NCBI GenBank assembly: GCA_016195085.1
Contig: JACQAG010000077.1
Coordinates: 1 to 46,509 of the forward strand
Direction of reading: 5' to 3'
From: Pseudomonadota bacterium
Lineage (GTDB): Bacteria; Pseudomonadota; Alphaproteobacteria; SHVZ01
Length of the DNA stretch: 46,509 nt
How positions within the stretch are numbered: the stretch's first letter is position 1; the number at the start of each line of letters is the position of its first letter. Below are positions 1-46,509 of this stretch, in pieces. The position numbers were made by a program, and so were the translations under genes. Under the pieces are notes generated by a model. That model did no database searches, was not told the DNA's origin, and saw only the letters and a list, made by a program, of their open reading frames with translations.

Positions 1-1054
1 CGTTCTGCAGCAGATCGCCGCGCCAGTCGGAATCGTTGAAAGGCGGATTGGCCAGCACGTAGTCGGCTTTGAGGTCGGCGTGCTTATCGTCGTGGAACGT
101 ATCGCCATGGGCGATCTACGCGTCGATGCCGCGGATGGCGAGGTTCATCTTCGCCAGGCGCCAGGTCGTGTAGTTCGATTCCTGGCCGTAGATGGAAATG
201 TCGCCGCGCTTGCCGCTATGGGCCTCGATGAAGCTCTCGCTGGAGACGAACATGCCGCCGGAGCCGCAGCACGGGTCGTAGACCCGGCCCTTGTAGGGCG
301 CCAGCATCTCGACCAGCACGCGCACCACCCGCGAGGGCGTGTAGAACTGCCCGCCCTTCTTGCCCTCGGCGCTGGCGAACTGCGCGAGAAAATACTCGTA
401 GACGCTGCCCAGCACGTCCCTGGCCCGGTCGGCCGGGCTGCCGAGGCCGATGGTGCTGACGAGGTTGATGAGCTGGCCGAGCCGCTGCTTGTCGAGGCCC
501 GGCCGGCCGAAATCCTTGGGCAGCACGCTCCTGAGCGTGGGGTTGTCGCGCTCGATGGCGCTCATCGCCTCGTCGACCAGCGTGCCGATGGTGGGCTGCG
601 GGGCGCTGGCCTTCAGGTGCTGCCAGCGCGCTTCCTTCGGCACCCAGAATATGCGGGTTGCCTTGTACTCATCCGGATCTTCCGGGTCGGCACCCTCGGC
701 CGCTTGCGCGGCCAGCTCCGCGTGCTTCGCCTCGAAGGCATCGGAGATGTATTTGAGGAAGATCAGGCCAAGGACGACATGCTTGTACTCGGCCGCGTCC
801 ATGTTGTTGCGGAGCGCATCGGCCGCCGCCCAGAGCTTCGCCTCGATGCGGCCGTTGGACTCCGCCGCTGCTGGTGACGTGGCACCTTGCCCATTGCCTT
901 TCCGGCTGAAGCGGGCGCCGCGTTTCGGCGCGGCAGCGGTGAATGCCTCAACCAACTCCGCTTCGCTGATTTCGTTGACCCGCTTGATCGTTTCGTCGCT
1001 GAGAGCGGCGAGCGGCAGCGGGCCGGCATTCTTTCGAGGTCGTCCCCGCGGCAT
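1..1054 (-). pseudogene. hsdM: Type I restriction-modification methylase subunit HsdM, interrupted by an in-frame TAG and cut by the window edge
   Basis: The N-terminal part (312 codons, ATG at 1054 rather than the TTG at 1069 because a G-rich stretch lies just upstream) carries the HsdM helical domain, the GQFYTP motif (residues 235-240) and the S-adenosylmethionine motif I DPCCGSGG (260-267). A TAG at 116-118 then stops the frame, yet the same frame continues without a break to base 2 and encodes the methylase motif IV NPPF near bases 38-49. Intact relatives carry Gln at this place in my recollection, so a single CAG to TAG change would explain it. The N-terminus has an AT-hook-like RGRPRK. 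The predicted truncated product lacks the catalytic NPPF motif, so methylation should be lost unless the stop is read through or is a sequencing error. hsdS and hsdR are not visible. Confidence 0.88.
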
Positions 1055-1281
1055 GATCCCGCCCCCCAATTGGCCGACATAGACTGTCGAGGTTTGGCAG
1101 CTTCCGTCGTCGAGTGCCAGCCCTCGCTTTGCCGATGCGCGGCGCGACTAGCGGTTGTCTTTTCGTTCTCAATGCAACCCCATCTAATTATTCGCGAATC
1201 ACGGAGGAGCGCAAGGCTTGCCCTTCGGCCGCGCTCCTTCGGTCGTGCGCGGGTCCTCTTCCCCTGCTACAGATTTGCGCC

Positions 1282-1932
1282 ATGAAGAAACACAGCAAAG
1301 CCGAAGTCGACGAATTCTTCCGGCGTCTCGCCGCCAAGAACCCCGCGCCCAAGGGCGAGCTCGACTCCGTCAACCCCTACACCCTCCTGGTCGCCGTGGT
1401 CCTGTCGGCGCAGGCGACCGATGCCGGGGTCAACAAGGCGACGAAGACGCTGTTCCGCCTCGCCGACACGCCGGAAAAGATGCTGGTTCTGGGCGAGGCC
1501 GGCCTCAAGGGGCACATCAAGACCATCGGCCTCTTCAATACCAAGGCGAAGAACATCATTGCCCTGAGCCGCATACTGATGAGCGACCATGGGGGCCAGG
1601 TGCCGCGGGATCGCGAATCCCTGCAGAAGCTGCCTGGTGTCGGCCGCAAGACGGCGAGTGTCGTCCTCAACATCGCCTTCGGCGAGCCCACCATCGCCGT
1701 CGACACCCATGTGTTCCGCGTCTCCAACCGCACCGGCCTCGCTCCGGCCAAGACGCCGGAAGCGGTGGAGGCGATGCTCGAGCGCATCGTCCCGGACCGT
1801 TGGAAGCAGCACGCCCATCACTGGCTCATTCTGCACGGACGCTATGTCTGCAAGGCCCGGCAGCCGGATTGCAATGCCTGCGTCGTGCGCCCGCTCTGCC
1901 GCTTCAAGGAGAAGACGCCGGCGCCAGAGTGA
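1282..1932 (+). CDS. nth: Endonuclease III (DNA glycosylase/AP lyase)
   Basis: This 216-residue protein excises oxidised pyrimidines and cleaves the abasic site in base excision repair. The helix-hairpin-helix LPGVGRKTA spans 117-125 and contains the catalytic Lys123; the catalytic Asp is Asp141 in VDTHVFRV. Four cysteines (190, 197, 200, 206) in the C-X6-C-X2-C-X5-C spacing form the usual [4Fe-4S] site. The length matches the family. The ATG at 1282 was chosen because the conserved protein begins there; an upstream in-frame extension to 1114 looks non-coding. No clear Shine-Dalgarno sequence is seen. It is divergent from the broken hsdM, with 227 bp between them that hold no other gene. Confidence 0.96.
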   Translation: MKKHSKAEVDEFFRRLAAKNPAPKGELDSVNPYTLLVAVVLSAQATDAGVNKATKTLFRLADTPEKMLVLGEAGLKGHIKTIGLFNTKAKNIIALSRILMSDHGGQVPRDRESLQKLPGVGRKTASVVLNIAFGEPTIAVDTHVFRVSNRTGLAPAKTPEAVEAMLERIVPDRWKQHAHHWLILHGRYVCKARQPDCNACVVRPLCRFKEKTPAPE

Positions 1933-1996
1933 GGCCACGTTGCGCATCGCCGCGGCTTCGCCGATTATTCGCGCAACGCCGCAAAGGGAGGAACGA

Positions 1997-3583
1997 ATGG
2001 CACGGTACCTCGCGCGCGCACTCGGATTGTCTCTCATTCCCGGTCTCTTGGCTGCGGCATCGGCGCCGGCCTTGGCGGAATCGGTCATCCGCGTGGTTCC
2101 CCACGCCGACCTCAAGGTGCTGGATCCCAGCCAGACCGCGGCGACGATCACCCTCATGCACGGGCTGTCGATCTTCGACATGCTGTTCGCCTTCGATGAG
2201 AAGCTGAACGTCAAGCCGCAGATGATCGAGAGCTTCGCCCTCTCGCCCGACAAGCTCGTCTACACCATGACGCTGCGGCCGGGCCTCAGGTTCCAAGACG
2301 GCACGCCCGTCACCAGCCGCGATGTGATCCCGTCCCTCGAACGCTGGATGAAGAAGGATGCGGTCGGCACCAAGCTTGCGTCATTCTTGGCCGCGATGGC
2401 CCCGGTTGACGACCGCAGCTTCAAGCTCACGCTCAAGGAGCCCTATGGGCTCGTGGAATGGTCGTTCGCAAACGCCTCCGGCAGCCCCGCCTTCGTCTTC
2501 CGCGAGAAGGAAGCACGATCGGATCCGGCCGTTCCGTTCACCGAGACCATCGGCTCCGGCCCGTTTCGCTTCGTCAAATCCGCATGGATGCCAGGCTCGA
2601 CCGTCGTCTACGAGAAGAATCCCGACTATGTGCCGCGGAGCGATGCGCCCGACGGGCTCGCCGGCGGCAAGATCGTCAAGGTGGATCGGATCGAATACAA
2701 GATCCTGCCCGACGCCAGCACGGCCGCGGCCGCTCTCAACGCCGGAGAGGTGGATCTCATCGATCAGCCGGCGCTCGATCTGGTGCCGCTGGTCGAAAAG
2801 AACCCGAACGTCACGGTCGAGGTGATCACCCCGATTCCCGCGGTCGCCGTCCTCAGGCCCAACCACCTGCAACCGCCCTTCAACAATGCAAAGGCGCGGG
2901 CGGCGCTCTCCGCCATGATGCAGCAGACCGATTTCATGCAAGCGGCGATCGGCGACAAGAAGTGGTGGAGCACCTGCTTCTCCTATTTCGTCTGCGGCAT
3001 GCCCTATGGCACCGAGGCCGGCTCCGAGGAATACCGGAAGCCCGACATGGCCAAGGCAAAGCAGCTCCTCGGCGAATCCGGCTACAAGGGCGGGAAGGCG
3101 GTCATTGTTTCCACCGACGAGATCCCGGCGCAGGGTGCGATGGCGCGGGTCGCCGTCGACAAGCTGAAGCAGCTCGGCGTCAACGTCGATCTGCAGATGT
3201 CCGATTGGGGCGGCGTCATCACCAAGCGCCTCAACCGGGGACCGGTCGAGCAAGGCGGCTGGAGCCTGTTCGCGGTGAGTTGGAACGGCGTATCGATGGC
3301 GCACCCGCTTTCCAACATCGCGGTCAACACCAACTGCGCCGGCACCAACTGGCTGGGCTGGCCCTGCGACGAGGAAGCGAGCAAGATCCTCGATCGCTTC
3401 ATCCGCTCGACCGACGATGCGGAGAAGAAGCAGATCGCCGAGAGCCTGCACCGGCGCCTCTGGCAGGTGCAGCCCCTGGCGCTCGCCGGCCAATACAGCC
3501 AGCCGACCTTCTACCGCAAGAGCTTGGATGGCGTGCTGAAGGCGGCCGTGCTGGTGTTCTGGAACATCTCGAAGAAGGGATGA
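1997..3583 (+). CDS. ABC transporter substrate-binding protein, peptide/dipeptide family 5
   Basis: A 528-residue periplasmic solute-binding protein. Residues 1-27 form a Sec signal ending in APALA. The mature part is a family-5 (oligopeptide, dipeptide, nickel) binding protein, with the typical early segment about loss of the substrate state (VLDPSQTAATITLMHG) and the region RPGLRFQDGTPV near residues 95-107. An AGGGAGG Shine-Dalgarno at 1985-1991 supports the ATG at 1997. The gene starts 64 bp after nth and ends 25 bp before an amidase gene, so the two are likely co-transcribed. No permease or ATPase genes are nearby, so the protein must use a transporter encoded elsewhere. An amide or peptide substrate is an inference from the amidase partner. 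Confidence 0.9.
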   Translation: MARYLARALGLSLIPGLLAAASAPALAESVIRVVPHADLKVLDPSQTAATITLMHGLSIFDMLFAFDEKLNVKPQMIESFALSPDKLVYTMTLRPGLRFQDGTPVTSRDVIPSLERWMKKDAVGTKLASFLAAMAPVDDRSFKLTLKEPYGLVEWSFANASGSPAFVFREKEARSDPAVPFTETIGSGPFRFVKSAWMPGSTVVYEKNPDYVPRSDAPDGLAGGKIVKVDRIEYKILPDASTAAAALNAGEVDLIDQPALDLVPLVEKNPNVTVEVITPIPAVAVLRPNHLQPPFNNAKARAALSAMMQQTDFMQAAIGDKKWWSTCFSYFVCGMPYGTEAGSEEYRKPDMAKAKQLLGESGYKGGKAVIVSTDEIPAQGAMARVAVDKLKQLGVNVDLQMSDWGGVITKRLNRGPVEQGGWSLFAVSWNGVSMAHPLSNIAVNTNCAGTNWLGWPCDEEASKILDRFIRSTDDAEKKQIAESLHRRLWQVQPLALAGQYSQPTFYRKSLDGVLKAAVLVFWNISKKG

Positions 3584-3608
3584 GCGGGCTGCGCGCGCGG
3601 TCTTGGGG

Positions 3609-5015
3609 ATGACCGCGCCGAGCGCGCTGCACTACCTCTCCATCGCCGAGGCGAGCCGCCGCATAGCGACTGGGAGGCTTTCGCCCGTCGACTTGGTGAA
3701 GGCGATGCTGGCGCGGATTCGCGCCCTCGATCATCGGCTGAACAGCTTCGTGCTGGTGCTGGAAGGCGAAGCCATGCGCCAGGCGCGCCTGGCCGAGCGG
3801 GCCATCAGGGCGGGAAGGCGCATCGGGCCGCTGCACGGCATCCCCATCGCCCTCAAGGATGTCTATGACACCAAGGGCGTGCGCACCGCGGCGCAGTCGC
3901 GCCTTCTCGTTGACCGCGTGCCCGATCGCGATGCAGCCGTGGTGCGGCGTCTGCGGCAAGCAGGCGCGATCATCCTCGGCAAGCTCACCACCCATGAATT
4001 CGCCATCGGCGGCCCGTCCTTTGATTTGCCTTGGCCGCCGGCGCGCAATCCGTGGAATCCCGACTACTTCACCGGCGGCTCGTCGACCGGCGCCGGCGCG
4101 GCGGTCGCCGCCGGTTTCATTCCGGGCGCGCTCGGCTCGGATACCGGCGGCTCGATTCGCATGCCCGCCGCCTATTGCGGCATCGCCGGCCTGAAGCCGA
4201 CCTATGGGCTGGTGAGCCGCGCCGGCGTCGTCCCGCTTGCCTATTCGCTCGATCATTGCGGGCCGATGGCATGGACCGCGGAGGATTGCGCCTATCTTTT
4301 GGAAGCGATCGCCGGCTTCGATGCCGATGACCCGGCGAGCGCCCGGCGTCGACGGCTCTCGTTTGTGCGTTCCCTCAAGGGCGACATTGCCGGGATGCGG
4401 ATCGGCGTCGTGCGGCAGTTCTACGAAAGCGATCTCGAGGCGACGCAAGAAGCCCGTGCGGCGATCGAAGCCGCGCTGAAGGTGCTCCGAAGGCTGGGCG
4501 CGACACTCGTCGAGATCACGCTGCCCAAGCTCCGGGAATGGGATGCGTGCTGTCTCTTGATCAGCTATGCCGAGTCCTACGCTCTGCACGAGCACGATTT
4601 GCGAACCCGCCCGTTCGCCTACGGCAAGATCGCACGCGAGCGGTTGCTGGCGGGCGCGCTGATCGGCGCCGGCGATTACGTCAAGGCATTGCGCCAACGG
4701 CGAAGTCTGTCGGAAGGCTACGTCGCCGCTCTTGCCGAAGCGGACGCGTTGGTGACCGCGTGCGCGATCGAGCCGCCGAGCCCGCTCGCCGACATGGTCA
4801 GCTGGCCCTCGATGCGGCCGCGGGCACGGATGGCGGTGACGCCGTTCAACGTCAGCGGCGCACCGGCGCTATCGCTCTGTGCCGGTTTCGGGACGGACGG
4901 ACTTCCGCTGAGCCTGCAGATCGCCGCCAAGCCTTTCGACGATGCGATCGTTCTCCGGCTCGGCCACGCCTATGAGCGGGCGACCGACTGGCGCGGCACG
5001 AGACCTAGACTCTAG
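3609..5015 (+). CDS. Amidase, amidase-signature family
   Basis: A 468-residue cytoplasmic amide hydrolase. The Ser-cisSer-Lys triad can be read directly: Lys83 in IALKDVYDTKG, Ser158 in the glycine/serine-rich GGSSTGAG loop, and Ser182 in GSDTGGSIRMPA. The ATG at 3609 is preferred over the TTG at 3603; the Shine-Dalgarno is weak (GGGG). It follows the binding-protein gene by 25 bp, suggesting the cell imports an amide and hydrolyses it. A GatA role is unlikely because gatB and gatC are absent and the C-terminal part differs from GatA. The precise substrate cannot be given. Confidence 0.92.
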   Translation: MTAPSALHYLSIAEASRRIATGRLSPVDLVKAMLARIRALDHRLNSFVLVLEGEAMRQARLAERAIRAGRRIGPLHGIPIALKDVYDTKGVRTAAQSRLLVDRVPDRDAAVVRRLRQAGAIILGKLTTHEFAIGGPSFDLPWPPARNPWNPDYFTGGSSTGAGAAVAAGFIPGALGSDTGGSIRMPAAYCGIAGLKPTYGLVSRAGVVPLAYSLDHCGPMAWTAEDCAYLLEAIAGFDADDPASARRRRLSFVRSLKGDIAGMRIGVVRQFYESDLEATQEARAAIEAALKVLRRLGATLVEITLPKLREWDACCLLISYAESYALHEHDLRTRPFAYGKIARERLLAGALIGAGDYVKALRQRRSLSEGYVAALAEADALVTACAIEPPSPLADMVSWPSMRPRARMAVTPFNVSGAPALSLCAGFGTDGLPLSLQIAAKPFDDAIVLRLGHAYERATDWRGTRPRL

Positions 5016-5022
5016 CTTCTGC

Positions 5023-5487
5023 TCAGCCGCTGTTCGCCTGCAGGAGCACGGTCACATCGCCGGCGCAGGGGCGCGGCAGCGCGTCGTTGAGACCGGGCGC
5101 GCGGAGCTCGTAGTGGCGCACCGTGTAGACATCGGCCTCGCGGTAGAAGAACACATCCAACACGCAGCTCTGATTGGCGAAGCGCCAGATCTGCGCCGCC
5201 CCGTCGTGGCGCACGAACCGGGGATGTCCCAACAGCCGCTCGATCTCCCCGGGGGTGAGCCCGACAAGGCGGACCGGCTGATGCTCGATGGCGCGGCCCG
5301 CCGGCGCGTTGGCCTCGTTCGGCGGCGACTCGGTCCTGGATGAGGCGACGGCGAGGCCCGTGGGCGGCTTCGGCTCAAGCCCGCCGGCCACGGTCTCGGC
5401 GGGTCGCACCGATTGCGTGCAAGCCGCCAGCATAACAATTGCTGCCATGCCGATGGCCTGCTTCGACCGTCCCCCGCCCCCCGCCAT
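5023..5487 (-). CDS. Small outer-membrane-type lipoprotein of unknown function
   Basis: A 154-residue protein with a lipoprotein signal: a hydrophobic stretch at 11-22 followed by a lipobox, Cys23 in MLAAC. A low-complexity linker of about 40 residues leads to a compact C-terminal domain that begins VRLVGLTPGEIERLLG and contains a WRF...CVLDVFFY segment with a Cys and several aromatic residues. This layout recalls small SmpA/OmlA-like or other short envelope lipoproteins, but I do not recognise a named family. It is convergent with the amidase gene (7 bp apart) and lies 41 bp downstream of the bactofilin gene on the same strand, so both may share a transcript. Confidence 0.75.
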   Translation of the reverse strand: MAGGGGRSKQAIGMAAIVMLAACTQSVRPAETVAGGLEPKPPTGLAVASSRTESPPNEANAPAGRAIEHQPVRLVGLTPGEIERLLGHPRFVRHDGAAQIWRFANQSCVLDVFFYREADVYTVRHYELRAPGLNDALPRPCAGDVTVLLQANSG

Positions 5488-5528
5488 GGTGCCCTCGGTT
5501 GTTGGTGACCCTTCGAAAGACGATCGGC

Positions 5529-6191
5529 TCAGCCGACGGCGGCGCCGCTGACCTTGCCGGTCTTCTCCTTCTCCTCGCTCGGCCGCGCCGTCTGCGCGTC
5601 GACGAGCTGGACGTCGCCGGTGACCACGCCGCCGCGCTCGATCTCGAGCTGGCCATAGCGGATCTTGCCGGTCACATTGCCGGTCGAACGAATGAACAAA
5701 CGGTTGCGCACGGTGAGCGTGCCCTCATAGGCGCCGTTGATGTCCGCCTCTTCGATTTCCGCTGTGCCCTTGAAATGCCCGGTCGCGGCAATGTCGATCG
5801 AATGGCTGTTGCTGAGCGTCGCCTCGACCCGGCCTTCCACCACCAGCACGTCGCAGGCCGTGATCTCCCCCGAGAGGATGATGTCGCGGCCGACAATGAG
5901 GCGCTTCGACTCGTGCTCGGAGCGAGGAGCCGGCGTCGAGGTCGGCGTCGGCGTCGGCCGGCGCGGTACGGCGCCGGGAATATCGACGACGCGCCTGGGG
6001 ATCTCCGGGGAGAAACCGGGACTGGGTGGCTTCTGCTGGGTCATTGCGGTACCTACGCCTTTCTGCAACGGATCCTCGCGCTTCTCGGCGCGCTTGTCGG
6101 CGGTGTTTTCGGTGAAATTGGTCGGACCGGCGCCCGGCGACGGGACCTCGGCAGAACCCTCTCCGGCGTTGCCCTTTTTCTTGAAGAACAT
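5529..6191 (-). CDS. Bactofilin-like polymer-forming cytoskeletal protein
   Basis: This 220-residue protein has a disordered, Pro/Thr-rich N-terminus (about residues 1-95, including PRRPTPTPTSTPAP) and a bactofilin beta-helix core starting at LIVGRDIILSGEI. The core shows the repeated short beta strands with Gly at the turns (VEGRVEATLSNS, GHFKGTAEIEEADINGAYEGTLTVRNRL). Bactofilins polymerise without nucleotides and act in cell shape, stalk or envelope placement. The ATG at 6191 gives the usual MFFKKK start, preceded by AGGGGC; an upstream in-frame extension to 6383 overlaps the next gene and is not used. Flanked by a lipoprotein and a membrane protein gene on the same strand. Confidence 0.9.
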   Translation of the reverse strand: MFFKKKGNAGEGSAEVPSPGAGPTNFTENTADKRAEKREDPLQKGVGTAMTQQKPPSPGFSPEIPRRVVDIPGAVPRRPTPTPTSTPAPRSEHESKRLIVGRDIILSGEITACDVLVVEGRVEATLSNSHSIDIAATGHFKGTAEIEEADINGAYEGTLTVRNRLFIRSTGNVTGKIRYGQLEIERGGVVTGDVQLVDAQTARPSEEKEKTGKVSGAAVG

Positions 6192-6253
6192 GGCACGAGC
6201 CCCTGAAAACGCGACAGTTTTCACCAACGCATAAACGGGCCGGATCTTACCAG

Positions 6254-6961
6254 CTATTTTGCCTTTTGGCGATGGCGCATTCGCTCGACGGTATGCACCA
6301 TGAAAGCAATGGCGAGCATCGGTGTCACCAGGTTTACCAAGGGAATCGTCAGCAAGGCCGCCAAGCAGGCGCCGGCAAGCCAAAGCGAACCACGCTCGGC
6401 GCGCCAGAGGAGACGCTGCACGGGCGGCTCGAAGCGGCGCGCAGCGGCCATTTCGAAATAACCCTTCCCAACCAAATATCCGTTGAAAAACAAGAAGATA
6501 AAAAGATTAAAGGCAGGCAGCAGCAGATAGACGGGCAGCGCCGCGAGGTTGACCAGGAGGGCGGTCGCCGCCAGCCTCAAGGCGCTTGCGACCATTTCGG
6601 CCGCCGACTGCGAACGGGGCGGCGGCACACCTGGATAGTGGCGGGCCTCGACCGCCCGGGCGATCGGCTCGACCATCAGGCTGAAGAGGGATGCGGTCAG
6701 CGCCGGAAAAAACAGCCAGCCGAGGATGAGCCCGGCGAGCGCCCCCAGCCCCGCCAGCACGATGCCGATGCCGGGGACCCCGTCCGGCACGAGCGTGGCG
6801 AAGAGGAGCGAGCCGCCGAAGGACAGCCCCGCCAGAAGCCCGACCGACAGCACCAGGCCCAACCAGAGCAAGCGCTGAAAGCGCCTCTCGAACAGCTGCA
6901 GCAGGGCGGCGAGGAAGAAGCTGGGCATGACGATGGCAGGGAGATCTCGAACGAGCCGCAT
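6254..6961 (-). CDS. EI24/CysZ-like integral membrane protein
   Basis: A 235-residue protein with at least four strongly hydrophobic segments: one near residue 40, one near 70, a pair around 140-165 with VYLLLPAFNLFIF, and a C-terminal one ending AFMVHTVERMRHR. The NGYLVGKGYFEMAAARRF stretch after the third segment is typical of the EI24 domain (CysZ-like, sulfate permease or etoposide-induced 2.4 family). Start is uncertain: ATG at 6961 (used) or ATG at 6928, which would give 224 residues and a start nearer to the family norm; neither has a convincing Shine-Dalgarno. It is divergent from the PfkB kinase gene. The sulfate link is family knowledge only, as no cys genes are near. Confidence 0.82.
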   Translation of the reverse strand: MRLVRDLPAIVMPSFFLAALLQLFERRFQRLLWLGLVLSVGLLAGLSFGGSLLFATLVPDGVPGIGIVLAGLGALAGLILGWLFFPALTASLFSLMVEPIARAVEARHYPGVPPPRSQSAAEMVASALRLAATALLVNLAALPVYLLLPAFNLFIFLFFNGYLVGKGYFEMAAARRFEPPVQRLLWRAERGSLWLAGACLAALLTIPLVNLVTPMLAIAFMVHTVERMRHRQKAK

Positions 6962-7057
6962 GGATTTGAGCGGGACCGCGGAGGTTCCTAGCAGGCTTTC
7001 GAGCCTGGCGGCTATATTGGCCGATGCATGTGGACGGGCAATGGGCGGAGCACGGGA

Positions 7058-8050
7058 ATGGCGGAGCGGACGCTGGATGTGGTTGGGATTGGCAATGCCA
7101 TTGTCGACGTGCTCGCAGGCACCGAGGACGGATTTCTGGAAGAGCAGGGCTTGGTCAAGGGATCGATGGCGCTCATCGATGCCGAACGCGCCGAGCGGCT
7201 CTATGATCTGATCGGGCCCGCGGTCGAGTGCTCGGGCGGCTCCTGCGGCAATACCATGGCGGGCCTGGCCTCGCTCGGCGCCAAGGGCGCCTATATCGGC
7301 AAGGTCGCCGACGACCAGCTCGGCCGCGTCTTCGCCCATGATCTCAAGGCAGCCGGCATCCGCTTCGATACACCGCCGCTTCGGGGTGCGGTGCCGACGG
7401 CGCGCTCCTTCATTCTGGTCACGCCCGATGGGCAACGCACGATGAACACCTATCTCGGCGCCTGCGTTGCCCTCGGGCCGAGCGACATCGATCCGGCACT
7501 CATCGACGCCGCCAAGGTCGTCTATCTCGAGGGCTATCTCTGGGATCGGCCGGCGGCGAAGGAAGCCTTCCTCAAGGCGGCAAAGCTCGCCCATGCCGGA
7601 GGCGGCAAGGTGGCGCTCAGCCTTTCCGATCCGTTTTGCGTCGATCGGCACCGCGCCGAGTTTCGCGACTTGGTCGAAAACCATGTCGACATCCTCTTCG
7701 CCAACGAGCAGGAGATCCTGTCGCTCTACCAGGTGCAGCTATTCGATCGGGCGCTCTCGATCGTGCGCGACCATTGCGAGACGGCGGCCTTGACCCGCAG
7801 CGCCAAGGGCTCGGTCGTGGTCCATGCTGGCGAGGCACATACGATTGAGGCGGCGCCGATCTTGAGAGTCGTCGATACCACCGGGGCGGGGGATCAATAC
7901 GCCGCCGGATTTCTGCGCGGCTACACCACGGGATGCAGTCCTCAGCTATGCGGACGCATGGGCAGCATCGCAGCGGCCGAGGTGATCCAGCATTTCGGCG
8001 CGCGGCCCGAAACCGGCTTGGCCAGGCTGGTCGAGGCCCAGCTCGCGTGA
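7058..8050 (+). CDS. PfkB-family carbohydrate/nucleoside kinase, probably adenosine kinase
   Basis: A 330-residue ribokinase-fold kinase. The N-terminal VVGIGNAIVDVLA and the C-terminal signature DTTGAGDQYAAGF (residues 273-285, catalytic base Asp279) are clear. The GNAIVD start and SGGSCGNT segment are like the bacterial adenosine kinase/sugar kinase subgroup. The ATG at 7058 was chosen over one at 7028 because the conserved strand begins there and GGAG lies at 7047-7050. Its stop overlaps the GTG start of the next gene (GTGA), so translation of the two is likely coupled. Substrate is inferred, not proven: other PfkB sugar kinases share these motifs. Confidence 0.92.
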   Translation: MAERTLDVVGIGNAIVDVLAGTEDGFLEEQGLVKGSMALIDAERAERLYDLIGPAVECSGGSCGNTMAGLASLGAKGAYIGKVADDQLGRVFAHDLKAAGIRFDTPPLRGAVPTARSFILVTPDGQRTMNTYLGACVALGPSDIDPALIDAAKVVYLEGYLWDRPAAKEAFLKAAKLAHAGGGKVALSLSDPFCVDRHRAEFRDLVENHVDILFANEQEILSLYQVQLFDRALSIVRDHCETAALTRSAKGSVVVHAGEAHTIEAAPILRVVDTTGAGDQYAAGFLRGYTTGCSPQLCGRMGSIAAAEVIQHFGARPETGLARLVEAQLA

Positions 8051-9399
8051 GCAGCGTTCCCGCCCCAGCCCCGATCGCAAGCTGGCTCGAGGCGGCGCGG
8101 ATCTACCGCGAGAAGCGCGTGCTGGCGATCCTGTTCATGGGATTTTCGAGCGGGCTGCCGCTGGCCTTGACCGCGGCAGGCGGCACGCTCGGAATCTGGC
8201 TCACGGAAGCCGGCGTGACTCTCACTGCGATCGGATTCTTTGCGCTGGTCAGCGTCTCCTACAATGTGAAGTTCATTTGGTCGCCGATCATCGATCGGAT
8301 GCCCATTCCCATCCTTACGAAGTGGCTCGGGCGTCGTCGCAGCTGGGCGGTGACGATTCAAATCGTGCTCGCGGTGGCGATCCTGGGGCTCGGCGCCTCC
8401 GATCCCGCGATCGATCCCCACCGAACCGCGCTGGCTGCCGTCGTGGTCGCATTTCTCTCGGCGAGCCAGGACATCGTCATCGACGCATACCGGGTCGAGC
8501 TTCTGAAGGATGCTGAGCAGGGCGCCGGTGCAGCGGCGACGCAGTTCGGCTATCGCGTCGGCATGTTGGCGTCCGGAGCGGGCGCACTGTATCTCGCGAG
8601 CTTCTTCGGCTGGCAGACTGCCTATGTCGTCATGGCCGCGCTAATGAGCGTCGGCGTGATAACGGTGCTGATGACGCCGGAGCCGGCGGAAGCCGGCGCC
8701 AATACCGAGAACGCCGGCGTCGGACCGGCGCCGAATCGCGATGGCTTCATGCATTGGCTCCGGCGCGCGGTGATCGAGCCGTTCGCCGATTTCATCTTGC
8801 GGCCACACTGGGCGCACATTCTTGTCTTCGTGATCCTATACAAGCTTGGCGATGCGCTGGCCGGCGTCGTCCTGGGCAAGTTCTACATCGCCATCGGGTT
8901 CAGCAAGGTCGAGATTGCCAGCGTCACCAAAGTGTTCGGCCTGGCGGCGACAATCCTGGGGCTGTTCCTCGGTGGCGCCATCACCTATCGGCTGGGCATC
9001 ATGCGTGCGCTGATGGTCTGCGGCGTGCTGCAGATGCTCTCGATCTTGGCTTTTGCGATGCAAGCAATTGTCGGCCACGATGTCGCCTTCCTCATGGCAA
9101 CGATCGCGATCGAGAACGTCACCTGGGCGATGGGGTCGGCGGCGTTCGTTGCCTATCTCTCCGCTCTCTGCAACGTCGCCTACACCGCAACGCAATATGC
9201 CTTGCTGTCGTCTCTGGCGGCGGTGCCGCGGACCATTCTTGCCTCCGGCGGCGGCTGGCTCGCCGAACGCATGGATTGGGTCGGCTTCTTCCTGTTCGCG
9301 ACCGCCGCGGCGTTGCCGGGGCTGATCCTGCTGGCATGGCTCATGCACGCAACGCCGGCGGAGACGACGGCAAAGGCGCGCACGCTCGCGGCGGAGTAG
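8047..9399 (+). CDS. MFS transporter, AmpG (muropeptide permease)-like
   Basis: A 450-residue major-facilitator protein with about 12 hydrophobic segments. The opening segment (ILFMGFSSGLPLALT followed by GIWLTEAGV) and the later FLSASQDIVIDAYRVELL are typical of AmpG-type permeases, which import anhydromuropeptides or related compounds. Start is GTG at 8047, overlapping the kinase stop by four bases; an in-frame ATG upstream at 7933 lies inside the kinase gene. The pairing with a kinase suggests uptake followed by phosphorylation of a sugar or nucleoside, which is only an inference. No peptidoglycan-recycling genes are near. A long inverted repeat follows the gene. Confidence 0.9.
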   Translation: MSSVPAPAPIASWLEAARIYREKRVLAILFMGFSSGLPLALTAAGGTLGIWLTEAGVTLTAIGFFALVSVSYNVKFIWSPIIDRMPIPILTKWLGRRRSWAVTIQIVLAVAILGLGASDPAIDPHRTALAAVVVAFLSASQDIVIDAYRVELLKDAEQGAGAAATQFGYRVGMLASGAGALYLASFFGWQTAYVVMAALMSVGVITVLMTPEPAEAGANTENAGVGPAPNRDGFMHWLRRAVIEPFADFILRPHWAHILVFVILYKLGDALAGVVLGKFYIAIGFSKVEIASVTKVFGLAATILGLFLGGAITYRLGIMRALMVCGVLQMLSILAFAMQAIVGHDVAFLMATIAIENVTWAMGSAAFVAYLSALCNVAYTATQYALLSSLAAVPRTILASGGGWLAERMDWVGFFLFATAAALPGLILLAWLMHATPAETTAKARTLAAE

Positions 9400-9421
9400 G
9401 TCTCGCTGCGTGCAGGGATGT

Positions 9422-9529
9422 TTTCACCACAGAGACACAGAGGACACAGAGAAGAGTAATGCTCGGGTGCGCGAAGCGCTGCGCGCGTGCTCCATTCGTC
9501 TCCGTGTCCTCTGTGTCTCTGTGGTGAAA
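9422..9529. repeat. Intergenic inverted-repeat element, CACAGAG type, copy 1
   Basis: Two 29-base arms (9422-9450 and 9501-9529) are reverse complements with one mismatch and contain the phrase ACCACAGAGACACAGAGG. The 50-base centre holds a GCGCGAAGCGCTGCGCGC core. As RNA it would form a very long hairpin. It sits between the AmpG-like gene and higBA, both on the plus strand, where it could stop transcription. A related, diverged element lies at 12439-12562. Similar CACAGAG-rich repeats are common between genes in environmental bacteria. Confidence 0.9.
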
Positions 9530-9553
9530 GCTTTATCGTTTGGCGCCTCCGTC

Positions 9554-9581
9554 TTGATCACATCCCGGTATACGGTATAGT
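9554..9581 (+). promoter_or_regulatory. Candidate higBA promoter with tandem CGGTATA operator
   Basis: TTGATC (9554-9559) and TATAGT (9576-9581) are 16 bases apart and resemble a sigma-70 promoter. Two head-to-tail CGGTATA repeats (9566-9572, 9573-9579) overlap the -10 box and are a plausible HigA operator. Transcription would begin within a base or two of the higB ATG at 9588. Confidence 0.5.
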
Positions 9582-9587
9582 GCCGCG

Positions 9588-9866
9588 ATGATCCGGTCGT
9601 TCGGCGACAAACGAACGGAAGCGTTGTTTCGAGACGCGTTCGTGCGTGACTTTCAAGGTTTCGCCCGCCGGGCCAAGCGAAAACTGGAAGCGGTGAACGC
9701 GGCGAGCCGGCTCGACGATTTGCAGGTACCGCCATCGAACCGGCTGGAGAAGCTGAGAGGCGATCTGATGGAATTTCATTCGATCAGGATCAACGATCAA
9801 TGGCGGATCATATTCAAATGGCGCGACGGTGAGCCGCATGAGGTGCGGATCGTCGACTATCACTGA
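9588..9866 (+). CDS. higB: HigB-family toxin (RelE/ParE fold mRNA interferase)
   Basis: A 92-residue protein beginning MIRSFGDKRTEALF, the standard HigB start, with the conserved core LRGDLMEFHSIRINDQWRI and the C-terminal VRIVDYH. HigB toxins cut mRNA on the ribosome. There is no Shine-Dalgarno before ATG 9588 and the -10 box ends only six bases upstream, so the mRNA may be leaderless. higA follows 13 bp downstream in the usual toxin-first order. A second HigB-like toxin with the same NDQWR core lies at 36610-36906 inside a mobile element. Confidence 0.95.
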   Translation: MIRSFGDKRTEALFRDAFVRDFQGFARRAKRKLEAVNAASRLDDLQVPPSNRLEKLRGDLMEFHSIRINDQWRIIFKWRDGEPHEVRIVDYH

Positions 9867-9879
9867 CAGGAGCTTAGCC

Positions 9880-10182
9880 ATGGCTGAGAACGAATTCGCG
9901 CCTGTCACTCCGGGCGAAATGCTGAAAGACGAATTCCTCATGGAATACGGTCTTTCACAAAACCAGTTGGCGAAGGCAGTCGGGATTTCGCCGAACCGGA
10001 TTGCCGAGATCGTGAACAACCGGCGCCGCATAACCGCCGACACCGCCCTGCGGCTTGGTTTGTATTTCGCCAACAGCCCGGAATTTTGGATGAACCTTCA
10101 GTCCCATTACGATCTGAAGCAGGCGCGGCGCAAGCTCAAGCCAGAGGATGCAAAACGAATCAAGGCGCGACGTGCCGCTTAG
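9880..10182 (+). CDS. higA: HigA-family antitoxin (XRE helix-turn-helix)
   Basis: A 100-residue antitoxin and repressor. The helix-turn-helix is visible at about residues 25-55 (LSQNQLAKAVGISPNRIAEIVNN, read in two parts) and is followed by the HigA-typical ITADTALRLGLYFANSPEFWMNLQ. CAGGAG at 9867-9872 sets the ATG at 9880. It should bind HigB and repress the operon through the CGGTATA repeats. Its stop codon is interlocked with the stop of the convergent glycosyltransferase gene: TAG 10180-10182 on the plus strand and TAA 10181-10179 on the minus strand. Confidence 0.95.
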   Translation: MAENEFAPVTPGEMLKDEFLMEYGLSQNQLAKAVGISPNRIAEIVNNRRRITADTALRLGLYFANSPEFWMNLQSHYDLKQARRKLKPEDAKRIKARRAA

Positions 10183-11225
10183 ACCGGAACGACCGACAGC
10201 GCCTCCGACACCACCACCGGCTTGTCGTCGGCATTGGGATCGGCGATGAGCGTTTCCAAGGCGGCTTCCACCGCCTCCATCGGAATGAGCTCCATCGCCT
10301 CGCCGCCGAATTGCTGCGCGGTCACCAGCTTCAGGCGCCGCGCCATCGGGTAAGCCTTGTCGACCACCGTCGGCCCCCAGAGCGAGACCAGGGGAACCCC
10401 GCCCTCGGCCAGGATATGGCCGCCGCCGCTGTCGTTCGACACCGCGGCGGCGAGCCGCCGGGTCAGCGCCAAGGTCAGCACCGGGCCGGTGGCGATGCCG
10501 GCGTCCGCGGCATCCTGGTTGGGAAAGCGGGCGGCCGGCACGCTTGCCGCGAGTTGCTGGCGCCACGCCGCTTCCGCCGGTCCGAGGATGAAAACCGGGA
10601 CCCGACCCCGTTCGACCTGCGCCGTGGCGAGCCGGGCAAAGCGCTCCAGCGGCCAGCATTTCCGGCGATTGCCGGCGCCGGGAGCAATACCGACATAGAG
10701 CGGTCCGTCCGGCAGAAGCCGCTTCGCCGCAGCGACGGCGTCGGCCGGCAGCTCTCCCGGCTCCGGTGACGGCGCCGGCCGTCCGGTCGCCAGCACGATC
10801 AGATCGAACAGCCGGTGGTGCAGGTGCTTCGGCTTCTTGTATCCCGAGCGCGGCCGGTAATCGGAGAACAGGAACTTCGCCGTCTGCGACAGGTAGCGAT
10901 GGTGCTGCACGCGCCTGAGGATGAGGGTTGTCATGACCCGGCTCTGGGTGTCGATCACCAGATCGAAATGGCGCCCGGAGAGCGGCCGCTTGCCGAAGAG
11001 CTCGGTCCAATGCTTGCCGATGCCGACATCCTCGATCACCTCATCCAAGACGCCCTGGACCAACGGGGCGAGCTCATGGGCATAGACGGTGCGGCCTTTG
11101 CCGGCGAGCCAGGTGATCCTGGCGTCGGGGAAGGCGGCACGCACCGCGCGGGCGAAGGGGAGCTTGATGAAGCCGTCGCCCATCAGCTCGAGCCCGGCAT
11201 AGATGAGGATGCTCGCTGGCGTCAT
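10179..11225 (-). CDS. Glycosyltransferase family 9 (heptosyltransferase-like)
   Basis: A 348-residue protein of the ADP-heptose:LPS heptosyltransferase type (GT-B fold). The N-terminal ILIYAGLELMGDGFIKLPFARAV corresponds to the usual G-(D/E)-x-hydrophobic acceptor loop, the middle has GIAPGAGNRRKCWPLERFARL (the conserved PGAG...K-W-P/RFA motif), and the C-terminal NDSGGGHILAEGGVPLVSLWGPT is the nucleotide-sugar motif. It would act at the inner face of the inner membrane in lipopolysaccharide core assembly or on another glycan. ATG at 11225; no other LPS genes are nearby. It is divergent from the macrodomain gene (52 bp) and convergent with higA. Confidence 0.88.
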   Translation of the reverse strand: MTPASILIYAGLELMGDGFIKLPFARAVRAAFPDARITWLAGKGRTVYAHELAPLVQGVLDEVIEDVGIGKHWTELFGKRPLSGRHFDLVIDTQSRVMTTLILRRVQHHRYLSQTAKFLFSDYRPRSGYKKPKHLHHRLFDLIVLATGRPAPSPEPGELPADAVAAAKRLLPDGPLYVGIAPGAGNRRKCWPLERFARLATAQVERGRVPVFILGPAEAAWRQQLAASVPAARFPNQDAADAGIATGPVLTLALTRRLAAAVSNDSGGGHILAEGGVPLVSLWGPTVVDKAYPMARRLKLVTAQQFGGEAMELIPMEAVEAALETLIADPNADDKPVVVSEALSVVPV

Positions 11226-11277
11226 CGTGAACCGGCGTCACCTACCATAGGGGGTGCCGGTCGGCTAGAATTACCGC

Positions 11278-11799
11278 ATGTCGAGCAATCGCTTGAGCGT
11301 GGTGGACGGCGACATCACCGGGCTAGCGGTCGATGCCATCGTCAATGCCGCCAATGAGCGGCTGGCGCCGGGAGGTGGGGTCTGCGGCGCCATCCACCGC
11401 ATCGCCGGTCCCGCGCTCGCCCGCGAATGCGCCGCGATCGGCTTCTGCCCGACCGGCGAGGCGCGGCTGACCAAAGGCTATGGCTTGCCGGCGCGCTTCG
11501 TGATCCATGCCGTGGGGCCGGTCTGGCACGGGGGCGGCCAGGGCGAAGACAAACTCTTGGCCTCCTGCTATGGCGCCGCGCTCGATCTGGCGGTCGCCAA
11601 CGCGGTCCGCACCATCGCCTTTCCGGCGATCTCGACCGGCATCTACGGCTATCCCCTGGAGCCGGCAACGCGGATCGCGGTCGGCACGGTGGCGGGCGTG
11701 CTCGCCCGCGAGCCCAAGCTGGAGCAGGTCATCTTCTGCACCTTCGGCCTGGAGGCGACCGCCGCCTACGAGCGGGCGCTCGAGGCCTTGGCGCGGTAG
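11278..11799 (+). CDS. Macrodomain protein (O-acetyl-ADP-ribose deacetylase, YmdB-like)
   Basis: A 173-residue stand-alone macrodomain. The ADP-ribose pocket motifs are all present: DAIVNAANERL (19-29), PGGGVCGAIHRIAG (31-44), GEARLTKGYGLPARFVIHAVGP and FPAISTGIYGYP. Such proteins remove acetyl groups from O-acetyl-ADP-ribose or ADP-ribose from protein side chains. The length and motifs match YmdB-type enzymes closely. It has its own start 52 bp from a divergent glycosyltransferase gene and is followed 67 bp later by a small exported protein gene. No ADP-ribosyltransferase toxin gene is near, so a general role is more likely than a toxin-immunity one. Confidence 0.93.
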   Translation: MSSNRLSVVDGDITGLAVDAIVNAANERLAPGGGVCGAIHRIAGPALARECAAIGFCPTGEARLTKGYGLPARFVIHAVGPVWHGGGQGEDKLLASCYGAALDLAVANAVRTIAFPAISTGIYGYPLEPATRIAVGTVAGVLAREPKLEQVIFCTFGLEATAAYERALEALAR

Positions 11800-11866
11800 C
11801 GCCCGAGCTGGGCTGCGCGGGATCCAGCTGTCTCGCCCGGATGAAGTGGAGCGAACTCGTCACAAG

Positions 11867-12421
11867 ATGCAAAGACGCGCCATCACCCGCCGCGCCGTGC
11901 TGATCGGGCTCGCCACGCTCATCGCGCGCCCGCTCCTCGCCGCCGCCGCGCAACCGCCCGCCGATCTTCCAGGCTGGCGCCAAGCGCGCTGGGGCATGAG
12001 CGAATTGGAGCTGGAGGCGGCCTTCCCGGACGAGCTGAAGCCGGCCCCGGTGGCGCTCGATTTCGACGATCTCGTCGTGCACGCGGTCATTCCGAAGCTG
12101 CTGCTGGCCGGCCGACCCTTCGTCGTCTATTTCCAGCTCGATGCGCAGACGCTGCGTCTGGCCCAGGTGCTCTTGACCTATCGCGGCAAGCGGCCGACCC
12201 ATTCCGACTATGCCGCGATCGCGCGCGGACTCGTGGCCGAGCTCGGTGTCTCGGACCTGACGCTCACCGATCGCTATTATCTGAGCGTGCCCGGCTTCTC
12301 GGTCGAGCGACGCTGGAAGCGTCCGACCACCAGCGTGTCGCTGCACTATGTGCAGCCGAACTTCGACTACGCCAACAACGAGCGTAATCGGCTGACCCTG
12401 CGCTACTACCCAAGCGCATAG
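11867..12421 (+). CDS. Small exported protein of unknown function
   Basis: A 184-residue protein with an N-terminal export signal (about residues 1-29): RRAITRRAVLIGLATLIARPLLA, read from residue 3, with a twin arginine followed by AVLIG, so either Tat or Sec export is possible. The mature part begins with LPGWRQARWGMSELELEAAFP, which looks like a BON-free, SmpA-like opening (a W-G-M-s-x-x-x-v motif seen in many small periplasmic proteins), followed by beta-rich sequence ending LTLRYYPSA. I do not recognise a named family. Start ATG 11867 is supported by the signal peptide; no strong Shine-Dalgarno. It converges on the ubiH-like gene, with a repeat element between them. Confidence 0.7.
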   Translation: MQRRAITRRAVLIGLATLIARPLLAAAAQPPADLPGWRQARWGMSELELEAAFPDELKPAPVALDFDDLVVHAVIPKLLLAGRPFVVYFQLDAQTLRLAQVLLTYRGKRPTHSDYAAIARGLVAELGVSDLTLTDRYYLSVPGFSVERRWKRPTTSVSLHYVQPNFDYANNERNRLTLRYYPSA

Positions 12422-12438
12422 CCGCTTGACGGCAGGAT

Positions 12439-12562
12439 TCACCTGAGAGCGCGCAGAGGCGACGCAGAGGTCGCGGAGAGGAGTCGAGCGCGCTTTGCGC
12501 GCATGAGCCGCTTCTTCTCAGCGCTCTCTGCGCTTCTCAGCGTGCTCTGCGGTTTATCTTGT
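12439..12562. repeat. Intergenic inverted-repeat element, CAGAG type, diverged copy 2
   Basis: Left arm from ACCTGAGAGCGCGCAGAGG and right arm ending GCGTGCTCTGCGG are imperfect reverse complements, with GCAGAGG-type phrases repeated in each arm. The centre contains GCGCGCTTTGCGCGCATGAGC-like sequence, close to the centre of the element at 9422-9529. It lies between two convergent genes, where a two-way terminator would be useful. Boundaries are approximate. Confidence 0.7.
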
Positions 12563-12569
12563 CTTCGTG

Positions 12570-13808
12570 TTAAAGCGCCAGGCCCTGCACGAGGCGCGGC
12601 AAGTCGCCGAGCGTCCCCATGGCGTGGCGCATGAACAGGCGCTTCAGGCCCGGCAGCTCGTTCACCACGGCGAGGCCGAGATCGCGGGCGAGCTTCACCG
12701 GCGGCAAGCTCGTCTGAAACAGGCGATTGAGGCCGTCGGTCGCCGCGATCAAGGAGAGCGTGTCGAAGCGACGCCAGCGTTGGTAGCGCTCGAGCACATC
12801 CAATTGTCCGATGTCGAGGCCGAGGCGGCTGGCATCCACCAGCACTTCGGCAAGCGCCGCCACGTCGCGGATGCCGAGATTGAGGCCTTGGCCGGCGATG
12901 GGGTGGATCGCGTGGGCGGCATCGCCGATGAGCGCCAAGCGCTGGTCGATCGAACGCTCGGCCAAGAGCAGGCCCAAGGGATAGGACCAGCGTCGGCCGG
13001 CGACGGAGAGTTGGCCCAGCTCGTCGCCGAAGCGACGCTGGAGTTCGGCGGCGAATCCGGCATCGTCCAACGCCAGCATGGCCCCGGCGATCCGGCTGCG
13101 CTCGGTCCACACCAGGGACGAAGAGCGGCCGGGCAGCGGCAGCATGGCGAAGGGCCCGGCGGGGAGGAAGCGCTCATGGGCGACGTTGCGGTGGTCGCGC
13201 TCATGGGCGACGGCGCAGACGATCGCCGTCTGTCCATAGGCCCATTCCGTGACCGCGATGCCGGCGGCGGCTCTGGTGGGCGAGCTCCTTCCGTCGGCGG
13301 CGATGGCGAGACTGGCTTTGATCCCTCGTCCATCGGCCAGATGCGCGCGGACGCGTGCGCCAATCCGTTCCAAGCCTTCGACACGCGCCGGCGCGATGAG
13401 CTTGAGATCCGGCCGCTTCTCGAGTCCGCGATAAAGCGCGCGGCGGATGAAGCGATTCTCCACAATATACCCGAGAGGATCGCCGACCTCGCGGTGGTCG
13501 TAGTGCAGGAACAAGCGCGAGGCGCCGGCTTCGAAGCCGCCATCGCTCACCCGAATATCGAGGATGGGACAGGCATGCTGTGCCGCGTGCTCCCAGATGC
13601 CGAGTGCGGCCAGCACGCGCTCGGAGCCATGGGCGATTGCCGAAGCGCGGCCGTCATGGGCATCGTCGGCCAGATCGGCCGGGCTCTCCCGGTCGACCAC
13701 CGCAGTCACGATGCCTGCCGAAGCCAGCGCGTGCCCGAGGGTCAATCCCACCAGGCCGCCGCCGACCACGACCACATCGACCCGCAAGTCTGCTGCGGCC
13801 GCGCTCAT
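12570..13808 (-). CDS. ubiH: FAD-dependent ubiquinone-biosynthesis hydroxylase, UbiH/UbiF/Coq6 family
   Basis: A 412-residue flavoprotein monooxygenase that hydroxylates the ubiquinone ring precursor. The N-terminal Rossmann motif VVVVGGGLVGLTLG (13-26) binds FAD, the mid DG motif is IAADGRSSPTR, and the second FAD motif GDAAHAIHPIAGQGLNLGIRD starts at residue 295. The length matches the family. UbiH, UbiF and the alphaproteobacterial UbiL type share these motifs, so which ring carbon it attacks is not settled by the sequence. ATG at 13808, no clear Shine-Dalgarno. It converges on the small exported protein gene and is upstream of the P-II gene region, a known Rhodospirillales arrangement. 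Confidence 0.9.
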   Translation of the reverse strand: MSAAAADLRVDVVVVGGGLVGLTLGHALASAGIVTAVVDRESPADLADDAHDGRASAIAHGSERVLAALGIWEHAAQHACPILDIRVSDGGFEAGASRLFLHYDHREVGDPLGYIVENRFIRRALYRGLEKRPDLKLIAPARVEGLERIGARVRAHLADGRGIKASLAIAADGRSSPTRAAAGIAVTEWAYGQTAIVCAVAHERDHRNVAHERFLPAGPFAMLPLPGRSSSLVWTERSRIAGAMLALDDAGFAAELQRRFGDELGQLSVAGRRWSYPLGLLLAERSIDQRLALIGDAAHAIHPIAGQGLNLGIRDVAALAEVLVDASRLGLDIGQLDVLERYQRWRRFDTLSLIAATDGLNRLFQTSLPPVKLARDLGLAVVNELPGLKRLFMRHAMGTLGDLPRLVQGLAL

Positions 13809-13865
13809 TGCCGGGCTAGCCTGTCGAGCGAATAGGACAATGTCTAGGGCGATGCCGGAAGCGGC

Positions 13866-14057
13866 TCAGCTCAAGGCTTGCTTTCCGAGCCAGGCCGTCT
13901 CCGACGGCTGTTCGAAGCGGGCCGCCATGCTGTCGTAAGTTTGGGCCATGTGCAGGAACGAGCCACGCGCGCCGGCGTCCTGGATCGCCTCGGCCTTGGT
14001 GCGGCATTCCGCCGCCATCATCCGCCAGCGCCGCACCTGTTCCTGCCAATCGTCCAT
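13866..14057 (-). CDS. Small helical protein of unknown function (63 residues)
   Basis: The frame from ATG 14057 encodes a 63-residue protein beginning MDDWQEQVRRWRMMAAECRTK. It is predicted to be helical, with the pattern W-R-x-x-A-x-E-C-R-x-x-A-E-x-(I/M)-x-D followed by R-x-x-(F/L)-L-x-(M/I)-A-x-(T/S)-Y-(D/E), which I recognise from many short uncharacterised alphaproteobacterial proteins. A longer frame running up to 14615 crosses non-coding sequence and is rejected. It sits 57 bp upstream of the ubiH-like gene on the same strand. Function unknown. Confidence 0.7.
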   Translation of the reverse strand: MDDWQEQVRRWRMMAAECRTKAEAIQDAGARGSFLHMAQTYDSMAARFEQPSETAWLGKQALS

Positions 14058-14853
<796 letters not shown>

Positions 14854-15023
14854 GTTCGGCCGCGGGCTGTGCAAGGCGGGGGAGGATCTTCGATTAATTA
14901 GTGTCACTTTGGGCACTTAGCTGTATAATCTTCAATTCAGCTATGAAGCGCCGGGAGCCGCGTCAGCGCCGCCTGTCGCTCGTTGCTCGACATCCGGTGA
15001 CACTCTGGCGGTCGCGTCCTTCC

Positions 15024-16214
15024 ATGCTCAATCCGCGTTTCGAGGTCTCCAAGAGCCACGCCTTCCGCCGCTTGGGTGCGCTCTTGCAGGACGTCACGCC
15101 AAAGAGCAACCAAAAGCCGGTGCTGTTCTCGGTGGGCGAGCCGCAGAACCAGCCGCCGCCGCTCTTGGCCGAGACGCTCGCCCGCCACGCCGACCAATGG
15201 AACCGCTACCCGCCCCAGGGCGGCACGCCCGAGTTCAAGCAAGCCGCCGCCGGCTGGCTCAACCGCCGCTACGCCTTGCCCGCCGGCATGATCGAGCCCG
15301 AGCGCCACATCCTGCCGATGCCGGGCAGCCGCGAGCCCTTGTTCATGGCCGCCCTGATCGCGGTGGCGCCGGAGCGCCGCGGCAAGCGCCCGGTGGTGCT
15401 CATCCCCAATCCCGCCTATCACGTCTATGCCGGTGCGGCGGCGCTGGCGGGGGCCGATGCGGTGTTCCTGCCGGCGACCAAGGAGACCGGCTTCCTGCCG
15501 AACCTCGATCGGATCCCCGCCGAGGTTCTGGACCGCACCGCGCTTTTCTATCTCTGCACGCCTGCCAATCCCCAGGGTGTCGCCGCCGATCTCGCCTATC
15601 TGAAGCAAGCGATCCAGCTCGCCCGCACCCATGAATTCGTGCTGGTGGTGGATGAGTGCTACGCCGAGATCTATGACCGCACCCAGCCCGTCGGCATCTT
15701 GCAAGCGGCCGCCGCGCTCGGCGGCGACCTCAAGAACATCGCCGCCACCCATTCGCTCTCCAAGCGCTCGAGCGCGCCGGGCCTGCGCTCGGGATTCGTG
15801 GTGGCGCATCCGGACCTGATCAAGGGCTTCAGCGACATGATCGGCTATGCCGGCGCCGGCGTGCCGGTGCCGACCTTGGCCGCTTCGGTGGCGCTCTGGT
15901 CCGACGATGCCCATGTCGAGGCGAACCGCACGCTCTATCGCGCCAACTTCGATGCAGCCGAGAGGCTCTTCGCCGGCCGCCTCGGCTTCTACCGTCCCGA
16001 TGGCGGCTTCTATCTCTGGCTCGATGTCGGCGACGGCGAGACGGCGGCAAAACGGCTCTGGGCGGAGGCGGCGATCCGCACGCTTCCCGGCGGCTACATG
16101 GGACCGATCGAGTCGAACGGCACGCATCCGGGCAAGCCCTATATCCGCGTGGCGCTGGTCTACGACACGCCCATCACCGCGGCGGCGCTCGCCCGCATGG
16201 CGGAGGTTCTGTAA
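15024..16214 (+). CDS. Class I/II PLP aminotransferase (succinyldiaminopimelate transaminase/aspartate aminotransferase type)
   Basis: A 396-residue fold-type I aminotransferase. It has [15 protein letters not shown] near the N-terminus, the [12 protein letters not shown] segment, [12 protein letters not shown], the aspartate [11 protein letters not shown] that contacts the PLP ring nitrogen, and the PLP lysine in [17 protein letters not shown]. The opening region and length fit the DapC-like group that makes lysine precursors, and position beside P-II recalls aat of Azospirillum. ATG 15024 (MLNPRF) was chosen because upstream in-frame sequence to 14901 has no homology features; no clear Shine-Dalgarno. 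The stop is 2 bp before ftsK, implying co-transcription. Confidence 0.88.
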
Positions 16215-16216
16215 GG

Positions 16217-18643
16217 ATGGCCGCCAACGCCATCAAGCGATCGGGCTTCCTGCCGGACGGCGCCGACTCGTTCCTGCGCGGCCGCGCCCAGGAGCTGGCC
16301 GGGCTGGCGCTGGTCGGCCTGACCGGGTTCCTCGCCGGCGCGCTCATCGGCTATCAGCCGGGCGACCGCTCCTGGAACGTCGCCGCCGACGGGCCGGTCG
16401 CCAATCCCCTGGGGCGCATCGGCGCCATCATTGCCGATGTGCTGCTGCAAAGCCTCGGTCTCGCCGCCATCTTGCCGGTGGTGGTGGCGCTTGCCTGGGG
16501 CGTGCGCCTCATGGTCCATCGGCCGGTCGGCCGCGCGAGCCTGCGCCTGACCGCGCTGCCGATCGCCATCCTCGCCGCCGCCGCTTCCTTGAGCCCGCTG
16601 CCGGCGCCACCGCTCTGGATGGCGCCCGTCGGCCTCGGCGGTGCCGCGGGCCAGCTCATCCATGCCAACCTCGTGGGCTGGGTCCCGCCGATCGCGGGGA
16701 TCGCTGCCCAGAGCCTCTTGTCCCTGATCGGCGCCGGTGTGGCCACCTTGGCGCTCGCCGTCGCTTTCGGCTTCTCGATCAAGGAGTGGATCGAGGTCGC
16801 CTGCGCCACGCTCGAGGCGATCCTCGTCACCAGCCGCTTTGCCGTTCGCGCCGGCGTGGTCGGCGGCCGCTTTGGCAGCCGCGCGGCGCGGCGCGGCTAC
16901 GACATGGCCGCCGGCATCGCGCAGTTGAAGCGCGTCGAGCCGCGCTTGGTGATACGCGGCGATCGCAAGGCCGCCGATGAGGACGAGGACGACGCGCTGC
17001 TGCTCGACACCCCGCTCGCAAGCCCGCCCCGCGCGGTGCTGCGCGAAAGTCTGGTGGCGCCCAAGGCCGACCGGCCGGCTCCCGGACGCAAGGCCCAGCA
17101 AGCGCAGCGGCAGCCAGCCTTGGCGCTGGAGAGTGCGGGCGAATACAGCCTGCCGCCGATCACGCTGCTCAGCGTGCCCAAGGCGATCGCCGGCACGCAG
17201 CTCGACGACGCCGCCCTCCAGCAGAATGCCCGCCTGCTCGAATCCGTGCTGCAGGATTTCGGCGTCAAGGGCGAGATCGTCAAAGTACGCCCGGGGCCGG
17301 TGGTGACGCTCTATGAGCTGGAGCCGGCGCCCGGCATCAAATCCTCCCGCGTAATCGGGCTCGCCGACGACATCGCCCGCTCGATGAGCGCCATTGCCGT
17401 AAGGGTCGCGGTCATACCCGGGCGCAACGTCATCGGCATCGAGCTGCCGAACGCGCGCCGCGAGACGGTGTATCTGCGCGAGCTCCTGGCCTCGGAAGCC
17501 TATGAGCGCAATCCGGCCAAGCTCGCCCTCATCCTCGGCAAGGATATCGGCGGGGCGCCGGTCATCGTCGATCTGGCGCGCATGCCGCATCTCCTGATCG
17601 CCGGCACCACCGGCTCGGGCAAGTCGGTCGCCATCAACACCATGATCCTCTCGCTTCTCTACCGCATGCCGCCGGAGAAGTGCCGCTTCATCATGGTCGA
17701 TCCGAAGATGCTGGAGCTCTCCGTCTATGACGGCATTCCGCATCTCCTGGCGCCGGTGGTGACCGAGCCGAAGAAGGCGATCGTGGCGCTCAAATGGACC
17801 GTGCGCGAGATGGAGAACCGCTACCGCTCGATGTCGAAGCTGGGGGTGCGCAACATCGAGGGCTACAACGCCAGGCTCGAGGAAGCGCGCGCCAAGGGCG
17901 AGGTGTTGAAGCGCCGGGTGCAGACCGGCTTCGACGGCGACACCGGCAAGCCGGTGTTCGAGGACGAGCCCCTCGACCTGACCGATCTTCCCTACATTGT
18001 CGTGGTGGTCGACGAGATGGCCGATCTGATGCTGGTCGCCGGCAAGGACATCGAATGGGCGATCCAACGCCTGGCGCAGATGGCGCGGGCCGCCGGCATC
18101 CATCTCCTGATGGCGACGCAACGCCCCTCGGTCGACGTCATCACCGGCACCATCAAGGCCAACTTCCCCACCCGCATCAGCTTCCAGGTGACCTCGAAGA
18201 TCGACAGCCGCACCATCCTGGGCGAGCAGGGTGCCGAACAGCTCCTGGGCCAGGGCGACATGCTCTACATGGCCGGCGGCGGCCGCATCACCCGGGTGCA
18301 CGGCCCCTTCGTGACCGACGGCGAGGTCGAGGACGTGGTGCGCTTCCTCAAGGCTCAGGGCCAGCCCGACTATCTCGATGCGGTGACCGAGGATGAGGAG
18401 CCCGAGCTCGATCCCGCGGGGATGGGCGAGGGCGGCTCCGGCGATGACCTCTACGACCAGGCGGTGGCGATCGTGACCCGCGAGAAGAAAGCCTCCACCA
18501 GCTTCATCCAGCGCCACCTGCAGATCGGCTACAACCGCGCCGCCCGCATCATCGAGCGCATGGAGGCGGACGGCGTGATCAGCACCGCCAACCATGTCGG
18601 CAAGCGCGAGGTCCTCGCCCGCTCGGCCGACGACGCGGCGTAG
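16217..18643 (+). CDS. ftsK: DNA translocase FtsK
   Basis: An 808-residue septal DNA pump that clears chromosome termini and activates XerCD recombination at dif. The first 200 residues hold about four membrane segments. A linker leads to the alpha/beta motor, with Walker A GTTGSGKS at 463-470 and Walker [14 protein letters not shown] with Asp599 and Glu600. A winged-helix gamma domain (about 743-808, [19 protein letters not shown] followed by [13 protein letters not shown]) reads the KOPS sites. Start ATG 16217 lies 2 bp after the aminotransferase stop, with GGAGG at 16202-16206. A double-hairpin repeat lies between this gene and lolA. Confidence 0.97.
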
Positions 18644-18652
18644 CTCTCGAAT

Positions 18653-18759
18653 GCCCCCACCCCAGCCCTCCCCCACGCTTACGCGCGGGGGAGGGAGTAG
18701 GAAGCGCACTTCTTACCCCCTCCCTCGCCGCCAGGCGGGGGAGGGCCGGGGTGGGGGCA
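18653..18759. repeat. Double-hairpin intergenic element, copy 1
   Basis: About 107 bp with an outer inverted repeat (GCCCCCACCCC ... GGGGTGGGGGC) and two internal hairpins built on CCCTCCCCC/GGGGGAGGG stems. The tip of the first stem is ACGC/GCGC, and of the second TCGCC/GGCG. The same architecture occurs at 23681-23785 and 40347-40451, with different stem-tip bases that still pair. It lies between ftsK and lolA. Confidence 0.9.
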
Positions 18760-18805
18760 CCTCGGCCTTGCGCCTCGCCGCGAGGAGCGCCATCTACACC
18801 CCGTC

Positions 18806-19453
18806 ATGCGGATGCCAATCCTTGCCGCGGCGGCCCTCGCCCTCGGGCTCGCCCTCCTCCCCGCCCCGGATCTCGCCGCCAAGCCGCCGGAGCCGGCGCC
18901 GCTCAACGATCGCGACCGCGCCGATCTCTCGCGCATCGAGGGCTATCTCAATGGCGTGCGCACCATGGTCTCGCCCTTCATGCAGACGGCGAGCGACGGA
19001 TCGGTTGCCAGCGGCACGCTGTTTTTGCAGCGGCCGGGCAAGCTGCGCATCGAATACGATCCGCCCACGCCGGTGCTCATCGTCAGCGCCTCGGGCCAGC
19101 TTGTCTATTACGACAAGACCCTGCAGCAGGTGACCTATGTGCCGACCAGCTCCACCCCGGCCGGCGTCTTGGTCCAGGAGCCGGTTCAGCTCTCGGGCGA
19201 GGTCACGGTAACGCGCCTGCAGCACGGCCCCGGCGTCATCCGGGTGACCTTGGCGCGCACCGCTGAGCCGGAGGCCGGGCGCGTCACCCTCATCTTCTCC
19301 GACCAACCCTTGCAGCTGAAGCAATGGACCGTGGTCGACGGCCAGGGCATCGAGACCCAGGTGGCGCTGTTGGATCCGGTCCTGGGCGGCCCGATCGATC
19401 CCAAGCGCTTCGAATTCACCGACCCCCGGACGCGCAGTTCGGGCGCCCGTTAG
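18806..19453 (+). CDS. lolA: Outer-membrane lipoprotein carrier LolA
   Basis: A 215-residue periplasmic protein that takes lipoproteins from the inner-membrane LolCDE complex to the outer membrane. A Sec signal spans about 1-25 (LALGLALLPAPDLAAKP). The mature part has the LolA pattern: an early SRIEGYLNGVRTMVSPFMQ helix, then SGTLFLQRPGKLRIEYDPP and YYDKTLQQVTYVP, and the late FSDQPLQLKQWTVVDGQG. ATG 18806 fits the signal peptide. It follows ftsK across the repeat element, a common order in this group. A generic LolA-like name is safer than a tested role, but the match looks typical. Confidence 0.9.
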   Translation: MRMPILAAAALALGLALLPAPDLAAKPPEPAPLNDRDRADLSRIEGYLNGVRTMVSPFMQTASDGSVASGTLFLQRPGKLRIEYDPPTPVLIVSASGQLVYYDKTLQQVTYVPTSSTPAGVLVQEPVQLSGEVTVTRLQHGPGVIRVTLARTAEPEAGRVTLIFSDQPLQLKQWTVVDGQGIETQVALLDPVLGGPIDPKRFEFTDPRTRSSGAR

Positions 19454-19572
19454 CCGCCGCTCCGCCTCCGCCGACGCACGGGTTCTTGTAGCGTCGAGGC
19501 GTCGCCGCGCTTGCCGATCGGCCCTGCCTCGCGGTATTTCATAGGGATCTTAGAACCCTAGCGGATGGCGTC

Positions 19573-20337
19573 ATGACGCCGTTGATCGGCATTCCCGCCT
19601 GCGCCCGCATCAAGACCCCCGGGCCGATTCACCATGTCGGCGAGAAATACATCAACGCCGTGGTCAACGGCGCCGAGGGCTTGCCGGTGCTGATCCCAGC
19701 ACTCGGCGGCAACGTCGACCTGGATGAGCTCGTTGCCCGCCTCGATGGCCTCTTGTTGACCGGCAGTCCTTCCAATGTCGAGCCGCACCACTATGGCGGC
19801 CCGGCGTCGCGCGAAGGCACCGAGCACGATCCCAAGCGCGATGCCACCACGCTGCCGCTGATCCGCAAGGCGGTGGCCGCGGGTCTGCCTTTGTTGGCGA
19901 TTTGCCGCGGCATCCAGGAGCTGAATGTCGCCTTCGGCGGCAGCCTGCACCAGCTCGTGCACGAGGTCGACGGCAAGCGCGACCATCGCTCCGACAAGTC
20001 GAAGGCGATCGACCGGCGCTACGACCCGGCGCATCCGTTGCATCTGACGCCAGGCGGCATGCTCGCCCGTCTCTACGGCGCCGAGGAGGTGATGGTGAAC
20101 TCGCTCCATGCCCAGGGCATCGACCGGCTCGGCGCCGGGCTCATGGTGGAGGGGACCGCCCCCGACGGCCTCATCGAAGCGGTCAGCGTCATCGGCGCCC
20201 GCGCCTTCGCCTTGGGCGTGCAATGGCATCCCGAGCATCCGAGCCTGGAAAGTCCGGTCTCCAAGCCATTGTTCCAGGCCTTCGCGCGGGCCTGCCGCGA
20301 GCGCGCCGAAGCGCGGGCTCGGGCCCGCGCGGCTTAG
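19573..20337 (+). CDS. Class I glutamine amidotransferase-like hydrolase (gamma-glutamyl-GABA hydrolase, PuuD type)
   Basis: A 254-residue peptidase-C26 enzyme. The nucleophile Cys111 lies in LLAICRGIQELNVAFGGSL, and the other catalytic residues His219 and Glu221 in GVQWHPEHP. The N-terminal PLIGIPACARI and DGLLLTGSPSNVEPHHYG segments match PuuD-like hydrolases, which free GABA or glutamate from gamma-glutamyl amides; other gamma-glutamyl substrates are possible. The start codon lies at the centre of a 14-bp palindrome (19567-19580). No other putrescine-breakdown genes are seen. Intergenic sequence before it (19454-19572) holds no gene. Confidence 0.9.
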   Translation: MTPLIGIPACARIKTPGPIHHVGEKYINAVVNGAEGLPVLIPALGGNVDLDELVARLDGLLLTGSPSNVEPHHYGGPASREGTEHDPKRDATTLPLIRKAVAAGLPLLAICRGIQELNVAFGGSLHQLVHEVDGKRDHRSDKSKAIDRRYDPAHPLHLTPGGMLARLYGAEEVMVNSLHAQGIDRLGAGLMVEGTAPDGLIEAVSVIGARAFALGVQWHPEHPSLESPVSKPLFQAFARACRERAEARARARAA

Positions 20338-20424
20338 CCGTCGCGGCCCATCAAGTTCTCGCGTCGCGTCCTATAGTGCAGGCTGCAGGCGCCGGCGCGC
20401 CGGTTGCACCGGGATCTTCAAAGC

Positions 20425-21465
20425 ATGGCGGTCACCGTCACCATCAGGCAATGGCCCGAGCCCATTGCCGCCGAGCCGGATCGGACCATCCTGGAGGCAG
20501 CGCTCGCGGCGGGCGTGCCCTATCCCCATGGCTGCCGGTCCGGCACCTGCGGGGCGTGCAAGTCGCTTCTCGTTGCCGGCGAGGTGATCTTGTCGCCTTA
20601 TTCCAAGTTCGCCTTGAGCGAGGCCGAGCGCCGGCGTGGGCTGATCCTGGCTTGCCGGGCGCGGGCCGCCGCGCCGGTCGAGGTCGCATGGCTCGAGCCT
20701 CCGGATGAGGTGCTGCATCCCGTTCGCCTCCTCGGCTGCCGGGTCGTGGATCTCGCCGACCTCACCCATGACATCAAGCGCGTCACGCTCGCCATCGAGA
20801 CCGGTCGCCCCTTCACCTTCGCCGCCGGTCAATATGCGAGCCTGACCTTCCCGGGACAGGCACCCCGCGACTATTCGATGGCGAATCGCCCGAGCGAGGC
20901 ACGGCTCGACTTCCACATCAGGCGCATGGTGGGCGGGGCCGCCAGCCGCTTCGTCACCTCGGCCTTGCAGATGGGTGACGGGGTCGGCCTCGAAGGTCCC
21001 TTCGGCCAGTGCTATCTCCGCGAGGCGCATCGGGGCCCGATCCTGGCGCTCGCCGGCGGCTCCGGCCTGGCACCGATCAAATCGATCGTGGAAACCGCGC
21101 TGGCCCACGGGCAATCCCAGCCGATTCATCTCTATTTCGGCGTTCGCAGCGAGCGCGACCTCTATCTGGAGGAGCATTTTCGAAGGCTCGCCCGCGACTT
21201 CCCGAATCTCACGGTCCATCCCGTGCTCTCCGAGCCCGAGCCAGGCACCTTGCGTCGCACCGGCATGCTGCACCAGGCGGTGGCGGCGGACTTCGCCGAT
21301 CTCGCCGGGGCCAAGGCCTATGTCGCCGGGCCGCCGGTGATGGTGGAGGCGGTCGCCCCGGTCTTGCTCGAGCGCGGCCTCAGAAGCGAGGATCTCCACG
21401 CCGATCCGTTCACCACCGAGGCGGATAAAGCCATGGGCGGCCGGGCGGTGGCGGCGGCACCTTGA
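20425..21465 (+). CDS. 2Fe-2S ferredoxin-FAD/NAD(P)H reductase (oxygenase electron-transfer component type)
   Basis: A 346-residue electron-transfer flavoprotein with a plant-type ferredoxin domain first. Cys37, Cys42, Cys45 and Cys77 have the C-X4-C-X2-C ... C spacing for a [2Fe-2S] cluster. The FAD-binding RDYSMAN motif and the NAD(P) site GPILALAGGSGLAPIKS follow. The usual C-G-P-P near the C-terminus reads AGPP here, so the cysteine often present there is absent. Domain order resembles phenol hydroxylase P5 or benzoate dioxygenase reductase. ATG 20425 was chosen because the ferredoxin fold starts there. No oxygenase genes are adjacent; a ring-cleavage dioxygenase gene lies 2.5 kb away. 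Partner unknown. Confidence 0.88.
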   Translation: MAVTVTIRQWPEPIAAEPDRTILEAALAAGVPYPHGCRSGTCGACKSLLVAGEVILSPYSKFALSEAERRRGLILACRARAAAPVEVAWLEPPDEVLHPVRLLGCRVVDLADLTHDIKRVTLAIETGRPFTFAAGQYASLTFPGQAPRDYSMANRPSEARLDFHIRRMVGGAASRFVTSALQMGDGVGLEGPFGQCYLREAHRGPILALAGGSGLAPIKSIVETALAHGQSQPIHLYFGVRSERDLYLEEHFRRLARDFPNLTVHPVLSEPEPGTLRRTGMLHQAVAADFADLAGAKAYVAGPPVMVEAVAPVLLERGLRSEDLHADPFTTEADKAMGGRAVAAAP

Positions 21466-21504
21466 GCAGCGCCGCCCTTTGATGGAAGATCTCCGGCGAT
21501 CCGA

Positions 21505-22098
21505 ATGAAGACCATTCCCCTGAACCAGCCGCCGCCACCGCCGCCCGGGCCCGAGGCGGCGCTGGCCGCGATCGATCGCTTTCGCCAGCTCATCTCCAAC
21601 GGCTCGTGGTTCGCGGCCGTGGGCGCCCGCCTGACCGCGGCCGAGCTTGGCGAAGCCGCCTCCTATCTGGCCGCCCTCGCCGTCGGCCGCTGGACGATCA
21701 ATCCTGTCGCCGACTGGGCAGAGGCCAAGGCCCTGGCGAAGGGGGCGAGCTGGGATCCGTCCTGGCAGGATGCGGAACGGGAGCTGCACGAACGACTCTT
21801 CGCCCAGGCGCGCCGGCTGATCGTCGGGGTGGCGCTCATCGACGCTCTGGACCGGGTGACGGAAGCGGCCTCCGATGCCGTCAACGGCGCCGCCGCCCTG
21901 GTATCGGCGCGGTCGGGTGCCGCCGATCCGGCGCTGCTGCGCGTGGCCACGACGGCTGCCACGCAAGCTTGCTATCAAGCAGCCCTGGCGCTGGCGACCG
22001 GCGGCAATGCCGACCATCCCTTCTCGACCAAGCATCGTCTGTTCGCCGCCGGGCGTTGGCCGCTCGGCGTCATCCACGGGCAATTCCACGTTTTCTAG
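21505..22098 (+). CDS. Conserved hypothetical protein, alanine-rich and helical
   Basis: A 197-residue protein with a Pro-rich start (NQPPPPPPGPEAA) followed by mostly helical, Ala-rich sequence. The segment INPVADWAEAKALAKGASWDPSWQDAERELHERLF, read in parts, and the late FSTKHRLFAAGRWPLGVIHGQFHVF are the most distinctive stretches. No signal peptide or transmembrane segment is clear. It begins 39 bp after the ferredoxin-reductase gene and precedes the fumarylpyruvate hydrolase-like gene by 58 bp. Hydrophilic and Trp-containing, it may be a soluble protein; I cannot name a function. Similar proteins with a formate/nitrate-type HTRL-like end exist in alphaproteobacteria in my memory, but that is weak. 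Confidence 0.6.
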   Translation: MKTIPLNQPPPPPPGPEAALAAIDRFRQLISNGSWFAAVGARLTAAELGEAASYLAALAVGRWTINPVADWAEAKALAKGASWDPSWQDAERELHERLFAQARRLIVGVALIDALDRVTEAASDAVNGAAALVSARSGAADPALLRVATTAATQACYQAALALATGGNADHPFSTKHRLFAAGRWPLGVIHGQFHVF

Positions 22099-22156
22099 AA
22101 GCGCGCCCGATTCCAAAAGCGCCCCCTATTCCAAAAACGACGGAGCACCCTCGACC

Positions 22157-22873
22157 ATGACTGCCTCGAAAATCCGCGCCGAGCCTCTCTATGCCATCCC
22201 GATCTGGGCCATCCCGACGGTGCCGGTCGCGGGCGAGGCGGTCCTTTTCCCGGTGCGCCGCATCTACTGCGTGGGACGCAACTACGCCGCGCACGCCCGC
22301 GAGATGGGGGCCGATCCCACCCGCGAGGATCCGTTCTTCTTCGCCAAACCGGCGGATGCGATCGTCGCCGACGGCGCCACCATTCCATTTCCGCCGGCGA
22401 CGAAGAATCTGCACCACGAATTCGAGCTGGTGGTGGCGCTCAAAGCCGGCGGCGCCAAGGTCCCGGTCGCAACCGCCCTCGACCTCGTCTACGGCTATGC
22501 GGCCGGTCTCGACATGACCAGGCGCGATCTGCAGAACGCCGCCAAGGCGACCGGCAAGCCCTGGGACATGGGCAAGGGCTTCGACCGATCGGCACCCTGC
22601 TCGGCGATCGTGCCGGCAAAGCGCATCGGCCATCCGAGCCGCGGCAAGATCCAGCTCAAGGTCAATGGCACGGTCAAGCAGGAAGGCGCCCTCGGCGATC
22701 TCATCTGGAACGTGGCCGAGACCATCGCCTTCCTCTCCGGCCTGGTGGAGCTCGCCGCCGGCGATCTCATCTATACCGGCACGCCCGAAGGCGTGGGCCC
22801 GGTCCAGCCCGGCGACCTCCTCGAAGGCCACATCGAAGGTGTCGCCGATCTTTCCATCCGCTACGCCAAATGA
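22157..22873 (+). CDS. Fumarylacetoacetate hydrolase-family protein, close to fumarylpyruvate hydrolase
   Basis: A 238-residue FAH-fold hydrolase. It shows IYCVGRNYAAHAREMG, PFFFAKPADAIV, the metal-binding HHEFELVVAL (Glu and Glu ligands) and the late GDLIYTGTPEGVGPVQPGD. These features, and the short length, resemble fumarylpyruvate hydrolase from gentisate breakdown (NagK type); other oxo-acid decarboxylase/hydrolase members share them. ATG 22157 follows a CCTCGACC stretch without a strong Shine-Dalgarno. Its stop overlaps the xthA start (ATGA at 22870), so translation of the DNA repair enzyme may be coupled to it. No gentisate dioxygenase is nearby. Confidence 0.88.
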   Translation: MTASKIRAEPLYAIPIWAIPTVPVAGEAVLFPVRRIYCVGRNYAAHAREMGADPTREDPFFFAKPADAIVADGATIPFPPATKNLHHEFELVVALKAGGAKVPVATALDLVYGYAAGLDMTRRDLQNAAKATGKPWDMGKGFDRSAPCSAIVPAKRIGHPSRGKIQLKVNGTVKQEGALGDLIWNVAETIAFLSGLVELAAGDLIYTGTPEGVGPVQPGDLLEGHIEGVADLSIRYAK

Positions 22874-23667
22874 GCTTCAGGATCACCACCTGGAACGTCA
22901 ACTCGGTCAGGCTTCGCATCGATCTGGTGAAGCGGATCCTCACGGAGCTGAAGCCCGATCTCCTTTGCCTGCAGGAGATCAAGGTCGACACGCCCTTGTT
23001 TCCGGCCGAGCCCTTGGCCGAGATCGGCTACGCCCACCAGGCGGTCTCCGGCATGAAGGGCTACAACGGTGTCGCCATCCTCGCCCGCAAGCCCTTCGCC
23101 GGCAAGGATACCCTCGACTGGTGCGACAAGACCGACAGCCGGCATATCTGGTGCGCGCTCGCCAACGGCATCGAGGTGCACAATATCTACGTCCCTTCCG
23201 GGGGCGACGTGCCCGATCCCGAAGAGAACGACAAGTTCGCCCACAAGCTCCGCTTCCTGGATGAGGTCACAAGCTGGTTCGGCGGCGCCCGCAAGCCCTC
23301 GAAGCCGATGATCCTGGTGGGCGATCTCAACATCGCTCCCTTGGAGCATGATGTGTGGTCGCATAAGCAGCTCCTGGACGTGGTCTCGCACACGCCGATC
23401 GAGGTGGAGAAGCTGACGGCCATGCAGCGCGGCCTCGGCTGGGTCGATGCGGTGCGCCACTTCGTGCCGGCGAGCGAGAAGCTCTACACCTGGTGGAGCT
23501 ACCGGGCCCATGATTGGCAGGTCTCCAACCGCGGCCGGCGCTTGGACCATGTCTGGGTGACCAAGCCCTTGGCGAAATCGCTGGAGCGGGCCGAGGTGCT
23601 CGCCCGCGCGCGGGGCTGGGAGAAAGCCTCCGACCACGTGCCGGTCACCGTCGAACTGGATCTTTAG
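22870..23667 (+). CDS. xthA: Exodeoxyribonuclease III
   Basis: A 265-residue AP endonuclease and 3'-to-5' exonuclease of the EEP family. The metal ligand Glu36 is in LCLQEIKVD, the conserved Tyr is in IYVPSGGDV, catalytic Asp in LVGDLNIAPL, and the C-terminal His in SDHVPV. The length matches ExoIII. The gene overlaps the preceding hydrolase gene by four bases. Together with nth at 1282 it gives two base-excision repair genes in this window, though they are 21 kb apart. A double-hairpin repeat follows. Confidence 0.96.
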   Translation: MSFRITTWNVNSVRLRIDLVKRILTELKPDLLCLQEIKVDTPLFPAEPLAEIGYAHQAVSGMKGYNGVAILARKPFAGKDTLDWCDKTDSRHIWCALANGIEVHNIYVPSGGDVPDPEENDKFAHKLRFLDEVTSWFGGARKPSKPMILVGDLNIAPLEHDVWSHKQLLDVVSHTPIEVEKLTAMQRGLGWVDAVRHFVPASEKLYTWWSYRAHDWQVSNRGRRLDHVWVTKPLAKSLERAEVLARARGWEKASDHVPVTVELDL

Positions 23668-23680
23668 TTCCGCCGACGTC

Positions 23681-23785
23681 GCCCCCACCCCGGCCCTCCC
23701 CCAGCCGAGCTGGGGGAGGGTGATAGAGGCGAGTCTTTAGACTCCCTCCCCCATGCGTAGCGTGGGGGAGGGTCGGGGTGGGGGC
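23681..23785. repeat. Double-hairpin intergenic element, copy 2
   Basis: A 105-bp copy of the family at 18653-18759. The outer arms read GCCCCCACCCCGGCC... and end GGGGTGGGGGC. First hairpin: stem 23694-23705 and 23709-23720, 12 perfect pairs with tip AGC/GCT around loop CGA. Second hairpin 23744-23772, tip ATGC/GCGT (one G-U as RNA). It lies between xthA and an AAC(3) gene remnant. Confidence 0.92.
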
Positions 23786-23820
23786 ATGCCCGGCCCGCGT
23801 GTCACGGGGGAGGGCCCGTC

Positions 23821-24000
23821 ATGTATTCGCGACATGAGCTTGCCGACGATTTTCGCCGATTGGGTGTCGCCCCGGGCGACACCGTCATGTTGCACGCCTC
23901 GGTGCGCAGGGTTGGCGCGGTCGCCGGCGGACCGGATCAGATTCACCTGGCGCTCAAGGATGCGCTGACCGCCGACGGCTTGCGCGAGCGAGCGGTCTAG
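23821..24000 (+). pseudogene. Truncated aminoglycoside 3-N-acetyltransferase (AAC(3))-like gene remnant
   Basis: A 59-residue frame from ATG 23821 has the AAC(3) family opening: FRRLGVAPGDTVMLHASVRRVG (read in parts) and VAGGPDQIHLALKDALTADG. Complete family members run to about 260-280 residues, with the acetyl-CoA site further on. Here homology stops after residue 53 and the frame ends with LRERAV and TAG. No continuation is seen in other frames before the minus-strand dioxygenase gene starts 11 bp later. It is a broken gene rather than an active enzyme. It is only 35 bp from a repeat element, which may have taken part in the rearrangement. Confidence 0.8.
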
Positions 24001-24011
24001 AGCCACATCCG

Positions 24012-24602
24012 TTATGACAGCACGAAATCGTATCGGCCGATCTTGCCTTCGCCCGAGTCGCCGATCTTCATCAGCAGCTTTTCGTTGAAGATCGGATCGC
24101 GGCGATTCTGCGGCTCGCCCGGGAAATACAGCTGGGTCGTCAGCACGCGGCCGCCGGGCCTCTGCACCTTCACATGGTAGTGCCGGGTGCGGCCGGGATA
24201 GAGGGCCGGCACGATCGTCTCGAACCACCAGCGCCCGCTGTCGTCGGTCAGCTGATAACCCCGCAACCTGAATCCGGTGTTGTCGTAGGCGCCGCTCTCG
24301 TCGGCATGCCAAAGCTGAATGAGCGCCTTCGCAACCGGCCGGCAAGCGGCGTCGACGACGAAACCGGCGACCGCAATCCTCTCGCCCCGAGGCGCGTCGG
24401 CGGCGAGGTCGCGCTTCAGCGGGGCATTGGGCTTGAAGTAGGGGCCCTCGGTTTGAGCAAGCGTAACCGGAGCATGGTCGATGCATTCCGGCGTGAGCTC
24501 CAGGGGAGGTGCGGCCTGAGCGGCGGCGCGATGGAGCGCCAACGGCGCAAGGCCGGATCCAGCGAGGAAGGCCGCTAGGAAACTGCGGCGTGTCGGCACC
24601 AT
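24012..24602 (-). CDS. Intradiol ring-cleavage dioxygenase-like protein, exported by Tat signal
   Basis: A 196-residue protein with a Tat signal (TRRSFLAAFLAGSGLAPLALHRAAAQA, read from residue 4) that suggests a periplasmic enzyme. The non-haem iron ligands of the catechol/protocatechuate dioxygenase fold are visible: Tyr106 (GAYDN), Tyr135 (ALYPGR), His141 and His143 (RTRHYHVKV). The LTPECIDHAPVTLAQTEGPYF segment is typical of small exported family members. ATG 24602, with AAGGAG eight bases upstream, is preferred over an upstream in-frame start at 24698. Exported intradiol enzymes are uncommon and often lack known substrates; aromatic or lignin-like compounds are only a guess. Confidence 0.88.
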   Translation of the reverse strand: MVPTRRSFLAAFLAGSGLAPLALHRAAAQAAPPLELTPECIDHAPVTLAQTEGPYFKPNAPLKRDLAADAPRGERIAVAGFVVDAACRPVAKALIQLWHADESGAYDNTGFRLRGYQLTDDSGRWWFETIVPALYPGRTRHYHVKVQRPGGRVLTTQLYFPGEPQNRRDPIFNEKLLMKIGDSGEGKIGRYDFVLS

Positions 24603-24795
24603 CGGTCTGCTCCTTCGAATGTGCAAGAGAGGCCGCCGCAGCATGCGAAGGCCTCTGCCCATATAGATGGGGGTATCGGGTGTAACCGACCAATTCACGT
24701 CCGATCACGGGAAACCCTGCGCCGGGATTTGGGGAGAGGGAGGCGAGAAAGCGGCCGGATCAAGGTTCAAGCCGAAGCTTTGGATGCCCGCGACT

Positions 24796-25284
24796 CTATT
24801 CCACCGGATAGTCGTAGCGGATGAAGCCGTTGAAGCGTGCCAGCGTGTCGTAAAGGGCGCGGGCCCGCGCGTTGTCTTGCCTGGTCTGCCAGTAGAACCG
24901 GGGGGCGCCCCGCTGGCGGGCCGCTTCCGCCACCCGTTCGATCAGCGCGCGGGCCACACCCCGGCCGCGCGCCCTCTCGTCGACGAACAGATCCTGCAGA
25001 TAGCAGATGTCGTCCATCCAGACATGAGCGTGGAAGAGATAGTGCGCGATTCCGACCAGTGCCCCATCGAGATGCGCGCCGACTCCGTAAATGCCGTCGC
25101 CGCGGAGCAAACGCTGCCACGTCGCCTCATAGCGGGATGGAGGCAGCTCGGTCTCGTAGAAGGTCTTGTAGCCGCGCGCGAGATCCTCCCAACGTGCGCG
25201 GTCCGCCGGTGCCAGCGGAGTGATCGCGATGGCGGCCCGGCCTAGCGCAGGAGCAGCACCGCCCACGGACTCAGTCGGCGGCAT
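24796..25284 (-). CDS. GNAT-family N-acetyltransferase
   Basis: A 162-residue acetyltransferase. The acetyl-CoA-binding motif ERARGRGVARALIERV (the R/Q-x-x-G-x-G/A loop) follows the strand CYLQDLFVDE, and the late WQTRQDNARARALYD helix fits the GNAT core. The start is uncertain: ATG 25284 is used, which overlaps the stop of the upstream PNPOx-like gene by 14 bp; ATG 25311 and GTG 25266 are alternatives. This overlap implies the two genes are co-transcribed and translationally linked. The substrate is unknown. Confidence 0.85.
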   Translation of the reverse strand: MPPTESVGGAAPALGRAAIAITPLAPADRARWEDLARGYKTFYETELPPSRYEATWQRLLRGDGIYGVGAHLDGALVGIAHYLFHAHVWMDDICYLQDLFVDERARGRGVARALIERVAEAARQRGAPRFYWQTRQDNARARALYDTLARFNGFIRYDYPVE

Positions 25285-25963
25285 AGTTCGCCAGCAGGTC
25301 GTCGACGGCATCAGCGGTGGTGAACGCCTTCAGATAATCCGGCAGCGGCGTCGCGGGCTTCAATCTGGGATCGGCGATGGCCTGGCCGGCAACGGTCGTG
25401 AGCGGCACCACGCCGGCCCAGACGGGCAGCGCATAGTCCGGCTCGTCGTCCACCGGCGGGCCGGTGCGCACCTTGGCGACGGCGTCTTCGATGGTCATCG
25501 CCATCACCGTTGTCGCCTTCAACTCCTGCGCGTTGGGCGGGCGGATCTCTGCCCAGCGCCCGGGTGCCACCCGCTCGACGAAGGCTTCGAGCGCCTTCAG
25601 CTTGGCGGCGCCATCTTCGAGCTTATGCGCGGTGCCGAAGGCCAGCACCGAGCGATAGTTGATGGAATGGTGGAAGCCGGAGCGGGCCATGACCAGCCCA
25701 TCGACGTGGGTCACGGTCAGGCACACCTTGAGGCCCACCGATTGCGCGCGCAGCATGCGGCTCGCCGAGGAGCCGTGCCAGTACAGCGCCTCACCCTCGC
25801 GCCAGAACGAGGTCGGCGTCACATAGGGTTGTCCGTCGATGACGTAGCCGACATGGGCGATGAAGGCGGCATCGAGCACGGCGTGCACGGTCTGGCGATC
25901 GTAGTGCGCCCGCTTCGGCAGGCGCTTGATGCGCGAGCGCGGGGTCGGCGTGTAGGCGTCCAT
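25271..25963 (-). CDS. Pyridoxamine 5'-phosphate oxidase-like FMN-binding protein
   Basis: A 230-residue flavin-binding split-barrel protein. Landmarks are HVGYVIDGQPYVTPTSFW, LYWHGSSASRMLRA, the central VCLTVTHVDGLVMARSGFHHSINYRSV, and the C-terminal PVDDEPDYALPVWAGVVPL. These match the broad pyridoxamine 5'-phosphate oxidase-related family (often called flavin-nucleotide-binding), not classical PdxH. AGGAG before ATG 25963 supports the start. It is divergent from a MocR-type regulator gene with 103 bp between them that contain a repeated operator-like site, so it is the likely target of that regulator. Confidence 0.88.
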   Translation of the reverse strand: MDAYTPTPRSRIKRLPKRAHYDRQTVHAVLDAAFIAHVGYVIDGQPYVTPTSFWREGEALYWHGSSASRMLRAQSVGLKVCLTVTHVDGLVMARSGFHHSINYRSVLAFGTAHKLEDGAAKLKALEAFVERVAPGRWAEIRPPNAQELKATTVMAMTIEDAVAKVRTGPPVDDEPDYALPVWAGVVPLTTVAGQAIADPRLKPATPLPDYLKAFTTADAVDDLLANYAAD

Positions 25964-26020
25964 GGCTGCTCCTCGATCTCCCTTGCAAGGCCGACCATCG
26001 CCCATAAAGTGGTTGGAAAG

Positions 26021-26053
26021 TAAGGTCCAGATTTGCTTGAATGATAGTACCAG
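26021..26053 (-). promoter_or_regulatory. Candidate MocR operator: two CTGG-type sites in direct repeat
   Basis: On the minus strand, CTGGTACTAT (26053-26044) and CTGGACCTTA (26030-26021) are direct repeats 23 bp apart, close to two helical turns. The second resembles the CTGGACYTAA half-site reported for TauR-type MocR regulators. It lies between the divergent MocR and PNPOx-like genes. Confidence 0.5.
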
Positions 26054-26066
26054 TTTGGAGACCAAG

Positions 26067-27566
26067 GTGACCGCCACCCCACGCACCGACCGCTCGGCTC
26101 GCCAGCCCCTCCTATCGCTGTCCCTCGACCCCGAGGGTCCGCTGCCGCTGCATCGCCAACTCTATCAGCAGCTCCGGGAGGCGATCCTGGGGCGCCGCTT
26201 GACCTCAGGCATGCGGTTGCCGTCGAGCCGGCTCTTGACCCAAGAGCTCGGCATCTCCCGCAACACCGTGCTCGCCGCCTTGGATCAGCTGACCGCCGAG
26301 GGCTACCTCGCACCCCGGCGGGGCTCGGGCAGCTTCGTGGCCGCACTCGCCCCGGAGCCGGCTCTGCCGGCGCGGCAGCCGACGCCGCGGCCTGAGAAGG
26401 CCGCGACGCTGAAACCGTCAGGGCGCAGCCGACAGCTCGCCGTTTCCGCCCCGCAACGCCTCGTCACCGGCGGCGCCTTTACACCGGGGTTGGCCGATCA
26501 TCGCGAGTTTCCCTTTGCCCTGTGGTCGCGGCTGTTGGCGAAATCCTGGCGGGATCCCCCGGCGGCTTTGGTCGGGCCCGGCGAGGCGCAAGGGCATCAG
26601 GGCTTGCGCCGCGCGATCGCCCGCTATCTAGGGGCGATGCGCGGCGTCGTCTGCGCGCCGGAGCAGGTGTTCATCGTCAACGGCGCCCGCCAGGCGGTGG
26701 ATCTGGCGGCGCATGCGCTGATCGACCACGGCGACATCGCCTGCGTGGAGGAGCCGGGATGGCCGGGGCTGCGCGGTACCTTGGCGGCGAACGGCGCGCT
26801 TCTCGTCCCGGTGCCGGTCGACGAGTTCGGCATGACGGTGGCGAGCGGGCTTCGAGTCCGCCTCATCGCGGTCGCCCCCTCGCACCAATATCCCTTGGGC
26901 GTCACCATGAGCTTGGCGCGCCGCCTCGAGCTCATCCAATGGGCGAAGCGGAGCGACGCTTGGATCCTCGAGGACGACTACGATAGCGAGTTCCGCTATG
27001 GCGGCCGACCGCTCGCCGCCCTCCAGGGCCTCGATGAGGAAGGCCGCGTCGTCTATGTCGGTACCTTCTCCAAGGTGCTGTTCGCCTCGCTGCGCCTGGC
27101 TTATCTGGTGGTGCCGCCGGAGCTCGTCGACATCGTGGCGAGGGTCCGCCCCAGCCTCGATGACTATCCCTCCGCGATCGCCCAGCCGGCGCTGGCGGAG
27201 TTCATCGACGCCGGGCATTTCGTCGCCCACATCCGGCGCATGCGCCGGCGCTATCAGGCGCGCCAGGAAATTCTGCTGGATGCGGCCGGGCGGCATCTTT
27301 CCGGTCTTCTCGACATCGAGCCATGCGCAGCGGGCATGCATCTGGTGGCCCGGCTCGGCCGGGCCCTCGCCGGCCGCCAGGATGACCGCACTCTCTCAGG
27401 GCTCGCCGCCGCTTCGGGCATCACCGCACCGGCGCTCTCCAGCTACTTCCACGGGCCGGTCGGCGCCCAAGGCCTGCTCCTCGGCTACGCGCCGGTGGCC
27501 GAGGACGAGATCGAGCCTGCGGTCAGACGGCTGGCGCAAGCGCTCGGCGCTGCTCGCCAAGGGTGA
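26067..27566 (+). CDS. MocR/GabR/PdxR-type transcription regulator (GntR helix-turn-helix plus aminotransferase domain)
   Basis: A 499-residue regulator. A GntR winged helix-turn-helix fills about residues 20-90 (PLPLHRQLYQQLREAIL, then RLPSSRLLTQELGISRNTV), followed by a fold-type I aminotransferase-like domain that binds PLP through Lys336 (VGTFSKVLFASLRLAYL). Such proteins sense PLP or amine substrates. GTG 26067 is used: it has GGAG six bases upstream and starts the conserved HTH region; the longer frame to 25962 enters the neighbouring gene. The divergent PNPOx-like gene and the repeat at 26021-26053 point to regulation of vitamin B6-related or amine metabolism. Confidence 0.9.
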   Translation: MTATPRTDRSARQPLLSLSLDPEGPLPLHRQLYQQLREAILGRRLTSGMRLPSSRLLTQELGISRNTVLAALDQLTAEGYLAPRRGSGSFVAALAPEPALPARQPTPRPEKAATLKPSGRSRQLAVSAPQRLVTGGAFTPGLADHREFPFALWSRLLAKSWRDPPAALVGPGEAQGHQGLRRAIARYLGAMRGVVCAPEQVFIVNGARQAVDLAAHALIDHGDIACVEEPGWPGLRGTLAANGALLVPVPVDEFGMTVASGLRVRLIAVAPSHQYPLGVTMSLARRLELIQWAKRSDAWILEDDYDSEFRYGGRPLAALQGLDEEGRVVYVGTFSKVLFASLRLAYLVVPPELVDIVARVRPSLDDYPSAIAQPALAEFIDAGHFVAHIRRMRRRYQARQEILLDAAGRHLSGLLDIEPCAAGMHLVARLGRALAGRQDDRTLSGLAAASGITAPALSSYFHGPVGAQGLLLGYAPVAEDEIEPAVRRLAQALGAARQG

Positions 27567-27720
27567 TAATTTCTGCGCACCGGGAAATCGCTGTCCGCGA
27601 GGCTGCTGTCGGGGAGGGCACGAGGCGATTGGTTCAAATCAAATACCCGACGAACGATCGGACGCTGTCGGCCGAGCGGGTTGGGTGTATGATGCATAAG
27701 CAAGGTCCAAGAGGTCCCTG

Positions 27721-27918
27721 ATGAGATACCGGATCGCTCTTCGCCATTCAGAAGAAGGTTACAGCGTTTCCGTGCCCGGGCTGCCCGGCTGCTGGTCTCA
27801 GGGGGCAACCGAGCCGGAGGCCCTCGAGAATATTCGCGACGCGATTCGGGACTACCTGGCGGTCGTCGAGCAGCAGCTAAAGGGCGAGGACATCCGCGAG
27901 ATCGAGGTCGCTCCCTAA
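27721..27918 (+). CDS. hicB: HicB-family antitoxin
   Basis: A 65-residue protein with the HicB fold pattern: MRYRIALRHSEEGYSVSVPGLPGCWSQG is typical of the RNase H-like partial domain (read in parts), then an EALENIRDAIRDYL helix. It probably blocks the HicA toxin; it is too short to hold a separate DNA-binding domain. AGAGG at 27709-27713 supports ATG 27721. A TATGAT box at 27688-27693 is a possible -10. hicB precedes hicA here, the reverse of the classical order; 2 bp separate them. Confidence 0.88.
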   Translation: MRYRIALRHSEEGYSVSVPGLPGCWSQGATEPEALENIRDAIRDYLAVVEQQLKGEDIREIEVAP

Positions 27919-27920
27919 GC

Positions 27921-28133
27921 TTGCCCAAGATCGCCGGCGTCAATCATCTCGAGGCGGTCCGCGCCCGGGAGAAGGCTGGTTTCCGGATCGCCCGTCAGGG
28001 CAAGCATATCGTCATGACCAACGGGGTCCGGATCGTGACGATCCCGCGCCACAATCCGGTCAACGCTTTCACCATGGGCGGCATCGTCCGCGACGCCGGG
28101 CTCACAGTCGAGGAGCTTCGCACGCTGCTTTAG
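27921..28133 (+). CDS. hicA: HicA-family toxin (mRNA interferase)
   Basis: A 70-residue protein with a typical HicA core: MPKIAGVNHLEAVRAREKAGF, the active-site His29 in RQGKHIVM, and IPRHNPVNAFTMGGIVRDAGLTVEELRTLL (read in parts). The dsRBD-like fold binds and cleaves mRNA. The start is TTG at 27921, two bases after the hicB stop; the MPKI start is standard for the family. Close coupling and a weak start codon would keep toxin levels below antitoxin levels. Confidence 0.9.
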   Translation: MPKIAGVNHLEAVRAREKAGFRIARQGKHIVMTNGVRIVTIPRHNPVNAFTMGGIVRDAGLTVEELRTLL

Positions 28134-28193
28134 CGTGGCGCACGCCTCCGCCGCATTCCCACGCGCAAAGCGGCGTGAGCGGACGCCCGGCGC

Positions 28194-28580
28194 CTAGGCC
28201 TCGGGCTTCAGCGCTGTCACCTCGATCTCGACCCTCATCTCCGGGAAGGTCAAGGGCGTGCAGATGGTGGTGTTCGCCGGCCGGGTCTTGTCGAAGTGCC
28301 GCTTCATCACCCTGGACACGGTCATGACGTCGGCGGGATCGGGCACATAGACCCTGACCCGGACCACGTCCTCCAGGCTGGAGCCGGCCTTCGCCAAGGC
28401 CTCGCGGATATTGGCGATCGCCTGTTCGCTCTGCGCTTCCGCACCGTCGGCGAAGGCTCCGGTCTTGAAGTCGGCGCCGACGGTGCCGCTGACGAAGACG
28501 AAGCGGCCATCGACGACGGCGCGGGCATAACCCGCCAGCTCCTCATATTTGGAGCCGGAATAGATCCATTGCCGCGCCAT
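28194..28580 (-). CDS. RidA/YjgF-family protein (Rid family, non-archetypal)
   Basis: A 128-residue trimer-type protein of the Rid family. The core has VDGRFVFVSGTVG, ANIREALAKAGSSLEDVVRVRVYV and the C-terminal PEMRVEIEVTALK. The arginine that the deaminase subfamily needs, usually in a R-x-R-S/T stretch near residue 105, reads RPANTTIC here, so Arg is replaced by Asn; the catalytic Glu in VEIE is kept. It is therefore more likely one of the Rid4-7-type proteins than an enamine deaminase RidA. It ends an eight-gene minus-strand operon, 30 bp after the binding protein gene. ATG at 28580. Confidence 0.85.
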   Translation of the reverse strand: MARQWIYSGSKYEELAGYARAVVDGRFVFVSGTVGADFKTGAFADGAEAQSEQAIANIREALAKAGSSLEDVVRVRVYVPDPADVMTVSRVMKRHFDKTRPANTTICTPLTFPEMRVEIEVTALKPEA

Positions 28581-28610
28581 CGCCGTCGCCGGGACCCTCG
28601 CCCCCGCCGC

Positions 28611-29885
28611 TCAGCCGTCCACCTGCTTGATCAAGGCCGCCATCTCCTCGGCGGAGAAGGTATGGTCGATGCCGAGCTCCTCACCCTTGATGTTCCACAC
28701 CAGGCCGAGCCCGCTCACATCGCCATTGGCGTCGAACTCCAATGGGCCGGTGGCGCCGCTGTAGCGGATCGGCTTGCCCTCTTTGATGAGCTGGATCGCC
28801 TTCTTGTACTCATCCGGCCCGGTGCCGACGACGGTGCCGGATGCGTTTTGAATCTTGCGCACCGCATCGCGGATCGCCGGCCCGGAGAGATCGGGCGCCA
28901 TGTTCATGGCGAGCGCCATCACCACGATGGCGTCGTACTGGTTCGGCAGGCCCGGACCGTCGGCGCTGCGATTGAAGGCGGCCTGGTAGGCCTTGCGGAA
29001 CGACTCCACCTGCGGGGTGTTGGCCGGCGCGAAATCCGTGCCGAACGCCTTCTGCAGGAACTTGGCGCCGACCGCCTTCACATATTCAGGTGCGCGCGCG
29101 GAGTTGATGAGGATGATGTTCTGGTGCCCGCCCAAGGACAGCCATTCCCGCGTGATGGTGGCCGCATCCTGGGGGAAGGCGACGAAGAACGCCGCGTCCG
29201 GCTTCTCGGCCAAGGCGAGGTTCACCTCCGGCCGGTAGGAGGGCTGGTTGTCGTTGAACGGGATCGCCTTCGTTACCTCGCCGCCGAGCTTCTTGAACGC
29301 GGCCGAGAAGTCCTTGACCAAGCCGGTGCCGAAATCGGTGTTGACGTAGATGATGGTGACCTTCTTGTAGCCGCGGTCGGCCGCCGCCTTGGCCGTGGTG
29401 TAGGCCTGCATCTTCACGGTCGGGAAGGTGCGGAAGAAGAAGCCGCCGGTCTTACCTTCCTGGGACAAGGTGGTGAAGGTGGTCGCGGTCGAGCAGCAGC
29501 TGATCATCGGAATCTTCGAGGGTGCCGCCACCGCGTTCAGGATCGGCAAGCTGACGCCGCTGGAGACCGTGCCCGACAGCACCGGCACATGCTCGACCTC
29601 GACCAGATATTTGGCCGCGTCGACGCCAACCGTCGGCTGACCCTGGTCGTCGCGCAGAATGAACTGCACCGGGCAGCCCTTGACGCCGCCGCCCTGATTG
29701 ACGTGGTCGATGGCGAGTTGGGCGCTGTCGGCGATGTTCTTGCCGACTGGTCCCATCGAGCCGGTCAAGGGCAGGACGCCGCCGAATTTGACCGGACAGG
29801 AGACCTGGCCTTGGGCCTGGGCTTGGCCGAAGGAGGACGCCGCGATGAGCAGGGCGCCGATGGCAACGACTAGGATTCGTTTCAT
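28611..29885 (-). CDS. livK: Periplasmic branched-chain amino acid-type binding protein (LivK-like)
   Basis: A 424-residue substrate-binding protein. A signal peptide ends at QAQA (residues 1-25), and the mature part begins VKFGGVLPLTGSMGPVGKN, the type I periplasmic fold that binds branched-chain amino acids, amides and many small carboxylates. The Cys37-like C-P-V-K early and SCCSTAT in the middle could form a disulfide or ligand site. A GGGAG box sits upstream of ATG 29885. It ends a run of liv genes that encode the matching ATPases and permeases. The substrate cannot be named from the sequence; the operon partners (desaturase, TIM-barrel protein) argue against a simple amino acid. Confidence 0.93.
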   Translation of the reverse strand: MKRILVVAIGALLIAASSFGQAQAQGQVSCPVKFGGVLPLTGSMGPVGKNIADSAQLAIDHVNQGGGVKGCPVQFILRDDQGQPTVGVDAAKYLVEVEHVPVLSGTVSSGVSLPILNAVAAPSKIPMISCCSTATTFTTLSQEGKTGGFFFRTFPTVKMQAYTTAKAAADRGYKKVTIIYVNTDFGTGLVKDFSAAFKKLGGEVTKAIPFNDNQPSYRPEVNLALAEKPDAAFFVAFPQDAATITREWLSLGGHQNIILINSARAPEYVKAVGAKFLQKAFGTDFAPANTPQVESFRKAYQAAFNRSADGPGLPNQYDAIVVMALAMNMAPDLSGPAIRDAVRKIQNASGTVVGTGPDEYKKAIQLIKEGKPIRYSGATGPLEFDANGDVSGLGLVWNIKGEELGIDHTFSAEEMAALIKQVDG

Positions 29886-29944
29886 GGTTTTGTCTCCCGT
29901 CCGATGCTTGACCGCCAAGAGCCTACAACGGTTGCCGGACGAGA

Positions 29945-30889
29945 TCACCCGACATGACGGGAGACCGCCGAGGTCTCGCCGATGAGCCCGCGCGGCTTGT
30001 AGAGGAGCGCCAGCACCAGGACGAGCCCGATCAGGATGCTTTGCACCGCCCCGCCCTGCGCCTGATAGGCGACGGGAATGAGCTTGGAGATCAAGGTGCC
30101 GCTCGCCGTCCAGATGCCCCAGACGATGAAGGCGCCCAGGAGTGCGCCCTTGTTGTTGCCGCTGCCGCCGACGATCAGCATCGCCCAGATCTGGAAGGTG
30201 ATGATGGGCGTGAAATCGAACGGGCTGACGAAGCCGATGAAGCTCACATAGAGCGCGCCGGCGAGGCCCATGAGGGTGGCGCCCAACACGAAGGCCTGCA
30301 TGCGGAAGCGCTGCGCGCTCTTGCCCAAGGCGATGGCGGCCTCCTCGTCTTCGCGGATGGCCTTCAAGACGCGACCCCAGGGCGAGCGGACGATGCGCTC
30401 GAGCGCCCAATAGATGAGCGCCGTCACCGCCGCCATCAGTGCCAGATAGAAGAGGTTGTAGGCGAAGGGTGTGGCGAACAGGCTGGAGAAGGGCCGTGGA
30501 ATCGAGGTCAGGCCCTGGCTGCCGCCGGTCAGGCCCTCCCAGTTGAGCGCCACCAGCTGGATGCTGACGGCGATGCCGAAGGTGGCGACGGCCAGATAGT
30601 CGCCGCGGAGCTTGATGGTGGCGAGCCCGACGAGGAGGGCGGCCAAGGCCGAGAGCGCCAAGGCACCGGCGATGCCGACGATCCAGGGCAACCCCAGATT
30701 GCCGATGAGCTCCGGCCGGGAGGGTGCGGTCAGAATGGCGAAGGTGTAGGCACCGATGGCGTAGAAGCCGACGATGCCGGCGTTGAAGAGGCCGGTGTTG
30801 CCCCATTGCAGGTTGAGGCCGATCGTGGCGATGCCGAGCACCAGCACGACGACCGCGAAGAAGGTCAGATAGGCGATGATGCCGATCAT
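29945..30889 (-). CDS. livM: ABC transporter permease, LivM type
   Basis: A 314-residue inner-membrane permease with about eight to ten hydrophobic segments. It shows LNLQWGNTGLFNAGIVGFYAIGAYTFA, the loop WGRVLKAIREDEEAAIALGKSAQRFRMQAFVLGA (the cytoplasmic coupling loop with the EAA-like pattern), and LIVGGSGNNKGALLGAFIVWG, all in parts here. The gene overlaps livH by four bases (ATGA at 30886-30889). The region is translated as part of the operon that begins at the desaturase. Confidence 0.93.
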   Translation of the reverse strand: MIGIIAYLTFFAVVVLVLGIATIGLNLQWGNTGLFNAGIVGFYAIGAYTFAILTAPSRPELIGNLGLPWIVGIAGALALSALAALLVGLATIKLRGDYLAVATFGIAVSIQLVALNWEGLTGGSQGLTSIPRPFSSLFATPFAYNLFYLALMAAVTALIYWALERIVRSPWGRVLKAIREDEEAAIALGKSAQRFRMQAFVLGATLMGLAGALYVSFIGFVSPFDFTPIITFQIWAMLIVGGSGNNKGALLGAFIVWGIWTASGTLISKLIPVAYQAQGGAVQSILIGLVLVLALLYKPRGLIGETSAVSRHVG

Positions 30890-31800
30890 GGCGCGCTCGC
30901 TCTTGCCGCCTTCACCCCAAACAGGCCCTGGGGCCGGAGGTAGAGGATGAGGATCAGCAGCAGAAACGGCACCGCCGATTTGTAGCTGGACGGGATGACG
31001 AGGACGGAGAGGTTTTCGGCGAGCCCGATGATGAGACCGCCCATGACCGCGCCGATGAGGCTGCCATGGCCGCCCAGGATGGCGGCGGTGAAGATGGCGA
31101 GCAGCAGATTGAAGCCCATCTCCGGCCTGAGCTGCACCGTCAGGCCCGAGAAGATTCCCGCCGCCGCCGCCAGCATGCCGGAGAGGAACCAGGTCCAGCG
31201 CACCATGGCCCGGACATCGACGCCGCAGACCCGCGCCAGGCTCGGACTCTCCGCCATGGCGCGAAGCGCCATGCCGAGGCGGCTGAACTTGAGCACGAGA
31301 TGGAGGCCCAGCACGGTCCCCAGCGTGAAGAGGAGCACGAAGATCTGATCGGGCAGGAGCCGCACATCGGGCAGCACCTCGACGGCGAATTGCAGCTCGC
31401 TCGTGTAGTAATGCGCATCCGGCCCCCAGACCAGCAGCACCAGGTTGCGCAAGACCAGCGCCGTGCCGAAGCTGGCGAACACCATGGTGAGCGCATGGGC
31501 GCGGCGTTGGCGCAAAGGCCGGAAGACGAGCCGGTCGACCACGAGGGCGACAAGGCCGGTGCCGAGTCCGGCAACGAAGAGGGCCGCCAGGAACTGCCAG
31601 CCGAAGGAGAGCGGATCGATGGCGGCCCCGGCGGTGGCGAAACCGACGACGCTCAAGGCGAGATAGGCGCCTGCAGTCAACAGCTCCGCGTGGGAGAAAT
31701 TGGCGAAGCGGAGAATTTGCAGGCTGAGCGACACGCCGATGGCGCCCAGCGACAGAACCGCACCGGTGAGGACGCCGTCGGCGATGGCTTGGCCGATCAT
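30886..31800 (-). CDS. livH: ABC transporter permease, LivH type
   Basis: A 304-residue permease. Landmarks are LSLGAIGVSLSLQILRFANFSHAELLTAGAYLAL (in parts), the loop FRPLRQRRAHALTMVFASFGTALVLRN, a coupling segment RLGMALRAMAESPSLARVCGVDV, and ILGGHGSLIGAVMGGLIIGLAENL. ATG 31800 overlaps the end of livF by four bases. A longer in-frame extension upstream reaches 32319 but lies inside livF and is not coding. Pairs with LivM to form the pore. Confidence 0.93.
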   Translation of the reverse strand: MIGQAIADGVLTGAVLSLGAIGVSLSLQILRFANFSHAELLTAGAYLALSVVGFATAGAAIDPLSFGWQFLAALFVAGLGTGLVALVVDRLVFRPLRQRRAHALTMVFASFGTALVLRNLVLLVWGPDAHYYTSELQFAVEVLPDVRLLPDQIFVLLFTLGTVLGLHLVLKFSRLGMALRAMAESPSLARVCGVDVRAMVRWTWFLSGMLAAAAGIFSGLTVQLRPEMGFNLLLAIFTAAILGGHGSLIGAVMGGLIIGLAENLSVLVIPSSYKSAVPFLLLILILYLRPQGLFGVKAARASAP

Positions 31801-32525
31801 TGCCGTCGCGCCCCGCCCAGAAACGCCTGGCCCATCGTCGGATCCGCGAGGAGGGCGCTCGCCGCCCCGGACATGCGGTTGCGGCCTTCGGTCAGCACAT
31901 AGCCGCGATCGGACATGCGCAGTGCCGCCTTGGCATTCTGCTCGACCATGAGCACGGCGACGCCGCCGGACGCGAGACGGCGCAAGGTCTGGAACACCTC
32001 GCCCACGGCCCGGGGCGACAGGCTCGCGGTCGGCTCGTCCAGCATCAGGAGCTTGGGTTCGGTCATCAAGGCCCGCGCGATCGCCAAGGTCTGGCGCTCG
32101 CCGCCGGACAGCGTGCCGCCGAGGGAGGCGCGCCGTTTCGCCAGCATCGGAAACCGTTCGAAGCTGCGCTCGAGGCGCTCTTTCAGGAGCCGATCGGTCA
32201 GCGTGTGTCCGCCGACCTTCAGGTTCTCCTGGATGGTGAGCGAGACGAACACGTTTCCCGTCTGCGGGACGAAGCCGATGCCGAGCCCGGCCATGGCTTC
32301 GGCCGAGAGGCCGGCGCACTCTTTCTTCCCATAGACGACGCTTCCCGCCTCCATCGCGATCAATCCGGCCAGCGCCTTCAACAGGGTCGACTTGCCGGCA
32401 CCGTTCGGGCCGATGATGGTCACGATCTCGCCGGTCGCGATCTCGAGGGAGACGTCATGGATGATCGGCATGCCCGGCACATAGCCGGCCCTGACGTTCT
32501 CCGCCGTCAGCAGTCCCCGGCTCAT
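31797..32525 (-). CDS. livF: ABC transporter ATPase, LivF type
   Basis: A 242-residue nucleotide-binding subunit. Walker A is GPNGAGKST (39-47), the ABC signature reads LSGGERQTLAIARAL, Walker B is KLLMLDEPTASL, and the H-loop position is in the VAVLMVEQNAKAAL segment, where LivF-type proteins carry Gln-Asn instead of His. The short length and missing insert before the signature are typical of LivF. It overlaps livG at 32522-32525 (ATGA). Confidence 0.93.
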   Translation of the reverse strand: MSRGLLTAENVRAGYVPGMPIIHDVSLEIATGEIVTIIGPNGAGKSTLLKALAGLIAMEAGSVVYGKKECAGLSAEAMAGLGIGFVPQTGNVFVSLTIQENLKVGGHTLTDRLLKERLERSFERFPMLAKRRASLGGTLSGGERQTLAIARALMTEPKLLMLDEPTASLSPRAVGEVFQTLRRLASGGVAVLMVEQNAKAALRMSDRGYVLTEGRNRMSGAASALLADPTMGQAFLGGARRQ

Positions 32526-33292
32526 GGCGCGACGTCGCCCAGATAGGCGTCGAGGACCCGCTGGTCCAGGCGTGCTCCTTCGGCATCGCCCTCATAGATG
32601 ACGCGTCCTTCGGCCATGACCACGATCGGCCGACAGAGGCTCATCACCACGTCCATGTTGTGCTCGATGATGAGAAACGTCGTGCCCAGCCGGTTGAGCT
32701 GGACGATCTTCTCCAAGAGGGATTCCAGCAGCACCGGATTGACCCCCGCCGCCGGCTCGTCGAGGAGGATCAGCCTCGGCTCGGTTATCAGGATGCGCGC
32801 CAGCTCAAGAAGCTTCTGCTGACCGCCCGAGAGCTGGCCGGCGCGCTCCGTCGCCTTCTCGGCCAAGCCGGTGAATCCCAGGATCTCCATGGCCCGCTCG
32901 CGCAGGCGGGCTTCCTCGGAACGGACCTTGGCGAAGCTGAACCAATTCATCCAGAAGCGCTCGCCCGCCTGGGCGATCGGCGCCAGCATGACGTTCTCCA
33001 AGACCGTCATCTCGGGAAACGGCCGGGGGATCTGGAAGGTGCGGGCGAGGCCCGCCCGGAAGATGCGATCGGGCGGCTCGCCGTCGATGCGGCTTCCGTC
33101 GAACCAGATGGCGCCTGCCATGGGTGCCAGCGCGCCGGCGATGACGCTGAAGAGCGTGGTCTTGCCGGCACCGTTCGGGCCGATGAGACCGGTGATGGTG
33201 CCGGCTTCGACGGCGAAGCTGACGCCGTCATGCACACGCAAGGCGCCGAAGCTATGGACCAAGTCGGCAATCTGCAAGAGCGGCGCCCCCAT
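32522..33292 (-). CDS. livG: ABC transporter ATPase, LivG type
   Basis: A 256-residue nucleotide-binding subunit. Walker A is GPNGAGKTT (38-46), the signature LSGGQQKLLELARIL, Walker B RLILLDEPAAGVNP and H-loop LIIEHNMDVVMSLC are all clear; the insert between Walker A and the signature is typical of LivG. ATG 33292 sits in a perfect 14-bp palindrome, GCCCCCATGGGGGC (33285-33298), and no Shine-Dalgarno precedes it, so translation probably depends on the upstream TIM-barrel gene, whose stop is 12 bp away. Confidence 0.92.
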   Translation of the reverse strand: MGAPLLQIADLVHSFGALRVHDGVSFAVEAGTITGLIGPNGAGKTTLFSVIAGALAPMAGAIWFDGSRIDGEPPDRIFRAGLARTFQIPRPFPEMTVLENVMLAPIAQAGERFWMNWFSFAKVRSEEARLRERAMEILGFTGLAEKATERAGQLSGGQQKLLELARILITEPRLILLDEPAAGVNPVLLESLLEKIVQLNRLGTTFLIIEHNMDVVMSLCRPIVVMAEGRVIYEGDAEGARLDQRVLDAYLGDVAP

Positions 33293-33304
33293 GGGGGCAT
33301 TTGA

Positions 33305-34180
33305 TCAACTGAGCGGCGAGCGAGCAAGGTTCGTGGTGCTCGCGGACTCGAGCCGCGCCCAGACCTCGCGGACGAGCCGCTTGAGCTCGAGCGCCTCCTC
33401 CCAGCGGTCGGAGAGCTCCCGTCCATCGGCGCCGGTCATCGCGTATTCAGGCGGTCCAAGCTCGGCGAGGAAGATGAGCGTGTCGGCGCTGCCGGCGCGC
33501 CGGCGCCAGCGGGCGAAGCCCTCTTCCCACCAACCGAGAAACAGCTCCAGCCATTTCCGGTGCTGGGGGAAGCCGATGGGGACTTGGATCTGGTTGCGCG
33601 TGGCGATGCGTCCCTGGAAGGAGTCAGAGCGCTCGAGGATGCGGCTGACATAGCCATGGAGCTCCGCGCGCAAGGGCAGGGTCATCTCCCGGTCGACGAC
33701 ATAGTGCGACAAGTCGGCGGCCAGCCGCATCTCCGGCACCGCGTCCAAGAGCAGGAGGGTCGCATAGAGGTCGTTGGTGATCGAGGCGCGATGCGTCTCG
33801 AACTGGAGGGCCACACCTTCCGCCTTGGCCAGCGCCAGCCATTCCAGCACCACCGGGACCTGGCCCTCCAGCGACAAGGGCATGACTTGGCCGACGACGA
33901 CGACGAAGGGCGCGCCCAAATCCTTGGCGAGATGGAGAGCGGGACGCAGATCCTCGATCGCGTTCGGGAACGCCGTCACCAACCCCTCGAGCCCGGTCCG
34001 GGCGAAGAGCGGCAATGTCGCCCGCGCGGATGCTAGATCGAGCGCGCCCAAGTCGAGCGCGATGCCGTCATAGCCGGCGTCCTTGACGCGCTGGAAGCGC
34101 TCCTCGACCGGGGTCTCCGGAACGCCGGGCCGGCGCAGCTCGGTCGCCCACAGGGATTGATAGACCTTCAGCTGGGGCAA
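33305..34180 (-). CDS. Sugar-phosphate isomerase/epimerase-like TIM-barrel protein
   Basis: A 291-residue protein with the xylose isomerase-like TIM-barrel pattern: VKDAGYDGIALDLG, LARTGLEGLVTAFP-type strands, VALQFETHRASITNDLYATLLLLDAVPEMRLAADLSHYVVDRE (metal-binding Glu, Asp/His at barrel ends, read in parts), and QVPIGFPQHRKWLELFLGWW. The pattern E-T-H then D-x-S-H is common in metal-dependent sugar isomerases and related hydrolases, but the substrate is open. The start is TTG at 34180; there is no in-frame ATG in the 20 bp between it and the desaturase stop. The gene lies between desaturase and livG in one operon. Confidence 0.82.
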   Translation of the reverse strand: MPQLKVYQSLWATELRRPGVPETPVEERFQRVKDAGYDGIALDLGALDLASARATLPLFARTGLEGLVTAFPNAIEDLRPALHLAKDLGAPFVVVVGQVMPLSLEGQVPVVLEWLALAKAEGVALQFETHRASITNDLYATLLLLDAVPEMRLAADLSHYVVDREMTLPLRAELHGYVSRILERSDSFQGRIATRNQIQVPIGFPQHRKWLELFLGWWEEGFARWRRRAGSADTLIFLAELGPPEYAMTGADGRELSDRWEEALELKRLVREVWARLESASTTNLARSPLS

Positions 34181-34200
34181 GGGCAGGCGCGCTCGGATCC

Positions 34201-35196
34201 TCAGCCCCGCACTGCTTGCGAGATCGGCTGAGCCTGCGGGCCGGACTCGACGATCCAGGCCGCGTCATCGGGATAGTCGGCTTCGCTCCCGGCCCGCCAG
34301 AGTGCGGCCAGCACGGCACGCTGGAAGGCGAGATAGCCCATCCGATAGGGCTCGATGCCGTTCTCGGCGAAGATCTCCCGATCGAGCTGGGGCAGCTTGT
34401 TGAACGGCACGCCGGGGAAGGCGTGATGGGCGGTGTGGAACTGCATGTTCCAGCACAGCCAGCGCATGAGCGGGTTGGTGCGGGTCGAGCGGGTGTTCTT
34501 GAAGATATCGGGAAGGTGCGCCAGGCCCAGATGCTCGATGGTGTTCTGCATCTGGTGGACCGACTTGGCCAGCAGCATCGGCGCCAACCAATAGATGACC
34601 GCGGCCCAGCTCCCCGAGGCGATCGAGGCGATGGCGATCGCGCCGTAGAGGCCGGCATGCCAGCGGGCCTCGCGGATCACGTCGGCCTTGCGCGAGTCCG
34701 CGATATAGGGCTCGACCACCACGCCGGAGGCCAAGCGCGCGATCCGGGTCCAGCGCGTCCACCAATAGCTCGGACCCAGGAGCCAGATGAGATAGGAGCG
34801 GAAGGTGTAGGGCGGGCGAGCGAGCTCGCCGTCCCGCGCCCAGTCTTGCGTGTGCCGGTGATGGGCGAAGTGCTGGATCTGGTCGAAGTCGCGGGGAAAG
34901 AACACGAGAAAGCCGAACAGCCGGCCCAAGGCCTCATTCAGCCATTTGGTCCTGAACACGGTCCAATGGCTGAGCTCGTGCTGACCGGCATAGAGGAAGT
35001 TGATGAGGATGCCGTGGGCGAGGAAGAAAGGGATGGCCCAAAGCGTGCCGAGGCTGAGATAGAGCGCCGTGCCCGTCGCCAGGATGGCGCCGAGATGGCT
35101 TCCGGCCTGGAGGAGGCCGGCCAGGTCAGACTTGGCGCTGAGCCAGCGCAAGCGCTCGGGCTTGAGCAGATCCCGGCGAGCGAAGATCTCGTCCAT
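34201..35196 (-). CDS. Membrane fatty acid desaturase/hydroxylase-family protein
   Basis: A 331-residue integral membrane di-iron oxygenase. The three histidine boxes are HELSH (73-77), HFAHHRH (109-115) and HTAHH (254-258), plus His222 in an IEHLG segment. Two pairs of hydrophobic helices (about 28-70 and 180-210) fit the family topology. ATG 35196 follows AGGA at about eight bases. It is the first gene of an eight-gene unit with a TIM-barrel protein and a Liv-type transporter, so an imported lipid-like or small branched substrate may be oxidised; this is inference. Its promoter lies in 35197-35340, beside the end of the mobile element. Confidence 0.88.
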   Translation of the reverse strand: MDEIFARRDLLKPERLRWLSAKSDLAGLLQAGSHLGAILATGTALYLSLGTLWAIPFFLAHGILINFLYAGQHELSHWTVFRTKWLNEALGRLFGFLVFFPRDFDQIQHFAHHRHTQDWARDGELARPPYTFRSYLIWLLGPSYWWTRWTRIARLASGVVVEPYIADSRKADVIREARWHAGLYGAIAIASIASGSWAAVIYWLAPMLLAKSVHQMQNTIEHLGLAHLPDIFKNTRSTRTNPLMRWLCWNMQFHTAHHAFPGVPFNKLPQLDREIFAENGIEPYRMGYLAFQRAVLAALWRAGSEADYPDDAAWIVESGPQAQPISQAVRG

Positions 35197-35340
35197 GCGG
35201 CAATCCTACGGAATTTTTGCCGCTTGGCACGGCCTTTGTGCGGGTCCGTGCGGCGCCGGCCCGGCCGGCTCTAGCGCGCGACCGGGCTCTTTCACGATCA
35301 TAGTGCGCATGGTCGATCCCATACTGACTCCGGCCATTAG

Positions 35341-35357
35341 GGGTAGTGGGTCAGTTT
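35341..35357 (+). repeat. Left terminal inverted repeat of the IS1-family element
   Basis: GGGTAGTGGGTCAGTTT, the exact reverse complement of 38996-39012. The stop codon of the 96-residue secreted protein gene (TGA, 35353-35351) lies inside it. Confidence 0.92.
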
Positions 35358-35641
35358 GGACTGGTGGCATAATTTGTGTCGGTCGGAACCACCAGCCATT
35401 CCCAAAGAAAGCCATTAGGCTTCCCCTGCTTTTCTGGAAGAGCCACTTTCAACATAAGCCACGAATCTCCAGTGCAACTGTTCCATTTGATCGCGGTTGC
35501 GGGAACGGCGCCTTGATTCGCATAGGCGACATGAAAGCAATCTCGGCCAGCGGCGCCTGTCTGTGCGATCGCTTGTTGCACGGCAACGCTGATTAATGTC
35601 GCTGCGATAGCTCCAGCCACTACGGACAATATCGGATTCAT
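35351..35641 (-). CDS. Small secreted protein of unknown function (cargo of the IS1-family element)
   Basis: A 96-residue protein from ATG 35641, preceded by a strong GGGGAGGAG Shine-Dalgarno. Residues 1-27 form a Sec signal (NPILSVVAGAIAATLISVAVQ, from residue 2, then QAIAQ). The mature part has two cysteines (Cys35 in GRDCFHVAY and one in WNSCTGDSW) that could form a disulfide, and Trp-rich C-terminal sequence. No family is recognised. Its last codon and stop lie in the left terminal inverted repeat, so the element supplies the end of the gene. It is on the same strand as, and 11 bp after, the transposase gene. Confidence 0.7.
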   Translation of the reverse strand: MNPILSVVAGAIAATLISVAVQQAIAQTGAAGRDCFHVAYANQGAVPATAIKWNSCTGDSWLMLKVALPEKQGKPNGFLWEWLVVPTDTNYATSPN

Positions 35642-35652
35642 CGTCTCCTCCC

Positions 35653-36504
35653 CTAAGCGGCCCTTTGGGTAATCTCCCACTCATCGACTACGCACACGAT
35701 ATCCTCGATTGACCATAGAGTCTTGGTGACGCCAACGGCCATTGCCGGCGTGCAACGGATCGACTGATGGATGCGAACGAAGTTGTAGTACATGAAGTTG
35801 AGTGCGACGGCGTGCGCATGGTTCTCGACTTTCTTTGAGAACGCATTCGTCAGCCGCGTGAAGCGGCGCATGTGCATTCTCATCGTGAGATTGGCGTGCT
35901 CTGCATAGCTCGTGCTGATGTGCCTCGGATCGAGATTGCCGGTGCAGCATTGGGTCTCGGTGCCGATGATCTGCGGCGAGCTGGAGCGGCGCTGGCCCTC
36001 GTCGGTCTGTCCATAGATCTTGATCAGCCTGGCGTAGTCCACATCGGCGCCGAACGCGGTTTCAACCGCCTCAATGTACGGCTTGTGCCCATCGGTCGTG
36101 ATCTGCACTCGGTTCTTTAGGCGCTGCGCTACGTCGCAGACAAACGCCTTGGCGGCATCGCCGTCACGGCTGCCGAAGAACCACGAAACTGCTAGCTTGG
36201 TGTCGGCGCAGATCGCCGTCCACGTCCATACGTCGCCAGCGTCGCCACTCGCCTTCATCTCAGCCGGAGCGTTCTTCGCCTTGGTATAGACGAAGGCCCA
36301 GATCTCATCGAGCTGCAAGCGCTTGCACGGCAGATCGCGAAGCGCCTGGTTCTGATACTCGGCGCAGGCACGGCCCGCGTCCTCCAGCAGCTTCACGATG
36401 GTGTTCTTGCTGGCCCCGGTCAGGCGCGCGATGGCGCGGATGCTCATGCCCTCGACCATCATCCCGAGGATCTGTGTGCGCTTCTGGCTAGTCAGCTTGT
36501 TCAT
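35653..36504 (-). CDS. IS1-family transposase (single-frame DDE type)
   Basis: A 283-residue transposase. An N-terminal helix-turn-helix (about 10-40, QILGMMVEGMSIRAIARLTG) replaces the two-frame InsA part of classical IS1. The DDE residues can be placed at Asp66 (LQLDEIWAF), Asp138 (QITTDGHKPY) and Glu202 (STSYAEHANL), and the MRMHMRRFTRLTNAFSKK segment is a family signature. There is no frameshift site, unlike InsAB of IS1. ATG 36504 (MNKLTSQKR) matches the family start; the ORF extends further upstream to 36540. It is divergent from the toxin operon. Confidence 0.93.
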   Translation of the reverse strand: MNKLTSQKRTQILGMMVEGMSIRAIARLTGASKNTIVKLLEDAGRACAEYQNQALRDLPCKRLQLDEIWAFVYTKAKNAPAEMKASGDAGDVWTWTAICADTKLAVSWFFGSRDGDAAKAFVCDVAQRLKNRVQITTDGHKPYIEAVETAFGADVDYARLIKIYGQTDEGQRRSSSPQIIGTETQCCTGNLDPRHISTSYAEHANLTMRMHMRRFTRLTNAFSKKVENHAHAVALNFMYYNFVRIHQSIRCTPAMAVGVTKTLWSIEDIVCVVDEWEITQRAA

Positions 36505-36548
36505 ACTGACCATTATGCTTGAATTGAGAGACATCTTCAATACAATTT

Positions 36549-36563
36549 TTACACTATGTGTAA
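36549..36563. promoter_or_regulatory. Perfect palindrome TTACAC-TAT-GTGTAA, candidate operator
   Basis: The 15-bp site has 6-bp half-sites and lies between the transposase start (36504) and the -35 box of the toxin operon (36572). A dimeric antitoxin or regulator could bind here and control both divergent units. Confidence 0.55.
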
Positions 36564-36571
36564 TAGTGGTA

Positions 36572-36600
36572 TTGACTACGGATGGTATGAGGGCATATAA
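36572..36600 (+). promoter_or_regulatory. Candidate promoter of the toxin operon
   Basis: TTGACT (36572-36577) and ATATAA (36595-36600) are 17 bases apart, in A/T-rich sequence. AAGGAA (36599-36604) is the Shine-Dalgarno of the toxin gene at 36610, so the leader would be very short. Confidence 0.6.
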
Positions 36601-36609
36601 GGAACATCC

Positions 36610-36906
36610 ATGGACGTCGAGTTCAAAGACGAGTCCTTGGACCGCCTAGAAACCGAAGCCGGGCATAGCGCCGGCTTCGGAGACGCAGTGGTGAAGGCGT
36701 TTCGAAAGCGAATGCAGCAGATCAGAGCCGCAACCGATGAAAGGACCTTTTACGCGCTTCGGTCGTTGCACTTCGAAAAGCTGAAGGGGGACCGCGAAGG
36801 GCAATTCTCAATGCGCCTTAACGATCAGTGGAGGCTGATCATTGAACTCAGAGGCGAAGCGCCAAGGAAGACGGTCTATGTCATCGAGATCACGGACTAC
36901 CACTGA
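36610..36906 (+). CDS. HigB/RelE-type toxin
   Basis: A 98-residue toxin with the fold core KAFRKRMQQIRAATDERTFYALRSLHFEKLKGD (in parts), then QFSMRLNDQWRLIIELRG and C-terminal VYVIEITDYH. The NDQWR and DYH motifs match HigB, and the protein is related to the chromosomal HigB at 9588-9866 but only moderately similar. ATG 36610 with AAGGAA upstream. It is 15 bp before the HTH-ImmA gene. It should cleave mRNA at the ribosome; this is family knowledge. Confidence 0.9.
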   Translation: MDVEFKDESLDRLETEAGHSAGFGDAVVKAFRKRMQQIRAATDERTFYALRSLHFEKLKGDREGQFSMRLNDQWRLIIELRGEAPRKTVYVIEITDYH

Positions 36907-36921
36907 CGGGGGAGTGGAAAC

Positions 36922-38061
36922 ATGTTGAACCGGATGCCGGCAGAGGTTTTCTCACCAGGCGAGTTCATTCGCGAGGAGCTAGAGGCTCGCGGCTGGACGC
37001 AGGGAGACCTTGCCGAAATTCTCGATCGGCCGTTGAGGCTCGTTAATGAGCTGATCCAGGGCAAGAAGCAGATCACACCCGAAACTGCTCGAGGCTTGGC
37101 AGAGGCATTCGGGACAGACGCGCTTTACTGGATGAATCTTGACAGTGCATATCGGCTAGCAAGCACGGCAGCACCAGACGCCGCTGTGTCGCGCCGCGCC
37201 AAGCTTTTTTCTCGATACCCAATTCGGGAAATGGCGAAGCGTGGCTGGATGGAGCCGTCTGAGAACGTCGATGTTCTTGAACATCGCGTCTGTCGCTTCT
37301 TTGCTATCAACGACATTGATGAAGAGCCAGCGTTTGCTCATGCAGCAAAGGCGTCGCAATACGATGAACGAACTCCAATTCAATTGGCATGGCTCTTTCG
37401 GGCAAAGCAACTTGCAGAGGCTGTGAGCGCCTCGCCATACGCGGAGCGCAATTTAAGAGGGGCACTCCGGAAGCTTAAGGAGCTTCTTATTGCTCCGGAG
37501 GAGATCAGACAGGTTCCCAAGCTTCTGGCGGATGCTGGCGTGCGCTTTGTCATCGTCGAGTTTTTGCCGGGAGCAAAGATTGACGGAGCGGCATTCTGGC
37601 TAAATGACTCGCCTGTGATCGCTATGTCGCTTCGGTTCGATAGAGTTAATAACTTCTGGTTTGTTCTGCGGCATGAAATCGAGCACATCCTAAATCGTGA
37701 TGGTCAGGGAGGCGTGGTTGTAGATGTTGAACTAACCGAAAGCCTTCAAAGAAAGGATTCTCTCCCTCCCGAGGAGGTTAGGGCGAACACAGAAGCGGCA
37801 GAGTTTATTGTGCCCTCTGCCGAACTAGACAATTTCATAACGCGAGTCAGGCCGCTCTATTCAGAAGAACGGATCCTCTTGTTTGCTCGGCGAATTGGCG
37901 TGCATCCGGGGCTTGTCGTGGGTCAATTGCAACATCGCGACGAAGTTCCATACACGCATTTTCACAAGCAGCTAACAAAAGTCAGGCACATCATTTCCCA
38001 AACCGCATTGACGGATGGTTGGGGCAACGTGCCGCCCGTTGGGGGCGCTAACGGAGCATAA
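36922..38061 (+). CDS. HigA-like antitoxin fused to an ImmA/IrrE-type metallopeptidase
   Basis: A 379-residue protein. Residues 10-75 are HigA-like: GEFIREELEARGWTQGDLAEIL, then ITPETARGLAEAFGTDALYWMNL. The C-terminal half carries an M78 zinc-peptidase motif, His251-Glu252...His255 in FVLRHEIEHILN, with downstream acidic residues (NTEAAEFIVPSAEL). GGGGGAG at 36907-36913 supports ATG 36922. An antitoxin fused to a peptidase suggests that self- or partner-cleavage could adjust toxin release or operon repression. The next gene starts one base after the stop. Confidence 0.9.
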   Translation: MLNRMPAEVFSPGEFIREELEARGWTQGDLAEILDRPLRLVNELIQGKKQITPETARGLAEAFGTDALYWMNLDSAYRLASTAAPDAAVSRRAKLFSRYPIREMAKRGWMEPSENVDVLEHRVCRFFAINDIDEEPAFAHAAKASQYDERTPIQLAWLFRAKQLAEAVSASPYAERNLRGALRKLKELLIAPEEIRQVPKLLADAGVRFVIVEFLPGAKIDGAAFWLNDSPVIAMSLRFDRVNNFWFVLRHEIEHILNRDGQGGVVVDVELTESLQRKDSLPPEEVRANTEAAEFIVPSAELDNFITRVRPLYSEERILLFARRIGVHPGLVVGQLQHRDEVPYTHFHKQLTKVRHIISQTALTDGWGNVPPVGGANGA

Positions 38062-38062
38062 G

Positions 38063-38527
38063 ATGGCGACTCTTACCGAACAGTTGCAGCGATTGGTTTC
38101 CGATTATCGGGCATCCGGTCAGCCCTGGCCGGCTAGTAGTCAGCAGATGGCGGAGTGGGCCGTAAGCCATGACCGCTATCAACTCACTCGAGGGATGGCG
38201 ATCAGCCAATGTGCCGAGCGACTAGCTCGGGCGATGCGCCTTGAGCATGTGCGAGACCATCGAGGGCGTAGCATTAGGAAGTACTACGCTGCACGCATGA
38301 AGCGGGACGGCAGGCAGGAGACCTTATGGGGAGATTTGAACTCCGAAAGGCCCTTCATGGAGGTGGCCGTTGCGAATCGCCGGAATCAGATCCTTGGCGA
38401 ATGCCGGCAATTGAAAACCGACGTTGATAGTTATAACGAGCGGCAGTCGGCTGATCGGCCCATCCAAGTCGAGTTCAATTTCACCATTGACCTTGAGGAA
38501 CTAGAGCAGCTCAGCGAAGTCGCCTAA
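38063..38527 (+). CDS. Third protein of the toxin operon, unknown function
   Basis: A 154-residue soluble protein from ATG 38063; TAA of the peptidase gene ends at 38061, so the genes are almost fused in the transcript. The middle has AERLARAMRLEHVRDHRGRSIRKYY (in parts), and a conserved-looking section QETLWGDLNSERPFMEVAVANRRNQILG then ECRQLKTDVDSYNERQ. No transmembrane, enzyme or DNA-binding motif is evident; basic residues around 60-85 may contact nucleic acid. I recall similar proteins next to HigA-ImmA genes but cannot name a family. The tight linkage indicates a three-part toxin system. Confidence 0.72.
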   Translation: MATLTEQLQRLVSDYRASGQPWPASSQQMAEWAVSHDRYQLTRGMAISQCAERLARAMRLEHVRDHRGRSIRKYYAARMKRDGRQETLWGDLNSERPFMEVAVANRRNQILGECRQLKTDVDSYNERQSADRPIQVEFNFTIDLEELEQLSEVA

Positions 38528-38760
38528 GACTTCTTCCAGCGGGCTTGTGCGGCAATCTTGGCAATTTCCGCGCGCTGCTCCGGGGTCAGCTTCATGGCTC
38601 GCGCACGGCCCCCTTTGGGGCCGCCCGCCTTACCCCTGGCTACCGCGACCGGGCTCCGTTTATCTTCAATGGCATCATCCACCTGGCCGGTGGCGATATC
38701 GACGATCAGCTTGCCGAGCTGGAGCGGGTCGCGCGGACGTTTCAGGCGCTTCGTGACCAT
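38524..38760 (-). CDS. Small basic protein of unknown function
   Basis: A 78-residue protein rich in Lys, Arg and Ala. The start KRLKRPRDPLQLGKLIVDIATGQVDD, the glycine/lysine centre GKAGGPKGGRARA and the end AEIAKIAAQARWKKS recall histone H1-like or AT-rich DNA-binding small proteins often found in mobile elements. Its ATG (38760-38758) overlaps the stop of the zinc-ribbon gene in a TAATG arrangement, so translation is coupled. The 3' end overlaps the 3' end of the 154-residue protein gene by four bases. Confidence 0.75.
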   Translation of the reverse strand: MVTKRLKRPRDPLQLGKLIVDIATGQVDDAIEDKRSPVAVARGKAGGPKGGRARAMKLTPEQRAEIAKIAAQARWKKS

Positions 38761-38945
38761 TAGGGCTTGATCTCGGTGGAGGGCTTCCGCAGGTGAAAGA
38801 GCGGGATATTCGATTGGCTCCAGGATGCCATTTCCTTCCCACACTTGGAGCAGCTAGCGGAGTCCGAATCTCGCTGACTGCTTTTTGAGTAGGTTATGTC
38901 GTATTCAGCCCCACAATGAGGGCATGTGTGATGGTCTTTCCACAT
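38760..38945 (-). CDS. Zinc-ribbon small protein
   Basis: A 61-residue protein with two CxxC pairs, Cys8/Cys11 and Cys32/Cys35 (TCPHCGAEYDI and SCSKCGKEM), forming a zinc ribbon, and an aromatic C-terminal half (SWSQSNIPLFHLRKP). ATG 38945 is used; the frame extends upstream past the terminal repeat but the MWKDHHTCPHCG start matches the common form. It is the last gene before the right inverted repeat and is coupled to the basic protein gene. It could bind nucleic acid or a protein partner of the transposase. Confidence 0.78.
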   Translation of the reverse strand: MWKDHHTCPHCGAEYDITYSKSSQRDSDSASCSKCGKEMASWSQSNIPLFHLRKPSTEIKP

Positions 38946-38995
38946 GCCTACACTATGAGGGCGGCCGCTCCCCAGCGCAACGAAGGCCGAAATCG

Positions 38996-39012
38996 AAACT
39001 GACCCACTACCC
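38996..39012 (-). repeat. Right terminal inverted repeat of the IS1-family element
   Basis: AAACTGACCCACTACCC, exact reverse complement of the left repeat. ATTAG follows one base after it (39014-39018). Confidence 0.92.
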
Positions 39013-39167
39013 AATTAGGCTAAGCCGGCTCCAGGCAAGGCCGGCGGCTTGCCGGTGGGCGGCTCCGGGCGCTATATCCCGAATGACCGGCCGGTGGCGG
39101 AAGAGGGGCGTCGAGCAGTGTCTTATGAGCCAAGGCCGGAAGCACCCGGCCGACCGCGTGACGGCGC

Positions 39168-40328
39168 ATGACGAACACGCCGGCCCTGAGCGAGGATGAC
39201 GGCGCCATCCTCGATGCCCTCGATCGCTTCCTCGCCCGCGAAGTGAAGCCGAAGGTACAGGCGCTCGAGCATGACGACATCTATCCCGCCGAGATCGTGG
39301 CGAAGATGGCGGAGCTCGGCCTGTTCGGCGCCACCATCGCCACGCGCCATGGCGGTCTAGGCCTCACCGCACTCACCTACGCCGCCATCGTCGAACGGGT
39401 GAGCCGGGTGTGGATGTCCTTGGCCGGCATCTTCAACTCGCACCTGATCCTGGCCGCGATCGTCGAGCGCTTCGGCACCGATGCCCAGCGCGCCGATCTC
39501 TTGCCGCGCTTTGCCTCGGGCGCGCTCCGCGGCGGTCTCGCGCTCACCGAACCCGATTGCGGCACCGATCTGCAGGCGATCCGCACCACGGCCAAGCGCG
39601 AGGGCGACCATTACCGCGTCAACGGCACCAAGACCTGGATCTCCAACGGCATCCACGGCTCCTGCTTCGCGCTCCTGGTCAAGACCGACCCCGCTTCCGA
39701 GCCGCGCCACCGCGGCATGTCGATGCTGATCGCCGAAAAGGGCCCGGGCTTCACCGTCGGCCGCAAGCTGGAGAAGCTCGGCTACAAGGGCATCGATACC
39801 GCCGAGCTGGCCTTCTCCGACTACAAGGTGCCGGCCGAAAGGCTGATCGGCGGCGTCGAGGGTCAGGGAATGAAGCAGGCCTTGGGCGGACTCGAGCTGG
39901 GGCGCATCAACGTCGCCGCCCGCGGCGTCGGCGTGGCGGCGGCGGCACTCGATGAGGCGCTTGCCTACGCCGCGGTGCGCAAGACCTTCGGCAAGCCGAT
40001 CCAGGAGCACCAGGCGATCCAGCTGAAGCTCGCCGACATGGCAACCCGGGTCGAGGCCGCCCGCCTGCTGACCGAGGCCGCCGCCCGCGTCTATGACCGG
40101 GGCGAGCGCTGCGATCTGGAGGCCGGCATGGCCAAGCTCTTCGCCAGCGAAGCCGCCGCCCTGAACGCGCTGGAAGCCATGCGCGTCCATGGCGGCTACG
40201 GCTATTCGAAGGAATTCATCGTCGAGCGCCTGTATCGCGACGCGCCTCTGCTCTTGATCGGCGAAGGCACCAACGAGATCCAACGCCTCATCATCGCCCG
40301 GCAGCTGATCGAGCGCCGCAAGGGATGA
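39168..40328 (+). CDS. Acyl-CoA dehydrogenase
   Basis: A 386-residue flavoenzyme that oxidises acyl-CoA at the alpha-beta position. Landmarks: GLFGATIATRHGGLG, LTEPDCGTDLQAIRTTA (FAD site), TWISNGIHGSCFALL, the catalytic-Glu segment LLIGEGTNEIQRLIIARQ, and RVHGGYGYSKEF near the C-terminus. The glutaryl-CoA-type or short-chain group fits the length, but substrate is undecided. ATG 39168 follows a region with no good Shine-Dalgarno. It starts 155 bp right of the mobile element; a double-hairpin repeat follows the gene. Confidence 0.93.
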   Translation: MTNTPALSEDDGAILDALDRFLAREVKPKVQALEHDDIYPAEIVAKMAELGLFGATIATRHGGLGLTALTYAAIVERVSRVWMSLAGIFNSHLILAAIVERFGTDAQRADLLPRFASGALRGGLALTEPDCGTDLQAIRTTAKREGDHYRVNGTKTWISNGIHGSCFALLVKTDPASEPRHRGMSMLIAEKGPGFTVGRKLEKLGYKGIDTAELAFSDYKVPAERLIGGVEGQGMKQALGGLELGRINVAARGVGVAAAALDEALAYAAVRKTFGKPIQEHQAIQLKLADMATRVEAARLLTEAAARVYDRGERCDLEAGMAKLFASEAAALNALEAMRVHGGYGYSKEFIVERLYRDAPLLLIGEGTNEIQRLIIARQLIERRKG

Positions 40329-40346
40329 GCGACTGGGCCCAACGAT

Positions 40347-40451
40347 GCCCCCACCCCAGCCCTCCCCCAACAAGTTGGGGGAGGGAGTTACGAGTGCATG
40401 CGTTCTTGTCCCCTCCTCCACCGTCAGGTGGGGGAGGGTTAGGGTGGGGGC
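40347..40451. repeat. Double-hairpin intergenic element, copy 3
   Basis: A 105-bp copy of the family seen at 18653 and 23681. First hairpin: CCCTCCCCCAAC/GTTGGGGGAGGG with an AA loop; second: stem tip CACC/GGTG. Outer arms GCCCCCACCCC and GGGTGGGGGC. It lies between the acyl-CoA dehydrogenase and dehydratase genes. Confidence 0.9.
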
Positions 40452-40482
40452 ACTCCAAAGCGGCATCTAAGGGAGTGCGACC

Positions 40483-42180
40483 GTGACTGACCCAATCGGC
40501 CTGGCGCAGGGCTTGACCAATTACGGCGACCCGGACTTCGCCCTCTATCTCCGCCGCTCCTTCGCCAAGTCCATGGGCTACTCCGACGCCATCCTGGCGC
40601 AGCCGGTGGTCGGCATCGTCAATACCTGGAGCGGTTTCAACAACTGCCACCGCCAGGTGCCCGACCTGGTGGAGGCGGTGAAGCGCGGCGTGCTGGCGGC
40701 GGGCGGGCTCCCCATGGTGTTTCCCACGATCTCGTTGGGCGAGGTGTTCCTGTCGCCGACCAGCCTCATGTTCCGCAACCTCATGGCGATCGACACCGAG
40801 GAGATGATCAAGGCGCAGCCGATGGATGCGGTGGTGGCGATCGGCGGCTGCGACAAGACCGTGCCGGCGCAGCTCATGGGTCTGGCCTCGGCCGGCCGGC
40901 CGGCGATCCAGCTTCTGGTCGGGCCGATGCTGACCCATCGCTATCACGGCGAGCGCTTGGGCGCCTGCACCGATTGCCGGCGCTTCTGGGCGAAGTTCCG
41001 GGCCGGCGAGGTCGCCCGCGAGGAGATCGACCGGATCGAAGGCGGCCTTGCCACCACGGCCGGCACCTGCGCGGTCATGGGTACGGCCTCCACCATGGCG
41101 GCGATCGCCGAGACCTTGGGCATGACCTTGCCCGGCACCGCGGCCATTCCCGCCGTCCATGCCGACCGGCTCAGGGCGGCGGAGGCCACGGGGCGCGCCG
41201 CCCTGGAGATCGCGCGAACGAGGCTCACGCCGGACAAGATCATCACCGAGCGCTCGATCGAGAACGCCATCCGCGTGCTCTTGGCCATCGGCGGCTCGAC
41301 CAACGCCATCGTGCATCTAGCCGCCGTGGCCGGCCGCGTCGGCGCCGGCATCGATTTGAAGCGCTTGAACGAGCTCAGCGACACCACGCCGGTCATCGTC
41401 GATCTGAAGCCGACCGGACAGCATTACATGGAGGATCTGTTCGTCGCCGGCGGCATCGGCGCGGTCTTGCGCGAGCTCCGCCCGCTGCTGCACACCGATT
41501 GCCTGACGGTGACCGGCGAGACCTTGGGCGAGCGCCTGGATGCCGCCGATGGCTTCGTCGACCGCGCCGTGGTGCGCCCGCTCACCGACCCGCATCTTCC
41601 CTATGGCGGCCTGGTGGCGTTGTTCGGCTCGCTCGCCCCCGACGGCGCCATCCTCAAGCGGTCCGCCGCCGACCCCAAGCTGTTCGAGCGCGAGGCGAGG
41701 GTGGTGGTGTTCTCATCCCTAGAAGATCTGTCGGCGCGCATCGATGCGCCCGATCTGGAGGTAACACCCGACGACGCGTTGGTCTTGCAGCATGCTGGTC
41801 CCAAGAGTGCCTCGGGCATGCCGGAAGCGGGATACCTGCCGATCCCAACGAAGCTGGCGCGCGCCGGCGTCAAGGACATGCTGCGCATCTCGGATGCGCG
41901 CATGAGCGGCACCGCCTACGGCACCATCGTCTTGCATGTGGCGCCCGATGCGGCGAGCGGCGGCCCCCTGGGCCTGGTCAAGACCGGCGATCGCATCCGC
42001 ATGAGCGTGAACGAGCGCCGCCTCGATCTCCTGGTCGATCCGGCGGAATTGAAGCGCCGCAAGGCCGCGCCGGCGCCCCGGCCCGAGCGCGGCTATCGCC
42101 GGCTTTATTGGGACGAGGTGCTGCAGGCGCCCTTGGGCTGCGACTTCGATTTCCTGAGACGACATCCGACCAGAAGCTGA
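40483..42180 (+). CDS. IlvD/Edd-family dehydratase (sugar-acid or dihydroxy-acid dehydratase)
   Basis: A 565-residue iron-sulfur dehydratase. Conserved features: NTWSGFNNCHRQVPDL (first cluster Cys), AIGGCDKTVPAQL, TAGTCAVMGTASTM, the GGSTNAIVHL motif and the late ISDARMSGTAYGTIVLHV. The length and start resemble sugar-acid dehydratases such as arabonate or xylonate dehydratase more than IlvD of valine synthesis. GTG 40483 is the start, with AGGGAG at 40471-40476. It is followed 10 bp later by an ion channel gene. Confidence 0.92.
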   Translation: MTDPIGLAQGLTNYGDPDFALYLRRSFAKSMGYSDAILAQPVVGIVNTWSGFNNCHRQVPDLVEAVKRGVLAAGGLPMVFPTISLGEVFLSPTSLMFRNLMAIDTEEMIKAQPMDAVVAIGGCDKTVPAQLMGLASAGRPAIQLLVGPMLTHRYHGERLGACTDCRRFWAKFRAGEVAREEIDRIEGGLATTAGTCAVMGTASTMAAIAETLGMTLPGTAAIPAVHADRLRAAEATGRAALEIARTRLTPDKIITERSIENAIRVLLAIGGSTNAIVHLAAVAGRVGAGIDLKRLNELSDTTPVIVDLKPTGQHYMEDLFVAGGIGAVLRELRPLLHTDCLTVTGETLGERLDAADGFVDRAVVRPLTDPHLPYGGLVALFGSLAPDGAILKRSAADPKLFEREARVVVFSSLEDLSARIDAPDLEVTPDDALVLQHAGPKSASGMPEAGYLPIPTKLARAGVKDMLRISDARMSGTAYGTIVLHVAPDAASGGPLGLVKTGDRIRMSVNERRLDLLVDPAELKRRKAAPAPRPERGYRRLYWDEVLQAPLGCDFDFLRRHPTRS

Positions 42181-42190
42181 GGGAGCTCCC

Positions 42191-42895
42191 ATGCCCCAGA
42201 GCAACAGCGAGGGCCTCGCCCGCTGGCGGCTCAAGGCGCAGGATCCGATCCTGACGGTCCTCGCCATCGTGTTTGCGCTCGAGTCGTTTCTGAATCCGGC
42301 CCTCCAGGCCGCCAGCCCCGCGGTGGCGGATCTCTTCAGCAACATCCTGGTGCTGTTGGTGGTGGCCGCCGTGTTCGTGCTGCCGCTGGGCTTTATCGCG
42401 GTCGGTGCCGTGCTGGCGGCGTTCGTCGTCAGCGCCGGCCTTTCCTTGGGCCTGGTTCACCCCTCTCCCGCCGTTGCGGCACATCTGCACGCCGCCTCAT
42501 ACTTCGTTTTCATGGGCGTGCTGATCTTCCTCGTCGGCAAGGCCGTGTTCGCCAGCGGTCGCATCACCTATCATCGCGTGCTCGGCGCCGTCGTGCTCTA
42601 TCTGGCGATCGGCACGATCTTCGTCGGTGCCTACGAGCTCGTCACTTCGCTGGATCCGGGTGCCTTCGCCGGCATTCCCCCAGAGAGCGACCCGCGCGCG
42701 GTTGGTGCCAGCCTCACCTATTTCAGCTATGTGACGCTCACCTCGACCGGCTTCGGCGACATCGCGCCGGTGCATCCGGCCGCCCGCAGCCTGGTCAATC
42801 TGGAAGCCGTCATCGGCCAGGTGTTTCCGGCGACGATCTTCGCCAGGATCGTCACTCTGCAGCTCGCGCCGGGGCCTGGCCAGGATCGATCGTGA
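42191..42895 (+). CDS. Two-pore-helix-type ion channel protein with TGFGD filter
   Basis: A 234-residue integral membrane protein. Hydrophobic segments lie near residues 20-45, 48-80, 103-118 and 128-150. The pore loop reads SYVTLTSTGFGDIAP (180-192), a GFGD variant of the potassium filter sequence (T-V-G-Y-G-D), followed by LEAVIGQVFPATIFARIVTLQ, the last helix. GGGAG sits before ATG 42191. It shares a transcript with the dehydratase, 10 bp apart, and is convergent with the cupin gene (88 bp apart). Potassium transport is inferred. Confidence 0.85.
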   Translation: MPQSNSEGLARWRLKAQDPILTVLAIVFALESFLNPALQAASPAVADLFSNILVLLVVAAVFVLPLGFIAVGAVLAAFVVSAGLSLGLVHPSPAVAAHLHAASYFVFMGVLIFLVGKAVFASGRITYHRVLGAVVLYLAIGTIFVGAYELVTSLDPGAFAGIPPESDPRAVGASLTYFSYVTLTSTGFGDIAPVHPAARSLVNLEAVIGQVFPATIFARIVTLQLAPGPGQDRS

Positions 42896-42983
42896 GGTGC
42901 TCCGGCCTGGCGGGTTCTCAGCGTGGGCTCGCCCGCATGGCCTGGATCATGTCGCCGAACTGCAGGAGATCGAGGGACGCGCT

Positions 42984-43469
42984 TCAGTACTTCTTGCCGT
43001 TCTTGCGGGTGAAGTGGCTGCTGACCTTGGCTGGCGGCAGGTGCAGGTCGACATCGGAATAGTGGCAGGCATCGCCCGCCTCGCGGTTGCCGACCTCGAG
43101 GTAGACCGCGGTCTTGCGGCCGCGATTGATGAAATGGTGACCGTCCGCCTTGCCGGCGGGGAAGCCCGCCGCCATGCCGGGTTTGAGCACCTGCTTGCCG
43201 GCCTCGCTCACCAAGGTGAGCTCGCCCTCCAGCACATAAACGAACTCGTCCTCGCGGGTGTGCCAATGGCGCTGGGAGGACCAGGCGCCGGGCTCGAGCT
43301 CGACCAAGTTGACGCCGAAGGCCTGCAAGCCCACGGCATCGCCCAGCGTCCGCTTCGCGCGGGCCATGCAGGGATCGCGGTAGGGCTTGGGATAGCCCGA
43401 GCCCCGGCGCGGGACAATCGAGCTCGGGTCGAGAGCGGGCAGGCTGAGCTTAGTGCGGGGCTTGGGCAT
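42984..43469 (-). CDS. Cupin-domain protein
   Basis: A 161-residue protein. A cupin double-beta barrel is seen at about 55-135: SQRHWHTREDEFVYVLEGELTLV (H-x-H...E metal motif 1, in parts) and PAGKADGHHFINRG (motif 2 His). The metal-binding His, His, Glu and His residues are all present. Function is unknown; some close relatives have been called transcription regulators or sugar-binding. It ends an operon-like pair with the peroxiredoxin gene 29 bp upstream, with GAGAG before ATG 43469. Confidence 0.85.
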   Translation of the reverse strand: MPKPRTKLSLPALDPSSIVPRRGSGYPKPYRDPCMARAKRTLGDAVGLQAFGVNLVELEPGAWSSQRHWHTREDEFVYVLEGELTLVSEAGKQVLKPGMAAGFPAGKADGHHFINRGRKTAVYLEVGNREAGDACHYSDVDLHLPPAKVSSHFTRKNGKKY

Positions 43470-43498
43470 AGTCGTCCGCTCTCTCCCGGTTCCTCGCC

Positions 43499-44161
43499 TC
43501 AGCCCTTGGGCTGGGGCACGATGCGCAAATAAGGCTTCGGCGACTTCCAGCCGGCGGGATATTTCTGCTTTGCCTGCTCGTCGGAGACCGCCGGCACGAT
43601 GATGACATCCTCGCCCTGCTTCCAATTGACCGGTGTCGCCACCTGGTGCTTGGCCGTCAGCTGGCAGGAGTCCAGGAGCCGGAGCACCTCGTCGAAGTTC
43701 CGCCCCGAGCTCATGGGATAGGTCAGCATCGCCTTGATCTTCTTGTCCGGCCCGACGATGAAGACCGAGCGGACGGTCAGATTGTCGACCGCGGTGCGGC
43801 CCGCCGAGGTGCTTCCGGAGCTCTCCGGCAGCATGTCGTAGAGCTTGGCGACCGCGAGCTCGGAATCGCCGATCATCGGATAGGTCACCTTGGAGCCTTG
43901 CGTCTCCTCGATATCCTTCGACCATTTGACGTGATCGGCGACCGGGTCGACGCTGAGCCCGATGATCTTGGTGTTGCGCTTGTCGAACTCCGGCTTGAGC
44001 CGCGCCATGTAGCCGAGCTCGGTGGTGCAGACCGGTGTGAAGTCCTTCGGGTGGGAGAACAGGATCGCCCAGCCGCTGCCGATCCAATCATGGAACTTGA
44101 TGTCGCCCTGGGTGGTCGTCGCGGAGAAATCCGGGGCGACGGAGTTGATGCGAAGAGTCAT
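43499..44161 (-). CDS. Peroxiredoxin, 1-Cys Prx6-like
   Basis: A 220-residue peroxidase. The peroxidatic Cys45 lies in FTPVCTTELG, and the active-site Thr and Arg positions are present. The Prx6-type long C-terminal region is present (VSDEQAKQKYPAGWKSPKPYLRI). A second cysteine (LLDSCQLT, about 166) is unlikely to be the usual resolving Cys. AGGGAGG just before ATG 44161 supports the start. It reduces peroxides using small thiols or proteins. The divergent MBL-rhodanese gene is 213 bp away, implying a shared stress-response region. Confidence 0.93.
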   Translation of the reverse strand: MTLRINSVAPDFSATTTQGDIKFHDWIGSGWAILFSHPKDFTPVCTTELGYMARLKPEFDKRNTKIIGLSVDPVADHVKWSKDIEETQGSKVTYPMIGDSELAVAKLYDMLPESSGSTSAGRTAVDNLTVRSVFIVGPDKKIKAMLTYPMSSGRNFDEVLRLLDSCQLTAKHQVATPVNWKQGEDVIIVPAVSDEQAKQKYPAGWKSPKPYLRIVPQPKG

Positions 44162-44374
44162 GGGACCTCCCTCGTTCGATTGAGTGTGCCAAGCGATGGG
44201 ATCGCTTGCCGAGCGCGGACGATATCAGCTATCCGCCGCCGGAAACAATTGCGCGGATGCGCCTCCGCGCGATGCGACAATGGGCTAGCTAAATTATCGA
44301 CTTAGCGGAGTTTTTGTTGCCGTCGGACCGCCAAGGGACGGATACTGCCCGGCGTAATCCCGGGGCATCCTTCC

Positions 44375-45445
44375 ATGCTGGTCTTCCGGCAGCTCTTCGA
44401 CCCGCAATCATCCACCTACACCTATCTCCTCGGCGATGGGTCGAGCCACGAGGCGATCCTCATCGATCCCGTCTTCGAGCAGGCCCAGCGCGATACGGCA
44501 CTTCTCCGCGAGCTCGGCCTCAAGCTCGCCCTCACCTTGGAGACCCATGTGCACGCCGACCACGTGACCGGCGCCTGGGCGATCAAGGAGCGCCAGGGCA
44601 GCCGCATCGCGCTGGCGGCGGCGTCCGGGGCCGAGGGCGCCGACCGCTACCTCAAGGATCGCGAGCGGGTGAATTTCGGCCGCCGCTACCTTCAGGTGCG
44701 GCTCACACCCGGACATACGGGCGGCTGCGCCAGCTACGTTCTCGATGACGAGACCATGGCGTTCACCGGCGACTGCCTGCTCATTCGCGGCTGCGGGCGC
44801 ACCGATTTCCAGGACGGCGATGCGCGCTCCCTCTATCGCTCCGTGCATGCGCAGATCTTCTCGCTGCCGGAGACCTGCCTCCTCTATCCCGGACACGACT
44901 ATCGCGGCCTCACGGTCACCAGCGTCGGAGAGGAGCGGCGCTTCAACCCGCGCTTGGGCGGTCAGCTGAGCGAGGACGATTTCGTCGGCTTCATGTGCAA
45001 TCTGGGCCTGGCCCATCCCAAGCAAATGGCGGTCGCCGTGCCGGCCAACCTCAAATGCGGACGACGCGAAGAAGCCGCACCCGCCGCGGTGCCGTCCTGG
45101 GGACCGCTCACCTTCACCTTCGCCGGCATCTGGGAGGTGGAGCCCCATTGGGTCGAAGAGCACTTGCGAGAGGTGCTGGTCCTGGACGTGCGCGAGGAGG
45201 ACGAATATTGCGGGCCGCTCGGCCATATCCCGGGATCGCGGCTCGTGCCGCTGGGAATGCTGGGCGAGGCGGCTTCCGGCCTTCCCCGGGACAAGCCGAT
45301 CGTCGCGGTCTGCCGTGCCGGCGGCCGCTCGGCTCAGGCGACGCAGATCCTGAAGCGCGCCGGTCTCGCCGATGCAGCCAATCTCGCCGGCGGCATGCTG
45401 CGCTGGCGGGCCTTGCGCCTCATCACCGAGGGCGCGGTCGAGTAG
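44375..45445 (+). CDS. Metallo-beta-lactamase fold and rhodanese fusion (persulfide dioxygenase-like)
   Basis: A 356-residue protein. The N-terminal ETHE1-like MBL domain has THVHADHVTG (57-66), LTPGHTGGCASYVL and GDCLLIRGCGRTDFQ, and PGHDYRG. A C-terminal rhodanese domain follows, with nucleophile Cys313 in VAVCRAGGRSAQ. This order matches persulfide dioxygenase-rhodanese fusions that oxidise glutathione persulfide and move sulfane sulfur. ATG 44375 follows no clear Shine-Dalgarno; the intergenic region is 213 bp. It is divergent from peroxiredoxin and convergent with the VWA gene. Confidence 0.92.
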   Translation: MLVFRQLFDPQSSTYTYLLGDGSSHEAILIDPVFEQAQRDTALLRELGLKLALTLETHVHADHVTGAWAIKERQGSRIALAAASGAEGADRYLKDRERVNFGRRYLQVRLTPGHTGGCASYVLDDETMAFTGDCLLIRGCGRTDFQDGDARSLYRSVHAQIFSLPETCLLYPGHDYRGLTVTSVGEERRFNPRLGGQLSEDDFVGFMCNLGLAHPKQMAVAVPANLKCGRREEAAPAAVPSWGPLTFTFAGIWEVEPHWVEEHLREVLVLDVREEDEYCGPLGHIPGSRLVPLGMLGEAASGLPRDKPIVAVCRAGGRSAQATQILKRAGLADAANLAGGMLRWRALRLITEGAVE

Positions 45446-45494
45446 GCGAGCCCTGATCGAGAAGGTCGATGGAAACGGGCACCTGCACGTCGAT

Positions 45495-45597
45495 CGTGCG
45501 TCCTTCGACGAGCTCAGGATGAGGGAGATTGTGCGTCGCAGAAAGATCGGCATGGAAGAAAGAAAAACCTCATCCTGAGCTCGTCGAAGGACGCACG
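45495..45597. repeat. Perfect 30-bp inverted repeat with 43-base centre
   Basis: Arms 45495-45524 and 45568-45597 are perfectly complementary, each containing CTTCGACGAGCTCAGGATGA. It lies between two convergent genes (MBL-rhodanese and VWA), where it may end transcription from both sides. The phrase is a common intergenic repeat of alphaproteobacteria in my memory. Confidence 0.92.
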
Positions 45598-45683
45598 GAA
45601 GCGGTCCAAGACACCATCATGCATTGAGGAATGTCTCGCTCAGGACACGAGGAGTCTATCCGAGCAACGGACGGCTTTTAGCC

Positions 45684-46451
45684 TCACTCCACGCCGCCGA
45701 GATCGGCCAGATGCGCGGGCGCGGCGGGGATCCCGGCGATCTCGGTGATGAGCTTGTTGAGGATGGCGTTGGCGAAATCCTCGTAGCGGGTAATGGCGAT
45801 GACGAAGGCGCCTGGGCCGCCGATGACGTTGTCGCGGTAGTAGATGTCGAGGTCCGGCTCGAGGCTGAGGATCGGCAGACCGTTGATGCCGATGCCGGCG
45901 GCAACCGCTTCGTCGCGCGCCTGGCTCGCCGGCCGCCCGCGGTTATTGGCGCCGTCGCCCGAGACGTCGATGATGCGCCGCCCGGCGGCAAAGCCGCTGG
46001 TGAGATGCAGCCTCACGCCGTGGTCGATGGCGCCGCTGACCGAGGTGCCGCCGCTGAAGAGGTGCCGCGGCGCGGCGGCGATCGCATTGGAGAAGGCCAG
46101 GGCCGAGGCCGTATCCTTGATCAGCGACCATTTGACCACCTCGATGATCATGCCGGGGCCGGTCCACTGAAACATGGTGACGGCGATCGCCTGGTTGCGG
46201 CCGGACCGGATCGCCTGGAGCACCTTCGGATTGGCGAAGGCGGCGGCATAGCCCTGCTTCTGCAGCTCGAAGCGGGCCTGGTTGACGCTGCCCGAGGCAT
46301 CGACCGCAAGCACGAGCTGCAGGTCGGTGGCGGTCCCTTGCGCGTCCGCCCGCAGCACCGGCGCCAGGACGAAGGCGGCGAGGAGGCCGATCAGGACGAC
46401 GCGGCCGAAGCCGGTACGGCCGCGAGGTCGTGGTCTGGCAGGATGGATCAT
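45684..46451 (-). CDS. VWA-domain protein, DUF1194-type, with signal peptide
   Basis: A 255-residue exported protein. A signal peptide (residues 1-38, VVLIGLLAAFVLAPVLRADAQ) precedes a von Willebrand factor A domain. The MIDAS motif DASGS at 51-55 (LAVDASGSVNQARFELQ) and the later VSGDGANNRGRPAS segment are typical of DUF1194. Function is unknown, but VWA domains usually mediate metal-dependent protein contacts. ATG 46451 was chosen from the signal peptide; the Shine-Dalgarno is weak. It converges on the MBL-rhodanese gene. Confidence 0.85.
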   Translation of the reverse strand: MIHPARPRPRGRTGFGRVVLIGLLAAFVLAPVLRADAQGTATDLQLVLAVDASGSVNQARFELQKQGYAAAFANPKVLQAIRSGRNQAIAVTMFQWTGPGMIIEVVKWSLIKDTASALAFSNAIAAAPRHLFSGGTSVSGAIDHGVRLHLTSGFAAGRRIIDVSGDGANNRGRPASQARDEAVAAGIGINGLPILSLEPDLDIYYRDNVIGGPGAFVIAITRYEDFANAILNKLITEIAGIPAAPAHLADLGGVE

Positions 46452-46469
46452 CCGTCACGCCTTTCATGC

Positions 46470-46509
46470 GCGGGCGGGGAGGGTCGGGGGGGGGGTGGGG
46501 CCCCACCCC
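46470..46509. repeat. G-rich sequence with 18-bp palindrome at the window end
   Basis: GGGGTGGGGCCCCACCCC (46492-46509) is perfectly palindromic and follows a stretch like the right arm of the double-hairpin elements (GGGGAGGGTCGGGG). It may be a fourth, partial copy, or an assembly-edge fold-back. Confidence 0.5.

Follow-up and report, generated by a model that had tools for sequence, protein, structure and literature searches.

We identified a candidate local regulon in a 46,509-nucleotide stretch of alphaproteobacterial DNA (hereafter the window), in which a PLP-binding regulator of the MocR type, acting as a dimer, would switch a gene pair for an Anf3-type heme-flavin oxidoreductase and a GNAT N-acetyltransferase. 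We give this reading, in which the dimer would act through a three-box operator, a probability of roughly 0.68. The predicted operator (26002..26059, minus strand) is located between the divergent genes.

The regulator gene mocR (26067..27566, plus strand) encodes a GntR helix-turn-helix and an aminotransferase-like domain with the PLP lysine Lys336. Divergent from it are a PF12900 'PNPOx-like' gene (25271..25963, minus strand), encoding an Anf3-type flavocytochrome homologue with His63 as the heme-ligand equivalent and Arg14 and Lys164 as heme-contact equivalents, and a GNAT N-acetyltransferase gene (24796..25284, minus strand). Gene order and strands are as given in the preliminary description of this DNA, which had placed a MocR regulator divergent from a PNPOx-like and GNAT gene pair. 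The likely start of mocR is the GTG at 26067, with a ribosome-binding-like GGAG at 26057-26060 on the plus strand beside box 1 of the operator; the start at 25962 returned by the ORF tool was set aside in favor of it. We also observed an overlap of the two minus-strand genes, which the preliminary description did not contain. It amounts to 14 nt if the GNAT gene starts at the ATG at 25284-25282, the TGA of the PF12900 gene being at 25273-25271; a further in-frame ATG of the GNAT gene lies upstream at 25311. A terminator scan found nothing.

The two direct repeats that had been described in the intergenic region were confirmed. On the minus strand, CTGGTACTAT and CTGGACCTTA have CTGG cores 23 bp apart, and they make up two of three boxes. 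Box 1 (AAACTGGTAC; 26047..26056, minus strand, CTGG core at 26053-26050) touches the ribosome-binding site of mocR, and box 2 (AATCTGGACCTTA; 26021..26033, minus strand, CTGG core at 26030-26027) is its direct repeat. A third, inverted box, absent from the earlier account, was found 18 bp beyond box 2 (about 26004..26015, plus strand; minus-strand reading CCAACCACTTTA), approximately 40 bp before the start codon of the PF12900 gene. The footprint consensus is about AAAnTGGtCC, followed at 23 bp by AAATTGGatCTTTT and at a further 18 bp by the inverted gAACCAcTTT. The 58-bp site of the window scored 42.8 bits in a leave-one-out test, whereas 100 first-order resamples of its region gave at most 8.5 bits. 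Since the site is conserved to this degree, a chance origin of the boxes, to which two 10-mers alone would have been open, is disfavored.

The repeats had been likened to TauR-type sites. TauR of R. capsulatus recognizes CTGGACYTAA direct repeats, and the likeness holds for the single boxes (CTGGACCTTA), but not for the whole operator, which has an extra inverted box and is arranged direct-direct-inverted. No taurine genes were recognized near the site among the window ORFs, part of which were searched against families. The direct-direct-inverted arrangement is listed as the commonest MocR operator structure, with 245 regulons, in Table 2 of PMC5320631.

To compare the operator among PF12900 loci, we sampled 47 loci from named genomes together with the matches in 20 of 60 genomes (the window's own genome included). 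The footprint set consisted of 46 proteobacterial upstream regions; actinobacterial loci (different regulator and motif), five duplicates or fragments, and L026, whose upstream region is too short, were left out of the operator statistics. The leave-one-out score was at least 17 in 21 of the 24 proteobacterial loci with an adjacent upstream MocR (E<1e-60), and at least 15 in 3 of the 22 without one. The three-box site is associated with MocR linkage at a Fisher p of 7e-7, a value for loci that are related and not independent, with score cuts (15 and 17) picked after the scores were known. The MocR-linked low scorers were L023 and L002, in both of which the spacing looked altered by eye, and L065, in which additional sequence separates the genes. 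Of the six loci with a co-directional mocR, L005, L006, L052 and L068 carry a site scoring at least 27, and L002 and L023 score low. The repeats taken for an operator in the preliminary description are thereby placed within a conserved three-box site, predicted by comparison. This comparison establishes the three-box arrangement and its association with these genes.

Operator matches were also collected across genomes. The short pattern STGGWMCY was useless for this, with 846 matches per strand genome-wide. A sequence model (R1) built from 25 sites less L017 and L023 gave 13 matches at E<1e-3 in the 60 genomes (own included). Eleven of these precede PF12900 genes, and all 11 are training sites. 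Another match, L121, which is not a training site, precedes a RimL-GNAT/EamA/RimI-GNAT operon in genome G043, and L122 precedes a solute-binding protein gene with its own divergent MocR. Among 288 class members, R1 gave 25 matches at E<=1e-3, namely 9 training sites, a copy (L160) of the L007 site, and 15 others. Five of the 15 are located before PF12900 genes with a divergent MocR and two before RimL GNATs, one of which is the G043 operon. The remaining matches precede five molybdopterin oxidoreductases, two MFS transporters, and in one case a region in which only a MocR was recognized; L165 and L174 were checked by Pfam, and the names of the remaining oxidoreductases and of the second MFS gene were assigned by eye. 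A PdxR would be expected to control genes for PLP synthesis or salvage (pdxST, pdxK, pdxU); R1, a model that misses divergent sites, gave the site of the window as its sole match at E<=10 in the own genome. G043 has four MocR matches alongside the operator before its RimL GNAT/EamA/GNAT operon. Because similar operators precede oxidoreductase, MFS and solute-binding genes, the regulator cannot be told from the site alone. As far as sequence comparison goes, this operator style is shared by related MocRs.

The MocR protein contains PF00392 (GntR winged helix-turn-helix) and PF00155 (fold-type-I aminotransferase), and its nearest solved structures are the B. clausii-type 7pq9 and GabR. Lys336 (PLP Schiff base), Asp304 and Arg343 are kept in 24 of the 24 aligned linked MocRs, and therefore the MocR should carry PLP. 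This agrees with the earlier proposal of a PLP-linked regulator. The protein scored 418 bits against the NCBIfam PdxR model NF052282, whose cut-off is 320. With the rhizopine MocR model it reached 478 bits, above the PdxR score but below that model's own cut-off of 650.

The retained PLP lysine and the PdxR score also favor vitamin B6 homeostasis of the PdxW type, in which the MocR would sense PLP and control a second PNP/PMP oxidase and a B6-vitamer acetyltransferase. The same holds for the gene content, which resembles the PdxW and PdxQ MocR regulons predicted in silico by Suvorova and Rodionov (2016, PMC5320631), where PdxW is published with 14 groups. Matched by gene content, the systems share a MocR, putative PNP-oxidase 'pdxO' targets, RimI and RimL acetyltransferases and, for PdxQ, DMT exporters; they differ in that the predicted target here is heme-flavin-like and not a B6 enzyme. 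Given this likeness, the regulatory idea is not new. Among the matches listed from the open-licence PMC literature, only PMC5320631 bears on the gene set. The regulatory interpretation is thus foreseen as a kind by PdxW and PdxQ, and it is supported by our comparison.

To weigh the B6 reading further, we compared the PF12900 protein with solved relatives. Judged by its sequence and a structure model, it looks like an Anf3-type heme-flavin protein, with heme binding predicted. Its best solved relatives are Anf3 of A. vinelandii (6rk0, E 8e-63, 47% identity) and MSMEG_4975 (4ybn), both of which hold FAD and heme. Anf3 is described in PMC6579470 as carrying FAD and heme b, with the iron on His70 and the propionates on Arg21 and Lys170, and with the heme in the position that PLP takes in PNP oxidase. 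We aligned 62 sequences, leaving out five duplicates or fragments and L068 (too short), and found the heme-contact equivalents kept: His63 in 62/62, Lys164 in 62/62, and Arg14 in 61/61 with one gap. Anf3 Tyr22 is not conserved. An offset of 2 in the Anf3 numbering places the residues named in the paper in the chain, except for Phe95, where Gly was found. In an AlphaFold2 model of the protein (mean pLDDT 88), the fold search put 6rk0 (TM 0.85/0.91) and 4ybn (TM 0.85/0.92) on top. An archaeal putative FMN-binding protein and NimA came after these two predicted matches, and heme-bound PaiB, piperazate synthases and an 'N-hydroxylamine dehydratase' ranked lower.

The closest solved relatives thus bind heme, in Anf3 at the PLP place, which counts against a second B6 oxidase. 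TIGR00558 (pdxH) gave no match to the PF12900 protein, and Pfam returned only PF12900 and a sub-threshold PF01243. The only TIGR00558 match at E<=1e-3 in the own genome is a pdxH on contig C26. With heme-binding relatives and a separate pdxH, the B6-oxidase reading loses weight, and we consider B6 homeostasis an unlikely account of the locus. The preliminary description had suggested an unknown amine or vitamin B6 pathway; its vitamin B6 part found no support and is probably wrong. It is more likely that the pair handles unusual amines or nitrogen-oxide compounds. Separately, the idea of a missing pdxH was rejected, because a pdxH scoring over the cut-off was found in the own genome, and 19 of the 20 PF12900-bearing genomes among the 60 (own included) have one.

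The identity to Anf3, an oxygen-consuming oxidase, and the operators before molybdopterin oxidoreductases in relatives would also suit oxygen or NO scavenging, in which an Anf3-like low-potential terminal oxidase or NO reductase shields sensitive enzymes and the GNAT is incidental. However, the distal Tyr103-Asn104-Phe105-Asn106 of Anf3 (YNFN) is mostly F-H-H-S in our alignment (57, 59, 60 and 62 of 62). The gene here stands beside a MocR and a GNAT gene that overlaps it, and GNATs elsewhere carry the operator. We found no nifH match in the own genome, which is about 96% complete, and protection of a nitrogenase was rejected on this ground. We regard scavenging as quite improbable.

We then assessed the link of the GNAT gene to mocR and the PF12900 gene, for which co-conservation of the three genes had been proposed as a check. 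The three genes co-occur in some relatives. They stand in the same order as in the window in L159, a locus from another family. In L002 the PF12900 and GNAT genes are separated by an ORF that has no Pfam match, and in L026 by a PNPOx_N-like fragment; in L013 the gene right after PF12900 encodes a RimL-type GNAT. However, adjacency is rare: of 30 MocR-linked loci, only 3 have a window-like GNAT (phmmer, E<=1e-5) no more than 2 kb downstream. The 30 loci include 6 loci found via the operator (among them L160, repeating the L007 site) and many with only 1.5 kb of flank.

In three genomes of the sister genus (G001, G002, G004), the GNAT orthologue (63-67% identity) is on a different contig from the PF12900 gene and is followed by a second, RimL-type GNAT (one checked by Pfam). 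For the regions upstream of GNAT genes we used a three-box matrix that allows variable gaps, with PF12900 sites as its only training data, and obtained scores of 21.7 in G004, 22.9 in G002 and 17.0 in G001. The boxes are kept at these sites and the spacers vary; R1 did not report them even at E<=10. A 45% GNAT homologue in G006 scored 20.3, with a poor middle box. The other 15 of the 19 GNAT homologues examined scored at most 3.7 upstream, one of them (L088) being the third gene of the G043 operon. The control was 4000 random 180-base segments, with a 99.9% quantile of 15.7. A score of 17 was reached by three of the 4000, which all come from 2.0-2.3 kb of L023, immediately before its mocR. An earlier control set, 1020 upstream regions, was discarded since it contained operator loci. 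G004 and G006 each have one MocR regulator at E<=1e-20, in assemblies that are 97% and 82% complete.

Least probable is that the genes are chance neighbors, with the MocR acting on its own gene and on the PF12900 gene, and with the GNAT as a passenger, as the low adjacency count and the failure of R1 at the sister-genus sites might suggest, because the adjacency in L159, the GNAT after the PF12900 gene in L013, and the boxes before the orthologues on other contigs (G001, G002, G004) and before the G043 operon speak against it. The alternatives considered here are compatible with each other and with the regulatory half of the preferred explanation.

For the preferred explanation, a PLP-binding MocR regulon, we propose that a MocR dimer binds the direct boxes 1 and 2, spaced 23 bp, and the inverted box 3 another 18 bp on. 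With box 1 directly at the ribosome-binding site of mocR, and with boxes 2 and 3 a short way upstream of the enzyme genes, one bound complex could set both directions. A ligand may move the dimer from one pairing of boxes to the other (direct, 1-2, or inverted) and thereby switch the two enzyme genes on or off, by analogy with PdxR of B. clausii, whose apo form prefers direct and whose PLP-bound form prefers inverted repeats (as told in PMC5320631). Because a consensus scan of 25900-26130 found no sigma-70-like promoter, we only infer the geometry of this switch. Both enzymes would probably use one class of nitrogen compound, the heme-flavin protein for redox chemistry and the GNAT for N-acetylation. 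In the relative G043, an operator of this kind also stands before a second GNAT type and an EamA exporter. GabR senses an amine by aldimine formation. A similar amine aldimine could link the PLP sensor to the GNAT and to a heme-flavin enzyme whose fold is rich in N-O chemistry. The direction of regulation, a ligand, heme binding, the substrate and a role in detoxification are inferred.

The GNAT itself has Hpa2, thialysine and diamine acetyltransferases among its nearest solved structures, and its best NCBIfam matches are aminoglycoside-type models, far below cut-off. In Bacillus, PaiB and PaiA pair a heme-binding split-barrel protein with a polyamine-type GNAT. PaiB (heme structure 9VYC) differs from the PF12900 protein in its regulation and has 16-17% identity to it in a fold alignment. 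NimA and NimB (1W3O, 2FG9) are related in sequence and fold and have a heme His at the equivalent position, but their identity is 22-25% in a fold alignment, and the scores with the NCBIfam Nim models stay far short of the cut-offs (28 vs 270 and 26 vs 260 bits). NimB of C. difficile turns nitro groups into amines with heme and flavin (PMC10338468).

PF12900 genes carry the name pyridoxamine 5'-phosphate oxidase, and MocR regulons with such targets are filed under PLP metabolism. We tentatively raise the possibility that the 'pyridoxamine oxidase' targets of an entire class of MocR regulons are heme-flavin enzymes. The PLP of the regulator would then capture a primary amine or hydroxylamine and call up an N-O/amine oxidoreductase, one or two acetyltransferases and an exporter, together a complete module for detoxification of nitrogen xenobiotics. 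Assays have concrete handles in the operator, in the heme site with its conserved residues and in the acetyltransferase predicted to be co-regulated. If the targets are indeed heme-flavin enzymes, names like PdxW may be misleading for such regulons, and the MocR ligand to test would be an amine or N-hydroxy compound and not PLP supply.

We found that residues 97-100 of the PF12900 protein (window 25271-25963, minus strand) read F-H-H-S at the position of the distal heme loop of the heme-flavin protein Anf3, and that this loop shows almost no variation in the alignment of 62 proteins. In the actinobacterial loci L029, L033-L039 and L043, a GntR/MocR-like gene is divergent from the PF12900 gene. 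These loci have a common intergenic motif, roughly TAGCACAA ... TATGNACTAG, which differs from the three-box operator. An EamA-like gene lies on the far side of the regulator in seven Streptomyces-type PF12900 loci.

A HicB-like antitoxin ORF (PF15919; 27721 onward, plus strand) is located immediately 3' of mocR. A RidA-type gene (PF01042; 28194-28580, minus strand) is also near mocR, and some published MocR regulons include RidA. The search with R1, the sequence model of the three-box operator, gave no operator at this gene.

The operator was found 5' of the PF12900 genes of L019, L021 and L022, with no MocR in the DNA examined at these three loci, suggesting that these genes may be controlled in trans. 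At L122 (contig C44 of genome G005), an operator of the window's style lies between a MocR gene and an extracellular solute-binding protein gene. The same style was identified upstream of the molybdopterin oxidoreductase genes of L161, L165, L162, L169, L170 and L123, the L123 match being weaker than the others (E 0.0018). A divergent MocR stands beside the operator and the molybdopterin oxidoreductase gene in L161 and L165, and loci of this type are a putative second MocR redox regulon.
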